Below are positions 1 to 64,000 of a stretch of 64,000 nt of DNA, piece by piece (within the stretch, counting starts at the first letter, position 1; every line of letters begins with the position of its first letter). The translations under genes and the position numbers were made by a program. The notes beneath the pieces were generated by a model. It was not told the DNA's origin. It searched no databases and saw nothing but the letters and a program-made list of their open reading frames with translations. Source of the DNA: Lentilactobacillus senioris (GTDB lineage: Bacteria > Bacillota > Bacilli > Lactobacillales > Lactobacillaceae); contig NZ_JAPQEZ010000001.1 in NCBI RefSeq assembly GCF_026798195.1, positions 308,901 through 372,900 of the forward strand. Reading direction: 5' to 3'.

Positions 1-1
1 A

Positions 2-421
2 GAAGTTAATGCTGATCAACAATGGCGGTTAAACACTGGTGCTTTCTTGGCTTCAGATGAAAGTGTTAGCTATAATATGGTCCGTCAAAAAGCTAGTGGT
101 GCTTTGTTCGGTGGTACTGGTGGATTTTTCATTATGGAAACCCAAGGTACTGGGACTATGTTAGTGAGTGCTTATGGCGATTTGATGCCCTTAGATCTAA
201 ACGATGTCAAGGATTATGCTATCGATAATGATCACGTAGTTGCCTGGTCTCAGAACTTAGATTATAATATTGAACCGGCCAGTGGAGTCATCGGGTTTAA
301 GACCGGTGAAGGGTTAGTTACCCGCTTTACTGGTAGTGGTCGAGTTTACGTTCAAACTAGAAACTTGAAATCATTAGCTGACCTTTTAAAACCCTACCTT
401 CCTACTAATACTTCCGATTAA
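2..421 (+). CDS. AIM24-family protein, 3' part
   Basis: The reading frame is open from base 2 of the window, so the 5' end of the gene lies upstream; a TTG at 47 is not a credible start. About 139 residues are visible. They are glycine- and beta-rich (LFGGTGGFF, ETQGTGTMLVSAYG) and end with a segment like the C-terminus of AIM24/TIGR00266 proteins (phosphoribosylanthranilate isomerase-like beta-fold, function unclear in bacteria). No membrane segment is visible. A hairpin terminator follows within 10 bases, so this is the last gene of its transcript. The family call rests on general resemblance and is moderately sure. Confidence 0.6.
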   Translation, partial: EVNADQQWRLNTGAFLASDESVSYNMVRQKASGALFGGTGGFFIMETQGTGTMLVSAYGDLMPLDLNDVKDYAIDNDHVVAWSQNLDYNIEPASGVIGFKTGEGLVTRFTGSGRVYVQTRNLKSLADLLKPYLPTNTSD

Positions 422-430
422 ACAAACAAA

Positions 431-461
431 AACACACCTGCGGGAACAGGCGTGTTTTTTT
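431..461 (+). terminator. Rho-independent terminator after AIM24-like gene
   Basis: AACACACCTG and CAGGCGTGTT form a stem with one internal mismatch, followed by a run of seven T. Confidence 0.8.
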
Positions 462-763
462 GTGATCTACGAGTTTACATTATTGGAGTTTACCATGAAG
501 TTTTCTATCTATCTCTTATTCAAGGGGGATGTTTTTAAGGGGATAAACTCGCGATCATATTTTCAGCTTAGTTAGGGGGTATAGCCAACTTCTAATTGAC
601 TATGCTGTAAGTATAGAAGTAGCAACTTAAATGGAACTTAAAATTCCATTTAAATTTTAAAGTTACGGTGAGCAGGCGGATAAGCAAAAAAATTGCATTC
701 TAAAAGTAAGCTGTTAAGATAATGAATTAACTACGTAGATAAACAGCAAACTGGAGGTAAAAA
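462..763. other. Intergenic region upstream of msrB
   Basis: No reading frame worth calling was seen. The region holds an inverted repeat at 629-651 (AAATGGAA, 7-base spacer, TTCCATTT) with no T-run, so it is more likely an operator or mRNA structure than a terminator. The msrB ribosome binding site GGAGG is at 753-757. Confidence 0.4.
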
Positions 764-1210
764 ATGACAACTAAACCAGATTTTGCAGCACAAAAGGCGC
801 AATTAACTAAGTTACAACGTGAAGTTACTCAAAATGCAGCTACTGAAGCCCCGTTTACCGGTGAATATGATAATTTCTATCAAGACGGAATTTATGTTGA
901 TGTAGTAAGTGGTGAACCGTTATTTTCTTCGCTAGATAAGTACGATGCGGGATGTGGGTGGCCATCATTTACTAAGCCAATTACTCCTCTGACTGAAAAT
1001 ACGGATACCAGTTACGGAATGATTCGTACGGAAGTTAAAAGCCAGCAATCTGATTCTCATTTAGGCCATGTTTTTCCAGACGGTCCTCAAGACAAGGGCG
1101 GCTTGCGTTACTGCATTAACTCGGCGGCTTTACGCTTTATTCCAGCCTCAGAATTAAAAGAACAAGGCTACGGTCAGTATTTATCGTTGTTTAATAAGGA
1201 GGAAGCATAG
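764..1210 (+). CDS. msrB: Peptide-methionine (R)-S-oxide reductase MsrB
   Basis: Cytoplasmic repair enzyme that reduces the R-epimer of methionine sulfoxide in proteins, recycled by thioredoxin. 148 residues, the normal size of a stand-alone MsrB. Family motifs are visible: CGWPSF (Cys64), the SDSHLGHVF block with His99 and His102, and RYCINS carrying the catalytic Cys117. The two CxxC zinc pairs of the zinc-binding subclass are absent. Start ATG follows GGAGG with a 6-base gap. The stop codon directly abuts the ATG of msrA, so the two enzymes, which repair opposite epimers, are translated from one mRNA. Confidence 0.95.
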
Positions 1211-1732
1211 ATGACAGAAGATTATGCAATTTTTGCTGGTGGTTGTTTTTGGTGTATGGTGCAACCGTTCGATCAACAACCAGGAATTAAATCGGTAGTA
1301 GCTGGTTACACTGGCGGTCACGTTGCTAATCCAACTTACGAGCAAGTAGCGTCCCATACTACTGGTCATACCGAAGCAGTTAAAATTACCTACGATCCAG
1401 CTGTGATTTCATACCGGCAGTTAGTAGACATTTATTGGCGTCAAACCGATCCGACCGATGCTTCTGGTCAGTTTCAAGATCGCGGAGATAGTTACCGACC
1501 TGTGATTTTTTACCATTCGGAGGAACAAAAACAAGTAGCAGAAGAATCCAAGGTGGCATTGGCGGCTAGTGAAAAATTTGATAAACCAATTGTCACCCAA
1601 ATCGAACCCGAAAAACCATTTTACGTGGCGGAAGAGGAACACCAAGATTTTTATCGTAAAAACCCGTTAAGATATAAAATTGAAGAAATGGGTGGACGTG
1701 AACAATTCATTAAACAAAATTGGAATAATTAA
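1211..1732 (+). CDS. msrA: Peptide-methionine (S)-S-oxide reductase MsrA
   Basis: Reduces the S-epimer of protein methionine sulfoxide. 173 residues with the signature GCFWC at residues 11-15 (Cys12 catalytic) and the downstream family block [12 protein letters not shown]. Cys12 and Cys15 are the only cysteines, so there is no distant C-terminal resolving cysteine; Cys15 may resolve, or the enzyme may use external thiols. The ATG starts immediately after the msrB stop and uses the AGGAGG-like site inside the end of msrB, which implies translational coupling. A terminator follows. Confidence 0.95.
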
Positions 1733-1740
1733 CAATTAAA

Positions 1741-1764
1741 GGGGCAGACTATCTGCCTCTTTTT
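1741..1764 (+). terminator. Terminator of msrB-msrA
   Basis: GGGGCAGA, a 3-base loop and TCTGCCTC form a short strong stem followed by T-rich sequence. Confidence 0.8.
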
Positions 1765-1805
1765 GATTGCCAAACTAAAACCTAGGTTTTGAAGGAAAAA
1801 CCCCA

Positions 1806-1811
1806 TATAAT
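1806..1811 (+). promoter_or_regulatory. -10 box of the metallophosphoesterase gene
   Basis: A perfect TATAAT lies 36 bases before the start codon at 1847, after the msrA terminator. No good -35 hexamer is seen at 16-18 bases. Confidence 0.45.
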
Positions 1812-1846
1812 GAAGGCAGATCTTAAATTCTAAAGGGGGAAGCTTT

Positions 1847-3406
1847 ATGGATACTAAGAAGAATGCAATTCGTGACTTTCACGGCCAAGATACTGGCAAG
1901 CCCAACTTGACTAGTGACAACACTCGAGCAGATTTGAAGGGACACCAATTTGAAACGCAAGGGTGGATTAAGTTAGTTGACAAAGGAGTCGATAGTCATA
2001 AAACGCCGGAATTGTCCTTATTAAATATTCAACACCACTATCCTGAAAGTACCACGAATAAAATCTGGTACCAAGGCAAAGTGGTGGCTAATAATCGAAT
2101 TTGGGCAGTCTTAAGGGACGGCTCGTATTTACCACTGGGTCCGTTAAGCTCCCTGAACGTTTTTCGAAATCAAGTGACGGTCAGTCCCAAATATGACTAC
2201 TTCGAAAGTTTTTCGTACGTTCAAGATCAAAATAAGGCCCAACCCGTAGAGGCAATTTGGCCGTATACGGCTACTTCTCATTCTGGCAAAAATGATGTTA
2301 ACGGTGACGATAGTAGTGCTCCAGTTGAGGCGGTGCCATCCCAAACGTTAGTAACTCCGACGGCTGCGGAATTAGCTCGCATGCAGGCGATTGACAATGA
2401 AATCAGTCAAACAGCGGATGCCGGGACCGTGACGATTGCGTTTATCGCGGATACCCACATCGATAGTTGGAAAACCCCAGGTACGATGAGAGCACTTCGT
2501 GAAATTCAATTAATGAGTTATTATGCTAAAAACTTCGGGGTGGATCTAATGATTCACGGTGGCGATGTTAACGACGGCATTCAGCCTAAAGAGTATTCTG
2601 AATCAGATGTTACTCGGGCAATGGACGCCATGAAGATGGGGCAACGGCCGTTCATCGTGTTGCAAGGCAACCATGATGATAATTCGGGCTATTCCCGTGA
2701 CGTTGCGGGTTACGATCCTGATCAGGTGATTACTAATGCTGACTCACAGAATTTAAGAGTGGCGGCGTTTGACAAGTGGTTAGATATTCCCACTGGCGAC
2801 CAAAACCCTAATCAGGCGGTTTTTGGTCGTTACGATGTTCCTAATAGTTCGGTAGTGGTTTTAGTCTTAGATGGATTTGATATGCCTGATTTGCCGCGAG
2901 AAGCTGAACACTATAATACTTTCCGGCATGGTTACACGCACTACAGTGAATCCCAAATTAACTGGTTACAGCAAACGTTAGCAGAGATTGATGATGATAA
3001 AACGATCGTTATTTTTGACCACATCACCGTCAACGGTATTGATCCCACTCTTTGGCAAGCCGGTGGCCGGTTTGAAAATAACACCGGTAAAGCAGCCGGC
3101 ACTTCTACTCGGGAAAGTCACGCCATTTACCAAGCCATTGTGGACCACCAAGCTCAACACCACAACGTAGCGGGATTTTTAGCTGGTCATACTCATATGG
3201 ACGATGCAGCCTTCAGCGGCGATGTGCAGTTTGCAACCGTAACGTGCGGCCTTAGTGATCGGGGGGATGGCAAAACGCAACGCCAAATCGGTAAATTAAA
3301 CGAAAGTGCCTTTGAGATTATCCAAATCAATCCAGTGACCCGTTCCGTTACCCAGCACCGGTTAGGCTTTCAAGGTCCTAATTTTAAAAAGCAGTGGCAA
3401 TTTTAA
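1847..3406 (+). CDS. Calcineurin-like metallophosphoesterase with N-terminal SH3-like region
   Basis: 519 residues. Residues about 35-125 form a beta-rich block rich in tyrosine and tryptophan that resembles bacterial SH3/GW modules (tentative). Residues about 195-500 are a metallophosphoesterase: FIADTHID near 200, GGDVND near 238, GNHDD near 274, FDHIT near 389 and GHTHMDD near 446 supply the two-metal site ligands. The substrate (cyclic nucleotide, phospholipid or protein phosphate) cannot be told. There is no signal peptide or membrane segment, so it should be cytoplasmic, which is odd for a protein with an SH3-like part. The start is set by GGGGGAAG seven bases upstream. Confidence 0.8.
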   Translation: MDTKKNAIRDFHGQDTGKPNLTSDNTRADLKGHQFETQGWIKLVDKGVDSHKTPELSLLNIQHHYPESTTNKIWYQGKVVANNRIWAVLRDGSYLPLGPLSSLNVFRNQVTVSPKYDYFESFSYVQDQNKAQPVEAIWPYTATSHSGKNDVNGDDSSAPVEAVPSQTLVTPTAAELARMQAIDNEISQTADAGTVTIAFIADTHIDSWKTPGTMRALREIQLMSYYAKNFGVDLMIHGGDVNDGIQPKEYSESDVTRAMDAMKMGQRPFIVLQGNHDDNSGYSRDVAGYDPDQVITNADSQNLRVAAFDKWLDIPTGDQNPNQAVFGRYDVPNSSVVVLVLDGFDMPDLPREAEHYNTFRHGYTHYSESQINWLQQTLAEIDDDKTIVIFDHITVNGIDPTLWQAGGRFENNTGKAAGTSTRESHAIYQAIVDHQAQHHNVAGFLAGHTHMDDAAFSGDVQFATVTCGLSDRGDGKTQRQIGKLNESAFEIIQINPVTRSVTQHRLGFQGPNFKKQWQF

Positions 3407-3462
3407 TTTGGCGAATAATCTGGTATGCTAGAACTCCGATTCTAATTTAGGAGGCTTACTAG

Positions 3463-4098
3463 ATGAAGTTTGCAAAAGTAGTACCAGAAAGTTTAACGAC
3501 CGGCACGTTCGCCGAAGTTTACGACGATGTAGATTCCATGTTGCGCGGTAAATTAGTGCAAAATGAAAATGCAGAAAAGCAACGAATTACCCATGCCATC
3601 ATCGAAACGGCGGTGTTTGAGCGGGTTAAATTTACCAAAAGTCAGTTAACTAAGTTAGAATTAACCGATGTTGTTTTTAAAAACTGCGATTTTTCTAATT
3701 GCGATTTAACCAACGCTACCCTGTACCGCGTGGAATTCTACGATTGTAAATTAGTGGGGGCTAACCTAGAGGGGGCGTACCTTAGTCAGGTTTTATTTGA
3801 CCACTGCCTATTAGATCTAGCTGGTTTGAACAAATTAGACGTGCGCAAGACCCAATTCGTTAGTTGTAACTTAAAAGACGCTAACTTCAGTGATAATAAT
3901 TTGCGGGAAACAGAGTTGGTGGACTGCGACATTAATAATTTGATGTTGTATGATACTAGCCTGAAAAACCTCGACCTTAGCTCCTGTCGGTTTGCGACTT
4001 TGGAACTAGAATCGAAAACTTTACGGGGGTTGACGGTGACCGAAGAGCAAGCCGCTATGCTGGCCAACAGCTATTTAGGGGTTCGAATTAAATATTAA
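3463..4098 (+). CDS. Pentapeptide-repeat protein
   Basis: 211 residues. From about residue 50 to 180 the sequence runs in A(D/N)LXX-type five-residue steps (for example NCDFSNCDLTNATL and GANLEGAYL), which fold into a right-handed quadrilateral beta-helix. Such proteins mimic DNA or act as scaffolds; some protect gyrase from quinolones (Qnr/MfpA), but nothing here points to that role. Strong site AGGAGG precedes the ATG. It lies 56 bases after the phosphoesterase gene and could be cotranscribed. A terminator follows. The biochemical role is unknown. Confidence 0.85.
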   Translation: MKFAKVVPESLTTGTFAEVYDDVDSMLRGKLVQNENAEKQRITHAIIETAVFERVKFTKSQLTKLELTDVVFKNCDFSNCDLTNATLYRVEFYDCKLVGANLEGAYLSQVLFDHCLLDLAGLNKLDVRKTQFVSCNLKDANFSDNNLRETELVDCDINNLMLYDTSLKNLDLSSCRFATLELESKTLRGLTVTEEQAAMLANSYLGVRIKY

Positions 4099-4102
4099 AT
4101 AT

Positions 4103-4131
4103 GGCGCTACCCATTTGAGTGGCGTTTTTTT
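4103..4131 (+). terminator. Terminator after pentapeptide-repeat gene
   Basis: GGCGCTAC and GTGGCG pair (one G-T), followed by seven T. Confidence 0.7.
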
Positions 4132-4213
4132 GTGGAATGAAAATCACCTCGAATACTCCATTTAGGATTAGTACTCGAAATTTCCCGAACTAATCACACT
4201 TCTTTTTTATAAC

Positions 4214-4255
4214 TTGATCCACATCAATTTTTTTCCGGGCGAGGCCCCCTATACT
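4214..4255 (+). promoter_or_regulatory. FNR-type box plus -10 element of the metal/redox operon
   Basis: TTGATCCACATCAA at 4214-4227 matches the FNR consensus TTGAT-N4-ATCAA at every fixed base. TATACT at 4250-4255 is a good -10, which puts the transcription start near 4262 and the box centre at -41.5, the class II activation position of CRP/FNR regulators. No -35 hexamer is present and the spacer is GC-rich, as expected for an activator-dependent promoter. A TTG that could be taken for a start codon of the next gene is the first half of this palindrome. Confidence 0.75.
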
Positions 4256-4285
4256 GAACTCATCAACACAAGGGAGGACGTCAAC

Positions 4286-6205
4286 ATGAAATTTGAACGT
4301 TGGATTAGAAACCATACGAATCATTTGACGGTAATAACGGGAATCTTAATCGTTGCGGGCTTGGGAGCCCAATGGTTGGGGGCAGCAACCCTCAGTCAAT
4401 GGCTACTAGCGATTGCGTCGGTGATTGCCGCTGTACCGGTAGTGATTAACGCGATTGAAGCTCTGCGCTATAAAACCATCAGCATTGAATTGTTGGTCAG
4501 CATTGCCGTAATTGGGGCGTTTATCATTCAAGAATACGCCGAATCAGCGGTAGTCACTTTCCTATTTCTCTTTGGGAGTTATTTGGAAAACAAAACCCTG
4601 GCTAAAACCCGCCAATCAATTAAGAAATTAACCGAAATGGCACCGACCACGGCTAACGTAGTACAACCGGACGGCTCGATCAGCGAAGAAGACGTTGATT
4701 TCTTAGATGAAGGTGACGTTGTGTTAGTCAAAACTGGTGGGCAAGTACCGGTTGACGGAACGATCATTTCTGGTGCTGGCTACGTAAATGAAGCTTCGAT
4801 CACTGGAGAAGCTAAGCCAGTGAAGAAACAGGTAGGCGAAGCGGTATTTTCTGGTTCCCTACTAACTAACGGAACCGTTCAAATCGAGGCGACGAAGGTC
4901 GGAGATGAAACCACCTTTGCTAAAATCATTGAACTGGTGGAAGAAGCGCAAGACGCCAAGTCACCAGCTGAGAAATTCATTGATCGGTTTGCAACGTACT
5001 ATACGCCAGCGGTGCTAGTACTAGCGCTACTGGTGTGGCTGTTCAGTCAAGATTTCAAGTTGGCCATCACCGTGCTGGTGCTAGGTTGCCCAGGCGCATT
5101 AGTCATTGGCGCCCCAGTGTCTAACGTGGCCGGTATCGGCAACGGGGCCAACCACGGGGTCTTGATTAAGGGCGGCGACGTCATGGCTACTTTGGCGAAA
5201 GTCGACACGTTTGTTTTTGATAAAACCGGAACGTTGACCCGCGGGGAAACTACCGTCTCGGCTTACCGACAATATGGGAATGCGCCAGCGGTGTTGCCGT
5301 TGGTGGCTAAGGTAGAACAGCAATCTGACCATCCACTGGGTAAAGCTATCATAGATTACGCTGCTGACCACGCCGAACAGGTGGCAGTACCACAGATTGA
5401 ACAAGTCGCCACTATCAAGGGGCAAGGCTTAGTCGCCACCTTAGAAAACGGCGAACAGTTATTGGTGGGGAATTTACGGTTATTAACCGCCAATCAGGTA
5501 TTAGTAACTACAGAACAAGAAGCCGCCATGCGCGAACTGCAACAAACCGGTAGTTCTACGGTATTAGTCGCCTTGAACGCCAAATTAGTTGCGTTGATTG
5601 GAGTAGCTGACCAAATCAGACCGGAAGTAGCTACCCAATTAGGAGTGCTACGTAATTTAGGGGCCCAACAATTAATCATGCTGACTGGGGATAACCAAGC
5701 CACTGCCCAGGCAGTAGGGGACCAGCTAGGATTGGACCGGGTAGAAGCAGAATTATTGCCTGAGGACAAATTAACGATCGTCAAAGAGTTACAAGCTGCC
5801 GGCCATAAAGTGGCCTTTGTCGGAGACGGTATCAATGATAGTCCGTCGATTGCAACTGCTGATATTGGGATCGCTATGGGCGGTGGAACTGACGTAGCGG
5901 TAGAAACTTCCGATGTGGTGCTAATGCGTTCAGATTTTGCGGAACTAGTGCATGGTTACGGCCTAGCGCAGAAAACCATGGCCAACCTAAGAGAAAACAT
6001 TACGATTGCGATCTTGACCGTGGGCTTCTTATTAGTTGGGTTAATGTTGGGTTACATCTACATGGCTAGCGGGATGTTGGTTCATGAAGGCAGTATTCTC
6101 GTCGTAATTTTTAATGCTATGCGCTTATTAAAATACCAAGTAAAAAAAACAAAACTTGACGCAGATCAAGTTAATTCAACTAACAACGTCTTACAATCTA
6201 AGTAA
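4286..6205 (+). CDS. P1B-type heavy-metal translocating ATPase
   Basis: About 639 residues with the complete P-type core: TGEA near 173 (actuator), DKTGTLTRG near 311 (phosphorylated Asp), HPLGKA (the P1B HP motif), MLTGDN, and GDGINDS near 512 (hinge). The membrane metal site reads CPGAL instead of the usual CPC, CPH, TPC or SPC, so metal specificity cannot be assigned by rule. There is no N-terminal CxxC metal-binding domain; a separate HMA protein is encoded next. Start ATG 4286 is chosen because GGGAGG lies eight bases upstream; the longer frame from TTG 4214 would begin inside the FNR box. Probably exports a soft or transition metal. Confidence 0.85.
   Translation: MKFERWIRNHTNHLTVITGILIVAGLGAQWLGAATLSQWLLAIASVIAAVPVVINAIEALRYKTISIELLVSIAVIGAFIIQEYAESAVVTFLFLFGSYLENKTLAKTRQSIKKLTEMAPTTANVVQPDGSISEEDVDFLDEGDVVLVKTGGQVPVDGTIISGAGYVNEASITGEAKPVKKQVGEAVFSGSLLTNGTVQIEATKVGDETTFAKIIELVEEAQDAKSPAEKFIDRFATYYTPAVLVLALLVWLFSQDFKLAITVLVLGCPGALVIGAPVSNVAGIGNGANHGVLIKGGDVMATLAKVDTFVFDKTGTLTRGETTVSAYRQYGNAPAVLPLVAKVEQQSDHPLGKAIIDYAADHAEQVAVPQIEQVATIKGQGLVATLENGEQLLVGNLRLLTANQVLVTTEQEAAMRELQQTGSSTVLVALNAKLVALIGVADQIRPEVATQLGVLRNLGAQQLIMLTGDNQATAQAVGDQLGLDRVEAELLPEDKLTIVKELQAAGHKVAFVGDGINDSPSIATADIGIAMGGGTDVAVETSDVVLMRSDFAELVHGYGLAQKTMANLRENITIAILTVGFLLVGLMLGYIYMASGMLVHEGSILVVIFNAMRLLKYQVKKTKLDADQVNSTNNVLQSK
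6156..6169 (+). promoter_or_regulatory. Second FNR-like palindrome inside the ATPase gene end
   Basis: TTGACGCAGATCAA differs from TTGAT-N4-ATCAA at one base and lies within ACTTGA-N6-TCAAGT, a perfect 6-base inverted repeat, about 60 bases before the HMA gene. No clear -10 follows at the class II distance. Confidence 0.3.
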
Positions 6206-6228
6206 ATAATCCAGAGGAGGTCATGATT

Positions 6229-6456
6229 ATGAGTCGTGCGATTTTACAACTAGATGGGTTGTCATGCCCATCATGTATGACTAAGATTCAAAACGCATTA
6301 GGGCAACAAGCAGGAGTGGAAACGGTTAAAGTGCTGTTTAACGCTGCTAAAGTTAAAGCCGATTTTGATGCTGACCAAGTGAACGCTGACCAATTGGCGG
6401 CAGTGGTTACCAATCTCGGTTACGAAGTTAAAAACGTGAAAGTTAAAGAAGCCTAG
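6229..6456 (+). CDS. Stand-alone HMA-domain metal chaperone (CopZ-like)
   Basis: About 75 residues making a single heavy-metal-associated ferredoxin-like domain: beta strand AILQLDGL, then the metal site CPSC, and the closing GYEVKNV strand. Such proteins carry Cu(I) or similar soft metals to P1B ATPases; here it likely serves the ATPase encoded 23 bases upstream, which lacks its own HMA domain. ATG 6229 is preferred over ATG 6223 because AGGAGG ends only two bases before 6223 but eight before 6229. Third gene of the operon follows 11 bases later. Confidence 0.85.
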   Translation: MSRAILQLDGLSCPSCMTKIQNALGQQAGVETVKVLFNAAKVKADFDADQVNADQLAAVVTNLGYEVKNVKVKEA

Positions 6457-6467
6457 GAGGAATAAAA

Positions 6468-7016
6468 ATGTCAGAATTAACCCCAGCCCAAATGTGGGCC
6501 AATGAACAAACACAAGCAGATCAGGATCACCATACTCCCACCGCGGGAGCCATGACGGGACACATTGTCGCTAACTTAGAAGTTCTAAGCCACAAATTGA
6601 TGCAGGCTAGCTGGTACGTTACTGGTTTAAATCGCTCAGCCCTTCGCGAACTGTTCGCAAACCAATTGCAGCAAGCGCAAACCCAACTATTTGAATTGGG
6701 CCAAGTCTTGATTGATGAAGGTGAAATGGCACCTAGTACCGCTCAAGAGTTTGCAGATTACAGCATGTTAGAAGAGGCTGGTGAGTTAAAATACGAAACG
6801 GCTGAACGAATCGTTGATCAATTAGCTCACGATTACTACACCGAAAACCTTTTCGTTACCCGGGCTATCAAGTTGGCTGAAAAAGAAGATCGACCAGTTT
6901 TGGCTGGTTACCTAACCACCTTGCTAGGTAGCAACAACCACAACATCGCAGAATTACAAGCAATGCTTGGCCGTTTCGGCTTGGCTGGCTTGGAAGAAGA
7001 GGATGACGAAGATTAA
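6468..7016 (+). CDS. dps: Dps-like ferritin, DNA protection during starvation
   Basis: 182 residues of mostly helical sequence. The block HKLMQASWYVTG matches the H-x-x-x-W-x-V-x-G region that carries the Dps ferroxidase ligand, and EEAGELKYETAERIVDQL fits the later helices. Dps shells oxidise Fe(II) with peroxide and store Fe(III). It has an acidic C-terminal tail (EEEDDED) rather than a lysine-rich DNA-binding tail. It is the last gene of the ATPase-HMA-Dps operon, linking metal export with iron storage under probable Flp/FNR control. AGGAGG precedes the ATG and a perfect hairpin follows. Relics of further dps copies lie 1.2-1.6 kb downstream. Confidence 0.8.
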   Translation: MSELTPAQMWANEQTQADQDHHTPTAGAMTGHIVANLEVLSHKLMQASWYVTGLNRSALRELFANQLQQAQTQLFELGQVLIDEGEMAPSTAQEFADYSMLEEAGELKYETAERIVDQLAHDYYTENLFVTRAIKLAEKEDRPVLAGYLTTLLGSNNHNIAELQAMLGRFGLAGLEEEDDED

Positions 7017-7020
7017 ATAA

Positions 7021-7052
7021 AAAGCATTTCAGTTGGACTGAAATGCTTTTTT
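7021..7052 (+). terminator. Terminator of the metal/redox operon
   Basis: A perfect 12-base stem AAAGCATTTCAG / CTGAAATGCTTT with a 5-base loop, followed by T-rich sequence. Confidence 0.9.
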
Positions 7053-7095
7053 GTTGCTTATGGCCAAATTATTGCTGTTTATCCCGAAATGAATT

Positions 7096-7236
7096 TCAAT
7101 GTTTGATTACCCACGGATCGGTAAGAATACCAATGATAATTAGGATAATGCCAATTATTTTGGTTGTCATTGTGGTTTGTGTTAGAAATAAAATCAGACC
7201 AATCACAAATGTGGCAGTTGATAGTATTTGTTTCAC
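7096..7236 (-). CDS. Tiny hydrophobic membrane protein (46 aa)
   Basis: GTG start preceded by AAGGAG with a good gap on the minus strand. The 46 residues begin (M)KQILSTATFVIGLILF and contain two hydrophobic stretches separated by TQTTMTTK, ending DPWVIKH. It is second in a two-gene minus-strand unit, 52 bases after the 53-aa gene. No family is recognised; two-helix proteins of this kind occur in lactobacilli as orphan or bacteriocin-immunity-like genes, but nothing here proves such a role. Confidence 0.6.
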   Translation of the reverse strand: MKQILSTATFVIGLILFLTQTTMTTKIIGIILIIIGILTDPWVIKH

Positions 7237-7288
7237 TTTATATCTCCTTCCCATTTTAAGCCGTAGTTTCATTTTGATTGTTCGCGAT

Positions 7289-7450
7289 TTAATTGAATAG
7301 CCATAGACTCAAATTATAAACAATGATGAAAACAGCCATGTAAGGCCATTCAACGGTGTTACTTGGGAAAAAGGTAAGCATTATTAAATAGAGGATAATA
7401 AAACTAAAAGATACGGTAATGCTTTTAATCATTTTTTGTTTAGTAGACAT
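7289..7450 (-). CDS. Small two-helix membrane protein (53 aa)
   Basis: ATG start with AAGAGG about six bases upstream on the minus strand. The protein starts MSTKQKMIKSITVSFSF and has two hydrophobic segments (about 11-28 and 37-52) joined by a short FFPSNTVEWP loop. First gene of a minus-strand pair. A decayed copy of its 5' end (MSTKQKIIE, then stop) lies at 8148-8180. Function unknown. Confidence 0.6.
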   Translation of the reverse strand: MSTKQKMIKSITVSFSFIILYLIMLTFFPSNTVEWPYMAVFIIVYNLSLWLFN

Positions 7451-7648
7451 AAAATACCTCTTAATTAGAATGGTTAATTATTACTAGTGAAAGACTACTT
7501 AATCCAGCAAATATTTTTCATTTTGATTTGATAGTAAATCATAAGCCGCCTAGAGAGACAACTAAATATTTACTTTAACTTTAGGGGTATGCCCCATTGC
7601 GATAGTTGGGAGTTTTAGTGTCTAAAATGTTATCTTCTTTTTTATATA

Positions 7649-7984
7649 TTATTTTCTTATTCTATTAATCATTTTAATTGTCCAGTAAGCAATAGCGTAG
7701 ATAGATATCATTATTCCAATAAATGTAATTCCAAAGCTTATATACCAAACAATTATACCTATTTGACTTAATTTTACTGGATAGTAAATGAATAGCAAAG
7801 GTAAACAAATAATATCCGCAATTAATGCAACAACCTGTGAATCAACTTTATCTTTCGATTTTTTTTCTTTTTGTTTTACTAAGTAATTTATAAAATAAAC
7901 TGAATTTGTACTAGTAAATATAGTTAAAATTCCTAATAGTAATCTATATTCAATCGATTTATTAAGATATACCGTAAAATACAA
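7649..7984 (-). CDS. Hydrophobic membrane protein of unknown function, probably 5'-frameshifted
   Basis: 111 residues from TTG 7984 with about three to four membrane segments (residues 14-30, 52-67, 75-95 and the C-terminus) and a basic loop KQKEKKSKDK. The frame stays open about 50 bases upstream but contains no ATG or GTG. A separate ATG at 8078 opens a 17-codon frame (MTINKKIIKDGLDNQKL) that would join this protein if one base were removed from the A5 run at 8031-8035. The true gene is therefore likely to span 7649-8078, broken or phase-variable. No family recognised. Confidence 0.5.
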   Translation of the reverse strand: MYFTVYLNKSIEYRLLLGILTIFTSTNSVYFINYLVKQKEKKSKDKVDSQVVALIADIICLPLLFIYYPVKLSQIGIIVWYISFGITFIGIMISIYAIAYWTIKMINRIRK

Positions 7985-8147
7985 TCCTGCAATTATTACA
8001 AAAAAATTAATAGCTAATAGATATTTATAATTTTTGATTGTCTAGACCATCCTTTATAATTTTTTTATTTATAGTCATAATTTTCTTCAATATTAATTAT
8101 TTAATTCCCTAATTCCCGATCAAGAATCTGGTGCGTTATATAACATT

Positions 8148-8180
8148 AATTAGATTCAATTATTTTTTGTTTGGTAGACA
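8148..8180 (-). pseudogene. Relic of a second MSTKQK membrane-protein gene
   Basis: On the minus strand ATGTCTACCAAACAAAAAAT encodes MSTKQKIIESN and then stops. The first residues match the intact 53-aa gene at 7289-7450, so this looks like the 5' remnant of a paralogue. Confidence 0.5.
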
Positions 8181-8187
8181 TAAAGTT

Positions 8188-8240
8188 CCCTTTTACTGTT
8201 AAAGTCAAAAGTTCGCGAATTAGTTCGTTACTTGTTCAAA
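8188..8240 (+). pseudogene. Relic of a dps fragment (1)
   Basis: TTACTG..TTAAAGTC....GTTCGCGAATTAGTTCG can be aligned with the intact dps segment at about 6617-6660, which encodes VTGLNRSALREL. The frame is broken after RELVRYLFK. Short and degenerate, so the assignment is tentative. Confidence 0.35.
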
Positions 8241-8271
8241 TAAATCCCAAATGGAAGCATTGGACGAGGAT

Positions 8272-8418
8272 TCAGCTTTTAAATATTTTGATCAGATAAA
8301 CAGCCCACCCAACAGACACACTCGTGAAGAGCACATTAGAATTTAATGTTAAGAATACGACTGAAATAACTAACCAAATTAAGGTTGAAAATAGTGCTCT
8401 ATTTGTTCTAGTCTTCAT
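8272..8418 (-). CDS. Small two-helix membrane protein (48 aa)
   Basis: ATG at 8418 on the minus strand gives MKTRTNRALFSTLIWLVIS and a second hydrophobic stretch (SVSVGWAVYLIKI), ending KS. A weak AAGG site is 11 bases upstream; an in-frame ATG three codons earlier is possible. Basic N-terminus followed by two helices, like the neighbouring 46- and 53-aa proteins. Function unknown. Confidence 0.5.
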   Translation of the reverse strand: MKTRTNRALFSTLIWLVISVVFLTLNSNVLFTSVSVGWAVYLIKIFKS

Positions 8419-8507
8419 TTTTATCATTGCCTTACCATTTAACAAATTAATATTGACGCCAACATGACTAGATTATCTTAGATATTATTAATACGCTAGA
8501 ACGCCGT

Positions 8508-8531
8508 AGTTTACATCAAGTGATGTAAACT
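8508..8531. repeat. Palindromic element, copy 1
   Basis: AGTTTACATCA, AG, TGATGTAAACT: perfect 11-base arms, followed by GCTACGTTC. The same core occurs inside a larger hairpin at 23515-23570, so this is a dispersed palindromic repeat. Confidence 0.6.
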
Positions 8532-8548
8532 GCTACGTTCCCCCCGTT

Positions 8549-8658
8549 ACTGTTAAAGTCAGAACTAGTTGCAAACCAATTGCATCAATCATAACATCGC
8601 AGAATTACAAGCAATGCTCGGTCGTTTTAACTTGGCTGGTCTGAAAGAAGTGAAATAA
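8549..8658 (+). pseudogene. Relic of a dps copy with internal deletion (2)
   Basis: The end, 8587-8658, encodes NHNIAELQAMLGRFNLAG and then LKEVK-stop, matching the C-terminus of the intact Dps (NHNIAELQAMLGRFGLAG). Just before it, GCAAACCAATTGCA matches dps bases near 6659. The roughly 270 bases between these points in dps are missing. Differences (GRFNL, KEVK end) show an old paralogue rather than a fresh copy. Confidence 0.65.
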
Positions 8659-8660
8659 AT

Positions 8661-8700
8661 AAAAAGGTATGGAAACCCAAATTGATTTCTCTACCTTTTT
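8661..8700 (+). terminator. Terminator after dps relic
   Basis: AAAAAGGTA and TACCTTTTT arms with GGAAA/TTTCT support inside; the intact-gene terminator at 7021 is different. Confidence 0.6.
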
Positions 8701-8783
8701 GTTTAAGATAACTTCAATGACTACTATGAAATTACAATTAGATTTTAATGACAACTGCTAAGATAACCAGAATATTTAATAAA

Positions 8784-9137
8784 TTATCTAAAGTAAGAAT
8801 GATCCATAGTGTATGCGGTTATATGATTACGACCTAAATAATGAACTCCGAATGGATAGCCACTTCTATCACTAAGTTTCATTTGATATTTACCGTTACC
8901 TATATAACGCCATTTTTTTACTCTTGCTATACCGGCACCATTTCCTTTGAACTTAACTGAATGAGCGTAAAAGTGTATGGTGTTTCGATATCCATATTTT
9001 GAATACCAAGTGTGACGTAATCTGTGGGTAAGTGCCTTTTTAGTCCAAGCACTTGCACTTGCTGATGGCTGAATGGAAATAGCTGATAAGCTTAATCCTA
9101 ATGTGGCTGTGGTAATAATGATACCTAATTTTTTCAT
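8784..9137 (-). CDS. Small secreted protein of unknown function
   Basis: 117 residues. A clear Sec signal peptide (MKKLGIIITTATLGLSLSA, cleavage likely after the ASASA region near 28-30) is followed by a basic, Tyr- and His-rich mature part of about 88 residues (HRLRHTWYSKYGYRN, KKWRYIGNGKYQMKL). There is no sortase motif or membrane anchor. GGAGATTGATTA precedes the ATG on the minus strand. The composition resembles lactobacillar extracellular proteins that associate with the negatively charged wall, but no family is recognised. Confidence 0.7.
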   Translation of the reverse strand: MKKLGIIITTATLGLSLSAISIQPSASASAWTKKALTHRLRHTWYSKYGYRNTIHFYAHSVKFKGNGAGIARVKKWRYIGNGKYQMKLSDRSGYPFGVHYLGRNHITAYTMDHSYFR

Positions 9138-9244
9138 TAATCAATCTCCGTCTCTATGTATTAATAATTATATCGCTATTATTTTAACACATATTACATC
9201 TTATGAATAAAGCTGATGATTTTTTACTAGTTAATTCAACTTTC

Positions 9245-10287
9245 GGTAGATTACAAATTTAGTCCGAATTTTTGGACAAATTTGTCAGCATAACCTGATA
9301 CGGTGTTTGCCAGTCGAGTATTTTAAGCGGTCGCTGGTTAATTTGGAGTAACGTCGTCGTTAAATCTTGAGCACTAATGTGCTCAAAACGAGTCCCTTTA
9401 GGATAAAAATAACGTAAATTCCGATTAAAGCGTTCATTACTACCACGTTCAGCTGGCGTATAAGCATGGCAGTAATAGGTCTTAATACCATATTGTGATT
9501 CAAGTGATACTAGCCCACTAAACTCAGTGCCACGGTCCACAGTAAAGCTGTGCACCGGACCATTAAAAGTGGTTAGGAACTTAGTTAGTGCTTCATTAAC
9601 AGTCGCTGTCGTCCGGTCTTTTAACCGGTATGCCCAAAGGAATCGTGATTTGCGATCGATTAAAGTTAATAAAACTGCCTTACTATGCCCACGAGGACCA
9701 ACGACTGTATCTAGTTCAAAATCGCCGATGCGATTACGTTGATTAATCATCATGGGACGCTGTTCAATTGATCGCCCCAAAGATTGATTATATTTGGATC
9801 GTTGGTCAACGTTACGCCGTTGGCGTACGCCATGTTCAGGTAGATCATTCAAAGAGAAACCAATTCTCCCCTGATTTAGCCAATTATAAATAGATTTAGT
9901 AGCTAGTTTAAATTCGTGAGCAATCATTCCTGGTGACCAGCTTAGCCGTAAATGGTTGAGAATTTTTTGCTTTAACTCATCGCTCAGCTTAGTTTTCCGA
10001 CCACATCGTGATCGCTTGTATTCGGCATCTGTTTGTGCTAATTCAGCCTGATAAGGTTGACATCGAGATAATTCATAAGAAATTGTTGACGGTGATCGGT
10101 TCAGCCGAACGCCCATTTGGATATTGGACAGTCCTAGTTCACAAAAGGTTTCGATTTTAATTCGTTCGGAATAGGTTATACTAGACAAAAGATCAGCTCC
10201 TAAAAGATGGGTTTGTGGTAAACACCATTTTAAAGGAAGCTGATCTTTTTTGTCCGAACAGCGTTCGGATTAATTTTACAATCTACC
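9245..10287 (-). mobile_element. IS30-family insertion sequence, intact copy
   Basis: 1043 bp bounded by imperfect inverted repeats beginning GGTAGATT and ending AATCTACC, with one transposase gene on the minus strand. Upstream of the transposase an AGATCAGCT...AGCTGATCT hairpin with T-run (10198-10250) would stop read-through from outside. Target-site duplication is not obvious. A second, degenerate copy in the same orientation lies at 20889-21928. Confidence 0.85.
9259..10188 (-). CDS. IS30-family transposase
   Basis: 309 residues, full length for the family. The N-terminal helix-turn-helix region (MSSITYSERIKIETF... LNRSPSTISYELSR) is followed by a second HTH and the DDE catalytic core: D in FELDTVVGP, D in FTVDRGTEF and E in ERGSNERFNRN. 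Start is TTG with AGGAG eight bases upstream. The frame is intact, so this copy may be active and could mobilise the degenerate copy in trans. Confidence 0.9.
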   Translation of the reverse strand: MSSITYSERIKIETFCELGLSNIQMGVRLNRSPSTISYELSRCQPYQAELAQTDAEYKRSRCGRKTKLSDELKQKILNHLRLSWSPGMIAHEFKLATKSIYNWLNQGRIGFSLNDLPEHGVRQRRNVDQRSKYNQSLGRSIEQRPMMINQRNRIGDFELDTVVGPRGHSKAVLLTLIDRKSRFLWAYRLKDRTTATVNEALTKFLTTFNGPVHSFTVDRGTEFSGLVSLESQYGIKTYYCHAYTPAERGSNERFNRNLRYFYPKGTRFEHISAQDLTTTLLQINQRPLKILDWQTPYQVMLTNLSKNSD

Positions 10288-10308
10288 TTGTTAGTTTCTT
10301 CTATTATT

Positions 10309-10384
10309 AGGTAGTAATATTTTGAAAATAGAAATATAATTAAAATAGGTAGTAATATTTTGAAAATAAAAATATAATTAAAAT
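10309..10384 (+). repeat. Tandem 38-bp promoter-region duplication before rmlA
   Basis: Two adjacent 38-base units (10309-10346 and 10347-10384) differ at one base. Each contains TATAAT (10335-10340 and 10373-10378). They sit between the IS30 right end and the rmlA ribosome binding site and probably duplicate the exopolysaccharide promoter; -35 hexamers are weak. Confidence 0.7.
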
Positions 10385-10409
10385 AAGCAACTATTCAGGG
10401 GGGCTCTAA

Positions 10410-11279
10410 ATGAAAGGAATTATTCTTGCAGGGGGATCCGGTACGCGACTGTATCCAATTACGCGAGCGATTTCAAAACAATTGATCCCGATTTATGATA
10501 AGCCAATGATTTATTATCCGCTATCGACATTAATGTTGGCAGGAATCCAAGATATTTTGGTTATTTCAACGCTTGTTGATACGCCACGGTTCAAAGAACT
10601 GTTAGGTGATGGTCATGATTTGGGCTTGAATCTATCCTATGCTGTCCAAGAAAAGCCGAACGGTTTAGCTGAAGCTTTTATTTTGGGTGCTGATTTTATT
10701 GGTGACGACTCAGTTTGCCTGATTTTAGGTGATAATATTTATTATGGTAGCGGCTTATCCAAGATGCTTCAACATGCTAGCGCTAAGCCGAAGGGGGCCA
10801 CGGTCTTTGGTTACCATGTCAATGATCCGGAACGGTTTGGTGTCGTTGACTTTGATGAAAATATGCATGCAAAGTCCATTGTTGAAAAGCCTGTACACCC
10901 AGCTAGTAATTATGCTGTCACGGGAATGTATTTTTATGATAATCAAGTCGTTGATATTGCGAAGAATATTCAACCATCACCACGTGGTGAATTGGAGATT
11001 ACGGATATCAACAAAGTTTACTTAGAACATAATGAGTTAGATGTTGAACTCATGGGACGAGGGTTTGCCTGGCTTGATACTGGGACCCATGATTCATTAC
11101 AAGAAGCAAGCAGTTTTATTGCAACTGTTGAAAGACGTGAGAACCTAAAAGTGGCTTGTCTCGAAGAAGTGGCCTATCGGATGGGCTATATCGATGCTGA
11201 TAAAGTGTATGAATTGGCGCAACCATTGAAGAAGAATGATTACGGTCAATACTTATTAAGATTAATTGGGAGGGCTTAA
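10410..11279 (+). CDS. rmlA: Glucose-1-phosphate thymidylyltransferase RmlA
   Basis: Couples glucose-1-phosphate with dTTP to make dTDP-glucose, the first step of dTDP-L-rhamnose synthesis. 289 residues, standard length. The nucleotide-binding motif [11 protein letters not shown] starts at residue 8, followed by [17 protein letters not shown] and the EKP motif ([12 protein letters not shown]). Start ATG has GGGGGG seven bases upstream. First gene of the rmlACBD run; rmlC follows after four bases. End product inhibition by dTDP-rhamnose is known for the family. Confidence 0.95.
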
Positions 11280-11282
11280 ATT

Positions 11283-11864
11283 TTGGGCAAATTAAAGGTA
11301 ACAACGACTAAGTTACAAGATGTTAAGATTATTGAACCAGCAGTTTTTGGTGACAAGCGCGGGTTCTTTACGGAAACTTACTCTGACCGTGATTTCAAAG
11401 AAGCTGGAATTGATTTTGATTTCATTCAGGATAATTAATCATTGTCAGCTGAAGCGGGTGTTTTGCGGGGACTGCATTTTCAACGTGGCAAGGCAGCGCA
11501 AACTAAATTAATTCGCGTGGTGACTGGTGCCGTACTTGATGTTATTGTGGACGTTCGTGCTGGCTCACCTACGTACGGTGAATGGGAAGGCTACATTATC
11601 TCTGAAAGTAACCACCGTCAATTGTTAGTCCCCCGTGGTTTTGCCCATGGCTTTGTGACATTGACTGATAATGTTAATTTCTTATACAAGTGTGATAACT
11701 ACTACAACGCTGAAGTTGATGGTGGAATCACCTTTATGGATAAAGATTTAAATATTAACTGGCCTATTGATTACGATCAAGCTATTACTTCTGAAAAGGA
11801 TGCTAAACAACAGACCTTCAAAGAATTTGAACAGAATAATCTGTTTGTTTACGGCGAAATTTAA
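11283..11864 (+). pseudogene. rmlC: dTDP-4-dehydrorhamnose 3,5-epimerase RmlC, interrupted by an in-frame stop
   Basis: The frame opens at TTG 11283 (GGGAGGG eight bases upstream) and encodes a normal RmlC N-terminus (EPAVFGDKRGFFTETYSD, FIQDN). It then meets TAA at 11436-11438 and continues in the same frame with SLSAEAGVLRGLHFQ to 11864. The family usually has FIQDNQSLS or FIQDNHSLS here, so a single CAA to TAA change explains the break. The catalytic His of RGLHFQ is downstream of the stop. Reinitiation at TTG 11442 could give a 140-residue protein lacking the first strands. Total length about 193 codons, normal for RmlC. Confidence 0.85.
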
Positions 11865-12902
<1,038 letters not shown>

Positions 12903-12911
12903 TAGTGTGAA

Positions 12912-13772
12912 ATGCTAGAGGAGGAGGTTTCTAAATGTCAAAAGTTAATGATTGTTGGTGCCAATGGTCAGTTAGGTCATGAGTTACAACGACTATTAAA
13001 TGAACAAGGAATTGCATTTGACGCGCTGACTGAAAAAGAATTGGATATTACAGACTTGGACGCAGTCAAAGCTAAGGTTGCGGAATTACAACCTGTGGTC
13101 TTATATGATTGCGCAGCTTACACAGCAGTTGATAAGGCCGAAGATGAAGGCAAAGCCTTCAATTGGCTGGTCAATGTTGATGGAACAAAAAATTTAGCCC
13201 AAGTAGCAGCTGAACAGGATGTTAAATTGGTTTATGTTTCTACTGACTATATTTTTGATGGCACCAATAAAGGTGAATATTTAGAAGATGATCCAGCCAA
13301 TCCCAAGAATGAGTACGGGCGTGCTAAGTGGGCTGGTGAAGAAGCCGTTCGTCACAATGGTGCTGATTATTATATTGTTCGAACTAGTTGGGTTTTCGGC
13401 GAATTTGGACATAACTTTGTCTTCACAATGCAAAATTTGGCGAAGAATCATGACAAGTTGACAGTTGTTAATGATCAAATGGGACGGCCAACTTGGACGC
13501 GAACATTAGCAGAATTTATGGCCCACCTGGTGAAAACTGAAGCCGCTTCAGGAACCTATCAATTAAGTAACGATAATACAGCCACTTGGTATGACTTTGC
13601 GAAGGAAATTTTGAAGGACACTGATGTTGAAGTAGTACCAGTTACTTCTGAACAATTCCCACAAAAGGCTTACCGGCCACAGCATTCGGTGATGAACTTG
13701 AGCAAGGCCAAAAAAACTGGATTTATAATTCCTGACTGGAAGAGTGCACTTGCAAAGTTTTTATCGGAGTAA
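12912..13772 (+). CDS. rmlD: dTDP-4-dehydrorhamnose reductase RmlD, start region damaged
   Basis: Reduces dTDP-4-keto-rhamnose to dTDP-L-rhamnose with NAD(P)H. The body is normal: MIVGANGQLGHELQ, STDYIFDG, the YGRAKWAGE catalytic Tyr-Lys, RTSWVFG. The 5' end is not. The only strong ribosome binding site (GAGGAGG, 12918-12926) precedes ATG 12935, whose frame begins MSKVN and runs out of frame with the enzyme; one extra base after GTT would explain this. The open frame back to ATG 12912 includes the binding site itself, and ATG 12948 lacks one at the right distance. Coordinates from 12912 are therefore the open frame, not a trusted start. Confidence 0.8.
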   Translation: MLEEEVSKCQKLMIVGANGQLGHELQRLLNEQGIAFDALTEKELDITDLDAVKAKVAELQPVVLYDCAAYTAVDKAEDEGKAFNWLVNVDGTKNLAQVAAEQDVKLVYVSTDYIFDGTNKGEYLEDDPANPKNEYGRAKWAGEEAVRHNGADYYIVRTSWVFGEFGHNFVFTMQNLAKNHDKLTVVNDQMGRPTWTRTLAEFMAHLVKTEAASGTYQLSNDNTATWYDFAKEILKDTDVEVVPVTSEQFPQKAYRPQHSVMNLSKAKKTGFIIPDWKSALAKFLSE

Positions 13773-13787
13773 AGGTTGTGTGACCCT

Positions 13788-14451
13788 ATGCAAGATAGAG
13801 AAAAAATAGAACATATTTTTATAGATATTAGAAGCAAAAAGCATGATTTGAGTTATCGCTTTATTAAACGCCTATTTGATATAGTTGCTAGTATTTCAGC
13901 ACTTCTTTTATTAACGCCCGTTTTTCTAATAGTAACTATTGCAATAAAAATCAGTAGCCCAAGAGAAAACGTTTTTTATGTGCAAATACGCCTTGGAAGA
14001 AATGAAAAGCCATTCAAAATGGATAAGTTTCGGTCAATGGTGTCTAATGCTGATAAAATTTTGTCTCATTTAAAAAGCAAAAATGAAGTCAAAGGGGCAA
14101 TGTTTAAAATAAAAGATGATCCGAGAGTAACCAAGATTGGTCATTTTATGCGAAAACACAGTGTAGATGAGTTGCCTCAGTTGTTAAATGTGTTAATTGG
14201 AAACATGAGTTTAGTTGGCCCTAGACCACCGTTGCCGATAGAGGTTGCAGAATATACGGACTATGCCAAACAGCTATTAATTGTAAAACCAGGCTGTACC
14301 GGTCTGTGGCAAGCAACGGTTCGAAATAGTGTTGGCTTTAATGAAATGTTAAGATTAGACTTGATATATATATCACCGTTGTTTATGGCTTGACTTTAAG
14401 ATCATCGTTATGACCTTTAAAGTTTTTATACGTCCTGATAATGCATATTAA
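13788..14451 (+). pseudogene. Priming undecaprenyl-phosphate sugar transferase, frameshifted at an (AT)5 tract
   Basis: Bacterial sugar transferase family (WbaP/CpsE C-terminal type), which moves a sugar phosphate to undecaprenyl phosphate to start each repeat unit. Present: one N-terminal membrane helix (ALLLLTPVFLIVTI), KMDKFRSM, DELPQLLNV, GPRPPLP and KPGCTGLWQ. The visible frame ends early at 14393 (SPLFMA). The missing tail, WLDFKIIVMTFKVF to RPDNAY, is in another frame up to 14451. Adding one AT to the (AT)5 run at 14364-14373 restores YIYHRCLWLDFK, the exact spacing of the family. ATG 13788 is preferred to TTG 13776. The polytopic N-terminal half found in longer homologues is absent. 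Confidence 0.85.
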
Positions 14452-14870
14452 AAGCTTATTTTAATTTTAATAATCAAAACTTCCAGTGATTATGAAGTAC
14501 TATGGTGATTAAATTGGCGAATTGAAAACGGTACTTTGTAAGAAGCTAGTGTTCACTGTTTAAGCTAAGCCATAATAATCAGTTTGTCGTTAGTAGCATC
14601 AATACACAATTCAATTTCATAAGGCTGTGTTTTCTGTTGCATTTGATTAATTGATTCTTGCCTAGTACTTTGTAACGACTACGTAAGTCTACTCTCAAAG
14701 TTAATGCGTGTATTTTAAAAAACATATTTTGAATATATTATAGAAATTGAAAGTTCATATAAATTCACGAATGTTTAGTGAAAAAATATCGATTGGTGAA
14801 ACACATAACATTAAAATAGCAAACATCATATAATAATTTATTTATATTTTATATTCAAGGAGATAATGAA
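14452..14870. other. AT-rich non-coding gap inside the polysaccharide cluster
   Basis: No intact gene. On the minus strand 14570-14680 holds a 36-codon fragment ending IELCIDATNDKLIIMA with an upstream in-frame stop; it may be the 3' relic of a lost gene, but the family is not recognised. The strongly AT-rich sequence before 14871 could hold the promoter of the downstream half of the cluster. Confidence 0.4.
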
Positions 14871-15935
14871 ATGAAACCAAAAATATTATTTGTAGTAGAA
14901 TCTATGGGTGGGGGGGTTTTTACTTACATTTACAGTTTGGCAAATAGATTAAGCAATAACTATGAAATCTTTATTATATATAATACTAGAGAGGAAACAC
15001 CTGCCAATTATAAAGAGTATTTTAATAAAAATATTAATTTGATTCAATTGAATAGTTTCACTCGAAAGCTGAATTTATTTAATGACTTACGATCACTAAT
15101 AAAAATAAAAAAAATAGAACATTGTATTAAACCAGATATTATACACTTGCATTCATCAAAAGCAGGAGCACTTGGAAGGCTGGCTTTTTTCAACTACAAG
15201 GTGCCGGTCTTTTACACACCACATGGTTACAGTTTTCTAATAAGTAATATTGGTCCCTTAAAAAGAAAAATATACTACTTTATTGAGTATGTACTGTCTA
15301 AAATGGGGGCCACAACGATTGCCTGTAGTAGAGGTGAGTATGATATATCGTTAAAGTTTTCTAAAAATTCTCTCGAAATAGATAATGGAATAGATATTAA
15401 TGAAATTCATACAATGCCAATAGATAATCAGAATAAAACTAGGAAAATATACACTTTAGGACGAATTACAAATCAGAAAGATCCTAAAACTTTTAATGAT
15501 ATAGCTTTGAAGCTACCGGATTCAGAATTTTATTGGATTGGCAGTGGGGAGCTTAAGCATGAACTAACAGCACCTAATATTAAAATAATTAATTGGTTAC
15601 CCAAGAATGATGCGTTAGAGATAGCAAATAAAGCGGATATATTTTTATTAACATCTAAGTGGGAAGGCTTATCTATTTCATTGCTGGAATCGATGTATAT
15701 GAAAAAACTATGCGTAGTGTCAAACATCCCAGAAAATAAATGTGTAATCACTAATGGATTCAATGGATATACATGTAGTACTATAGAAGAATATGTAAAA
15801 GCCATTAATACATCCAATAGTAATTATGATAGATGCACTTTGCAGGCACATGATGATGTCATTAACAACTATACACTTGAGTATGCTGCTCGGCTTTACA
15901 GTGCCTGTTATCAAGCATCTATGTTAACTAGTTAG
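14871..15935 (+). CDS. Glycosyltransferase, GT4/GT1 fold (GT-B)
   Basis: 354 residues. The N-terminal glycine-rich start KILFVVESMGGGVFTYI and the mid-domain HLHSSKAGALGRLA suit family-4 transferases; the C-terminal donor domain has YTLGRITNQKDPKTFN and the EGLSISLLE (E-x7-E) motif. Adds a sugar, unknown which, to the growing lipid-linked repeat unit at the inner membrane face. AAGGAGA precedes the ATG. Codon use is far more AT-rich than in the rml genes, suggesting transfer. Starts the cotranscribed block 14871-20850. Confidence 0.85.
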   Translation: MKPKILFVVESMGGGVFTYIYSLANRLSNNYEIFIIYNTREETPANYKEYFNKNINLIQLNSFTRKLNLFNDLRSLIKIKKIEHCIKPDIIHLHSSKAGALGRLAFFNYKVPVFYTPHGYSFLISNIGPLKRKIYYFIEYVLSKMGATTIACSRGEYDISLKFSKNSLEIDNGIDINEIHTMPIDNQNKTRKIYTLGRITNQKDPKTFNDIALKLPDSEFYWIGSGELKHELTAPNIKIINWLPKNDALEIANKADIFLLTSKWEGLSISLLESMYMKKLCVVSNIPENKCVITNGFNGYTCSTIEEYVKAINTSNSNYDRCTLQAHDDVINNYTLEYAARLYSACYQASMLTS

Positions 15936-15959
15936 TATGTTTTAGAAAGGAAAAATAAA

Positions 15960-16889
15960 ATGTTTAAATACTTGGCAGTGATTGTTACTTATAATAGAGC
16001 TGAAAAATTAAAAAGAGAAGTAAACAGTTTACTGCTACAAACAGTAAAACCTTCAAAAATCATAGTTGTTGATAATGATTCATCGGATAATACGCATGAT
16101 TATATGACCGCATTGGCACGTGATAATTCTAAGATAGTATATAAAAAAATGAATAAAAATTGCGGTGGAGCTGGTGGCTTTTATGAAGGGATAGCGTTAG
16201 CAAAGAGGTTTAATGTAGATTGGATAGCGTTAGCTGATGATGATGCTATTTATGATAAAGAATTCTTTAAAAATATAGCTCTAGCCTCTCAAAAGAATAA
16301 TGATATCTTTTGTTTCACAGGATCTGTGAGATATCCAACTGGTGAGATTCAGTTAGATCATAGAAGACAAACAAGAGAAAAAATATTTATTCATCAAAAT
16401 AATATACCAATTGAATGTTATCAACAGAATTTTTACTTGCAAGCATTCTCATTTGTTGGTGTTGTTATTAACAAACATATGGTAGATAAAGTTGGATTGC
16501 CAGAAAGGGAATACTTTATTTGGTGTGACGATACTGAATATTCTCTACGTGTCAATAAATATACGCCAATACTTAATATCTCTGCAGCTATTGTATATCA
16601 TGATACCAAAAAAGATTCTAACAATAAGTATCAGGGGTATATTCCTAATTGGAAATACTATTACGGACTGAGAAACAGTATTTTAATGAACAAAAAGCAT
16701 TCTAAGCATCCTAGTATTTACAAATTCTTTTTATTTTTCTTGGAAATCAAAAAGATTGTGACTCCCTTAGTGAAATATAGATATTATCACCCATATATTT
16801 TTAAAACAATGATTATGTATCATAAAGCATTTCATGATGGGGAAAATAGTATTTCTGGCATTAATAGTCAATTCTTACCAAAGAAATGA
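15960..16889 (+). CDS. Glycosyltransferase family 2, GlfT-like
   Basis: 309 residues. GT-A signature VIVTYNRAEKL near the N-terminus, IIVVDNDSSDNT, the glycine-rich GGAGGFYEG and the metal-binding DDD in ALADDDAIYD, then WCDDTEYSLR. This pattern (GGAGGF, WxDDxE) is typical of the galactofuranosyl/rhamnosyl transferase branch of GT2. A galactofuranose or rhamnose donor is therefore plausible but not proven. AAAGGA precedes the ATG; it lies 24 bases after the GT4 gene. Confidence 0.85.
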   Translation: MFKYLAVIVTYNRAEKLKREVNSLLLQTVKPSKIIVVDNDSSDNTHDYMTALARDNSKIVYKKMNKNCGGAGGFYEGIALAKRFNVDWIALADDDAIYDKEFFKNIALASQKNNDIFCFTGSVRYPTGEIQLDHRRQTREKIFIHQNNIPIECYQQNFYLQAFSFVGVVINKHMVDKVGLPEREYFIWCDDTEYSLRVNKYTPILNISAAIVYHDTKKDSNNKYQGYIPNWKYYYGLRNSILMNKKHSKHPSIYKFFLFFLEIKKIVTPLVKYRYYHPYIFKTMIMYHKAFHDGENSISGINSQFLPKK

Positions 16890-16901
16890 TGTGATTATGA
16901 G

Positions 16902-18182
16902 ATGATAATCTATAAAAACGCAATTAATTTTATGGAATATTTGTTATCAATTATTATTGTTATAGAATTTGCCAGTGTATATTCACATTTTGATTCATAT
17001 GTAAGCAATATACTAAATGTGTTCACTATAATGATATTGTTGCTATTAATAGTGACTTCCTTTCTCTACTTAAAAGCTGGTCATAAAATTTCTGCTAAAC
17101 TTCTATTGATAATAGTATCGTATTATATTTTTTTTGTTTTTCCATTTATTTTTATGAATAATAGAATGTATCCTATCGGAAGTTTGTTTGTTCTACAATT
17201 ATTTTTACTTCCATTAATGTTATTCTATTTTGAAATGTGTTTCTTAATTAACAATCCATGGTCTTTACTAGATAAAATTTGTAAAATTATTTATATAGTT
17301 GCAATTATTAGTATGTTTTTTTGGCTTTTATGTTCAGTGTTTAAGGTGATTAGTCCTACTGGAACTGTTACAACTGACTGGGGGCCCAAGAGACAGATAC
17401 CTTCATACTATGGTGTTTATTTTGAAACACAGCCTATTAATTTCGGATCCATCGATACTGTTAGAAACTCAGGAATTTACACAGAAAGTCCCATGTTTGC
17501 TTTTACTTTATCACTTTGCTATGGTTTTAGGGTTTTTATACAAAAAAAAAGTGCAAGAAGTAATATTCTTTTAATTTTATCCATGATTTCTACTATGACA
17601 AGTACATCTGTAATAATATTGCTGGGATCAGCATTGGTTGTCTTTTTAGAGAAGACTAAATTTAATAAAAAAATACAATTTTTAATAGGACCTTTGATAT
17701 TAATAATAGTTATCTACTTGTTATGTTTAATAGCTTTGCAAAAAATCACTACGGGAGAATCGTTCAGTGTTAGGATGGACGATGTGCATGCTGCTTTTCT
17801 AGATTGGTTACAGAATCCACTTTTTGGAAATGGCATAGGTAATTTTGAAAGTTTAATAAATAAAATGAGCTCAGCAAGAACAGCGCTTCAAAGCCACCTT
17901 TATATTGGTTTTAGCAGTGGGTTTATGCAAATTTTAGCATTAGGGGGAATCTTTTTAGAATTGATATACACCATTCCTATATTTGCTTTTGGCATAGCAA
18001 ATCACTCCAAATATGGATTTTATGGTTTTGTTTTTTCCGGTATGATTTTAATTTTGTTTTTTAATTTGATAATAAGTTTTGAATGGCTCTTTTTGATATT
18101 ACTACCAATGCTATTTTCTTTTAGTATTTTTCATTTGGGCAAGCCAATAATAGATGATCAGGAGACTAATTATGGAATATAG
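16902..18182 (+). CDS. wzy: Wzy-type polysaccharide polymerase (O-antigen polymerase-like)
   Basis: 426 residues with about eleven or twelve hydrophobic segments and a large external loop near residues 145-200 (TDWGPKRQIPSYYGVYFETQ). A GIGNFESLIN motif precedes the last membrane helices. This layout fits Wzy/EpsG-like polymerases that join repeat units outside the membrane; low conservation prevents a firmer call. The weak ribosome binding site suggests coupling to the preceding gene 12 bases upstream. The end overlaps the Wzz gene by 11 bases. Confidence 0.75.
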   Translation: MIIYKNAINFMEYLLSIIIVIEFASVYSHFDSYVSNILNVFTIMILLLLIVTSFLYLKAGHKISAKLLLIIVSYYIFFVFPFIFMNNRMYPIGSLFVLQLFLLPLMLFYFEMCFLINNPWSLLDKICKIIYIVAIISMFFWLLCSVFKVISPTGTVTTDWGPKRQIPSYYGVYFETQPINFGSIDTVRNSGIYTESPMFAFTLSLCYGFRVFIQKKSARSNILLILSMISTMTSTSVIILLGSALVVFLEKTKFNKKIQFLIGPLILIIVIYLLCLIALQKITTGESFSVRMDDVHAAFLDWLQNPLFGNGIGNFESLINKMSSARTALQSHLYIGFSSGFMQILALGGIFLELIYTIPIFAFGIANHSKYGFYGFVFSGMILILFFNLIISFEWLFLILLPMLFSFSIFHLGKPIIDDQETNYGI

Positions 18183-18804
18183 AATGAAACCAAAAGAGTT
18201 ATCTAAATTCATTAGATTTAGTGTCATAGTTATATCACTTTTAACTTTATTCGGAATACTAGTAACTTTTGGAATGAATGAGTACGTTTTTAAACCTAGA
18301 TATAGTTCTTCCGTACAATTATTAGCTAAGCAAAGTAAGGAGAAGGCTGACAACTCGTTAAATAATTACCAAGCAACTATCCAAGCAATTATTACTTATA
18401 AAGATTTAGTCAAAAGTGATGATGTACTAGGACTGGCTTTGAAAAATTATAAAGTGGAGTCTGGAGAATCTTTGTCATTAAAACGGTTAACTCAAGAAGT
18501 ATCCATAACAAATAATGAAAATTCTACTGTTTTTTCAGTAAATGTAGTAGATGATAGTTCACATAGGGCTTCTGATTTAGCAAATTTAGTTGCCAAATCT
18601 TTACAATATAGAGTTATGAAGTTAACTAACAACAATATTGTTATCGTGACTCATGCTTCAAATAAAGATACCCCTATTTATCCTAACAAAAAATTAAATA
18701 TATTTATTGGCGCTATACTGGGGGCTTTAATTGGGTCGTTTGTTTCATTACTCTATTATTTGCTTAAGACTCGAAAAATACCCAGGAGGAGAAATAATGA
18801 GTAA
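18172..18804 (+). CDS. wzz: Polysaccharide chain-length regulator (Wzz/CpsC-like)
   Basis: About 210 residues: a first membrane helix at about 20-38 (VIVISLLTLFGILVTF), an extracellular part, the proline-containing PIYPNKKLN motif typical of Wzz/CpsC before the second helix (IFIGAILGALIGSFVSLLYYL), and a basic tail. Start ATG 18172 is chosen because AGGAG lies six bases upstream. In Gram-positive clusters this protein normally works with a CpsD/EpsD tyrosine kinase and a CpsB phosphatase; neither is present in this window. Confidence 0.8.
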   Translation: MEYRMKPKELSKFIRFSVIVISLLTLFGILVTFGMNEYVFKPRYSSSVQLLAKQSKEKADNSLNNYQATIQAIITYKDLVKSDDVLGLALKNYKVESGESLSLKRLTQEVSITNNENSTVFSVNVVDDSSHRASDLANLVAKSLQYRVMKLTNNNIVIVTHASNKDTPIYPNKKLNIFIGAILGALIGSFVSLLYYLLKTRKIPRRRNNE

Positions 18805-19894
18805 AATATTGTTGAATTTTATATCCGGAATTAAGGGAGGTGGAGTTGAACAGTATTTACAGAATAATACTCCCGCAATAAAACGTGCAGGTATTACTTC
18901 CTATGTTGTTTATCAACATACACCAGATGCGCAATCATTAGATGCTTTGGAGCATAGTGGTTGTATATGCATCAGAATTCCTGAAAAAAAAAGTCATCCT
19001 TTAAAAAATGTTATTGAAAGTATAAAAATTATTAAGGCATTACATCCTGACATAGTTGAGTGCCATGAAGATCTCGCTAATGTTTTTCCTCTAATAGCAT
19101 CTAGGATAGCTGGATCAAAAATACGCATCGCACATATTCACAGTAATGGTAGCGATTTTAAAGCTCCTAGAATAATTATTAAGTATATGAAGAAAGCTAT
19201 ATGTTTGTTGTCAACAGATTACATTGCTTGTAGTATAAATGCTGGCCGATATATTTTTGCAAATAGAAAATTTGAGGTTATTCCAAATGGAATAGAAGTT
19301 GGAAGATTCAAATTTTCAATTGCTGAAAGAAATTTATTGAGAAAAAAATATAACCTTGAAGGAAACCTTTTGATGGGAAGTATAGGGCGTCTTACTCTTG
19401 TCAAAAATCATCTTAGAATGTTTGAAATTTTAAAGGAAGCAAAACTTATAAATGAACATGTTAAGTTGGTAATTATTGGCAATGGTGAATTAGAAAGAAC
19501 ATTAAAAGAACAAATAAGCACAATGGGATTAGAAGATGATGTTTTGTTTTTAGGCTTTTTACGAAATGTTCACTATTTTTATTCCATGATTGATATACTA
19601 CTTATCCCATCTTTTTATGAAGGTGGACCTATTACGTCAATTGAAGCCCAGGCAAGTGGGCTTCCAGTTTTGATGAGTACTACGGTAAATCAAGATTTGA
19701 AGATTTTGCCGACTACTAAGACAGAATCATTAAATTTACCAGCTGCTGAATGGTGTAAAATTGCTTTACATTTATGTCAGATGAAAAATAATAGAAGCTA
19801 TGCAAATGTTGTCATGAAAAGAACAGAATATAATTTAGACAACTCCATACCAAAGCTTATTTCATATTACTTGGATTTATTAAAAAGGGGTTAA
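18797..19894 (+). CDS. Glycosyltransferase, GT4 family (EpsF-like)
   Basis: 365 residues. N-terminal ILLNFISGIKGGGVEQYL, acceptor domain with IVECHEDLANVF and IPNGIEVGRF, then donor domain GSIGRLTLVKNH and the EGGPITSIE (E-x7-E) motif. It resembles EpsF-type transferases of exopolysaccharide clusters. ATG 18797 is preferred over an in-frame earlier start because AGGAGGAG lies directly upstream; it overlaps the end of the Wzz gene by 8 bases. Confidence 0.85.
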   Translation: MSKILLNFISGIKGGGVEQYLQNNTPAIKRAGITSYVVYQHTPDAQSLDALEHSGCICIRIPEKKSHPLKNVIESIKIIKALHPDIVECHEDLANVFPLIASRIAGSKIRIAHIHSNGSDFKAPRIIIKYMKKAICLLSTDYIACSINAGRYIFANRKFEVIPNGIEVGRFKFSIAERNLLRKKYNLEGNLLMGSIGRLTLVKNHLRMFEILKEAKLINEHVKLVIIGNGELERTLKEQISTMGLEDDVLFLGFLRNVHYFYSMIDILLIPSFYEGGPITSIEAQASGLPVLMSTTVNQDLKILPTTKTESLNLPAAEWCKIALHLCQMKNNRSYANVVMKRTEYNLDNSIPKLISYYLDLLKRG

Positions 19895-19902
19895 CGGTTT
19901 TT

Positions 19903-20850
19903 ATGTCAGAAAAAGTGTCCGTTGTGTTATCGACATATAATGGGGAAAAATATATAATTGATCAATTATCTTCCCTACTGAATCAAAGTTATAAGCCGGA
20001 TGAAGTTATTATTCAAGATGATTGTTCAACAGATAATACAGCTATGTTAGCTAATGATTTTATTGAGGAACACCATTTAAATAATTGGAAAATTTTGATC
20101 AATTCAAAAAATCTTGGATGGAAAATAAGCTTTTGGAAAGCTTTGCATAAGGCACACAATGAAATTATATTTTTATGTGATCAAGATGATATATGGATGC
20201 CAAATAAGATCTGTGAAATGCGTACAGCATTGTTGTTTGATTTAAAAATTGAATTGTTAGCCTGTGACTATACCCCCTTTTACAATAAGAAGCTATCTGA
20301 TATTAGCAGTTCAGAATTTTATGATATAGATGTAGAAAAAATTGATATGAAACATTTTCTCAAGGTTAATAGACCCGGCTGTAGTTTTGCCATTAGGAAA
20401 TCCCTATTGCACAAAGCAGATTCTTTTTGGACTAGTCTGCAACCTCATGATTTTACACTATGGAATACTGGGCTCTTGTACAATTCAGCTTATTATTATC
20501 ATAAAAGTTTAATGAATTGGAGAGTTCATAAAGATAGTGCTGATTATTCTTTAACTAGTAGGATGGATATTATTTTATTTCATCCTATAAAATTTGCTAA
20601 TGAGATGTATGATCAAAAATTGGAATATTTACAATTTAATTTAGAATTTATGGAGAAGACTATTGGGATAATCCCAAGACAGTCTAATTGCTACGGGTAC
20701 TATAATCTTTTCTCTAATCGTTTAGATTATTTGACAACATCAGATTATCATAAACTTTGGAGGTCATATAAAAAGTTTAAGTCTGAGTATACTTTAAAGG
20801 TAGTATTAACAGATGCTTTTTTAGTTGGGATTAGTAAGTACGTTCGGTAA
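19903..20850 (+). CDS. Glycosyltransferase family 2, rhamnosyltransferase-like
   Basis: 315 residues. GT-A features VSVVLSTYNGEKYI, QDDCSTDNT and CDQDDIW (metal site DQDD) match the RfbF/Cps-type rhamnosyltransferases that use dTDP-rhamnose, which fits the upstream rml genes; the sugar is an inference. It is the last gene before the second IS30 copy, which begins about 40 bases after the stop. Genes for a flippase or modifying enzymes may have been lost here. Confidence 0.85.
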   Translation: MSEKVSVVLSTYNGEKYIIDQLSSLLNQSYKPDEVIIQDDCSTDNTAMLANDFIEEHHLNNWKILINSKNLGWKISFWKALHKAHNEIIFLCDQDDIWMPNKICEMRTALLFDLKIELLACDYTPFYNKKLSDISSSEFYDIDVEKIDMKHFLKVNRPGCSFAIRKSLLHKADSFWTSLQPHDFTLWNTGLLYNSAYYYHKSLMNWRVHKDSADYSLTSRMDIILFHPIKFANEMYDQKLEYLQFNLEFMEKTIGIIPRQSNCYGYYNLFSNRLDYLTTSDYHKLWRSYKKFKSEYTLKVVLTDAFLVGISKYVR

Positions 20851-20888
20851 GCAGTAAATAAGCGACCGTATTTCCTGCGGACATTAAT

Positions 20889-21928
20889 GGTAGATTGCAA
20901 ATTTAATTCGAATTTTTTGACAAATTGGTCAGCATAACCTGATAAGGTGTTTGCCAGTCAAGTATTTTAAGTGGTCTCTGATTAATTTCGAGTAGGGTGG
21001 TTTTCAAGCCTTGAGCACTAATGTGCTCAAATAAGCACCCTTAGGCTAAAAATAGCGTAAATTCCGATTAAATCGTTCATTACTGCCGCGCTCAGCTGGC
21101 GTATAAGCATGGCAGTAATAGGTCTTAATACCGTATTGTGCTTCAAGTGATACTAGACCGCTAAACTCAGTGCCACGGTCCACCGTAAAACTATGCACCG
21201 GGCCATTAAAAGTTGCTAGAAACTTATTTAGGGCTTCATTAACAGTTACTGCTGTCCGGTTTTTTAATCGGTAGGCCCAAAGGAAACGTGATTTGCGATC
21301 GATTAAGGTTAACAAAACTGCCTTACTATGCCCACGGGGCCAACAATTGTATCTAATTCAAAATCACCGATGCGATTACGTCGATTAACCACGATGGGTC
21401 GCTGTTCAATTGACCGTCCTAATGATTGATTATATTTAGAACGTTGGTCAAGGTTACGCCGTTGGCGCACGCCATGTTCAGGCAAATCATTTAAAGAAAA
21501 CTCAATTTTCCCTTGATTTAACCAATTATAAATTGATTTAGTCGCTAGTTTAAATTCGTGAGCTATCATTTCTGGTGACCAACTTAGCCGTAAATGGTTT
21601 AAAATTATTTGCCTTAATTTGTCATTCAATTTAGTCTTTCGGCCACATCGTGACCGTTTGTATTCGGCATCTGTTTGGGCCACTTCGGCCTGGTAAGGTT
21701 CACATCGAGCTAATTCATAAGAAATTGTGGCAGGTGATCGTTTTAGGTAATCGCTCATTTGGATATTGGACAGGCCTAGTTCACAAAAGGTTTCGATTTT
21801 AATTCGTTCAGAATAGGTTATACTAGACAAAAGATCAGCTCCTAAAAGATGTGTTTGTGGTAAACACCATTTTAAGGGAAGCTGATCTTTTTTGTCCGAA
21901 CAGCGTCGGATTAATTTTACAATCTACC
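20889..21928 (-). mobile_element. IS30-family insertion sequence, degenerate copy
   Basis: 1040 bp with the same GGTAGATT / AATCTACC ends and the same orientation as the copy at 9245. The sequence is diverged by many substitutions and a few single-base deletions, so it is not a recent duplicate. Together the two copies bracket the polysaccharide cluster as direct repeats. Confidence 0.85.
20903..21830 (-). pseudogene. Broken IS30 transposase
   Basis: Homologous along its length to the intact transposase at 9259-10188. The 173-codon N-terminal part (21309-21830) loses frame near 21340, where one base is missing relative to the intact copy. The next part (21046-21315) keeps the second catalytic Asp and the Glu region but stops at RNLRYF (TAG), with a further one-base deletion just after. 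It cannot make an active protein. Confidence 0.9.
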
Positions 21929-22010
21929 TTTGGATTATTTTTTTCTAAATGGGTTATAAATATATTGAGAGGGTTGTATCATTACATTATCCCCAAAAAG
22001 GAGAATGATA

Positions 22011-22535
22011 ATGGAATCCATAGCACTTCAGTTGAAACAAGCCAGACGAGAACGAAAACTCTCTCAAAATGACGTGGCGACCATCTTACATATTTCCCGC
22101 CAATCCATCTCTAAGTGGGAAAACGGGCGGGCGTATCCGGACATGGATAATTTAATTTTATTAAGTGATCTCTATCAAAAATCAATCGATGACCTAGTTC
22201 AAAACAATAAAGAACTTCGGCAACAAATTAAAACTAATGACCAAAAAATCAAAGAGGATCGGGCCAAGCTTGGTAAAATTAATACCGAGCTATATCAGAA
22301 TAGAAATGAAGGCTTCATACTGCTGATTTTGGTTCTAGTATCTTCCCTAGTTGCTCCAGTAGGGGTAATAATTCCGTTATATGTTATTTTTTGTAAAAAT
22401 TCAAAATATAATAGTTTCTACAAAATTATCATTTTAGTATCTTTGATTGTAATGATAATAAGCTTGATTAGTTGCTACGTTATTATTAGCGACAATTGGC
22501 TGGATAAAGGGATAACCGTTTATAGAATTGATTAG
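22011..22535 (+). CDS. XRE-family regulator with C-terminal membrane helices, copy 1
   Basis: 174 residues. Residues 4-60 are a Cro/CI-type helix-turn-helix (LKQARRERKLSQNDVATIL, SRQSISKWENGRAYPD). Residues 65-100 are a charged, probably coiled-coil linker (KTNDQKIKEDRAKLGKIN). Then come two hydrophobic segments (about 101-125 and 135-160) and a short outside tail ending ITVYRID. Membrane-tethered XRE proteins often regulate adjacent small exporter or bacteriocin genes. ATG 22011 is chosen over 22005 from the AAGGAGA spacing. Confidence 0.85.
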   Translation: MESIALQLKQARRERKLSQNDVATILHISRQSISKWENGRAYPDMDNLILLSDLYQKSIDDLVQNNKELRQQIKTNDQKIKEDRAKLGKINTELYQNRNEGFILLILVLVSSLVAPVGVIIPLYVIFCKNSKYNSFYKIIILVSLIVMIISLISCYVIISDNWLDKGITVYRID

Positions 22536-22581
22536 AAAATAACTGAATACTGATTTTATTAATTAAAATATAGGAGAAATT

Positions 22582-22773
22582 ATGATAATTTTCTTTATTG
22601 TCTGTGTTGGTATTGCACTACTAGCTGCCTACGTAGGAATGTATGTAGGGCAGGGGTTTAACTTAACTTTTAATAAAACTCTATATTTAAAATATCTCGT
22701 CTTTTCCGGAATTTTTACTGCCATTCTTTACGTTATTGCTATGCTTATCTTTTTGCGACAGGTTCAACTTTAA
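22582..22773 (+). CDS. Small two-helix membrane protein (63 aa)
   Basis: 63 residues with two hydrophobic segments (3-23 and 38-58) and a short loop VGQGFNLTFNKTLY. AGGAG precedes the ATG with good spacing, 46 bases after the XRE gene, so it is probably cotranscribed. No family recognised; small size and position beside an XRE regulator suggest an immunity-like or regulator-partner role, which is inference. Confidence 0.65.
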   Translation: MIIFFIVCVGIALLAAYVGMYVGQGFNLTFNKTLYLKYLVFSGIFTAILYVIAMLIFLRQVQL

Positions 22774-22879
22774 TGATAAGACGGGATAACTGAGCAAAAA
22801 AATTCTTTATATCGGTATTAGAGGGTTATCAAGTTTACTTTTATCTTTGTAGTTATTTGTATTGTAAGGGAGTTAATCA

Positions 22880-23403
22880 ATGGATTCTGTGGCGTCTCAA
22901 TTAAAACAGGCTAGAAAAACACGAAATTTATCGCAAAATGATGTGGCAACCATCTTACATATTTCCCGCCAGTCAATATCGAAGTGGGAAAATGGTCGTG
23001 CGTATCCGGATATGGACAACTTAATTTTATTAAGTGATCTCTACCAAAAATCAATCGATGAGTTAGTACAAAATAATGAAGAACTTCGGAAACAAATTAA
23101 AAATAATGACCAAAAAATTAAAGAAGATCGGGCCGAACTTGGCAAGATTAATACCGAGCTATATCAGAATAGAAATGAAGGTTTTATACTATTAATTTTG
23201 GTGCTTGCTTCGGCAATTGTCCCCCGGTAGGAATTATTTTGCCAATGTATGTAATGTGGCGAAACAATAGGTATAATGCGCTGCATAAAACTATTTATTT
23301 AGTCAGTGTCATTGTCATATTGATCAGCGCATGGGGAACGTATATTTTTCTTAGCGATAATTGGTTAGAACCTACCCACACTGAGGTTTATAGAATTGAT
23401 TAG
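22880..23403 (+). pseudogene. XRE regulator with membrane tail, copy 2, frameshifted at a C5 tract
   Basis: Paralogue of the gene at 22011, nearly identical over the first 105 residues. The visible frame stops after ASAIVPR (23230). Adding one C to the CCCCC run at 23221-23225 would continue it as PPVGIILPMYVMW and on to the same end as copy 1 (SDNWLEPTHTEVYRID, stop 23401-23403). The unshifted 116-residue product keeps the DNA-binding domain and linker but only part of the first membrane segment, so it could still act as a soluble regulator. Confidence 0.8.
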
Positions 23404-23514
23404 TGCTTAATATGCGAGCAAGGATACATTTAGTGTAGACTTATTTGCTTTTTTATTTGTCGACGGTTAATGCAAACTTAATTCGCAAACTTGCAATCGT
23501 TGGTTTGCAACTCA

Positions 23515-23570
23515 AAAAAGAGAACGTAGCAGTTTACATCGATTGATGTAAACTGCTACGTTCTCTTTTT
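23515..23570 (+). terminator. Large perfect hairpin with T-run; palindromic element copy 2
   Basis: Arms 23515-23540 and 23545-23570 are perfect 26-base complements around a GATT loop. The outer part gives an A-run and a T-run, so it can terminate in both directions. Its core (AGTTTACATC, GATGTAAACTGCTACGTTC) is shared with 8508-8540. Confidence 0.8.
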
Positions 23571-23622
23571 AATTAATTAGATGAACTATGCTATTAATAA
23601 TCTAACTTCAAGGAGCAATCAC

Positions 23623-23850
23623 ATGCTAGTCATTCAGAATCTAACCCTATCCACCCGCCAAGTTATTCTCCAAAATTTTAGCTATCAGTTTCAAAAGGGA
23701 AACTCGTATTTGATTTCTGCTACTAATGGTTCTGGTAAAACGACTTTCTTTCGTTCCCTGGTCAACTTAAAGGCGGTGGATCAGGGAACGGTTACTTTTG
23801 ATCAAAACAAGTATCAATTCGAAGCAGCATCTGAATCATTTTTAAGATGA
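23623..23850 (+). pseudogene. Truncated ABC transporter ATP-binding protein
   Basis: 75 residues from ATG 23623 (AAGGAG upstream): an ABC N-terminal strand MLVIQNLTLSTRQVILQNF and Walker A ATNGSGKTT, then stop after SESFLR. The signature loop, Walker B and H-loop are all missing, and no continuation is seen in other frames nearby, so about two thirds of the gene has been deleted. It is a remnant of an exporter, perhaps for a peptide, next to the small membrane proteins. Confidence 0.75.
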
Positions 23851-23902
23851 AACCACAAAAGTAAATTAACACTATCATATAAAGTGAGGTAAGCAAGAAA
23901 AT

Positions 23903-24091
23903 ATGAAGAAAAAACAAATTATTACAGCGATAGAGAGTTTTATTGCGGCTATATTAGCAATATACATTGTCCAATTAATAAATATTTTAAAACTGTCTCC
24001 GTTGATGAACTTTTTATCTGTAGTGGTAATCGGTGGATTGATGGGATACTTGCTTTATTACTTATTTGCCAAAATATTTAAGATATATTAG
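23903..24091 (+). CDS. Small two-helix membrane protein (62 aa)
   Basis: 62 residues: MKKKQIITAIESF followed by two hydrophobic segments (about 10-28 and 36-56) and a basic end AKIFKIY. GAGG lies upstream of the ATG. Same general plan as its neighbours at 22582 and 24450. Function unknown. Confidence 0.6.
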   Translation: MKKKQIITAIESFIAAILAIYIVQLINILKLSPLMNFLSVVVIGGLMGYLLYYLFAKIFKIY

Positions 24092-24161
24092 AGCAATCTA
24101 TTGAAAAAATAGAATCTAATCAAAAATAATTAGGAGTAATGAAATTGAAAAAAATAATGAG

Positions 24162-24428
24162 ATGAAAAAGACTATAGTATTAGATCTATTAGTTACCACC
24201 GTTTGGTTTCTGGTAGTAATCACCATATTGCTCAATAAATGGTTTCTCGTCTTGAACTTCAATCAAATCGGTATACGAGCTAGTCGTGCGCTTTTTATTG
24301 CCTGGAATGCAACTAGTTACTGGTCGGTAATGGCTGCAATCCACGGAAAAACTAATTGGTTGGAATGTTGTCGTGATATTGGAATGGTGACAGTGTTGTT
24401 TGGGATGTTGGTTTATTTTGTGCTGTAA
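24162..24428 (+). CDS. Membrane protein of unknown function (88 aa)
   Basis: 88 residues with hydrophobic segments at about 5-25 and 70-88 and a less hydrophobic middle (ASRALFIAWNATSYWSVMAA). The only ribosome binding site, AGGAG at 24132-24136, serves a short frame starting at 24139 (MKLKKIMR) whose TGA overlaps this ATG as ATGA, so translation is probably coupled to a leader peptide. No family recognised. Confidence 0.55.
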   Translation: MKKTIVLDLLVTTVWFLVVITILLNKWFLVLNFNQIGIRASRALFIAWNATSYWSVMAAIHGKTNWLECCRDIGMVTVLFGMLVYFVL

Positions 24429-24449
24429 ATGTAAGAGTGGTAATGAGAA

Positions 24450-24668
24450 ATGAAAGCAACATTAGCTGAAATAATTAATGCGGTAGAGATCATTATTGTA
24501 TTATTGGTGGTAAGCACGATCATTAGAATGGGAATTGATTATTTTACTACCGGCCAGATATTGTGGAGATACTACCTAAAATTATTTACGAGGGAAACTA
24601 TTTCGGTAGTCATATTTTTTGGTTTAATAGAATTGATTCAAATATGGTTTTATAAAAGAAAAGGCTGA
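24450..24668 (+). CDS. Small membrane protein of unknown function (72 aa)
   Basis: 72 residues: one strong hydrophobic segment (about 8-27), an amphipathic middle (GIDYFTTGQILWRYYLKLF) and a second hydrophobic segment ending WFYKRKG. The ribosome binding site is weak; it starts 21 bases after the previous gene. A terminator directly follows, so the group 23623-24668 ends here. Confidence 0.55.
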   Translation: MKATLAEIINAVEIIIVLLVVSTIIRMGIDYFTTGQILWRYYLKLFTRETISVVIFFGLIELIQIWFYKRKG

Positions 24669-24688
24669 CAATTTTGTCAGCCCTTTTT
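24662..24688 (+). terminator. Terminator of the small-membrane-protein group
   Basis: GGCTGACA, ATTT, TGTCAGCC followed by CTTTTT. Confidence 0.85.
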
Positions 24689-24706
24689 ATTTATCAGAGT
24701 TATTTA

Positions 24707-24761
24707 TTGACTTTTACTGACTACAAATGTAGACTGTAGAAAAATACGATTTACAAATGTA
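24707..24761 (+). promoter_or_regulatory. copB promoter with two CopY operators
   Basis: TACAAATGTA occurs at 24722-24731 (within GACTACAAATGTAGAC, the full consensus) and at 24752-24761. Both match the cop box TACANNTGTA bound by the copper-responsive repressor CopY. A -35 TTGACT (24707-24712) and a weak -10 TAGACT (24730-24735) would place the first box between the promoter hexamers. The copY gene itself is not in this window. Confidence 0.75.
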
Positions 24762-24782
24762 AATGAAAAGAGGTACGGGCTA

Positions 24783-26900
24783 ATGAATGAGCATAAGAAT
24801 GATTCCCACGACATGCATATGGACCATTCTCAAATGGATCACTCCCACATGGATCATAGTCACATGAATCACGATCAGATGATGGACATGGGTGGCGGTC
24901 ACCACGATCACGGTGGCGACGATATGATGATGCATGGTGATCACATGATGAACATGGGCAACTTGAAGCAAAAGTTTTGGGTGTCTTTAATTTTAACGAT
25001 TCCGGTTATCATAATGAGTCCGATGATGGGGATGCGGTTACCATTTCAGATCACCTTTTTACCATGGTCTGATTATTTAGTAGCTATTATTGGGACGATT
25101 ATTTTCTTCTACGGTGGTAAGCCTTTCTTTACTGGGGCTCGTGGTGAACTGAGTGAGAAGAAACCGGCTATGATGACCCTGATTACAATGGGGATTTCGG
25201 TAGCTTATCTCTATAGTATCTACGCCGTGATCGCCAATGATATTTTGCACGTGACACCGATGGTGACTGATTTCTTCTGGGAGTTAGCTACTTTAATTGA
25301 CATTATGTTGCTTGGTCACTGGATCGAAATGGATACGGTGATGAATGCTGGTTCAGCGGTAGATAGCTTAGCAAAACTACTACCTGATAAAGCTCACAAG
25401 CTAGTTAATGGCAAGCCAGAAGATGTGGCGATCAAGGACTTACAAGTTGGTGATCAAGTTCAAGTTCGGGCCGGTGAACAGATTCCGGCCGATGGAAAGG
25501 TCATCAGCGGAACTACTAGCGTGAACGAATCCTTGGTTACTGGGGAAGCGCAACAGGTTACTAAACAACCGGCTGATGAAGTTGTTGGTGGTTCGGTGAA
25601 CGGTGATGGAACCTTTGTTATGAAGGTTACTGGAACTGGTGAAACTGGGTATTTGGCTAAAGTGATGAATCTGGTCAACAGTGCTCAACAGCATAAATCC
25701 GCTAAGGAAAACATGGCGGACAAGGTGGCTGGCTACCTTTTCTACGCTGCGGTAACGGTGGCGTTGGTAGCCTTTGTGACTTGGCTATTAGTAGCTAATT
25801 TGGCGGTGGCGTTATCAGTGGCCGTGACCGTGTTAGTCATTGCCTGTCCTCACGCTTTAGGATTGGCGGTACCGCTGGTAATTGCTAGAACGACTTCGAT
25901 TGCTGCCCAACACGGGTTGTTAATCCGAAATCGCAACGCAATGGAACAGGTTAATCACATTAATTATGCTTTAATGGATAAAACCGGAACCCTTACTGAG
26001 GGTGACTTTAAGGTTAACAAATACGATACGGTTTCTGCTAATTTGAGCGCTGACCAAGTCTTAACCATTATGGCTAGCTTAGAAGACGGTTCTAGCCATC
26101 CCCTGGCTCGCGGAATTTTGACCGCTGCTAAGGAACAAAAACTGAACTGGTCCGCCGCCACTAACGTTCAGCAACTAACCGGAGCTGGATTAAGTGGAGA
26201 AGTGGATGGCAAGCAGTATACTTTGGTATCAGCTGCTTACTTGGACAAACAAAAATTACAGTATGATAAGCAACAATTTGATCAATTAGCTAGTGCCGGC
26301 AATTCGATTAGTTACCTCATTAGCGGTGATCAAGTATTAGGTTTTGTGGCGCAAGGGGATCAGATTAAACCAAACGCTAAGCATCTAATTGATAGCTTGT
26401 TAGCTCAACACATTACGCCGGTGATGTTGACTGGTGATAATGAACAAAGCGCCCAAAACGTTGCTAAGCAATTAGGTATCACCGAAGTAAAGGCTCAACT
26501 ACGACCAGAAGATAAAGAAAAAGTCGTGGCTCAGTACCAAAGTGCCGGTAACCACGTCATCATGATTGGAGATGGGGTCAACGACGCCCCTAGTTTGGCT
26601 CGCGCCGATATTGGAATAGCGATGGGAGCTGGAACTAACGTGGCGATTGATTCAGCTGATATTGTGTTAGTCAAAAGTGATCCAAACGACGTCGTGGCGT
26701 TCTTAGATCTAGCTCGTAGATCAACTCGCAAGATGACTGAAAACCTTTGGTGGGGAGCTGGTTACAACATTATTACCATTCCACTAGCTGCCGGCATTTT
26801 AGCACCCATTGGTTTCATGTTGAACCCAATGGTCGGAGCGGCCATTATGTCACTAAGTACCATTATTGTGGCGATTAACGCCCTCAGTTTAAAAGTTTAA
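24783..26900 (+). CDS. copB: Copper-exporting P1B ATPase CopB
   Basis: 705 residues. The first 60 residues are a His/Met-rich metal-binding tail (HDMHMDHSQMDHSHMDHSHM and more) instead of a CxxC domain. The core shows TGEAQQV, CPHAL near 355 in the sixth helix, DKTGTLTEG near 398, SSHPLARGI, MLTGDN near 547, GDGVNDAPS near 595, and the C-terminal MSLSTIIVAINALSL typical of CopB. CPH plus the His-rich tail define the CopB copper/silver exporter group. Control by CopY is indicated by two upstream boxes. A terminator follows, so it is monocistronic. Confidence 0.93.
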   Translation: MNEHKNDSHDMHMDHSQMDHSHMDHSHMNHDQMMDMGGGHHDHGGDDMMMHGDHMMNMGNLKQKFWVSLILTIPVIIMSPMMGMRLPFQITFLPWSDYLVAIIGTIIFFYGGKPFFTGARGELSEKKPAMMTLITMGISVAYLYSIYAVIANDILHVTPMVTDFFWELATLIDIMLLGHWIEMDTVMNAGSAVDSLAKLLPDKAHKLVNGKPEDVAIKDLQVGDQVQVRAGEQIPADGKVISGTTSVNESLVTGEAQQVTKQPADEVVGGSVNGDGTFVMKVTGTGETGYLAKVMNLVNSAQQHKSAKENMADKVAGYLFYAAVTVALVAFVTWLLVANLAVALSVAVTVLVIACPHALGLAVPLVIARTTSIAAQHGLLIRNRNAMEQVNHINYALMDKTGTLTEGDFKVNKYDTVSANLSADQVLTIMASLEDGSSHPLARGILTAAKEQKLNWSAATNVQQLTGAGLSGEVDGKQYTLVSAAYLDKQKLQYDKQQFDQLASAGNSISYLISGDQVLGFVAQGDQIKPNAKHLIDSLLAQHITPVMLTGDNEQSAQNVAKQLGITEVKAQLRPEDKEKVVAQYQSAGNHVIMIGDGVNDAPSLARADIGIAMGAGTNVAIDSADIVLVKSDPNDVVAFLDLARRSTRKMTENLWWGAGYNIITIPLAAGILAPIGFMLNPMVGAAIMSLSTIIVAINALSLKV

Positions 26901-26905
26901 TTTTA

Positions 26906-26935
26906 AATCCCAGTCAATTTTGGCTGGGATTTTTT
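26906..26935 (+). terminator. copB terminator
   Basis: AATCCCAG and CTGGGATT with a 10-base loop, followed by T-run. Confidence 0.85.
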
Positions 26936-27090
26936 GATTGAATAGAATTTGTAATTTAGCCTTAAATTTATTTTCAAAAAATTGATTAAAAGCTGTCATA
27001 TCACTACTTGAACGATTGAGTCTATTTGCAAAACGAGTTGATAATTGATAACATAGTAATGTTTTAATATGGGATAATTGGGGTGTTTTT

Positions 27091-28095
27091 GTGAAGAAGA
27101 GAATACAGTGGGTGGACATAGCTAAGGGAATTGGTATTATTGCTGTTGTTATTAGTCATGCTATTCATCCAATAGATACGCATTTCTATGATGTTAGTTT
27201 TACAGTTCTTTATTGGTGGCACATGCCATTGTTCTTTATTACCGGGGGCTTCTTTTTAAAACCAATAGTAACTAATTGGGAAGGTATTTGGGGATTTTTT
27301 AAGAAAAAAGTCTGGCCCAATATTGTTATATATTTTGTAGCTGGGACGTTCTTGATTTTAGCTAGTCACTATTTAGATGGATCTACTTGGGCTTATACTC
27401 GTGATTATTTTATTCGACTGATTTATGGTGGAAGATCGTTAAACGGTAATCTAACTGTATTTTGGTTCATTACTGTTTATACAGGTTCTTTGGTTACTAC
27501 TACTGCCATTATCTCTTGGATCAAAAATGTGCCAACACAATTCATAGTGGCATTTTCTATGTTTGCGGTAGGTGTAAGTTATGATCATTGGGATTTGATA
27601 GAATTTAAAGGATTGGATATGGATATAGTACTAATTACTACATTCTATATGTTAGTAGGTCATTATGTATTCAAATACCTAAAAAATATGACTTGGCATT
27701 ACTCACTAGGATTAGCCATCATGGGTCTTTATTTATTTCTTATTTACCTTTCATATAATGGTCACTTTCTGTTTAGAATGTTCCTTAAAGCACATACATT
27801 TAGTAATACATACTTGTTAATGTATCTGCCATTGATTTTGTGCTTTGGAATTTTTGTTATTTGTATTTGGATGGAACAAACTAATTTATTCGGCTGGCTA
27901 AGTATAGTTGGGAATCATTCAATGATTATCATGTATTTGCATCGCTTAATGTTTGACTTTTTTGGTCGTTTTATCATTTTCCAAAGTTGGGAGAGCCAAG
28001 TTCTTTTGGGAATTTTAGTACCATTGATTATTGGATTAGTATATGACCAAATTAAACGACGATTAGCTAAACGTAAGCACCCTATAGCTGACTAA
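27091..28095 (+). CDS. Acyltransferase 3 family membrane protein
   Basis: 334 residues with about ten membrane segments. The N-terminal motif RIQWVDIAKGIGIIAVVISHA contains the conserved Asp and His of the AT3 (OafA/YrhL-type) O-acyltransferases, which move acyl groups (often acetyl) across the membrane onto sugars. Next to teichoic-acid type genes it probably acylates a wall polymer or glycolipid; the acceptor is inferred. GTG start after a GGGG-containing site. It is the first gene of a probable four-gene unit, 18 bases before the next. Confidence 0.8.
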   Translation: MKKRIQWVDIAKGIGIIAVVISHAIHPIDTHFYDVSFTVLYWWHMPLFFITGGFFLKPIVTNWEGIWGFFKKKVWPNIVIYFVAGTFLILASHYLDGSTWAYTRDYFIRLIYGGRSLNGNLTVFWFITVYTGSLVTTTAIISWIKNVPTQFIVAFSMFAVGVSYDHWDLIEFKGLDMDIVLITTFYMLVGHYVFKYLKNMTWHYSLGLAIMGLYLFLIYLSYNGHFLFRMFLKAHTFSNTYLLMYLPLILCFGIFVICIWMEQTNLFGWLSIVGNHSMIIMYLHRLMFDFFGRFIIFQSWESQVLLGILVPLIIGLVYDQIKRRLAKRKHPIAD

Positions 28096-28113
28096 AATTT
28101 AAGGGGAAAAATT

Positions 28114-29022
28114 ATGAATTTCGTTATTAATACGCCGTTGAGTTCATTAACGACTAATAAAGATTTAACAGTTTACATAAACCAGTTAGCGGCTCAAAAA
28201 CAACCTGTTGTTTTGCGGTTAGAAGTAGATGCTGACCAGGTTGCTAATGTGAAGAGTATTACAGAAAATGCTGCTATTTCAGTGGAAGTTGTAGTTGCAG
28301 GCCAATCCAGTCCTATTAATGGTGACTACCTATTGAATTTGCGCATCACTGACAAACTGTTTCCAGGAGCATTAGCTCAATTAGCGGCTGTGTTATCCGC
28401 TCACCCAACTGATTTTGTTACCAGCTACTTTTTGAAAGCTGATCAAAATTTAGGACACAGTTTAACGGATTTCTTTACCGATCAATATAATCTTGGTCGG
28501 TTAACCAGTCTGCCTCCCGTTCAGGAAGCAGGATTAGTTGATAAGCCGCTTTCTACGTGGTCCTTGGCTGATAAACTAGCTATGTTACCGGTATTTCAAC
28601 GTTACTTAGTTTTTACTAAAAATGATCGATTCTTAGAATTAGATAATCGTTTATGGCCTTTTGGTAATGCTTTAAAAATAAGTTCTCTTAATTTTAATTT
28701 ACCGCTAACTAGCGTATCTCAACAAATACACGTTTTGCAGAATACAGAAGATGTAATTTTTTTAGGAGCTCCAATTTTAGCTAGTGATAGACGAATAATT
28801 GATCCTCAAAATAGAATTAATGAACTATTGGCTGCTATTAAGGTTTCTCAAACAATTGCTTTTAAAGAGCAGTATCATCCCTATGTTATTCACGAATTAC
28901 AGGTTGCTGTGGAATCTCCGGCGTTTAAGGCGCTCACTAGTGAATTGCAAAATAAGTTAAAAAAACAAATTAAAACTGATTTATCCGCTACTGATGGTTA
29001 TTCGGCAAGTGAAGTAAAGTGA
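28114..29022 (+). CDS. Protein of unknown function in glycopolymer locus (302 aa)
   Basis: 302 residues, no signal peptide, no membrane helix and no motif that I recognise. It alternates predicted strands and helices (MNFVINTPLSSLTTNKDL, VVLRLEVDADQV), with a C-terminal helical, basic part (LQNKLKKQIKTD). It lies tightly between the acyltransferase and a GT2-TagF fusion (AAGGGG before its ATG; 15 bases to the next gene), so it should act in the same pathway, perhaps as an accessory or inactive transferase subunit. That role is inference only. Confidence 0.6.
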   Translation: MNFVINTPLSSLTTNKDLTVYINQLAAQKQPVVLRLEVDADQVANVKSITENAAISVEVVVAGQSSPINGDYLLNLRITDKLFPGALAQLAAVLSAHPTDFVTSYFLKADQNLGHSLTDFFTDQYNLGRLTSLPPVQEAGLVDKPLSTWSLADKLAMLPVFQRYLVFTKNDRFLELDNRLWPFGNALKISSLNFNLPLTSVSQQIHVLQNTEDVIFLGAPILASDRRIIDPQNRINELLAAIKVSQTIAFKEQYHPYVIHELQVAVESPAFKALTSELQNKLKKQIKTDLSATDGYSASEVK

Positions 29023-29037
29023 GGTTAAGTATCTAAC

Positions 29038-31347
29038 ATGAAGTACAGCATAATAACTCCCGTTAAAACAGCTGATATATCTAAACTTCCGTTGCTTAAA
29101 GCTAATTTAGATAAGCAAGGAACTAATGATATTGAATGGCTACTTGTCGGTAACCAAGAACTAGTTAACACTCAATTTGATTGGCACAGTGACTATCCCA
29201 TTCGATTTATTAACAGTACTAAAGATACCGTTGGAGGATCTCGTAATGTTGGACTAGACAACGCAACGGGTGATTACTTAGTGTTTGTGGATGCTGATGA
29301 TTTTTTGGTACCTGATACACTAGCTAAGTATTTACCGGTGGTAGAACAGGTACAACTCTTAAATTTACATCAATATCCAACTTATGAACCCGTCAGTTCA
29401 TTTTTGACTAGCATTACGTCTAACGAAGCTAATGATAACTTACCCGACTGGGGGGGAAGAGGACGTAAAAATCATATTAATTGGCATCAACTGAATCTGT
29501 TAAACGATAATCAAATTACTGTAGAAGACTCAAAGATTGCTGCTAGTAAAAATTATCAACAATGGCTAACTAATAAGTACACAATTTTTAATCAGGACAA
29601 TTGGGATTATGCAATCCATAATTTTTTACCAGTTGCTGGGAATGTAGTATCTCGCAAATTAGTAGTAGATACCAATTCACGATTCGATGAAGATAATCAA
29701 CAATATGGCGATTATCGATTTACATTGTCAATCTTAGATCATTGCCAAACTATTGCTCAACTTGTTCGACGAACATACATTAAGGAACGGCATAATGATC
29801 CTATTAATGACCCGTCGGTAACTCAAGCTTCTTTTGCAGAAAATTGGCAAAATTGGTTAACCGCACTAACCAGTGAAACTCCTAAGTTAACTTCGCCCAA
29901 ATTGAAGATAGCAGTTAATGGCTATGCATTACGGCGAATTCACCGTTTCTTCTATAAGGGAGTTGTTAGCGAAACTACAGCTGAAGAGCAATCAGAAATT
30001 CTTGCAAACTTAACTACGTATTTGCAAACTGTTCCTGAATCGGCTACCCGTAACTTGGGGAGAACTAGTCGTAATATTTTGAAAAAGGTACGGACTGGTA
30101 ATAACTCTTCGGCTTATCGTCAAATTAAGCGAGTAGTTTCTTTGCGTTATTTGAAAAGAGCAGTCTTAAAGCATGGTAGAGGTCTTCCTCGGGCCATGTA
30201 TCAAACCATCTTTACTAAATTACCAGTTAAAAAGAATTTAGTAATTTACGAATCATTTTTAGGACGTAACTATTCTGATAGTCCTAAATATATTTATGAG
30301 TATCTACGCAAAAACTTTCCAGGCCAATACAAGCACGTTTGGATTGTTGCTAAGGGAGCGGATGTTAATATTCCAAAGCATAAAGATACCATAACAGTTC
30401 GACGATTTAGCTTTAGATACATGTACTATATGGCTGTTTCTAACTATCAGGTTATTAACATGCGCCAACCACAATGGTTCCAAAAACGACCTGGTACTAA
30501 ATTTTTGTCAACTTGGCATGGTACACCTCTAAAACATTTAGTTTTTGATATGGATAATGTTGCATCAGCTAACCCAATGTATAAGCAAATATTTTATAAA
30601 CAATCTCGCCAATGGGATTACTTGGTAACTGCTAACCAATTTTCTGTTGATGTGTTCAAACATGCCTTTATGTATCCGGAATATAAGATGATTAAATCGG
30701 GGTATCCTCGAAATGACATCTTAAATGCTCCAGACAAAGATGAACGACAAGCGCAAATTAAAGCCAAATTGCATATACCAGCCGATAAAAAAGTGATCTT
30801 ATATGCTCCAACTTGGCGTGATGACGAGTATTATGGAGTAGGACAGTATAAGTTTGATTTGAAATTAGATATTTTACGATTGAAACGAGAACTAGGGGAT
30901 AACTATGTGTTAGTTTTACGAACTCACTATTTTATTGCCGATCATTTAGATACTTCGGGATTTGGTGATTTTGTTTTCAATGAATCTAGTTATGATGACA
31001 TCGCAGAACTATATTTAATTTCAGATATGCTAATTACAGACTATTCTAGTGTGTTCTTTGATTATGCAGTCTTAAAACGACCAATTCTTTATTTTGTTTA
31101 TGATTATGAAAAGTATGCTAGTGTTTTGCGGGGATTCTATCTAAATATGGATAAGGATTTACCAGGACCGTTGCTGAAAACTAATGATGAAGTTATTGAA
31201 GCCATCAAAAATATTGATAATGTGACGGCTGAATATCATGATCGTTACCAAGCTTTCAGTAACAGATTCAACAATTGGGAAGATGGACATGCTACTGAAC
31301 GAGTAGTGAACACAGTATTTTTAGATCAACCTATGCCTAAGCGCTAA
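29038..31347 (+). CDS. GT2-TagF fusion: glycosyltransferase plus CDP-glycerol glycerophosphotransferase
   Basis: 769 residues. Residues 1-240 are a family-2 glycosyltransferase (SIITPVKTADI; GGSRNVGLDNATGDY; metal site VFVDADDF). After a helical linker, residues about 385-765 form a TagF/TarF-type polymerase domain: NLVIYESFLGRNYSD, STWHGTPLKHL near 490, YAPTWRDDEY near 590, TDYSSVFFDYA. TagF enzymes add glycerol-phosphate or ribitol-phosphate from CDP precursors to build teichoic acid on a lipid-linked primer at the inner membrane face. Having both activities in one chain suggests a glycosylated poly(polyol phosphate) polymer. Confidence 0.85.
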   Translation: MKYSIITPVKTADISKLPLLKANLDKQGTNDIEWLLVGNQELVNTQFDWHSDYPIRFINSTKDTVGGSRNVGLDNATGDYLVFVDADDFLVPDTLAKYLPVVEQVQLLNLHQYPTYEPVSSFLTSITSNEANDNLPDWGGRGRKNHINWHQLNLLNDNQITVEDSKIAASKNYQQWLTNKYTIFNQDNWDYAIHNFLPVAGNVVSRKLVVDTNSRFDEDNQQYGDYRFTLSILDHCQTIAQLVRRTYIKERHNDPINDPSVTQASFAENWQNWLTALTSETPKLTSPKLKIAVNGYALRRIHRFFYKGVVSETTAEEQSEILANLTTYLQTVPESATRNLGRTSRNILKKVRTGNNSSAYRQIKRVVSLRYLKRAVLKHGRGLPRAMYQTIFTKLPVKKNLVIYESFLGRNYSDSPKYIYEYLRKNFPGQYKHVWIVAKGADVNIPKHKDTITVRRFSFRYMYYMAVSNYQVINMRQPQWFQKRPGTKFLSTWHGTPLKHLVFDMDNVASANPMYKQIFYKQSRQWDYLVTANQFSVDVFKHAFMYPEYKMIKSGYPRNDILNAPDKDERQAQIKAKLHIPADKKVILYAPTWRDDEYYGVGQYKFDLKLDILRLKRELGDNYVLVLRTHYFIADHLDTSGFGDFVFNESSYDDIAELYLISDMLITDYSSVFFDYAVLKRPILYFVYDYEKYASVLRGFYLNMDKDLPGPLLKTNDEVIEAIKNIDNVTAEYHDRYQAFSNRFNNWEDGHATERVVNTVFLDQPMPKR

Positions 31348-31384
31348 GTTGATGATTGGAAATGAAAGGTGAAATCTGTTAGTA

Positions 31385-34300
31385 ATGAATAACGAAAAAT
31401 TATTGAGCGTTATCGTCACGTATACCAACGGTTCGACCGAATTAAAAGAGTCGCTGAACTCATTATTAGAAACTAAATTTCCCCAAGAGAGTTTTGAAAT
31501 AATTTTGGTGAATGATCAAAGTGATGAATTAGCGACAGAAATAATTGCTGATTACGAACCACAGTTTGAAAATTTTAAAACTATTTTGGCTCCAGTGGGA
31601 GAAATCAGTGAATATCGAACTGCTGGACTAAAGCAAGCAACCGGAACGTATGTTGTTTTCATGGATAGTCGTGATCAAACCCCTAAGTGGGCGTTCACGA
31701 ACTTAGTGCAAACCGCGCTCGATCATGATTCCGATATGGTTGTGGGATACACTAAGCAATTTGATGCAGATGGTAATATTGACGTATTTCCAAACCAATT
31801 AGGAGTTAGTGATACTCGTTTTGAGACTACATTAACTAAAACTCCTAATTTGATTTACGATACTTTGATTAATAATAAACTTTATCGAAGAGAATTTTTA
31901 GCTAACAACAGTATTCAATTTACTTCTGAATCTGTTGACACAGATATGAGCTTCACTCTAGCAGCTCATTTGGCTTCTGAAAACACTTCCGTAATTACTA
32001 AAACAAGTTACCTTTGGCGGGCGCGAGAAATTCATGATTACAATGGCCCGGACCGAGGAGAATTTAGCGATTTTGAAGCTAAAACTGCTAAACTCAATAT
32101 TTGTCGGACAATTTTAATTGATAACGGAGTAACTGAAGATTCAGAACTATACGCTACATTCATTCATAAAGTGGTTAGTTTGGATCTGCCAATCTTCTTT
32201 ACAGATGTTGCTGATACGGCAGAAAACTTTCAATACCATATCCAAGAACTTATTTACGGTTTCTTACGTGATTGGAACTTGTGGGGATCTGAAGCTTTAA
32301 AGAAGGTAGACTTAAAAACTCAACTTCAATACTGGGCGATTGCACATGGTAATTTGAATTTGCTAAAGCAATATTCATATGCTAAACGAGTTTATCAAAT
32401 TAAAGAACATGCTGGACGACACTATCAATTAAGTATCCCAGGCACCGATCAAAAAATTGTTGATCAGTTGGATCCAAGCGATAATGTTTTACCAGTGGTA
32501 CAGCATTTAAGTTCATTAAAATTAGACAAGGAAACTGATATTGTCAACGGAAAAGGGTATTTTCGAATTAAGCAAATGCCATTGACCAAGCGACCATTTT
32601 CTAATAATAATTTTAACGAACAAATTTCAGCCGAATTGATCAACATTGTTAATCACGCAGTTTATCCTATCCATTTTGTTCGAGATACAACTCCTATTCA
32701 CAAACGGATTTTTAAATCTCATTCTCCTTGGACACATGCTCGTTATGCATTTTCTATTGACTTGAATGATGCTACTAAGCAATTAGGACAAGGTATTTGG
32801 AAAATTAGAGTAACAAACGAAGTTGCGGGGCAATACAAGGTGGATGCATTTATTGATCAACCAGGTAAAAAAGCCGGCAAATTTAAGATGAAATTTGTTC
32901 AAGGTAATAACGTGGTAACCGCGCTTTATAATACTCAAGATGCTTTAAGTTTTGTGTGTGCAACTAAAGAAGCCCGTTCTACTTTTTGGATTAAAAATGC
33001 CAGAGAAGAAGACGATGAATTAGTTTTTGATACTAACTTAAACGCCGCAGAAGAGCGAGCAATTATTGATTTAGGTTCAGACGAATTAGCTCCGGTAGTG
33101 GGAAGAGTTGATTCTGGTACGGTTCGCTTTGATTTAAGCACAGTGCCTAATGATTTATTAGGTTCGTCACTGAAATTGTTAGTACAAAATTTAACCACTA
33201 ATTATGACCGCACATATTTGTATGATTACCAAAAACCAGCTGATACGTTTAATGTGGATAAGCGCATGATAAACGTTAACTACGCATCAACTCGTCGGTT
33301 ATTAGTGTCTGTTAACTATCCAGCTGTAACAGTTACTAGTGATAAATTTGCTGATAATCAACTAAAAGAAAACTTGGAATTATTAAAACCAACTGCAAAC
33401 TATGATTTGAATAAGTCACGATTAATTTTGGTCAGTGGTAGTAAAAAACGACGAAATATTTTTGCTTTGACAGATATCTTAGGAACTAAACCTAAGGACA
33501 GCAAACAATTAAACATTGTTTTACCACTTCAATACGACGATGGTCGATTAGAAATTTTATCTGGTAATTACAACTATACTTTGGAATTATTTGACCAAAA
33601 TTTGCAAGCATACCGTCGATTTAGTGTTATCGATAAAAAATATCGTGATCCTGTTAAATCAGTTGATAATCCTAAATTCAATAATAAAATTTCTCTTACT
33701 AATGGCAAAGTAGCTCAGTTTACTCTTGCTAGCGCTAAAGATAACTCACATGAACTGCGGGTTCGACAACCATATGCTGGTTGGTTTAACCTTGGTAAGG
33801 GACGACGAGCAGTCAACTATACGTTAATTTATCCATTAATGCGACTATTACCGCTTAATAAACGTTTAATGGTCTTTGATGCCCATAGTGCGAATGTTGA
33901 CTATAATGGTAATAATAAAGCTATTTATGAATACGTTGCTGAACACCACCCAGAAATTAAGCCGGTCTGGATTTTTAGTAATGACCAAGAGGATGTCCCA
34001 CTGGGAGCTGAAGTGGTTCGAACTAATACCCTTAAATATTGGTATTACTTGGCTGTAGGTAAGTATTTTGTTCAAAGTACCAATCTAACTAACCAGTACT
34101 ACAAACGTAAGGGACAAATCGAAGTAGAAACTTTGCGAGGAACTTTCCTTCGTGAAATGGGCTTTGACGCTCCTAAATATCGAACTGCTACTGCTAAAAT
34201 TCAATTAGATTTTGCTGATCGAATTCGGCGCTGGGATTATATGGTAGTTCCATCTGATTATATGGAATTAGTGGCTTCTAAAGCGTTTGATTACGATCGC

Positions 34301-36448
34301 ACCGTATTGAAAACCGGGTTTCCGAAAAATGACGAACTAGTGCGTGCTAATCGCGATCCACATCGCCAAGATGCACTCAAAACGCAATTGAAATTACCAT
34401 TAGATAAAAAAGTGGTCTTGTATACACCGCTAAAACGAGGTAGTAAAAACAGTGATCTAGCATTAGATTTAGATTTAATGCGGCAACAATTAGGTGATGA
34501 TTACGTAGTGTTACTTTACCTCGATAAGTACTTGGCTTATTCACTTGATTTGAGTCAGTACGAAGGGTTTGCCTATGACGTTAGTGATTATCCTGAAATT
34601 AACGACTTATTCCTGGTTAGTGACGCATTATTAACGGATTACGATGACAGTATGTTTGACTATGCTTATCTAAATCGTCCAATGATTTTCTTTGCTTATG
34701 ATGAAGAAGAATTTTTAAAGGACAGTCCACGGCAAACTTACTTTGATTATGACAGTCAAATGCCAGGACCAATTGTTTCTGATACGGCTGCTGTGGCTAC
34801 GGCTATTCAAAATTTGGATACGATTCAGCAACAGTATGCTGATCAATTAACTGAATTTGCAAATCGTTTTGCGCAATATGGCCGAGATGGTGAAGCTACT
34901 AAGACAGTTGTTGAGACAATGTTAAATGCTAATGCTAAGGAACTAGATCAAGAACCACCTACAGCAGTTATTTGGGATAAGTTCTGGCATTTCTTTAAGA
35001 TTAAGGATTTTCAATCTAATTTACTCAATTACTTAGGACGGGTATTGCCTAAGAAGAATATCATCATCTTTGAAAGTTTCTTCGGTCGTCAATTCTCCGA
35101 TAATCCTAAGGCCCTATACGAGTATATTAAGAAAAACTATCCACAATATAAGTTGTATTGGAACGTTAGAGAAGATTTAATTCCTTACTTCCAAGAACAT
35201 AAAATTCCGTATACAGTTCGTTTTGGCTATAAAGGTTTGTTAAAACAAGCTCAGGCCAAGTACTTTATTACTAACACTCGGCGACCATTTAGATGGGACA
35301 AGCCTCAAGGGACTACATTGCTACAAACTTGGCATGGTACCCCACTTAAAACCATCGGAACTGACGTTCAGTTAGTGACTATGCCAGTTCACGATCCAGG
35401 CAAATATCATCAACAAGTGGTTCGAGATTCTAGTCGTTGGGATTATTTGATTGCGCCGAATAAATACTCGGCTGACATTATGAGTCGGGCGTTTAGAAAA
35501 GACACCAACCAAATGATGCTAACCGGTTATCCCCGTAACGATATCTTAGTTAACTACACGCAAGAAGATATTGCGCGGATTAAGGGTGACTTAGGGATTG
35601 ATCCGAATAAAAAATTAGTGCTGTATGCCCCAACTTGGCGAGACGATGAGTTTGTTAAAGCCCATGAGTTTACCGCCCAATTAAGGTTAGATTTGGCAGA
35701 ACTGCAAGCTCGCTTTGGCAGTGACGTGACCTTCTTGATTCGGACCCACTACATGATCGCTAATTCCCTGGATTTAACCCAGTTTACTAACGCGGTCAAC
35801 GTCAGTGATTACCAAGATATTAGTGAGTTATACCTAATTAGTGACGTCTTAATTACCGACTATTCTTCCGTAATGTTTGATTATTCGATTTTACGGCGGC
35901 CAATCATTTTCTACACTTATGATTTGGAACAATACGCAGGTACTATCCGAGGATTTTACTTTGACTTTACCGAAGCAGCTCCTGGTAAGCTAGTAAAAAC
36001 GACTACTGAGGTGGGAGACGAACTAGCCGATATCTTTACGAACGGTTGGCAACCAGATCAACAGTACATTAACTTTACCGAACGGTTCGATGAATGGATG
36101 GATGGTAAAGCTAGTGAACGAGTGGTTAATGAACTGTTAGCTAGAGATAACATGAAGACCGTTCCCGTGAAGGGGGATTTATCCTCATTAGGGATTGGTG
36201 AGCAACAAATCGAACTGCGCGATGCAGCTGCTATTTGGGCTTCTAATAAAGATTTCACTAGCAACGAAGATGTTTCGTTCGTTCAATATTACGATAAGCT
36301 GGATAAACCATTGCCGGTTGAGGCGTTGGAAGGCCAGTTAATTAAATCAACCCACACTGATGTTTTGATGCAAACTTACATCAAAGTAAAAGTGACGACG
36401 CCTAACCGCGATATTATTGGTTGGGTTAGTCGCGATGACGTGATGTAA
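31385..36448 (+). CDS. Giant GT2-TagF-TagF-SH3 wall-polymer synthase
   Basis: 1687 residues. Residues 1-240: GT2-like (LLSVIVTYTNGSTELKESL) in which the usual DADD is DSRD. Residues 330-790: long beta-rich linker. Residues about 798-1170: a TagF-like domain with eroded motifs (ETLRGTFLREMG in place of STWHGTPLK; YTPLKRGSK in place of YAPTWRDD; TDYDDSMFDYA). Residues about 1218-1580: a second TagF domain with all motifs (QTWHGTPLKTIG, YAPTWRDDEF, TDYSSVMFDY). Residues 1612-1687: SH3-like module ending WVSRDDVM. The first TagF unit is probably structural and the second catalytic. It follows its relative at 29038 by 37 bases. Confidence 0.85.
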   Translation: MNNEKLLSVIVTYTNGSTELKESLNSLLETKFPQESFEIILVNDQSDELATEIIADYEPQFENFKTILAPVGEISEYRTAGLKQATGTYVVFMDSRDQTPKWAFTNLVQTALDHDSDMVVGYTKQFDADGNIDVFPNQLGVSDTRFETTLTKTPNLIYDTLINNKLYRREFLANNSIQFTSESVDTDMSFTLAAHLASENTSVITKTSYLWRAREIHDYNGPDRGEFSDFEAKTAKLNICRTILIDNGVTEDSELYATFIHKVVSLDLPIFFTDVADTAENFQYHIQELIYGFLRDWNLWGSEALKKVDLKTQLQYWAIAHGNLNLLKQYSYAKRVYQIKEHAGRHYQLSIPGTDQKIVDQLDPSDNVLPVVQHLSSLKLDKETDIVNGKGYFRIKQMPLTKRPFSNNNFNEQISAELINIVNHAVYPIHFVRDTTPIHKRIFKSHSPWTHARYAFSIDLNDATKQLGQGIWKIRVTNEVAGQYKVDAFIDQPGKKAGKFKMKFVQGNNVVTALYNTQDALSFVCATKEARSTFWIKNAREEDDELVFDTNLNAAEERAIIDLGSDELAPVVGRVDSGTVRFDLSTVPNDLLGSSLKLLVQNLTTNYDRTYLYDYQKPADTFNVDKRMINVNYASTRRLLVSVNYPAVTVTSDKFADNQLKENLELLKPTANYDLNKSRLILVSGSKKRRNIFALTDILGTKPKDSKQLNIVLPLQYDDGRLEILSGNYNYTLELFDQNLQAYRRFSVIDKKYRDPVKSVDNPKFNNKISLTNGKVAQFTLASAKDNSHELRVRQPYAGWFNLGKGRRAVNYTLIYPLMRLLPLNKRLMVFDAHSANVDYNGNNKAIYEYVAEHHPEIKPVWIFSNDQEDVPLGAEVVRTNTLKYWYYLAVGKYFVQSTNLTNQYYKRKGQIEVETLRGTFLREMGFDAPKYRTATAKIQLDFADRIRRWDYMVVPSDYMELVASKAFDYDRTVLKTGFPKNDELVRANRDPHRQDALKTQLKLPLDKKVVLYTPLKRGSKNSDLALDLDLMRQQLGDDYVVLLYLDKYLAYSLDLSQYEGFAYDVSDYPEINDLFLVSDALLTDYDDSMFDYAYLNRPMIFFAYDEEEFLKDSPRQTYFDYDSQMPGPIVSDTAAVATAIQNLDTIQQQYADQLTEFANRFAQYGRDGEATKTVVETMLNANAKELDQEPPTAVIWDKFWHFFKIKDFQSNLLNYLGRVLPKKNIIIFESFFGRQFSDNPKALYEYIKKNYPQYKLYWNVREDLIPYFQEHKIPYTVRFGYKGLLKQAQAKYFITNTRRPFRWDKPQGTTLLQTWHGTPLKTIGTDVQLVTMPVHDPGKYHQQVVRDSSRWDYLIAPNKYSADIMSRAFRKDTNQMMLTGYPRNDILVNYTQEDIARIKGDLGIDPNKKLVLYAPTWRDDEFVKAHEFTAQLRLDLAELQARFGSDVTFLIRTHYMIANSLDLTQFTNAVNVSDYQDISELYLISDVLITDYSSVMFDYSILRRPIIFYTYDLEQYAGTIRGFYFDFTEAAPGKLVKTTTEVGDELADIFTNGWQPDQQYINFTERFDEWMDGKASERVVNELLARDNMKTVPVKGDLSSLGIGEQQIELRDAAAIWASNKDFTSNEDVSFVQYYDKLDKPLPVEALEGQLIKSTHTDVLMQTYIKVKVTTPNRDIIGWVSRDDVM

Positions 36449-36462
36449 ACTTTTCAACAATG

Positions 36463-36487
36463 ACCCCCAGCGATTGCTGGGGGTTTT
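36463..36487 (+). terminator. Terminator of the glycopolymer locus
   Basis: CCCCCAGC, GATT, GCTGGGGG followed by TTTTT. Confidence 0.9.
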
Positions 36488-36560
36488 TAGTTGGCTAGCA
36501 AAATTAAATTATTTCTACTATACTCAAAGTAACTAATTTGATAGAAACGGTGGTAAAACG

Positions 36561-37145
36561 ATGAAAACTTTAATCATTGCCAGTCAAAACGCCCATAAAG
36601 TGGCTGAATACCAACAAATGCTAAAGGGTTTGGATGTTGAGGTGAAATCCCTGGCCGATTTTGACAAAGTCCCAGCAATTGATGAAAATGGAACGACTTT
36701 TTCAGAAAATGCTCATATTAAGGCGCAAGCAATTGCTAAACACTTTCAGTTGCCTGTAATCGCTGATGACTCTGGCTTGATGGTTGCGGCATTAAATAAC
36801 GAACCGGGAGTTCATTCAGCTCGCTATGCTGGCGATCACGATGATGAAGCTAACCGGCAAAAAGTATTGGCGGGCCTAAAGGATAAAACAGACCGGTCAG
36901 CAGTGTTTCACACCACGATTGTGGCGCTCAAACCCACTGGAGAAGAATTGGAAACTATCGGTGAAGTCCCCGGCCAAATTTTGCCAGAAAAACGTGGTTC
37001 TGAAGCGTTTGGCTATGATTGTATCTTTATGCCAGACGGTTACGACAAAAGCTTTGGTGAGATGACAGAGGCCGAAAAAGACGCAATTAGCCATCGTGGC
37101 CGAGCATTGGAGCAATTACTGCAACAATTTGATGAATGGTGGTAA
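36561..37145 (+). CDS. rdgB: XTP/dITP pyrophosphatase (RdgB/HAM1)
   Basis: House-cleaning enzyme that hydrolyses non-canonical purine nucleoside triphosphates (dITP, XTP) to monophosphates. 194 residues, normal length. Motifs: IASQNAHKVAEYQQML at the N-terminus, ADDSGLMV, GVHSARYAG, FGYDCIFMP and SHRGRALEQL. A GGTGG site lies before the ATG. In lactobacilli it usually follows racE; here it stands alone between two terminators. Confidence 0.95.
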   Translation: MKTLIIASQNAHKVAEYQQMLKGLDVEVKSLADFDKVPAIDENGTTFSENAHIKAQAIAKHFQLPVIADDSGLMVAALNNEPGVHSARYAGDHDDEANRQKVLAGLKDKTDRSAVFHTTIVALKPTGEELETIGEVPGQILPEKRGSEAFGYDCIFMPDGYDKSFGEMTEAEKDAISHRGRALEQLLQQFDEWW

Positions 37146-37158
37146 AAATTTGAACACA

Positions 37159-37189
37159 AAAAAACCGACTTTGCTAAGTCGGTTTTTTC
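37159..37189. terminator. Bidirectional terminator between rdgB and xfp
   Basis: AAAAAACCGACTT, TGCT, AAGTCGGTTTTTT serves both convergent genes. Confidence 0.9.
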
Positions 37190-37200
37190 TTTAACTTAAA

Positions 37201-39660
37201 TTACTTCTTAAGGGGAGTCCATGACCAGTCAGTGAATTCTTCAATATCATGACCTTCTTCACGGGTAACCTTGAAGTGCTTAGCTAAGATGTCGTCCATC
37301 TTCTTATCGAAGGCAGCACCGGCAGCATTGTCGATAACACCCTTGTCCATAAGAATCTTAACAGCGTCTTTAGCTTGGTTGAAACGATCTAACTTAGAAT
37401 ATACACGCATATCGTAAGCAGTGGTGATATCACCATCTTCACGGTAACCGTGAACGTTTAAGCCTAAGTGTTGACGTTCGTAGAACATTGATTCAATCAA
37501 GTCTTCGAAACCATGGAAACCAAATACAACTGGTGTACCTGATTCGCCGAAGAACTTGTTGAATTCAGCGTCACTTAATTCACGTTCTTGGTTAAGAAGA
37601 CCATTCTTCTTTTGAAGACGTCCTAATTCAACAACGTTGACGTAACGCATTTTAACGTTAGGGAAGGCTTCGTTGATAAGATCAACAGCAGCCAAAGATT
37701 CGATGGTTGGTTCTACACCGGCTGAAGCAAAGACGATATCAGCATCTTCACCTTCAGCAACAGTAGAAGCCCAGTCGATAGTCTTAATACCAGTGTTAGC
37801 CAATTCATCAGCTTCTTCAACTGAGAACCATTGTTGACGAGGTTGCTTAGAAGCAACAATGTGGTTAACTTTTTGACGGTCTTTGAAGGCCCGGTCGAAG
37901 ACTGCAAGCAATGTGTTACCATCAGCTGGTAGGTATTGACGGATGAAGTCTGATTTCTTTTCTGCCAAGTGAGTAAGCATACCAGGATCTTGATGAGTGT
38001 AACCATTGTGATCTTGTTGGAATACAGTAGAAGTAGATACCAAGTTCAATGATGGGTAATCATTACGCCAGTTTTGAGCGGCAGCTTGGCGAATCCACTT
38101 AAAGTGTTGAGTAGTCATTGAGTCAACAACTCGAAGGAATGATTCGTATGAAGTAAATACACCGTAACGACCAGTCAAAGTGTAACCTTCAAGCCAACCT
38201 TCAGCTTGGTGTTCTGATAATTGAGCATCCAAGATACGGCCTTCTGGAGCTTCGTATTGATCGTAAGGTTCGTTAACTTTACTTTCCCATTGACGGTTAG
38301 TAACGTTAAACATATCCCAGAGACGGTTTGACATAGTTTCATCAGGACCGAATACACGGAATGAAGTTGGGTTCTTAGTAGCGATACCAGCAAAGAAAGT
38401 AGATAGAACGTTCATATCCATGTTACGCTTGCTGTCTGCTAATTCAGTACCACGGTTATCTTCGTTGATGTCGTTAGCTAATGACTTCCAGTCTGGTAAG
38501 TCAAGTAACTTAGGAGCAGCACCGAAGTCACGACCACCGTTAGCAACTGGGTTAGCTGCCATACGCTTGTCACCCTTAGGTGCGAAGTCAGCAACGTCAG
38601 CCTTCAATGAACCATCAGTGTTGAATAATTCAGCTGGCTTGTATGAGTTCATCCATTCTTCGAATTCTGGTAATTGGCTCAAGTCGCCTTGCTTCAAGTC
38701 AAGTGGCACTTGGTGAGCACGGAATGAACCTTCGATTGGTTCGCCGGCTTTGTTGTGAGTAGGACCACCCCAACCTTTAGGCAAACGAGCGATGATTACT
38801 GGCCATGCAGCAATTTCGCCATCTTCGTAACGGCCGTTTTCACGAGCGTCTTTTTGAATTTGCTTGATGTCTTCCATAGCTTTATCAAAGACTTCAGCAG
38901 CTTTTTCATGGTAAGTCATGTAGTCATGAATGTCGTCGTTTTCGATGAAACGAGGTGACCATCCAAGACCTTCGAAGAACTTAGCCAAATCTTCATCACT
39001 AGTACGTGAAGTAAGAGTTGGGTTAGAAATCTTGAAACCGTTGATGTCAAGAATTGGCAATACGGCACCGTCATTCTTAGGGTTCAAGAATTTGATTGAG
39101 TTCCATGCAGTCATTGCAGGACCAGTTTCGTTTTCACCATCACCAATGACAGTAAATGCGATTTGGTCTGGGTTGTCTAAAACAGCACCAGTAGCATGTG
39201 ATAGTGAGTAACCAAGTTCTCCACCTTCATGAAGTGAACCTGGAGTTTGGGCAGTCATATGTGAGCCAATTCCACCAGGGAATGAGAAGCGCTTGAATAA
39301 ACGTGACATACCTTCAACATCTTGAGTGATTTCAGGATAGTCTTCAGTGTAAGTACCGTCCAAGTAAGCGTTAGTAACCATAACTTGGCCACCGTGACCA
39401 GGACCACCAATGTAGAACATGTTAGCGTCGTACTTGTTGATCAAACGGTTAGCATGTGCGTACAAGAATGTTTGGCCAGAGATAGTTCCCCAGTGACCAA
39501 TAGGCTTAACTTTAACGTCATCCTTTTGGATAGGGGTGTTAGTTACTGAGAATAATGGGTTTGATTTCAAGAAAATCATACCACCAGAAAGGTAAGTAGC
39601 TGCACGCCACCAGGCGTCAACTTTTTCCAAATATTCTTTGGAATCGTAATCTACTGTCAT
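37201..39660 (-). CDS. xfp: Xylulose-5-phosphate/fructose-6-phosphate phosphoketolase
   Basis: Thiamine-diphosphate enzyme that splits xylulose-5-P (or fructose-6-P) with phosphate into acetyl-phosphate and glyceraldehyde-3-P (or erythrose-4-P); the key step of heterolactic fermentation. 819 residues, normal. Visible family blocks: [28 protein letters not shown], the [18 protein letters not shown] region, the ThDP fold GDGENETGP and [19 protein letters not shown] lies before the ATG. Codon use is strongly biased to a few preferred codons, as expected of a very highly expressed gene. Monocistronic. Confidence 0.97.
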
Positions 39661-39712
39661 TAATTAATACTCCTTTAAAAATGAGTTGATAAATTTTTCT
39701 TTACCAGTTATA

Positions 39713-39740
39713 AGAATACCTAATGTTGGTGAAAAGTCAA
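39713..39740 (-). promoter_or_regulatory. xfp promoter
   Basis: Minus-strand TTGACT (39740-39735) and TATTCT (39718-39713) with a 16-base spacer, about 50 bases before the xfp start codon. Confidence 0.6.
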
Positions 39741-40057
39741 CCTTATTTAAAATTGATACGGTCCAATTTTAAGGCGTATTTGCAGCTAATTCATGTGAAC
39801 TACTTAACTGCTAAATTTATAAAAAGGCTAGATCGGTTTATCCCCGAACCAATATTTGGTAAAATTGCCATCAAATCCAGTAACGACAGCGATTATAGAG
39901 CCTAGGTTATGTGAAGCTGATTAGGGCTAATTTTAGGAATGGTGAATAATTTAGCAATGGTTAATTTAAAGGGAATTTTTTTATGATTATATTTTTATAG
40001 AAAATAATTTGACTTTAAGTTGTAATCTAATTAGGTTGCGCCTAATGGTATAATCAA
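39741..40057. other. Intergenic region between divergent xfp and the secreted-protein gene
   Basis: No convincing gene: a 60-codon frame at 39723-39905 overlaps the xfp promoter and has no ribosome binding site. Contains the extended -10 TGGTATAAT (40046-40054) for the plus-strand gene and an inverted repeat ATTAGG-N5-CCTAAT at 40030-40046 that abuts it, a possible operator. Confidence 0.45.
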
Positions 40058-40081
40058 ATGCGAAATCAAGGAGGATTTACT

Positions 40082-40909
40082 ATGAAATTAAAGTCGATTT
40101 TATTGACAACAGTTGCTTTAGGATCATTTGGGATGCTAGCAAACCACGCTACTAATGTTAAGGCTAGTGTGGTCTATGAATCAGGATACATTAAGGAAAG
40201 TAATAAAACAGTTTATGTAACTACCAAAAAAAGTTTAAAAACTAATCTATATAGAAATATCAACGGTAAAAAAGTCCGTTATGTGATCCCTAAGGGAACT
40301 AACCTAGTTGGAAGTAGTGAAGCAGATAAGCAGAGTGATGGTAAGTTTACTACTACTTTTAATGCTGGATTTTACAATTACAACTATGCTTTTAAATCAA
40401 GTTTTGTAAATTGGAAAAATATTTCATTGAGCTCACAATTTGCATTTAAGAGTAGCGACTTCAAAGTGGTAAAGAACCCTTCATCAGTTTTAGGGACTTC
40501 TTGGGAACGGGGAACTGATTTTAAATTCAAAAATGGTTCACATCAAATGTTCTCGATTACCCAAGATCACTACATTCAATTTTACAGTACATCTAATGTT
40601 AAAAAGGCTGGTATTACCAGCAATTTTATTACTAGTGGACTTGATAAACTTAAGCCAACCACTAGTCGTAAAATTACCAGCATTAAAACTTCTGGAAAGA
40701 ACGTCACATATTTATACTACACGAAACCAATTACCGGTCTAACAGAGTATAAGGTTCGCCCAGGCTTGTATCGTTTGAAGGTTAACACCCAAGATATTAA
40801 GAGATTTGATAAAACAGTTGGGGAAAACGACTATACTGCTATTTGGCAACGGGCTTTTGTAGGTGGTAAGGCCTACAACAACGTTTTAGAAATTGAATAT
40901 GGCGACTAA
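40082..40909 (+). CDS. Secreted protein of unknown function
   Basis: 275 residues from ATG 40082 (AAGGAGG upstream; an earlier in-frame ATG would place the binding site inside the gene). A Sec signal peptide MKLKSILLTTVALGSFGMLA with cleavage near VKA-SV is followed by a basic, Tyr/Lys/Ser-rich mature part with strand-like segments (KTVYVTTKKSLKTNLYRN; GTNLVGSSEAD). The N-terminal mature region resembles the SLAP/SH3-like surface-associated repeats of lactobacilli, only weakly. No LPxTG or transmembrane anchor. Function unknown. Confidence 0.75.
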   Translation: MKLKSILLTTVALGSFGMLANHATNVKASVVYESGYIKESNKTVYVTTKKSLKTNLYRNINGKKVRYVIPKGTNLVGSSEADKQSDGKFTTTFNAGFYNYNYAFKSSFVNWKNISLSSQFAFKSSDFKVVKNPSSVLGTSWERGTDFKFKNGSHQMFSITQDHYIQFYSTSNVKKAGITSNFITSGLDKLKPTTSRKITSIKTSGKNVTYLYYTKPITGLTEYKVRPGLYRLKVNTQDIKRFDKTVGENDYTAIWQRAFVGGKAYNNVLEIEYGD

Positions 40910-40950
40910 TTTTAACTTTAATTAACTGTGGTAGTTTGAATAAAGAAAAT

Positions 40951-40991
40951 ACAAAAACACCAGCAACTTTTTTAGTTGCTGGTGTTTTTGT
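40951..40991. terminator. Bidirectional terminator
   Basis: AAAAACACCAGCAACT and AGTTGCTGGTGTTTTT with a TTTTT loop lie between convergent genes. Confidence 0.9.
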
Positions 40992-41003
40992 ATTTACATG
41001 ATC

Positions 41004-41747
41004 CTATCTACTTTGGTCCATCTCAATCAACTGTTGCTTTTGCTTATCCATTGCAGTGGCAGTTACCTTAGCCACAATTTGTTTTTGCAAAGCTTTTTGT
41101 TGGGCGGCACTCATCGTCGGATTTTTTTGCATGGCGGCCATCATTTGTTGTTTGACCACTTTAGCCATCTGGGCTTTTTGAGCTGCTTGTTGTTTTTTGT
41201 TAGCTTTAGCTTGTTTTTGCAAGTCTTTAGCTTGCTTAGAAGTTAAGACTACGTAGCTATCTGGAAGTTCAAAGGTGTTAATTCTAGATTTATAAACGGA
41301 ACCATCACCCAACCCAGCAAATAAGATTTTATAGAAATCATTCTTATAAACGTATTGTTTGGTTTGGGTAACTAACTTAGCGTTGTCAGTTTTGACGTGC
41401 TTATACTTATTGGTGGTGTTAACGTCTACTTGGGTATGCTTAGTTTTACCCTTGTCAGTTAACTTATAAACGACGATTTTTTCGTCTTTGGTTCCTAATT
41501 TTTGTTCCACCAACATGTTCATGTCCATTTGTTTGATGGCACTAACTGGTTTGATGGCTTTAGTGGTAGTGATGGTTTCTAGTTTCATGCCCCAGTGCCA
41601 GCTGTCTGCAGCCGTAATGGCGGTCAGAGAAAAGACTAGTAAAGCAAATGACACTACATACAAAATTACGCGACCGATTCCATGCTGCATAACCACGTAG
41701 GAAACGATGAACAATAATGCGCTAATAATAATTAATGCTAGAGCCAT
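41004..41747 (-). CDS. DUF4811-like membrane protein, partner of MFS exporter
   Basis: 247 residues: two N-terminal membrane helices (4-20 and 27-45), an extracellular beta-rich part (DSWHWGMKLETITTTKAIKPV, YVYKNDFYKILFAGLGDGSVYKS, YVVLTSKQAKDLQ) and a long Lys/Gln/Ala-rich coiled C-terminus. This matches the DUF4811 proteins that in lactobacilli follow DHA2-type multidrug exporters. The stop of the exporter overlaps this ATG as TAATG, so expression is coupled. It may stabilise or assist the exporter; this is an inference from gene order. Confidence 0.75.
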   Translation of the reverse strand: MALALIIISALLFIVSYVVMQHGIGRVILYVVSFALLVFSLTAITAADSWHWGMKLETITTTKAIKPVSAIKQMDMNMLVEQKLGTKDEKIVVYKLTDKGKTKHTQVDVNTTNKYKHVKTDNAKLVTQTKQYVYKNDFYKILFAGLGDGSVYKSRINTFELPDSYVVLTSKQAKDLQKQAKANKKQQAAQKAQMAKVVKQQMMAAMQKNPTMSAAQQKALQKQIVAKVTATAMDKQKQQLIEMDQSR

Positions 41748-43210
41748 TATTTGTCACCTCCTACGGTTTGTTTTTGCTTCAGTAAGTATGATAATCCCCA
41801 ACCAACTAGACAGAATAGAACTGCGATGGAGAAGGCGGCTGAGTAACCATTTAGCACTGCATTTTGAGCGCCTTCCTTGTAAACAAGCGGGTTACTGTGT
41901 AAAACGTGTTTGGCCGGCATATCTGCTTTGGTAACGTTAGTCAAAATACTAATCAAAATGGCAGTTCCGACAGAACTGGCCACTTGGCGAGCCGTGTTGT
42001 TAACAGCGGTCCCGTGGCTAATCATGCTGGTTGGTAATGCGTTCATCCCGGCAGTAGAGGTTGGCATCATAACCATCCCCACCCCTAACATCCGAATACA
42101 GTAAGTTACGATAATGAATAGGAGCGGAGTTTCCTTAGTTAAGAAAAGAAAGGGAATTGTTCCTAGCGTTAAAAGAATCATTCCGGCAGTGGCCAAGTGT
42201 TTAGCCCCGTACTTATCAAATAATCGACCAGTGATGGGACTAGCGATCCCAATCATTAAGGCTCCAGGAAGAAGTGTTAATCCAGATTCAAGCGCTGAAT
42301 CGCCCCGAATAGTTTGTAAATAAATTGGAAGTACCATTTCTACTCCGACCATGGCCATGTTAACGTCTGAAGAAAGGATGGCGGAAATGGTGAAATCACG
42401 AGTTTTGAACACGCGCAATTCCAAGAAGGGATTTTCCAAGTGAAGTTGCCGATAAACGAAAATAGCAATTGCGATTACTCCAATTAAGATAGGAGCAATA
42501 ACGGTAGGATCGCCCCAACCATTGTCTCCAACTTGAGAGAAACCATAAAGTAATAATCCAAATCCTAAAGTGGACTCGGCAGCTGAAAGCCAATCCAAGT
42601 TACTCTTCTTGGTGGCAAGCACTTTCTTATTAAAGATTAAGCCTACTATTAACGCCAAAATGGTAAATGGAATTAAAGTGCTAAATAATGCTCTCCAGTT
42701 GTAATTATCAATTAACCAACCAGAAAGGGTAGGTCCAATTGCGGGAGCAAGACCGATAGCAAGGCCCATCATTCCCATGACGGCCCCCCGGCGATCTGGT
42801 GGGTAAATAGAAAGTAATACCGTTTGGGCAACGGGCATTGCGATTCCGGCCCCCACCGCTTGGATAACTCGGGCAACAAAGAGCATGCCAAAGCTTGTAG
42901 CGGTCCAGGCTAAAATTGATCCGCCTAAGAAGAAGAACATGGCGGTATTAAATAAGGCCCCACTACCGAACCGACTAATGAGCCAAGCGGAAATGGGAAT
43001 CATGACTCCGTTGACCATCATGTAGCCAGTGGTCAGCCATTGAACTGTAGATGTAGAAACGTCAAAGGCATCCATTAATGTAGGGTAAGCAGTTGCCAAC
43101 ATGGTACTACTTAACACGGACATAAACAGACCCAAAATAATGGCTACCATCATCATGGTACGATTATATGGTTTGCCGTTGGCGTCTAATGTTTGTTGCT
43201 TTTCAGCCAT
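41747..43210 (-). CDS. MFS multidrug exporter, DHA2 (EmrB/QacA) family
   Basis: 487 residues with 14 predicted membrane segments, the size and topology of DHA2 proton-drug antiporters. Motifs: SVLSSTMLATAYPTLMDAF in helix 1 and WLTTGYMMVNGVMIP, plus the motif-C region MGLAIGLAPAIGPTLSG. AAAGGAGC before the ATG. Divergently transcribed from a MerR-type regulator gene with palindromes and a 20-base promoter spacer between them, the arrangement of MerR-controlled drug efflux. Substrates unknown. Confidence 0.9.
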   Translation of the reverse strand: MAEKQQTLDANGKPYNRTMMMVAIILGLFMSVLSSTMLATAYPTLMDAFDVSTSTVQWLTTGYMMVNGVMIPISAWLISRFGSGALFNTAMFFFLGGSILAWTATSFGMLFVARVIQAVGAGIAMPVAQTVLLSIYPPDRRGAVMGMMGLAIGLAPAIGPTLSGWLIDNYNWRALFSTLIPFTILALIVGLIFNKKVLATKKSNLDWLSAAESTLGFGLLLYGFSQVGDNGWGDPTVIAPILIGVIAIAIFVYRQLHLENPFLELRVFKTRDFTISAILSSDVNMAMVGVEMVLPIYLQTIRGDSALESGLTLLPGALMIGIASPITGRLFDKYGAKHLATAGMILLTLGTIPFLFLTKETPLLFIIVTYCIRMLGVGMVMMPTSTAGMNALPTSMISHGTAVNNTARQVASSVGTAILISILTNVTKADMPAKHVLHSNPLVYKEGAQNAVLNGYSAAFSIAVLFCLVGWGLSYLLKQKQTVGGDK

Positions 43211-43230
43211 TGTGTGTTGCTCCTTTGTAT

Positions 43231-43290
43231 TAAATTAACTTTAATATACTAACGCTAGTAAAAATCATTGTCAACTAAATTGACAATGAT
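43231..43290 (-). promoter_or_regulatory. MerR-type promoter and operator of the MFS exporter
   Basis: A perfect inverted repeat (ATCATTGTCAA, 5 bases, TTGACAATGAT) lies at 43264-43290. On the minus strand its TTGACA half acts as a -35 separated by 20 bases from TATATT (about 43248-43243), the over-long spacing characteristic of MerR-activated promoters. ACTAGCGTTAGT, a short palindrome, fills the spacer. Confidence 0.6.
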
Positions 43291-43321
43291 AGTATTTTTC
43301 TTGACAACATCGTTCGAAAAT

Positions 43322-43350
43322 TTGCCAGGCATGTTAGAATTTGTTATAGT
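43322..43350 (+). promoter_or_regulatory. Promoter of the MerR-family gene
   Basis: TTGCCA (43322-43327), a 17-base spacer and TATAGT (43345-43350) with an upstream TG (extended -10). Confidence 0.6.
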
Positions 43351-43403
43351 GTTTCATCGTAAAGTAGTTTCAATTATTTTAAACGGAAACGAGTGAAGAA
43401 ATA

Positions 43404-43838
43404 ATGGGAAATCCAATTGGCAAGTTTATGGACTCTGATAATTTAATCTTTGGCATTGGGCAGGTGAGTAAAATCACCGGCGTTTCGTCCCGTTCGTTAC
43501 GTTATTGGGAGAGTCAAGGTTACATTAGTACCTTAAAATCCGATAATGACAAACAAACTTCTAGACAGTACAACGTGCAAAATCTCTTAAAAATTTTTCG
43601 GATTAAGCATTTCCAAGACGAAGGCTATACCCTTCAAGGGGCAGTGGAGAAGGCGCTTAAGCTACAAGCTCAATTACCCATTATTAAAACGTTTATGGAA
43701 AAGCAAATTCAAGATATCATTATCGAAGAGGATCGGGGCGTTATTGATTTTGGTTTCTGCGATAGCAGCCAAAAGCAACGAATTATTGGAATTGTCGACC
43801 GGGATGCGAATACGCATTTTGAAATTCGAGACGTTTAA
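43404..43838 (+). CDS. MerR-family transcriptional regulator
   Basis: 144 residues. Winged helix-turn-helix at residues 15-85: FGIGQVSKITGVSSRSLRYW, ESQGYIS, SRQYNVQNLLKIFRIKHFQDEGYTLQGA, the classical MerR pattern. The C-terminal 50 residues are a short effector/dimer region (DDIIIEEDRGVIDFGF-like) with a single Cys, so it is not a metal-type MerR. It likely activates the divergent MFS exporter on ligand binding. The N-terminus may instead begin at the second Met (MDSDN). A terminator follows. Confidence 0.85.
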   Translation: MGNPIGKFMDSDNLIFGIGQVSKITGVSSRSLRYWESQGYISTLKSDNDKQTSRQYNVQNLLKIFRIKHFQDEGYTLQGAVEKALKLQAQLPIIKTFMEKQIQDIIIEEDRGVIDFGFCDSSQKQRIIGIVDRDANTHFEIRDV

Positions 43839-43846
43839 TTTTTAGG

Positions 43847-43882
43847 AAAAGTGGTGAGCCTCAAGGGGTTCGCCACTTTTTT
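43847..43882 (+). terminator. Terminator after MerR-family gene
   Basis: AAAAGTGGTGAGCC and GGTTCGCCACTTTTTT form an imperfect stem with T-run. Confidence 0.75.
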
Positions 43883-43994
43883 GGTTCAAGTATCCATATT
43901 ATAGAAGAAATGATTACTAATAAATGTGGACACACCCGGATTGTTTAGTTATACTGGTTAACAGACTATATTAACGAAATAAGGGAGGACCACC

Positions 43995-45197
43995 GTGTCA
44001 TCACAAGTAAAAAAAGCCATTTTTGTTTTAATTCTTAGTAGTTTTTTGGTCTGCATTGGGATGAGCCTGATTTTCCCGGTAATGCCGTTTATTAAAAACG
44101 AACTTCATTTTTCAGCCTTAGATATGGGAATTATGAATTCTTTATATGCTTTGGCTCAATTAATTGGTTCGCCTATTATTGGGCGCATCTCTGATCGCAC
44201 TGGGCGCAAACGAGTGTTAGTAATGGGATTAGCCCTTTTCTTCGTCGGTGAATCACTTTTTGCCTTATCCAACCAGTTAATCGTGATGGATATTTCCAGA
44301 ACCATCGGGGGGATTTCCGCTGCGATGGTGGTGCCAACCGCTAACGCTTTGGCTGCGGATATTACGACTCCTAAGCAACGGGCAAAGGTAATTGGCTGGC
44401 TATCAGCTGCCTTTAGTGGTGGTTTGGTATTAGGCCCTGGGATTGGGGGAATTTTAGCTAAATTCAGTTATAAGACTCCGTTTTGGGTGGCTGCTGGCTT
44501 AGGCTTGTTAAGCATGTTTGCGATGATTGCTTTGATGCCTAAAGAAAGTGAACTAAAGCAGTTGATGGTCAACCGGCCAACTACTGATACCGCTAAGGAA
44601 CCTAGCAACTTACTACAAGCTTCCTGGAAACTATTAACCGGGCCGATGAGTTTGCTATTCATCATGATTTTAATTTCAGCGTTTGGTTTGGTTAGTTTCG
44701 AAAGCATTTACAGTTTATACGTTAACGAAGTCCATCACTTTACGATGAGTAACATCGCACTAGTTTTGACGCTTAACGGAATTATTTCCTTACTATTCCA
44801 AATCTTACTGTTCGACCGCATGATAATGTGGTGGACCGAAAAAAACGTGATCCGCTATTGCTTCTTGTTTGCTTTGATTGGAACCATGTGGATTATTATG
44901 GCACACCAAAAGTGGGCGGTAATCGTTGCTACTTTGATTGTCTTCACTACTTTTGATTTATTGCGGCCAGCTATTACCACCATGCTGACTAAGGCCAGCA
45001 TGACCGATCAAGGATTAGTCAACGGGTTGAACATGTCACTAACCAGTATTGGTAACATTATCGGCCCGATTACCTCCGGGGCGTTGTTGGATTACAATTA
45101 TCACTATCCATATTTAGTAGTGGTAGTGTTCATGCTCTTGTCATTTTTCATGACCTTTAAGATTAAAAACATTAAGCAACCAGCATCACTAAAATAA
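43995..45197 (+). CDS. MFS drug exporter, DHA1 family
   Basis: 400 residues, 12 predicted membrane segments. The start region ILSSFLVCIGMSLIFPVMPF, motif A GRISDRTGRKRVLVMG between helices 2 and 3, and the motif-C-like GLVLGPGIGGILA mark a DHA1 antiporter (NorA/Bmr/TetA-type). GTG start with GGGAGG seven bases upstream. The -10 TATACT is visible before it near 43953. Not obviously cotranscribed with its neighbours. Substrate unknown. Confidence 0.88.
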   Translation: MSSQVKKAIFVLILSSFLVCIGMSLIFPVMPFIKNELHFSALDMGIMNSLYALAQLIGSPIIGRISDRTGRKRVLVMGLALFFVGESLFALSNQLIVMDISRTIGGISAAMVVPTANALAADITTPKQRAKVIGWLSAAFSGGLVLGPGIGGILAKFSYKTPFWVAAGLGLLSMFAMIALMPKESELKQLMVNRPTTDTAKEPSNLLQASWKLLTGPMSLLFIMILISAFGLVSFESIYSLYVNEVHHFTMSNIALVLTLNGIISLLFQILLFDRMIMWWTEKNVIRYCFLFALIGTMWIIMAHQKWAVIVATLIVFTTFDLLRPAITTMLTKASMTDQGLVNGLNMSLTSIGNIIGPITSGALLDYNYHYPYLVVVVFMLLSFFMTFKIKNIKQPASLK

Positions 45198-45265
45198 ATT
45201 ATTTAAGGAATTCAAACTAACAGCTAACTAGGCTTTAGAACGGGTTTCTTTTTTATTTGACTGAT

Positions 45266-45309
45266 AATGACTGATTGGTCATTGACTATCTAGTCACTAA
45301 TAGTATAAT
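45266..45309 (+). promoter_or_regulatory. Promoter and TetR-type operators of the ABC exporter operon
   Basis: TTGACT (45282-45287), 16 bases, TATAAT (45304-45309). Two palindromes overlap or touch the -35: AATGAC-N6-GTCATT at 45266-45283 and TGACTATCTAGTCA at 45283-45296. The operon carries its own TetR gene, so these are likely autoregulatory sites. Confidence 0.65.
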
Positions 45310-45351
45310 GAATTGCAATTAAAGGATTACCTTATTGAGGGAGGGATTGTG

Positions 45352-46269
45352 ATGACAACACAACCAGTGATTCAAATCCAACATTTACAAAAATATTTTG
45401 GCAAGTTCGAGGCGTTAAAGGATATTAATTTAACTTTGTATCCCGGCCAAGTTTTAGGTTTTATTGGCCCTAATGGTGCCGGCAAATCAACTACCATTCG
45501 AACTATTTTAGGATTGATCAAAGCCTCAGATGGGACCACCACCGTTTTCGGGCAGGATGCGTGGAAAGATTCGGTAAAAATCCATGAACAACTCGCTTAC
45601 GTTCCTGGTGACGTCTATTTATGGCCTAATTTAACTGGGGGGCAAACAATTGACTTATTACTGCACATGTCACACCAGCAACATACTAAAAAAACCGATG
45701 AACTAATCCAGAAATTTGAATTAGACACCGGCAAGAAAAACCGCACCTATTCAAAAGGTAACCGCCAAAAAGTAGCATTGATTGCAGCCTTATCCATGGA
45801 TGTTGCGCTATACATCTTTGACGAACCCACTTCGGGATTGGATCCACTAAACGAACAAATCTTTCAAGATGAAGTGGCGGCTTTAAAAGCAGCTGGAAAA
45901 AGTATTTTATTATCTAGCCACATCTTGTCAGAAGTGGAACGAATGGGAGATGTGATCGCGATTATTCGGGAAGGTACCATTATCGAAACCGGGACGCTGG
46001 CTTCCATGCAACATTTGACTCGTAACCAAGTCACCGTGACGACCCAAAAACCGTTGGATCAATTAGAAGGAATGCACGGGGTTCACCAGTTAACGTTGTC
46101 AGCTAATCAGCTTCAGGCTCAATTTAGTTTAGATGGGGACGCTACTACGGCGGTAATAAGTTACTTAGCTGAAAATTTAATTGTTAGCTTGAAGACTACG
46201 CCCCCAACGTTAGATGATTTATTCTTACGTTACTATGAAAATAACGGGCAGGGTGGTGAACAATCATGA
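45352..46269 (+). CDS. ABC exporter, ATP-binding subunit
   Basis: 305 residues. Walker A GPNGAGKST, signature YSKGNRQKV (the degenerate form common in ABC-2 drug/antibiotic exporters), Walker B LYIFDEPTSGLD and the switch His in SSHILSEVE. A C-terminal 80-residue domain follows, as in DrrA-like subunits. ATG 45352 is chosen (GAGGGAGG seven bases upstream). It overlaps the permease gene by four bases (ATGA). Energises the export of an unknown, probably hydrophobic, compound. Confidence 0.92.
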   Translation: MTTQPVIQIQHLQKYFGKFEALKDINLTLYPGQVLGFIGPNGAGKSTTIRTILGLIKASDGTTTVFGQDAWKDSVKIHEQLAYVPGDVYLWPNLTGGQTIDLLLHMSHQQHTKKTDELIQKFELDTGKKNRTYSKGNRQKVALIAALSMDVALYIFDEPTSGLDPLNEQIFQDEVAALKAAGKSILLSSHILSEVERMGDVIAIIREGTIIETGTLASMQHLTRNQVTVTTQKPLDQLEGMHGVHQLTLSANQLQAQFSLDGDATTAVISYLAENLIVSLKTTPPTLDDLFLRYYENNGQGGEQS

Positions 46270-47876
46270 CCCAATTTGCAGAAACTAAACGGTTATTATT
46301 AGCGGACCTAAAGCGAGATCGGATTAAAATTATTGTGTGGATGTTAGTGTTAGCCGGACTGTTTTTAGCGGTGGCCTATAAATTTACTGATTTATATGGT
46401 AATCCTAGCCAAATTAACACGATTGCTGAAACGTTAAAATCTAAAGCGATGGAATCCCTATTTGGACCGTTGGCCCGCAGCACTAATTTAAACACTGCCA
46501 TTATTTTTGCATCCGAAATGCTGATCTTTTGGGCGATTTTCATGGTGATTTTTAACTACTCACTAGCGATCGGTTCCACTAGGGGACAAGAAGAGTCCGG
46601 GCTAACCGAAATGATCCGTGGTGGTCATCCAGTTGGTCGACAGGCGCCATTATTGGCAGCCACTTTGGAACTAACCCTGATTGATGGTTTATTTACTATT
46701 TTAAGCGGAGTGGGGCTGCAGCTAGCTGATTTGCCGGGAGCCAACACCAATGGCAATTGGCTGCTAGCATTAGCGTTGGGGATCGTTGGCTGGGCCTTTG
46801 GGATGATTGCGTTGGTATTTGCGCAATTGTTTAATGACGCGCACAACGCCATGCTGAGTGGTTACTTATTCTTTGGGGTGACTTATCTCGTTCGCATGAT
46901 TACCGATGTAACCAATCCGGATTGGACTTGGCTTTCGCCACTAGGCTGGGTTGAAAAAACTAGTATTTACGTTGATAACAACTGGCTACCGATGATTTTG
47001 TACGCTGTAACTGGGTTTGCGATGTTAGCGATCGCGTTCGCGTTAAACGCAAACCGGGATATTGATGCCGGTATTATTGCTGTTCGACCGGGCAAGCAAA
47101 CCAGTAACTTTTTAGCCGGTCCCGGGAGCTTATTATTTTGGACCCAAAAAACTACTGCTTTAGTTTGGATAGCAGGAGTGTTTGTGTTAGGAGCCAGTTA
47201 CGGCTCTGTATTTGACAGTATTGGTAAATTAGTAAAAACATCACCAGTTATTCAAGAAGTGCTAGGAACTAGCGGTGTTCAGCACGCCGAGAAACTACAA
47301 GTGTTAAATTTTGTTGGTATTTTAGGAATGATTTTTAGCATTCTAGCAGTGATTGCTGGTGGAATGATAGTTAACAAAATCGAAACTGACAATCAAAAGG
47401 GTTATTTAGGATTAGTCGGGGCTAAGCCAATTAGTCGCAATCGTAACTTAGCGACTGTAGTAGCCTATGGCAGTGGCTTGGCCGTTATCGTTTTGGTTAG
47501 TGCGATTGCCGGAACCCAGGCGGCTGCTAATGCGGTAATGCGGCATCCCCTTGCAGCGCACTACTACTGGCAAACTGGTTTGGCTATGGTGCCTGTGATT
47601 TTACTTTTGATTGGGTTGTTGGTGGCGTTAATTGGTTGGCTACCCAAATGGCGTTCTTTGACGTGGGGCTACTTAGGCTTGGCGTTTGTGCTGTCTTACT
47701 TTGGGAAATTACTGAAGTTACCGGAATGGAGTCTTAGAATCTCACCATTCTACTGGTTGAACAAAGTACCGGTCGAGAAAGTTGATTGGACAGCGTGGTG
47801 GCTCATATTAGGAATTGCGGTGATCTTGCTAGTTGCTGGGTTTATTGGCTATAATAGACGGGACTTAGATCGATAG
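46266..47876 (+). CDS. ABC-2 type exporter permease
   Basis: 536 residues with about twelve membrane segments in two halves, each beginning with a cytoplasmic helix, like the fused permeases described as exporters of polyketide antibiotics. The sequence GSTRGQEESGLTEMIRGGHPVGR after the first helices is typical. It overlaps the ATPase gene and is followed 14 bases later by the TetR gene, so ATPase, permease and regulator form one operon for self-controlled drug or toxin efflux. Confidence 0.85.
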   Translation: MTQFAETKRLLLADLKRDRIKIIVWMLVLAGLFLAVAYKFTDLYGNPSQINTIAETLKSKAMESLFGPLARSTNLNTAIIFASEMLIFWAIFMVIFNYSLAIGSTRGQEESGLTEMIRGGHPVGRQAPLLAATLELTLIDGLFTILSGVGLQLADLPGANTNGNWLLALALGIVGWAFGMIALVFAQLFNDAHNAMLSGYLFFGVTYLVRMITDVTNPDWTWLSPLGWVEKTSIYVDNNWLPMILYAVTGFAMLAIAFALNANRDIDAGIIAVRPGKQTSNFLAGPGSLLFWTQKTTALVWIAGVFVLGASYGSVFDSIGKLVKTSPVIQEVLGTSGVQHAEKLQVLNFVGILGMIFSILAVIAGGMIVNKIETDNQKGYLGLVGAKPISRNRNLATVVAYGSGLAVIVLVSAIAGTQAAANAVMRHPLAAHYYWQTGLAMVPVILLLIGLLVALIGWLPKWRSLTWGYLGLAFVLSYFGKLLKLPEWSLRISPFYWLNKVPVEKVDWTAWWLILGIAVILLVAGFIGYNRRDLDR

Positions 47877-47890
47877 AAAGAGGCGACAAC

Positions 47891-48550
47891 ATGACCAAAC
47901 GATTAGCTGAAGACCCCCAGAAGAAGGCTGCTATTTTAAAAGCAGCGCTTCATGAATTTGCGATTAGTGGCTACGGAGCTAGTACAGATCTGATTGCGGC
48001 TAAGGCTGGCGTTTCTAAAGGCACGGTTTTTCGCTATTTTGCTAATAAAGCGACATTATATAGTGAAGTAGTCGATACCGCCCTAGATAATGTAATGAAT
48101 CAAGCAGACTTGACGGTGTGGACGGAATCAACTGATTTGGTCAGCATGATTGTGAGAGCCACTCAGTATAAATTAGAGTTAGCGCAACGGTTTCCGGATG
48201 AGTTTGCGTTATTGATTGCGGTTTATAAAGATAATGATAACTTGCCGGATGGTTCTGAAGAAAAATTACACCGAACGTTTGGTCAGTGGACTAAGGAAAA
48301 CGTGGATCGCTTAATCAATCCGGTCTTTGACCGCTTAAATATTCGACCAGGATTAGATAAACAGGTGGTTCGGCGTTATTTAATGAATAACGTTAAGGGC
48401 ATGACCGAACGGGCCCAAAGTTATTTACAAAGTCATCCCGATGTCAAAAATATTGATCAGATGACGGATTTGATTACCGAAATTAAAATGGAAATGGATA
48501 TCATTGAACACGGTATTGTAGCTACTAATGTAGATGATGATCATTGCTAG
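47891..48550 (+). CDS. TetR/AcrR-family repressor
   Basis: 219 residues. The N-terminal TetR helix-turn-helix covers residues 11-57: KAAILKAALHEFAISGYGAS, IAAKAGVSKGTVFRYFANK, and the following helix ATLYSEVVD. The C-terminal ligand/dimer domain is diverse, as is usual. GAGG lies upstream of the ATG. Likely represses the ABC exporter operon from the palindromes at its promoter and is released by an exported ligand. Confidence 0.9.
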   Translation: MTKRLAEDPQKKAAILKAALHEFAISGYGASTDLIAAKAGVSKGTVFRYFANKATLYSEVVDTALDNVMNQADLTVWTESTDLVSMIVRATQYKLELAQRFPDEFALLIAVYKDNDNLPDGSEEKLHRTFGQWTKENVDRLINPVFDRLNIRPGLDKQVVRRYLMNNVKGMTERAQSYLQSHPDVKNIDQMTDLITEIKMEMDIIEHGIVATNVDDDHC

Positions 48551-48554
48551 TCTT

Positions 48555-48602
48555 AAAAACCACGATAGTTAGGCTGATTGCCGACTACTATCGTGGTTTT
48601 TT
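48555..48602 (+). terminator. Terminator of the ABC exporter operon
   Basis: AAAAACCACGATAGT and ACTATCGTGGTTTTTT form a 14-base stem. Confidence 0.9.
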
Positions 48603-48873
48603 GGTACCGTTACTAAATAAATTGGACCCTATTTTTATTTCTGCATATTTTTTCAACAGGTGATTAATCATATTTTATTTTGTAAAAAGACCGAAAATCC
48701 GCTTATATCAAGGAAATCAGATCAGGTAGAATGCCATTCTAAATTAGTTTATGATATTTACTATTTTTTAATTCGGGATTATACTTTTAAGCATGCATTA
48801 AAATACCGGGTTTTCAGCCTTTATTATTATTTATACATCCTGGTAAGATGCAAAAATTTAAGAGTAGAAAGGT
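48603..48873. other. AT-rich region before the YhgE/Pip-like gene
   Basis: No credible gene: a 73-codon frame at 48660-48881 has no ribosome binding site and runs into the next gene. Probably the promoter and leader of the YhgE-like gene; no clear -35/-10 pair was found. Confidence 0.4.
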
Positions 48874-51800
48874 GTGTTTAATATTTTCAAGCGACGGGGG
48901 GTCCGGATTGCTGCAATTGTTTTGGGAGTAACCTTGCCGGTTATTGCGGCGTTACTGTTCTTGCAATCTGTGTGGAATCCGTTTGGCCATACTAGCCGAT
49001 TACCAATTGCGGTGGTGAACAACGATAAGGCGGTGCTTTATCAAGGTAAGACCATGGCAGTTGGGGATCAAATGGTAGATCAACTTAAACAAAATCACGG
49101 CATGCAATGGAATTTTGTGAGTGCCAAAACTGCTAAAGAAGGATTAAAAAATAATAAATACTATACAGTCGTTACAATTCCTAAGAATTTTTCTAAAAAT
49201 GCAACGACGGTTATGTATAAGAACCCTAAAACAATGCAATTGGGATACAAAACTAATGATTCCATGAACTACATTGCGGGGGTTATGAGTAGCGTAGGAC
49301 TTACTCAAGTGAACGAACAAGTGCGAGCAGCGGTTACTAAGAGCTACGCGTTAGCATTGTTCTCCCAGATTAAAACTTCTGGGAAAGGATTTCAAAAAGC
49401 AGCTGACGGTGCTACCCAATTAAAGGATGGAACCGTTACGCTGCAATCTGGATTAAAACAATACACAACCGGGGTTAAGACGCTTAAAAACGGAATGGAT
49501 ACTATGTACACTAGTATTCAGCCGTTGCCTAGTGGGGTCCAAAAATTAACCACTGGTGGTAATCAACTTAGTGCTGGTTTGAATCAATTAAACGATAAAA
49601 GCGGCCAATTAGTTAATGGGGTTAATCAGCTTGCTGATGGCTCAGGTCAATTGAATACCGGACTACAAACTTTGAATAACAAAACGGGAACCTTACAGTC
49701 CGGGGTTGGCAAGCTAGCCACTGGTGGAACTCAATTAGATGATGGTTTGCAAACCTTAAACGGTAGTACTGGCACATTGAAGTCTGGTGTAAGTCAGTTA
49801 GCCAATGGTTCTAGTCAAATTAACAACGGATTACAACAGTTAAACAGTAAAAAGGGCGCTTTAGCAACCGGAGTAGTTAAGCTTGCTGATGGTTCTAACC
49901 AACTTAAATCAGGGGTAGTTACTTATACCGATGGTGTTTATCAAGTTAATGATGGTCTGCAACAACTAAACGCTAAAAAAGGTGATTTAGCTGATGGCGT
50001 CAGTCAATTGGTAGCCGGATCAGGAAAATTATTGCCAGGTTGGACGCAATATACTGATGGGGTCTCACAATTAAATGCGGGGATTAAACAGTTAGATGAC
50101 TCAAAGGGAACCTTGGCTGATGGGGTCTCTCAATTATATGCTGGTTCATCTAAATTATCTGATGGGGTCCAACAATACACTCAAGGAGTTTCTGATGGGG
50201 TCGGACAGTTATATGATGGAGCCATTTTGGGTAAAGGTACTAGCTTAACTGGAGATGAATCTTCACCCGCATTGGTTACGGGAATGACCAGTTTATCTAC
50301 TGGAATTAACCAACTACAAGACCAATTAGGCGATCTGCCAATTCAATTACAAGCTCTCTATGATGCGTTAAATAATGATGCAGCTGGCGCTATGAAGACA
50401 CTTACCGGCAAAGATTATTCTGCTTTCCTTAAAGGTGGGGTGTTGAGTAACGCTAATGACGGCTACACAGCAGCTGATAAGTTAGCTTCAGCCTTGACCA
50501 GTCAAAACACTGCCAATCAAGCAGCATTAAAGAAAATTGAAAGTCAGCTAGATGCATTGGATACCACTGCACCAGCAACTAATGCCGCTGAAGTAACAAA
50601 TACTAAGACTTCAGATAATACAACTGCTAATGCCGTAGTACCCAAATTCGATATGGGTAGCAGTGATAAGTCTAATAAGAAGGCTACTAGTTCCAACTGG
50701 CTAAGTGATTTGAGTAGTTTAGAGCACTTTAGTTTGAATGGTAAGACTACTGATAGTAACAGCACCAATAATTCAAGTAATAAAGACGTTCAGAAAAGTA
50801 CGGCTGATTTAAATCAAGCGGTCCAAAAATTACAAACTGATATGGCAAGTAGTACTAAGACTACTACAACTACTTCAGTGAAAACTAAGGCCGCAGAATC
50901 AGCCGCTACATCGGCAAATAATTCCGCTGATACTGGTGATACCACTGCTGAAATTAATGCAAAAATTGATGCTGTGAGCCAAAAGCAGGATCTAACTCCT
51001 AAACAAACGGCAGCTTTAAAATCTGCATTGAAGGACTCAGGTACCGATGAAAATGCAGCAACGACTAATGCAACTACGGATAATAGTAATGCTGGTAAGG
51101 TAACTACTACAACGTCAAAGCAAACTGCTACAAATAATACGGCAGTTATTAAAGCTGATATGGCAGCGGTAAAAACAGCTGCTAAACAGCAAGCAGAAGC
51201 AGTAGCAGACGCTGGCAGCGAAACTACTAATGAAGCTAATAATGATAAAGCTGATATTTCAACGGTTAATCCAACGACTACTGAAACTCCAAAAGCTAGT
51301 GCAGCAGATGTAGCTACTATCAAGGCGGAAGTGCAAGCGTTAGAGAAACAACTAACGGCTGATAAGACCACTAATGCCAAGAATGCTACTGCTGCTAAAT
51401 CTTCATTTAATGCTATCAAGACAATCTTAAATGGTATGTCTGCCTTGAAGATTACCGGGGTGTTAGATCAATTAAAGGCGCAAATTGCCACTGCTAACGG
51501 AGACGGAACTGATGCTAACCCCGGAATCGTTAAGGGACTTCAAAAGTTAGTTGATGGTTCTAGTGAATTAACTACTAATGCTAAGAAACTAGCAGACGGT
51601 TTAATTCAATTAAAGAACGGGACGGCCATTTATTCTGGCAGCAACGCAGACCAACTAATTCAAGGAGCTAAGGACTTGAATAATGGTCTTAAGCAACTTA
51701 ATGATCAAGTGCCAACCTTAGTGAACGGAATTACTCAACTTTATGATGGTTCGCAAACTTTGGTTGCCAATAATAAGACCTTAATGGACGGTCAAACTCA

Positions 51801-53088
51801 ACTAGATGATGGGTTGAACCAGTTGAACAGTCAAGTACCAACGTTAACTAATGCAATTGGGTTATTAGCCAATGGTTCAGCTACTTTGAACAAGAATTCA
51901 GGCGCTTTAGAGAGCGGGGCTAAGCAGCTCAGTACCGGATTAGGCCAATTAAACAAACAAGTACCCGTCTTAACCAACGCTATTGGTAAATTAGCAGCGG
52001 GATCCACTACTGAAAACGACGGAATGCAAAGCCTTAACGGTCAAGTGCCAACCTTAGTAAGTGGGGTTCATAAATTAGCTAATGGTTCAGGCCAATTAAA
52101 TAATGGTTTGCAAAGTCTCAACGGTCAAGTGCCAACCTTAGTAAGTGGGGTTTCTAAATTAGCCAGCGGTTCCAGTCAATTAGATACTGGCTTGGGTACC
52201 TTGCAATCCAGCACACCAGAGTTACAGTCAGGAGTCAAGCAACTAAACGATGGTGGAATACAATTGAGCAATGGCTTGAATACTTTAAATAATTCCACCG
52301 GCGCGTTAATTGATGGTGCTAAGCAATTAGATGATGGTGCCAGTCAATTAGACGCTAATTCCGGCAAATTAAATGGCGGAACTGGTAAGTTAGTTGCTGG
52401 GGATAACACCTTGGCAACGTCACTACAAGGCGGGGCTGATCAAGTCAATGCAGTTCCGTTGAATAATAAGATGGCTCAAATGTTTGCGGCGCCAACTACT
52501 GTTAAACGAGATAGTACTAACTACGTACCAAACTTTGGGTTTGCGATGGCACCGTTTGTTATTTCATTATTGACTTTACTTGGGGTAACAGCTATTGCAG
52601 CCTTAATGGCCCGTTTAACTGGCTTTAAGACTAAGCGTTCTATTTATGAAACAGTAGGTTTGGCTGGTCTTCAAGGCTTTGTCACCACTGCTGTAATTAT
52701 CATGATTTTGAAGCAAATTGATCATCCACTTCAATTTGTTATTCTAGGGATTTTATTATCGGTAGTAACCGCAATGATTGAAATTGTACTCTTTAAGTAT
52801 TTGAAGTACTGGGCCTTTTTACTTGCGGGAGCAGTATTAGGAACCTCAGTCTTCTTCTCAAACGATATTTATCCGTCTGAAACTATTAATTCTTTAAGTG
52901 ATTACTTAGGATTGCTGTCACCAGTTCACTATACGAACTTGGCATTGCGGCAATGTCTCACTGGCGGAATTAACATTAACGTAGGCGGTATGATCTTCCT
53001 ATTGCTTATGGGAGTCCTAATTTTAACTTTATGGTTAATTTATCTTATGGGGAACTCAACTAAGCCACAACATGCGGCTGAAAGATAA
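48874..53088 (+). CDS. Giant YhgE/Pip (phage infection protein)-family membrane protein
   Basis: 1404 residues, longer than the usual 700-900. One N-terminal helix (about 12-31), the YhgE N-terminal domain to about 165 (LPIAVVNNDKAVLYQGK), then 28-residue repeats of the type LxxGVxxLAxGSxQLxxGLQ at about 170-450 and again at 885-1190. A Thr/Asn/Ala/Ser-rich low-complexity block lies between (about 560-870), and five or six helices form the C-terminus (1225-1400). Homologues include the lactococcal phage receptor Pip and the EsaA-like proteins. GTG start is tentative: AAAGG lies very close to it. Probably a long surface stalk anchored at both ends. Confidence 0.85.
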   Translation: MFNIFKRRGVRIAAIVLGVTLPVIAALLFLQSVWNPFGHTSRLPIAVVNNDKAVLYQGKTMAVGDQMVDQLKQNHGMQWNFVSAKTAKEGLKNNKYYTVVTIPKNFSKNATTVMYKNPKTMQLGYKTNDSMNYIAGVMSSVGLTQVNEQVRAAVTKSYALALFSQIKTSGKGFQKAADGATQLKDGTVTLQSGLKQYTTGVKTLKNGMDTMYTSIQPLPSGVQKLTTGGNQLSAGLNQLNDKSGQLVNGVNQLADGSGQLNTGLQTLNNKTGTLQSGVGKLATGGTQLDDGLQTLNGSTGTLKSGVSQLANGSSQINNGLQQLNSKKGALATGVVKLADGSNQLKSGVVTYTDGVYQVNDGLQQLNAKKGDLADGVSQLVAGSGKLLPGWTQYTDGVSQLNAGIKQLDDSKGTLADGVSQLYAGSSKLSDGVQQYTQGVSDGVGQLYDGAILGKGTSLTGDESSPALVTGMTSLSTGINQLQDQLGDLPIQLQALYDALNNDAAGAMKTLTGKDYSAFLKGGVLSNANDGYTAADKLASALTSQNTANQAALKKIESQLDALDTTAPATNAAEVTNTKTSDNTTANAVVPKFDMGSSDKSNKKATSSNWLSDLSSLEHFSLNGKTTDSNSTNNSSNKDVQKSTADLNQAVQKLQTDMASSTKTTTTTSVKTKAAESAATSANNSADTGDTTAEINAKIDAVSQKQDLTPKQTAALKSALKDSGTDENAATTNATTDNSNAGKVTTTTSKQTATNNTAVIKADMAAVKTAAKQQAEAVADAGSETTNEANNDKADISTVNPTTTETPKASAADVATIKAEVQALEKQLTADKTTNAKNATAAKSSFNAIKTILNGMSALKITGVLDQLKAQIATANGDGTDANPGIVKGLQKLVDGSSELTTNAKKLADGLIQLKNGTAIYSGSNADQLIQGAKDLNNGLKQLNDQVPTLVNGITQLYDGSQTLVANNKTLMDGQTQLDDGLNQLNSQVPTLTNAIGLLANGSATLNKNSGALESGAKQLSTGLGQLNKQVPVLTNAIGKLAAGSTTENDGMQSLNGQVPTLVSGVHKLANGSGQLNNGLQSLNGQVPTLVSGVSKLASGSSQLDTGLGTLQSSTPELQSGVKQLNDGGIQLSNGLNTLNNSTGALIDGAKQLDDGASQLDANSGKLNGGTGKLVAGDNTLATSLQGGADQVNAVPLNNKMAQMFAAPTTVKRDSTNYVPNFGFAMAPFVISLLTLLGVTAIAALMARLTGFKTKRSIYETVGLAGLQGFVTTAVIIMILKQIDHPLQFVILGILLSVVTAMIEIVLFKYLKYWAFLLAGAVLGTSVFFSNDIYPSETINSLSDYLGLLSPVHYTNLALRQCLTGGININVGGMIFLLLMGVLILTLWLIYLMGNSTKPQHAAER

Positions 53089-53093
53089 TAAAG

Positions 53094-53129
53094 AAAAAGA
53101 TCTGGATGTTAATATTCAGATCTTTTTTT
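53094..53129 (+). terminator. Terminator of the YhgE-like gene
   Basis: AAAAAGATCTG and CAGATCTTTTTTT form the stem. Confidence 0.9.
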
Positions 53130-53212
53130 GTGATTAAATTTGGATTGCGTTTTAATTCTAACTAAACTAGAGTGTATTTGTTAGGAAAAAATAATAAAAG
53201 GGGTTATAAATC

Positions 53213-54268
53213 ATGAAGAAATCTGCATTGTGGGGAGCAGTTTTAGCTTTTGCTTTACCAATGATGTTTGCTACGGCAACGCAAGCTAAAACGTATAATC
53301 AAAGAGGGGATGCTTTAGCTTTTTACAACGTTAATAATTTTAAAACGTTGGCGAATAGTAAATATACTGTTGGTAAGTATAGCTACGTTACCGACTACAA
53401 CTCAATGACTAAACCAGTTACTATTAGAACTAAAAAGGGAAATAAAAAAAGTCAAATGAGTACCTACTTAAAATTGCCAGGTGGGCAATTAGGCAATACT
53501 CAAAGTATCGCTGTTACTCCTGATGGTCACTACGCTTACGTAATGTCAACTGTTGCTCCTGGTAGTAATACAGGTCAAATTACTCGCTTTAATATGCAAG
53601 CCTTAAAGAAATTAAAGGTAAAAGATTTAAATACATGTTTAAGTGGGACGAGCGTATTAAGCAAATACAAAAATTACGTTAAAGTTGGTCCTAAATTCAA
53701 TACGGGGCATGGTCAATCACTAGCTTACAATCCCAAGAATAAACAATTATGGTTTGTTGGTAAAAATTCGATTAATGCTAATGTTCAACGAGTTAGCACC
53801 GCAAGCTTGAAACCTATTACTAAGATCAATTTCCGTTTGAAATCAACCGTAGCAATGGGAGAAAACCTGACCTTTGATAAAAAAGGAAATGCTTATTTCT
53901 GGGGTTACTCTACTGGTTCATGGGGGAGTCGCTCACCTAAGAAATCAATTAAGTACTATAAGGGAAAGATTGGTAGTAAGTCAGTTAAATTTAACTTGGT
54001 AATGCAGGGCATTAAAAATGGTCCTGGTGCAATTCCACAAGCCATTAGTTACAATCCTAAGAGTAATCGAGTTTACTTTATTTCTGACGGTTCAATCATG
54101 TCTATTCCGGCATCTAAGGTGGGACATTTGAAGAATTCAGACGTTAAGGTATCGGTCTTTAATACTAAACGAGAATTTGAAGGAATGAGCTTTACTAGTA
54201 ATGGTGAAGGCTACCTACTGGTTCATGATGTAAATGAATTAATGAAATTTAATAAAGGTGCAATCTAG
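53213..54268 (+). CDS. Secreted beta-propeller-like protein of unknown function
   Basis: 351 residues. Signal peptide MKKSALWGAVLAFALPMMFA with cleavage near TQA-KT. The mature part has repeated segments like QSIAVTPDGHYAYVMS, QSLAYNPKNKQLWFVG, LTFDKKGNAYFWG, QAISYNPKSNRVYFIS and MSFTSNGEGYLLV, each reading as a strand-turn-strand propeller blade. No catalytic motif, no anchor motif. AAAAGGGG lies before the ATG. Possibly a wall-associated binding protein; lactobacilli carry many such proteins of unknown role. Confidence 0.75.
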   Translation: MKKSALWGAVLAFALPMMFATATQAKTYNQRGDALAFYNVNNFKTLANSKYTVGKYSYVTDYNSMTKPVTIRTKKGNKKSQMSTYLKLPGGQLGNTQSIAVTPDGHYAYVMSTVAPGSNTGQITRFNMQALKKLKVKDLNTCLSGTSVLSKYKNYVKVGPKFNTGHGQSLAYNPKNKQLWFVGKNSINANVQRVSTASLKPITKINFRLKSTVAMGENLTFDKKGNAYFWGYSTGSWGSRSPKKSIKYYKGKIGSKSVKFNLVMQGIKNGPGAIPQAISYNPKSNRVYFISDGSIMSIPASKVGHLKNSDVKVSVFNTKREFEGMSFTSNGEGYLLVHDVNELMKFNKGAI

Positions 54269-54269
54269 C

Positions 54270-54311
54270 AAAAAAAGATCACTTGAGAAAACTTCTCAAG
54301 TGATCTTTTTT
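54270..54311 (+). terminator. Terminator of the propeller-like gene
   Basis: AAAAAAGATCACTTGAGAA and its complement around AACT, followed by TTTTTT. Confidence 0.9.
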
Positions 54312-54325
54312 AATATTATCGATAA

Positions 54326-54352
54326 CAAAAACACCCACTAGGGGTGTTTTTT
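54326..54352. terminator. Terminator of the apf-like gene (bidirectional)
   Basis: AAAAACACCC, ACTA, GGGGTGTTTTTT; the minus strand also ends in T-rich sequence. Confidence 0.8.
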
Positions 54353-54367
54353 AAGGTTAAGCTGTGA

Positions 54368-55006
54368 TTACATTGACCAAGCAGCCATACCTTGTTGGTT
54401 GTAAAGACTTACAGCAGCATCGATTTGGTCTTGAACAGAACCGCCACTGATGTGCATGTTTTGGAACAATCCGTAGGCACCTGAAGTGCTGTTACGAACT
54501 GATGATTGCCAGTTTGATTCACGGTTAATGATGTAGTTCCAAGTTGAAGCTGAAACGCCAGTGCGTGCTTCCATTTGGCTTAATACGGCAGCGTGTGAAC
54601 CAGTACCGTAGTTGCTGCTTGATGAAGTGTTAGCAGTATTTGCTGAAGCAGTGTTAGTGTTTTGAGCTGCAGTGTTGTATGAAGTAGTAGCGTTAGTAGT
54701 TGATGCTACTGGAGTGCTTTGAGCTTGGGTAGTAGTTGCAGTGGTAGTAGCAGCTGCTTGAGTGTTGTTTGAAGTAGTGTTTTGACCAACTTCAAGTTGT
54801 TGACCAACGAAGATAAGGTTAACGTTGCTCAAGTTGTTGCGTGAAGCAATACCGTTAACAGTATCGTTGTGTGAAGCAGCGATGTTAGCAACTGTGTCAC
54901 CTGATTGAACAGTGTAAGTGTCAGCGCTAGCTGCCAAACTACCTAAACCTAAGAAACCTGCAATAACTGATAATGTAACTAAACTCTTTTTGATAATGAT
55001 AACCAC
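54368..55006 (-). CDS. apf: LysM-domain aggregation-promoting-factor-like protein
   Basis: About 208-212 residues. Signal peptide [20 protein letters not shown], cleavage near ASA-DT. LysM domain at about 30-74 ([27 protein letters not shown]), which binds peptidoglycan. A Thr/Ala/Asn/Ser-rich linker spans 75-135. A C-terminal lysozyme/transglycosylase-like domain follows: [28 protein letters not shown] (catalytic Glu), SGAYGLFQ. Start problem: the expected MKKSL start reads ATC, preceded by ATT, with AAAGGTGG at the right distance; the only standard codon, GTG 55006, lies inside that site. Very long leader. Confidence 0.85.
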
Positions 55007-55260
55007 CTTTAAATTCTTTCTTTTGAAATTTTATTTTTCAAATCCTATGGACAACAATAATTAATCAAACAAACTTTACTTTCAACATAAGAGTCAAATG
55101 ACCCAATATTTTCCGATAAAGTAACCTCCTAATAAAAGTTGCCAATACAACCTTGAATTATCGATTAATTAAAAATCGATTTTCGTATCGCTTCGAAATA
55201 ACTATTCGATTTGATTACGCTGGATAATCATAACAAATCAAAAAAAATCGTCAACCCACT
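55007..55260 (-). promoter_or_regulatory. apf promoter and long 5' leader
   Basis: Minus-strand TTGACG (55254-55249) and TATGAT (55232-55227) with a 16-base spacer put the transcription start near 55220, leaving a leader of over 200 bases. The leader includes an unused AGGAGG (about 55128-55123) with no ATG, GTG or TTG at normal distance, and small hairpins. Long stable leaders are known for lactobacillar surface-protein and apf genes. Confidence 0.6.
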
Positions 55261-55819
55261 TTTGGAATAAGACAAAATTATTACAGCTTATTCATGTGAT
55301 AATACTGGCCTTTTGTGAAATATTACAAAAATATTAAAATGAAAAATAGGGCCTAAATTAAATGATAATTTCCCATTTTAGAATCAAAATGGGGGGTGTT
55401 TTTTAAAATAAATGAGATTATCAAGATAATTTACCGGTAAATACCAATTTTGGGTGGGAAAGTGGGGATTATGAACAAAAAATGTGTTCATCAAAAATTC
55501 ACAAATAATTATTTGAGTTTGTGAAACAATTGCTACCGGTTACAAAACCAATGGGAACGGGCGTTTACTAAGGTCAATAATTATTCGTTAGTTCTGATAA
55601 TTTAACCGTTGGGTTTTAAATTCTAATTATGAGAAATTTCTAAGAACTCAGTTGAGTAATTGGTCTACCTAACTATAGTAGAAAATTTTTATTGGTTAAA
55701 TTGCTGGTGTTTGATTCAGGATTATCTTTAATGGAACAGATTAATTGGTCCCTTCGCTTTTTGCCTTTTTAGTAATTGGCTATTACAATGAAGAAAACAG
55801 AAAAAAAGTGGGTTAAAAA
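55261..55819. other. Intergenic region between apf and the unknown gene at 55820
   Basis: No gene. Several TTTGTGAA/TTCACAAA words occur: TTTTGTGAAATATTACAAAA near 55313-55332 (imperfect palindrome), TTCACAAATAATTATTTGAG near 55497 and GTTTGTGAAAC near 55518. They look like half-sites of a CRP-family or Rex-like regulator. No good promoter for the plus-strand gene was identified beyond TTGCCT/TATTAC near 55762-55790. Confidence 0.4.
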
Positions 55820-56476
55820 ATGGTTAAACAGGGGCAGCGAGCAGCCAGTCGGCGGCAAAAACAAATGAAACAACGATTAAAACAAAAAGTAAAACGTAGT
55901 CAACGAACAATTAATATTGATCAACTACCCGAATTTATGTTGGTGCGGTATGGATTGACACTGAAGAAACGGTTGCCCAAATTATCAGCAGAAACCCTGC
56001 AACGATTGCTACAAGCAATGTTAGAAATGCTTCCTGCTGGGGAGCAATGGTCATTAACACTGTGGCTGATAGATGTTTTAAAAACTATGAACAACCAACT
56101 ACCTTGGCAGTTTTACCTATTAGTAGCTGAAAATTGGTCGCAATTTCAAGCCTTTTTAGTGCGGGAATTACCTGCTGTTCCACTAACTCAACCACTTATT
56201 ATCAGTGACGAAGTGAGAGAAGTAGAGTTAATTACGATTGTTAGCCACCAGCTGGCTGTTAATTTCTTTTTGACCACTACTCAAAATAATCCGGCATTAA
56301 TGCGGCAGTTGCCAGCAAACCAGATTGAAGAACTACAAAGTAGTCTTAACGACTTACAAGCCGTAGATTGGCCAAAGGTAGCTAGTTTATTAGGGCCAGT
56401 TGAACCGATGGGAGATGCAGGCACGCAAGCTTGGCTGACGGCGTTAAATCAATTAGCAGCTGAAGGGAGTAACTAA
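55820..56476 (+). CDS. Unknown protein cotranscribed with the Flp regulator (218 aa)
   Basis: 218 residues. The first 32 residues are very basic (QRAASRRQKQMKQRLKQKVKRSQR) and the rest is helical and rich in Leu, Gln and Trp (LSAETLQRLLQAMLEMLPAGEQW, LPWQFYLLVAENW). No signal peptide, no recognised domain. The basic start could bind nucleic acid or membrane. It is one base away from the flp gene, so it is probably part of the same regulatory unit; lactococcal flp genes also sit in operons behind unrelated ORFs. Function unknown. Confidence 0.65.
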   Translation: MVKQGQRAASRRQKQMKQRLKQKVKRSQRTINIDQLPEFMLVRYGLTLKKRLPKLSAETLQRLLQAMLEMLPAGEQWSLTLWLIDVLKTMNNQLPWQFYLLVAENWSQFQAFLVRELPAVPLTQPLIISDEVREVELITIVSHQLAVNFFLTTTQNNPALMRQLPANQIEELQSSLNDLQAVDWPKVASLLGPVEPMGDAGTQAWLTALNQLAAEGSN

Positions 56477-56477
56477 A

Positions 56478-57149
56478 ATGCAAGCACATGAAGCCTTAGA
56501 ATGCGTAGAATTAGTGCCGCTATTTCAGTCTTTACCACTAACACAACGGGAATCAGTGGCTGGATTGGTGACTCAACGACAGTACCAAAAGGGCGAAATT
56601 ATTTACCTAGCCGCTGAAGATGTTGGCCGCTTTTTAATTGTAGAACACGGTCAAATTAAGTTGGCAACCATTTCTGCGAATGGCCGCGAAAGCATTACGC
56701 GGGTATTATCTAGCGGTGATTTTGATGGTGAACCAAATTTGTTTGGCTCAGGAACTCGTGATGTAACGGCAACAGCATTAACCGCCGCCACTGTTTGCCA
56801 AATAAGCCAAACGGATTTTCAACGGTTATTGACTGACAGTCCAGATTTAACGTTGAACTTATTAAAAACGATGAGCCAAAAGATCAAAGAATTAGAAACA
56901 CAACGGGCGGTAGCTAAAACTAGCGACGTGAAGGGGCAATTAGCGCGGTATTTACTAGATACCCAAGCTAGTTTAGCTGAAAATCCGTTTAAATTACCGC
57001 TAAAGAAAAAAGATATTGCCACTTATTTAGGTACCACCCCAGAAAGTATCAGTCGCGCCTTAACTGAATTAAGCGACTTACAATTAATTCAAAATCAGGG
57101 TGGTCAGGTGAAAATTTTGGCGCCTGATGAATTATTACTTTTAATATAG
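56478..57149 (+). CDS. flp: Crp/Fnr-family regulator, Flp type
   Basis: 223 residues: cyclic-nucleotide-like beta-barrel (about 15-115), dimer helix (DLTLNLLKTMSQKIKELETQ) and a winged helix-turn-helix with recognition helix TTPESISRALTEL. Its E-S-I-S-R carries the Glu, Ser, Arg that FNR uses to read TTGAT. There are only two cysteines, Cys9 and Cys107, at the positions of the redox-switching Cys5/Cys102 pair of L. casei FLP, and no FNR-type iron-sulfur cysteine cluster. It is therefore likely a thiol-disulfide redox regulator, and the FNR box at 4214 is its most probable target. AAGGGAG precedes the ATG. Confidence 0.88.
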   Translation: MQAHEALECVELVPLFQSLPLTQRESVAGLVTQRQYQKGEIIYLAAEDVGRFLIVEHGQIKLATISANGRESITRVLSSGDFDGEPNLFGSGTRDVTATALTAATVCQISQTDFQRLLTDSPDLTLNLLKTMSQKIKELETQRAVAKTSDVKGQLARYLLDTQASLAENPFKLPLKKKDIATYLGTTPESISRALTELSDLQLIQNQGGQVKILAPDELLLLI

Positions 57150-57160
57150 TAGAAAAAATA

Positions 57161-57208
57161 AAAAACCGTAGTTTATTGATTGAGTAGGATCAATAAACTA
57201 CGGTTTTT
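57161..57208. terminator. Bidirectional terminator between flp and thrS
   Basis: AAAAACCGTAGTTTATTGAT and its complement around an 8-base loop serve both convergent genes. Confidence 0.9.
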
Positions 57209-57254
57209 GGTTTTATTTTTTGTGAGTGTGATTAATAACTAAAATCGCTGAGGA

Positions 57255-59210
57255 TTATAGTTCGGCATCGGTTGCCCGTGAGTATGATTCAAGGTCTTTT
57301 TGAACGTAACTTACGAAGTCTTCGAAGTTAACTTCTTTACTATCTTCATGACCGTATTGACGGACTGAAACGGTGTTATCGTTCATTTCAGCGTCCCCAA
57401 CAACTAACGTATATGGAATCTTATTAGTTTGGGCGTCACGAATTAGGTAACCCATCTTTTCTGGACGAGCATCTACATCAGAACGAATGTGGTGACGACG
57501 AAGGTCTTCGTTAAGTTTTTCAGCATATTCACCATGCTTTTGTTCACTAACTGGAATGATCCGAACTTGGTGTGGAGCAAGCCAAGTTGGGAAGGCCCCC
57601 TTGTAAATTTCAGTTAGGTAAGCAGTGAATCGTTCCATAGTTGAAATGATTCCACGGTGAATCATAACTGGGCGGTGTTGTTCACCATCTTCACCAACGT
57701 AGTGAAGGTCAAATTGTTCTGGCAACATGAAGTCTAATTGGATAGTTGAAAGGGTTTCTTCATTGCCAAGGGCAGTCTTAGTTTGAACGTCCAACTTAGG
57801 ACCGTAGAAGGCAGCTTCCCCTTCGGCTTCAGTGTATTCCAAGCCCATGTCATCCATGGCACTCTTCAACATGCTTTGAGCGCGGTTCCACATTTCGTCA
57901 TCGTCAAAGTATTTTTCAGTGTTTTCAGGATCTCTGTAACTCAAACGGAAAGTGTAGTCGTTGATATCGAAATCATGGTAGACAGATACCATCAACTTCA
58001 AGATGCTTTGGAATTCTTTTTCGATTTGTTCCAAGGCAACGAAAGTATGACCATCATTTAATTCCATTTCCCGAACTCGTTGCAATCCACTAAGAGCACC
58101 AGATTTTTCGTAACGGTGCATCATACCGATTTCAGCAATTCGAAGTGGAAGTTCACGGTATGAACGGATGTGGTGCTTGTAAATTTGGATATGGGAAGGA
58201 CAGTTCATAGGACGAAGTTCAAGCATTTCACCTTCGCCCATGTCCATTGGTGGGAACATGTCTTCACGGTAGTGATCCCAGTGACCAGATTGCTTGTAAA
58301 GGTCAAGGTTAGCAAGCACTGGAGTATAAACGTGTTGGTAACCAGATTCAACTTCACGGTCAATGATGTAACGTTCAAGAGTCCGACGGATAGTAGCACC
58401 GTTTGGCATCCAGTAAGGAAGACCAGCACCAACTTTAGGATCAACGAAGAAAAGATCTAATTGGTTACCAATAACCCGGTGATCACGTTCGCGAGCTTCT
58501 TGGCGTTGTTTAAGGTCTTCATCCAAATCGGCTTCTTTGAAGAAGGCAGTAGCATAAATCCGTTGAAGCATTGGGTTTGATGACTTACCTTGCCAGTAAG
58601 CTCCGGCAACTGAAAGTAATTTGAAGAATTTAACAGAGCCAGTGTCTGGAAGAGTAACTCCTTCAGATAGGGCTTTGAAATCACCAATTTGGTTGATAAA
58701 TACTTTGTTGTTAACGGCGTTATCTTTGATTAAAGCTTCTTGGTATTGATCACCGGCAACTAATTTTAAAGCTTCATCAACTGAAACTTCTTCGGTAGCA
58801 ATTGGAAGTTTTTGGTCAATGATTTTCTTCATAGCAGCTGCTAAACTATCAAGTTCATCCACACTGATTTGAGTTTCTGGTTTGTCGGTATCAACAAAGA
58901 AACCATCTTCATCAGCTTCACTTTCACCAAATAAAACGTTAGGGAAGTTTTGTCTGATAGCCATTTTAAGAATTTGGGCACCAGTTTGACGTAAAACTTG
59001 AAGACCTTCTGCGTCAGAGGTAGTAAGAATTTCGATCTTGCCATCTTCATGAAGTGGTTGAGTTAATGAAACTAACTCGCCATCTAAACGACCAGCGACG
59101 GCTTTTTTAGCTAAGCTGTTAGAAATTGATTTGGCAATTTCTAGTGCGTTAACACCGTCTTCGAAAGATTTAACGTTGCCATCTGGGAAACTAAGTGAGA
59201 TTTCTGCCAT
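57255..59210 (-). CDS. thrS: Threonine-tRNA ligase
   Basis: Charges tRNA-Thr. 651 residues, normal. Domain order: TGS (1-62), second N-terminal editing-type domain (about 63-240, with HxxxH not clearly intact: the region reads [11 protein letters not shown]), class II catalytic core with motif 2 around [18 protein letters not shown] and the zinc Cys in RPMNCPSHI, and anticodon-binding domain from [22 protein letters not shown] precedes the ATG. Expression is controlled by the T-box leader directly upstream. Dense codon bias shows high expression. Confidence 0.97.
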
Positions 59211-59224
59211 ATTGATACGCTCCT

Positions 59225-59486
59225 TTTCTTATGGTGGTGAAACCAAAAAAGTCCCTAGAATGTCATTAGACACTCTAGGGACGCAATTAGCGTGGTTCCA
59301 CCCATTTTACTTAATCATTAAGTACTCTAGCAGTTGTTAACGATTACTAACCGGAACGACATTATCCGTCATTCAACGATAAAAAGTGGTAACCACTACC
59401 TTCTAAACGAGCGAACTTCCAGGCTAGATTCGCTCTCCCTGTGATGAGAAGTAGGAGTCATGTCTCTTTATTTGCAATTGATTATG
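59225..59486 (-). promoter_or_regulatory. T-box riboswitch leader of thrS
   Basis: On the minus strand the T-box sequence GGGTGGAACCACGC (about 59304-59290) is followed by a terminator whose arms are GTCCCTAGAGTGTC and GACATTCTAGGGAC with TTTTTT (59281-59246). Upstream lies a long Stem I region with GAGAGCGA. A candidate Thr specifier ACC lies in GGTTACCAC (about 59390-59388). Uncharged tRNA-Thr should pair with the T-box and prevent termination. Confidence 0.9.
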
Positions 59487-59509
59487 CCCGTTTTAAAAAA
59501 TAATGTCAA
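59481..59509 (-). promoter_or_regulatory. thrS promoter
   Basis: Minus-strand TTGACA (59509-59504), 17-base spacer, CATAAT (59486-59481), directly before the T-box leader. Confidence 0.8.
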
Positions 59510-59778
59510 CCCCTTTTCCTAAAAAATATTCTGAATTAGAAACACTACAAGATATTAATTGTGTATGGATTAACAAAAATAAAAATAATGGAATTCTTGT
59601 TATTTTTTACACACAATGTGAAAAAATGTTCACAAATCTATGGAATATTGGACCATTCCAATATGTAGAAAAAAATAACCAATTTTACTCACAAATAAAG
59701 CGCTATCTTTTAATTTTGATTGTGAAATAAAAATTGTTTTATCGTTGATAACGCTGAATTAGTAAAATGTTTATACTC

Positions 59779-59887
59779 TTGGTGGGCATGATAACCGCGT
59801 TATATAAAGAAAACGGATACATTGGAGGAGAAAACCCAATTGAAAATCACAAAACATTCTGAAAATGATTGTGAAAAATATAATTAA
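59779..59887 (+). CDS. Possible 15-residue leader ORF upstream of ald (with its promoter)
   Basis: TTGGTG (59779-59784), 16 bases, TATATA (59801-59806) look like a promoter. GGAGGAG at 59824-59830 is followed nine bases later by TTG 59840, which opens (M)KITKHSENDCEKYN and stops at 59887. The coding part is 59840-59887. The very strong ribosome binding site makes translation plausible; the role, if any, is unknown. No attenuator hairpin follows. Confidence 0.3.
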
Positions 59888-59890
59888 TTG

Positions 59891-59918
59891 TTGACATTTT
59901 TCATGAATGGCTTATTAT
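59891..59918 (+). promoter_or_regulatory. ald promoter
   Basis: TTGACA (59891-59896), 16 bases, TATTAT (59913-59918), then a short leader to the GAGG site at 59953-59957. Confidence 0.8.
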
Positions 59919-59966
59919 AAAGATGCAATATAATTATATTGATAAATTTTTGTGAGGTGCTTTTCT

Positions 59967-61079
59967 ATGAAGATTAGTGTTGTCAAGGAATTAAAAGAGG
60001 GCGAAGGTCGAGTAGCTGAAACCCCTGAAAACGTTAAAAAACTTGTTGACGCTGGTAATGAAGTCTTAGTTGATAACAATGCCGGTATCGGTTCAGGTTT
60101 TACTAACGAAGAATATGAAGCAGCTGGTGCTAAAATTGTTACACCTGAAGAAGCTTGGTCTGCAGACCTTGTTTTGAAGGTTAAGGAACCAGATAAAGCT
60201 GAATACAAGTACTTTACTGAAGGCAAAGTTGTTTGGGGATTCCAACATCTTGCATCATCTAAAGAAACTGTTGAAGCAATGATGAAGGCTGGTACTACTG
60301 CTATTGGTGCTGAAACAATCTTTATCGATGGCAAGCTTGCTTTACTTGCACCTATGAGTGCAATTGCTGGCCGTCGTTCAGTACTTCAAGGTGCTGCATA
60401 CCTTGAAGCAGAACACGGTGGTGAAGGTATCTTACTTCCAGGTCTTCCACAATTCGGAATTCCTGCTGGCTACGTTGTTATCTTTGGTGGTGGTTCAGCT
60501 GCAACTAACGCTGCTGACATGGCTTTAGGTATCGGTTGTCACGTAAGTATCATCGAAAAGAACCCAGACCGGATCAAATGGTTGGAAGAAAACTACAGCG
60601 GCCAAGATGTTACTGTTCTTGAATCCAATGATGACACTCTTTCAAGCGAAATTAAGAAAGCTGACCTCTTCATTTCAACTATCTTAATTCCAGGCGCTCG
60701 TCCACCTAAGTTGGTTACTGAAGAAATGGTTAAGTCAATGAAACCAGGTTCAGTAATCGTCGATGTTGCCATTGACCAAGGTGGTACTGTTGAAACAATG
60801 CACCCAACTACCATTGATGAACCAACTTACATCAAGCATGGCGTTGTTCACTATGGTGTTCCTAACCAACCAGGTGCCGTACCACGTACTGCTACTATGG
60901 GTCTCGCTGCTGGAAACATTGATTTCTTACTTGAAATTGGTGAACGCGGTATCGTAGACGCAATTAAGACTAACGAAGCTTTGGCATCTGGTGTTAACGT
61001 ATACGAAGGTAAAGTAACTAATGAAGGTTTAGCTAAATCATTAGACTTACCATACGTTGACCTTAACAGTGTTCTTTAA
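59967..61079 (+). CDS. ald: Alanine dehydrogenase
   Basis: Reversible NAD-dependent oxidative deamination of L-alanine to pyruvate and ammonia. 370 residues, standard. N-terminal KELKEGEGRVAETPENV carries the substrate-binding Arg; RRSVLQGAAYLE follows PMSAIAG; the nucleotide-binding loop is VVIFGGGSAATNAADMA. ATG 59967 is chosen from the GAGG spacing; the frame extends five codons further up without a binding site. Highly biased codons suggest strong expression. Together with threonine deaminase and the permease it suggests amino-acid deamination for pyruvate or redox balance. Confidence 0.95.
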   Translation: MKISVVKELKEGEGRVAETPENVKKLVDAGNEVLVDNNAGIGSGFTNEEYEAAGAKIVTPEEAWSADLVLKVKEPDKAEYKYFTEGKVVWGFQHLASSKETVEAMMKAGTTAIGAETIFIDGKLALLAPMSAIAGRRSVLQGAAYLEAEHGGEGILLPGLPQFGIPAGYVVIFGGGSAATNAADMALGIGCHVSIIEKNPDRIKWLEENYSGQDVTVLESNDDTLSSEIKKADLFISTILIPGARPPKLVTEEMVKSMKPGSVIVDVAIDQGGTVETMHPTTIDEPTYIKHGVVHYGVPNQPGAVPRTATMGLAAGNIDFLLEIGERGIVDAIKTNEALASGVNVYEGKVTNEGLAKSLDLPYVDLNSVL

Positions 61080-61144
61080 TAATTGATTATTTAACAGTTT
61101 AGTAGATTAATAAATAATTTAACTCACGTTAGGAGATTAAGATT

Positions 61145-62185
61145 ATGGCTTCAAACAAATTAGTAGAAAAAACCAATGATATTGTAGACTTGCAAGACAT
61201 CCAAGAAGCTCGCGCTATTGTTAGCAAGTACGCTCGGAAAACTCCACTTGTTAAATCAATGTTTCTAAGTAATAACGTTGTTGGTGGCGACGTTTACTTG
61301 AAACTTGAAGACATGCAATTAACTGGATCATTTAAGTTCCGTGGTGCTAACAACAAGATCAATCATCTTAGTGATGAAGAAAAAGCTCGTGGTGTTATTA
61401 CCGCTTCTGCTGGTAACCATGCTCAAGGTGTTGCTTTAACAAGTAAATTGCTTGGCATCGACGCAACTGTTGTTATGCCAGACGAAGCTCCACAAATGAA
61501 GCGTGATGCTACCCGCGGTTACGGTGCAGAAGTTGATATTCATGGTGCTACTTTTGATGATGCTCACCAATGGATGTATGAACGTGCTGAAAAAGAAGGC
61601 AAAACTATCGTTGATCCATTTAACGATAAGTATGTTATCGCTGGCCAAGGAACCATCGGTCTTGAAATCCTTGATGAAATCTGGGATGTTGATACTGTTA
61701 TTGTTCCTGTCGGTGGTGGCGGATTGATTTCTGGGGTTGCCGTTGCTTTGAAGTCATTTAACCCATCAATTCATATTGTTGGTGTTCAATCAGAAAACGT
61801 TCACGGCATGGAAGCATCAATTAAAGCCGGTAAGATTGTTACTCATCACGATGATTTCACTCTTGCAGATGGTACTGATGTGGCAACACCAGGTGACATC
61901 ACTTACCCAATCGTTCAAAACTTAGTTGACGAAATTGTCCTCGTTTCAGAAGACGAAATCGCAGAAGCTATGAAAGATCTCCTTCAACGGACTAAGATCG
62001 TTGCCGAAGGTGCTGGTGCACTTCCAACCGCTGCTCTTGAAGCTCACAAGATTGACGACAAGTGGTTGAAAGGCAAGAAGGTTGTTGGCCTTGTATCAGG
62101 TGGTAACGTTGACTTGACACGTGTTGAAAAAGTCATTGACCAATTCTTTGTTGAACCAGACACTTCTAAAGGTGTTGTTGGATAA
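61145..62185 (+). CDS. ilvA: Threonine deaminase, catabolic type
   Basis: PLP enzyme that turns L-threonine into 2-oxobutyrate and ammonia. 346 residues, without the C-terminal ACT regulatory domain of biosynthetic IlvA, hence closer to TdcB in design. The PLP Lys lies in GSFKFRGANNK, the substrate loop is ASAGNHAQG, and the phosphate loop is VGGGGLISG. AGGAG precedes the ATG, 65 bases after ald, with no terminator between, so it is probably cotranscribed with ald. Could feed oxobutyrate to reduction as an electron sink (inference). Confidence 0.93.
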   Translation: MASNKLVEKTNDIVDLQDIQEARAIVSKYARKTPLVKSMFLSNNVVGGDVYLKLEDMQLTGSFKFRGANNKINHLSDEEKARGVITASAGNHAQGVALTSKLLGIDATVVMPDEAPQMKRDATRGYGAEVDIHGATFDDAHQWMYERAEKEGKTIVDPFNDKYVIAGQGTIGLEILDEIWDVDTVIVPVGGGGLISGVAVALKSFNPSIHIVGVQSENVHGMEASIKAGKIVTHHDDFTLADGTDVATPGDITYPIVQNLVDEIVLVSEDEIAEAMKDLLQRTKIVAEGAGALPTAALEAHKIDDKWLKGKKVVGLVSGGNVDLTRVEKVIDQFFVEPDTSKGVVG

Positions 62186-62203
62186 TTAGATTTTTAAGTA
62201 AGG

Positions 62204-62259
62204 GATGCGTTATCCACTAATTAATTAATAATTGATGGATTTGCGCATCTTTTATTTTG
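62204..62259 (+). terminator. Probable terminator after threonine deaminase
   Basis: GATGCG..ATCCA pairs with TGGAT..CGCATC across a 20-base AT-rich loop, then TTTTATTTT. Imperfect but plausible. Confidence 0.5.
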
Positions 62260-62272
62260 AAAATGATTGTGA
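62258..62272 (+). promoter_or_regulatory. 15-base element shared with ald upstream region
   Basis: TGAAAATGATTGTGA is identical to bases 59860-59874. It differs by three bases from the 7-1-7 Fur/PerR pattern TGATAATNATTATCA and also contains a CRP-like TGTGA half-site. Confidence 0.45.
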
Positions 62273-62423
62273 CTTTTTATACAATGTGTTTAGGGTCGTT
62301 TTGTAACCATATTTTTAGTACTTTTCAGAAAATAATTTTTGAAAAGTACTACTTGCAATTTTAAATTTATTTACGACTCATTCACAAGGTCATGTTTAAG
62401 TCTTGTTAAGGAGAAGATTCGTT

Positions 62424-63758
62424 ATGGAAGAAAAATCAGGACTCAAAAAAACCATTACTTTTTGGCCAGCTCTTTCAATGGTAGTTGGTACCGTTATTGG
62501 TGCGGGGGTATTCTTTAAAGCTTCTGCCGTTACCCAATATACGGGGTCTAGTAGTTTATCTATGCTCGCTTGGTTTGTAGGTGGGGTTGTTACGATTTGT
62601 GCTGGATTAACAGGGGCTGAATTGGCCGCTGCTATTCCACAAACAGGTGGATTGACTACCTATATTGAACACACTTATGGTTCATTTTGGGGATTTCTAG
62701 CTGGTTGGGCACAAGGAATTATTTATTTCCCAGCTAACGTTGCCGCTTTGGCAATTGTTTTTGGGACTCAAACCTGTAACTTATTAGGTTTGTCAAATGG
62801 ATTAATTGTGCCAATTGCCATTATTGCTGCAGTTTCTCTAACATTTATTAACTTCGCTGGTGCTAAAGCAGCCGGTTATGTTCAGACTATTGCAACGGTT
62901 GTTAAATTAATTCCATTGGCATTAATTGTTGTCTTTGGTTTCTTCCACCAAGGTGGAGGGGACTTCTCATTGTTCCCAGTTGTTGCTGGTCCACATCACA
63001 ATTTCTGGACTGCACTTGGTAATGCTACCTTTGCTACCATGTTTGCTTACGATGGCTGGATTCATGTTGGTAACATTGCTGGGGAAATGAAAAATCCTAA
63101 ACGAGATTTGCCATTGGCTATCTCAATGGGGATTGTTACTATCATGGCAGTTTACTTGCTAGTTAACGCCGTCTTCTTGTACATTTTGCCAATCAACCAT
63201 ATTGCTGGTAACTTGAATGCTGCTTCAGATGTTGCCGGGTTATTGTTTGGTGGTATCGGTGGTAAGTTGGTTACCATTGGAATTTTGATTTCAGTGTATG
63301 GTGGTTTAAATGGCTATACCACTACTGGGATGCGGATTCCAATGAAGATGGGTCAAGAACACAAGTTACCATGGGGTGACAAATTCTCAGAATTAACTAA
63401 GAACACTGCTGTTCCTTGGTTTAGTGGAATTATCCAATTGATCATTGCTTGCTTGATGATGCTTTCTGGTCAATTTGACTCTATCACTAACATGTTAGTA
63501 TTTGTTATTTGGATCTTCTACGTAATGGCATTTATTGCTGTATTTGTATTGCGGAAACGTGAACCTGATTTGGAACGCCCATACAAGGTTCCCCTTTACC
63601 CAATCATCCCAATCATTGCTATTATCGGTGGTATTTTTATCTTAGTAGTAACCCTATTTACTCAATGGTTAACTTCCGCTATCGGAATTGTTTTAACTTT
63701 AATTGGGATTTGCTTCTACTACCCATTGAACAAAAAATATCATTTCTCAGAAAAATAA
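62424..63758 (+). CDS. Amino-acid permease, APC superfamily
   Basis: 444 residues, twelve predicted membrane segments. The helix-1 motif VVGTVIGAGVFFKASAV (GxG of the unwound region) and the C-terminal ERPYKVPLYPIIPIIAII are typical of APC antiporters such as SteT or YfnA-like permeases. ATG 62424 is chosen from AAGGAGA. An upstream 15-base element is identical to one before ald, so the substrate is likely alanine, threonine or serine (inference). A terminator follows. Confidence 0.88.
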   Translation: MEEKSGLKKTITFWPALSMVVGTVIGAGVFFKASAVTQYTGSSSLSMLAWFVGGVVTICAGLTGAELAAAIPQTGGLTTYIEHTYGSFWGFLAGWAQGIIYFPANVAALAIVFGTQTCNLLGLSNGLIVPIAIIAAVSLTFINFAGAKAAGYVQTIATVVKLIPLALIVVFGFFHQGGGDFSLFPVVAGPHHNFWTALGNATFATMFAYDGWIHVGNIAGEMKNPKRDLPLAISMGIVTIMAVYLLVNAVFLYILPINHIAGNLNAASDVAGLLFGGIGGKLVTIGILISVYGGLNGYTTTGMRIPMKMGQEHKLPWGDKFSELTKNTAVPWFSGIIQLIIACLMMLSGQFDSITNMLVFVIWIFYVMAFIAVFVLRKREPDLERPYKVPLYPIIPIIAIIGGIFILVVTLFTQWLTSAIGIVLTLIGICFYYPLNKKYHFSEK

Positions 63759-63763
63759 ATATT

Positions 63764-63794
63764 AAAAAGCTCGCCAAGCTGGCGGGCTTTTTTT
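63764..63794 (+). terminator. Permease terminator
   Basis: AAAGCTCGCCA, AGC, TGGCGGGCTTT (one G-T pair) followed by a T-run. Confidence 0.85.
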
Positions 63795-63808
63795 ATTAGT
63801 TATAAAGG

Positions 63809-63837
63809 TTGGCTTGGTAAAACTGAATCAGTATAAT
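63809..63837 (+). promoter_or_regulatory. Promoter of the GNAT gene
   Basis: TTGGCT (63809-63814), 17-base spacer, TATAAT (63832-63837), then AGGAGGG at 63844. Confidence 0.75.
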
Positions 63838-63857
63838 GAATCCAGGAGGGGATTACA

Positions 63858-64000
63858 ATGAAAATTGAAGCGATTAAAATTGAGGATCATTCAGCAGTTG
63901 AACAATTATTGAGGCAGGCTTTTACTGATACACCTCATGGATACGATGGTGAAGCGGAGTTAGTAACTGCTTTACGTCAAGACCCTAAGTATAATGCTAA
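63858..64000 (+). CDS. GNAT-family N-acetyltransferase, 5' part
   Basis: The gene starts at ATG 63858 with AGGAGGG eight bases upstream and runs off the window end after 47 codons. The visible part, KIEAIKIEDHSAVEQLLRQAF then TPHGYDGEAELVTALRQDP, matches the N-terminus of small GNAT acetyltransferases (YjhQ/PhnO-like). The acetyl-CoA site is beyond the window, so the substrate cannot be judged. Confidence 0.7.
   Translation, partial: MKIEAIKIEDHSAVEQLLRQAFTDTPHGYDGEAELVTALRQDPKYNA

Follow-up and report, generated by a model that had tools for sequence, protein, structure and literature searches.

Conserved FNR-type boxes with class II spacing at two promoters of a P1B-ATPase/HMA/Dps-like operon point to Flp as its probable activator in lactic acid bacteria

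The operon and its proteins

The window, i.e., the whole stretch of 64,000 nucleotides from Lentilactobacillus senioris analysed here, contains three consecutive genes coding for a P1B-type heavy-metal ATPase, a small HMA-domain protein resembling a metallochaperone and a Dps-like ferritin-fold protein. They lie between two terminator-like hairpins, the first of which follows a pentapeptide-repeat gene (Table 1). A regulator of the CRP/FNR family, flp, is encoded about 49 kb from the operon. The HMA-domain protein has a possible alternative start at ATG 6229. Approximately 2.5 kb upstream of the operon, two frames (764–1732) resemble, by eye, methionine sulphoxide reductases B and A.

Table 1. 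Features of the operon, of its two predicted promoters and of flp, in positions of the window.
Feature	Position	Strand	Remarks
Terminator-like hairpin, 3' of upstream pentapeptide-repeat gene (3463–4098)	4103–4126	+	Hairpin scan
Flp/FNR box TTGATCCACATCAA, first promoter	4214–4227	+	Centre 4220.5; in 40/41 upstream regions
-10 element TATACT, first promoter	4250–4255	+	22 nt 3' of box; predicted start 4262
P1B-type heavy-metal ATPase, 639 aa	4286–6205	+	TIGR01525, 552.1 bits (cut-off 346.25)
CPG motif of ATPase	5087–5095	+	34/34 aligned ATPases reaching the motif
Second Flp/FNR box TTGACGCAGATCAA, inside ATPase 3' end	6156–6169	+	Box before HMA in 32/34 comparable loci
-10 element TACAAT, internal promoter	6192–6197	+	Predicted start 6204
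HMA-domain protein, metallochaperone-like, 77 aa, CPSC	6223–6456	+	PF00403, 39 bits (cut-off 24.8)
Dps-like protein of ferritin fold, 182 aa, lacking the ferroxidase ligands	6468–7016	+	PF00210, 51 bits (cut-off 24.5)
Terminator-like hairpin, operon end	7019–7051	+	Hairpin scan; 3' of last gene
flp, CRP/FNR-family regulator, 223 aa	56478–57149	+	Cys9 and Cys107 the only cysteines; likely binder of both boxes

The ATPase belongs to the P1B type by its profile match. P1B-4 ATPases carry SPC in TM4 and HEGGT(X)5N in TM6, according to PMC10800456, and the window protein resembles them in lacking an N-terminal CxxC (none was found in the first 80 residues of any of the long ATPases). Near its C-terminus it has HExS(I/V)(X)5N, present in 34/34 sequences and reading HEGSI(X)5N in the window, which comes close to the TM6 motif of P1B-4 but is not identical to it. 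It differs in having CPG where P1B-4 has SPC, as do all 34 aligned proteins and the seven plasmid-encoded ATPases looked at (7/7). This alignment derives from the 37 of 41 loci that gave an ATPase, three of them cut before the motif; left out were L065, L075 and L077, with no ATPase in the stretch, and L071, with a broken frame. To our knowledge, no metal has been assigned to the CPG-type group of P1B ATPases.

The Dps-like protein has a ferritin-like domain and its nearest solved chains are 1zs3 (E 3.3e-28) and 1zuj (3.4e-23), the DpsA/DpsB proteins of Lactococcus lactis, with which it has in common, by sequence comparison only, a DHHxPTAGAM stretch near the N-terminus. A loose form of this DHHxPTAGAMxxH-like stretch appears in 40 of the 41 Dps-like proteins and may bind metal. 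The ferroxidase site of canonical Dps (two His, two Asp, and one Glu) is absent: its positions are occupied by S, R, A, F, and Q, vs H, H, D, D, and E in two canonical Dps that this genome also encodes. Among the 41 Dps-like proteins, both His are kept only in L092 and L093, the second Asp in 31 and the Glu in nine. One control over a metal exporter, its chaperone and an iron-storage protein had been proposed in the initial annotation; the grouping of P1B-ATPase, HMA and Dps-like genes stands, but "iron storage" is unsupported for the window protein since all five ligands are missing. Further downstream, positions 8584–8649 match residues 156–177 of the Dps-like protein at 86% identity, which looks like the remnant of a second dps copy; the same match is found in genome G007, and genome G003 has a broken second dps copy.

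The first promoter and its conservation

Ahead of the ATPase gene the predicted leader is 24 nt long and AGGGAGG precedes the ATG at 4286. The initial annotation had described here an exact TTGAT-N4-ATCAA palindrome at -41.5 from the start set by a TATACT -10, with a GC-rich spacer and no -35 box, and had read this as the architecture of a class II activator. The palindrome and its centre hold base for base, and the distance is confirmed relative to the predicted start, placed 7 nt past the -10 element. The spacer is G+C-rich once past a run of T. No -35 match at spacers of 16–18 nt is better than those that shuffled regions produce, and a sigma-70 promoter scan of 3900–7200 returned none at this site. 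With its box centre at -41.5 from a predicted start, 22 nt between box and -10 and a -35 at chance level, the geometry agrees with what class II activation would demand, and the 22-nt spacing is kept in relatives.

These relatives were collected by searching the Dps-like protein in 80 genomes, of which 62 gave a match at E <= 0.001. Besides the window's own, 41 genomes had dps at E <= 1e-20, and regions were fetched from 40 of these (G054 was left out), namely 22 of the window's own genus and 18 from 18 further genera, four families by their labels, so that with the window itself we have 41 upstream regions from 19 genera. As 22 of the 40 relatives share the window's genus, the loci are not independent. 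Two loci with a species name were obtained, from L. senioris (99% identity in Dps) and L. kribbianus (80%). The gene order ATPase-HMA-Dps is found in most loci; the exceptions are L075 (dps alone), L077 (HMA-HMA-dps, ATPase absent), L084, L087, and L089 (ATPase after dps), L092 (HMA first, then ATPase) and L065, which is at a contig end.

The box, as TTGAYN4RTCAA, is present upstream of the first gene in 40 of the 41 regions, the sole exception being the contig end, with 121 nt visible. Exactly 22 nt 3' of it a TAnnnT follows in 38 of the 40 boxed regions, the other two (L084 and L089) having GATAAT, and no other box offset is common to more than five regions. A -35 match of at least 4/6 occurs in 3/40 regions vs about 15% in shuffles. 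Compared with its nearest relative, L054, the window has a different spacer and an identical box and -10. Absence of the palindrome from relatives had been named in advance as grounds for giving up the regulatory reading, which therefore passes this test. When the first-gene regions were shuffled, a box arose in 0.18% and box, 22 nt and TAnnnT together in 0/12,300.

An internal promoter ahead of HMA and Dps

Within the operon there is a second conserved promoter, ahead of the HMA and Dps-like genes and predicted to be of class II from the same layout, which the initial annotation had missed. In the 34 of 41 loci (window included) where the ATPase precedes the HMA gene, a box lies no more than 400 nt 5' of HMA in 31, and L068, whose box is slightly further up, raises the count to 32/34. 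It is absent from L072 and L090, and none occurs in the 121 nt of L065. All but one of the 32 boxes have TAnnnT at +22, L082 having GATAAT, and the shuffled internal regions gave the combination in 0/10,200.

Of these 31 boxes, 23 begin within the ATPase frame and eight past the ATPase stop, and coding constraint alone is thus no explanation for its conservation (in L071, where the ATPase frame is broken, the place of the box is uncertain).

Plasmid copies and split loci

Relatives of the Dps-like protein were detected on 329 plasmid records, most of them from Enterococcus (145) and Lactococcus (60). We have read eight plasmid stretches, three of which (L133, L134, and L136) are nearly identical at their boxes. 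Scanned on one strand, the eight stretches contain 21 boxes, every one with TAnnnT at +22 and located 5' of an operon gene or flp. On plasmids pKF147A and pIBB109_AgSa_4 of L. lactis, the ATPase and HMA-Dps-Flp are preceded by one box each. The Leuconostoc stretch (L135) has the order ATPase-HMA-Dps-Flp with boxes 5' of ATPase and of HMA, and on each of those from E. faecium, L. monocytogenes, and L. salivarius there are four boxes, which precede dps, flp, HMA, and ATPase. The L. paracasei stretch L130 has boxes 5' of ATPase and HMA, and the stretch L132 a single one before HMA-Dps.

Genome G067, where this dps was not found, has boxes with TAnnnT at +22 before flp, HMA, and ATPase, and one more in between, and in G027 a single palindrome separates divergent flp and HMA genes, a TAnnnT lying at +22 in either direction. 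Counter to this pattern, TAnnnT is missing at +22 from the boxes of L122 and L123, the one in L123 standing before flp with TATACT 21 nt on rather than 22, and the 3.7 kb examined of L129 (genome G049), with flp and part of an ATPase, contain no box.

Flp operons of L. lactis were reportedly described by Gostick et al. in 1999. The two L. lactis plasmids above, in which the ATPase comes first and HMA-Dps-Flp second, both units having their own class II box, differ from the window in that the flp of the latter is distant from the operon and has no box of its own.

Flp as candidate regulator

The protein encoded by flp combines a domain like those binding cyclic nucleotides (cNMP), a Crp-type helix-turn-helix and two conserved cysteines, as expected of Flp-type regulators. 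FNR proper has four cluster-binding cysteines; since the window Flp has only Cys9 and Cys107, FNR's set of cluster ligands is absent. Both cysteines are invariant in 31/31 aligned rows (with the window protein counted twice), and so are E189 and R193 of the recognition helix, S192 being found in 30/31.

The initial annotation had pointed to this protein as the regulator, and the distribution of the genes favours it as the likely one. Among 79 other genomes, 41 have both flp and dps, none dps alone, seven flp alone and 31 neither (Fisher p = 1.4e-15, not corrected for kinship and with thresholds, dps E <= 1e-20 and flp E <= 1e-25, chosen after the fact). None of the 41 operon-bearing genomes is therefore without flp, and in 15 of them flp adjoins dps, within about 0.4 kb.

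Autoregulation of flp was considered and discarded for the window's genus, no box being found before flp in 20 loci (L100–L119, the window's included); flp does have its own box on the Enterococcus, Listeria, and Ligilactobacillus stretches. Directly 5' of flp in the window, a 218-aa frame (55820–56476) without Pfam or NCBIfam match is probably co-transcribed with it.

The FLP of L. casei reportedly has a reversible disulphide switch, and the window Flp is alike in being FNR-like with two conserved cysteines. Because these cysteines are invariant, a tie between metal handling and redox state through Flp, as first suggested in the initial annotation, is plausible. According to PMC5039431, L. 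casei Flp may be active with no iron-sulphur cluster, and for L. lactis FlpA a cluster bound by other residues has been described. Across 34 Flp proteins, histidines are concentrated in the stretch of up to 12 positions that precedes the invariant Cys, where they make up 62 of 325 residues vs 108 of 7,290 past it, and this enrichment makes direct metal sensing possible. The stretch is weak in the window's genus, with one His in the window Flp, and six of the 34 proteins have none.

Proposed mechanism and alternative readings

The anatomy of the operon, the constant 22-nt spacing, the fact that both promoters are conserved and the co-occurrence and linkage with flp lead us to infer that Flp binds the boxes and activates rather than represses, with transcription starting at the predicted positions; class II activation at -41.5 by this FNR-like protein very probably drives the P1B-ATPase, HMA and Dps-like genes from both promoters. 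Flp at -41.5 would recruit RNA polymerase to a promoter with a -10 element and no -35, switching on the P1B-ATPase, the HMA metallochaperone and the Dps-like protein, and the promoter within the ATPase gene would supply extra transcription of HMA and Dps with the ATPase excluded. Once Flp is active, the proteins of the module would capture a transition metal and export it, and might also protect DNA.

It is unlikely that the box is instead a repressor site, where Flp, or some other regulator, would sit over the -35 region and keep the polymerase out until released by a signal. The position over the -35 region would fit such a role too, but promoters with no -35 above chance should be weak without an activator, and a box held at a fixed 22 nt from the -10 is more than a repressor needs. 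Still less probable is another CRP/FNR protein as the actual binder, for example the second one in this genome, at G000:C1:140618. This protein is 33% identical to Flp, its recognition helix is similar (TPETLSR) and a class II box precedes its divergent neighbour; yet relatives at 78% identity or more were present in only three other examined genomes (two more have 47 and 41%), whereas the boxed operon occurs in 41 of 79 genomes and is tracked by flp. There are six HTH_Crp_2 matches above the cut-off in the genome, and the two proteins examined among them are Flp and this one.

The second regulator is encoded in L096 836–2132 (G000:C1, approximately 140618–141908), divergent to a 186-aa protein for which no Pfam or NCBIfam match was obtained. 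The gap between the two genes contains TTGACATTTATCAA, followed 22 nt on, in the direction of the 186-aa gene, by TACACT. This divergent arrangement recurs in L145, L146, and L147, and in L148 the -10 is shifted.

As for the palindrome being a chance match next to an ordinary sigma-70 promoter, exact palindromes are not rare in this genome (see below), but the reading is practically untenable because box and 22-nt spacing are conserved over 19 genera (40/41 regions), no -35 stands out above chance and the shuffles gave 0/12,300.

Occurrence of the box in the genome

The genome-wide scan for TTGAT-N4-ATCAA that the initial annotation had called for was run and gave 19 exact sites in the 1.80-Mb genome vs eight for the reversed control; the palindrome being this common, it is little proof by itself. 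Joined to the spacing (TTGAYN4RTCAA, 22 nt, TAnnnT), the count falls to four vs one in the reversed control, and two of the four are within this operon. A further genome hit, C12:52548, apparently lies 5' of a gene that by eye looks like one for phosphoketolase; it can also be read as an ordinary TTGACT/TAAGAT promoter and, given the one hit of the control, is taken as chance. Two exact palindromes are found in the window, and the one at 11767–11780, which lies within a coding frame, was set aside. We have also discarded a near-box at 57180–57193, past flp, that overlaps the loop and stem of a hairpin (57160–57206) which by eye looks like the flp terminator; hairpins can evidently yield box-like matches.

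Flp and metal handling in lactic acid bacteria

Since the late 1990s it has been difficult to say what Flp proteins do in lactic acid bacteria. The layout described here would make one conserved target visible, a single module for metal handling with class II boxes at constant spacing ahead of its transcription units, in the chromosomes of 19 genera and on plasmids. The constant position of the box, repeated at the internal promoter, suggests an FNR-like activator dedicated to metal handling in these bacteria. A connection between Flp and metals is already known in outline, the FNR-like FlpA being counted among nine metal-homeostasis regulators of Lactobacillales in PMC3616900, whose main text, in the parts on FlpA, names no targets, site position or promoter class. 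The likeness is that of an FNR-like Flp tied to metal homeostasis in that work and a Flp-type regulator with a metal operon here, and the operon may already be part of that regulon. Our literature search, whose scope did not extend to the older Flp papers, found no published Flp-controlled ATPase-HMA-Dps operon. The present analysis adds a class II geometry kept constant at both promoters, the internal promoter itself, boxes ahead of split units, a Dps-like protein that lacks the ferroxidase ligands and an ATPase with a CPG motif.

A further and tentative possibility, which we hold to be improbable rather than probable, is that Flp serves lactic acid bacteria as a CRP/FNR activator dedicated to sensing metal, rather than chiefly as a sensor of oxygen. 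The invariant cysteine pair and the His just before Cys9 would then bind the exported metal, and Flp would drive a closed module of CPG-type P1B-ATPase, chaperone and Dps-like cage without ferroxidase site. Such a role is suggested by the two of four genomic box-and-spacing sites being in the operon, by the His enrichment and by the travelling of genes and boxes together on plasmids, and is weakened by the poor His stretch in the window's genus. With regard to the metal, fetB, annotated as an iron-export ABC transporter, is found near the Dps-Flp-HMA-ATPase set on the Listeria plasmid (L134 2146–3560), and a VIT1/CCC1 transporter near the same set on the Leuconostoc plasmid (L135 6474–6959), neighbours that give a hint, and only that, of iron or manganese.
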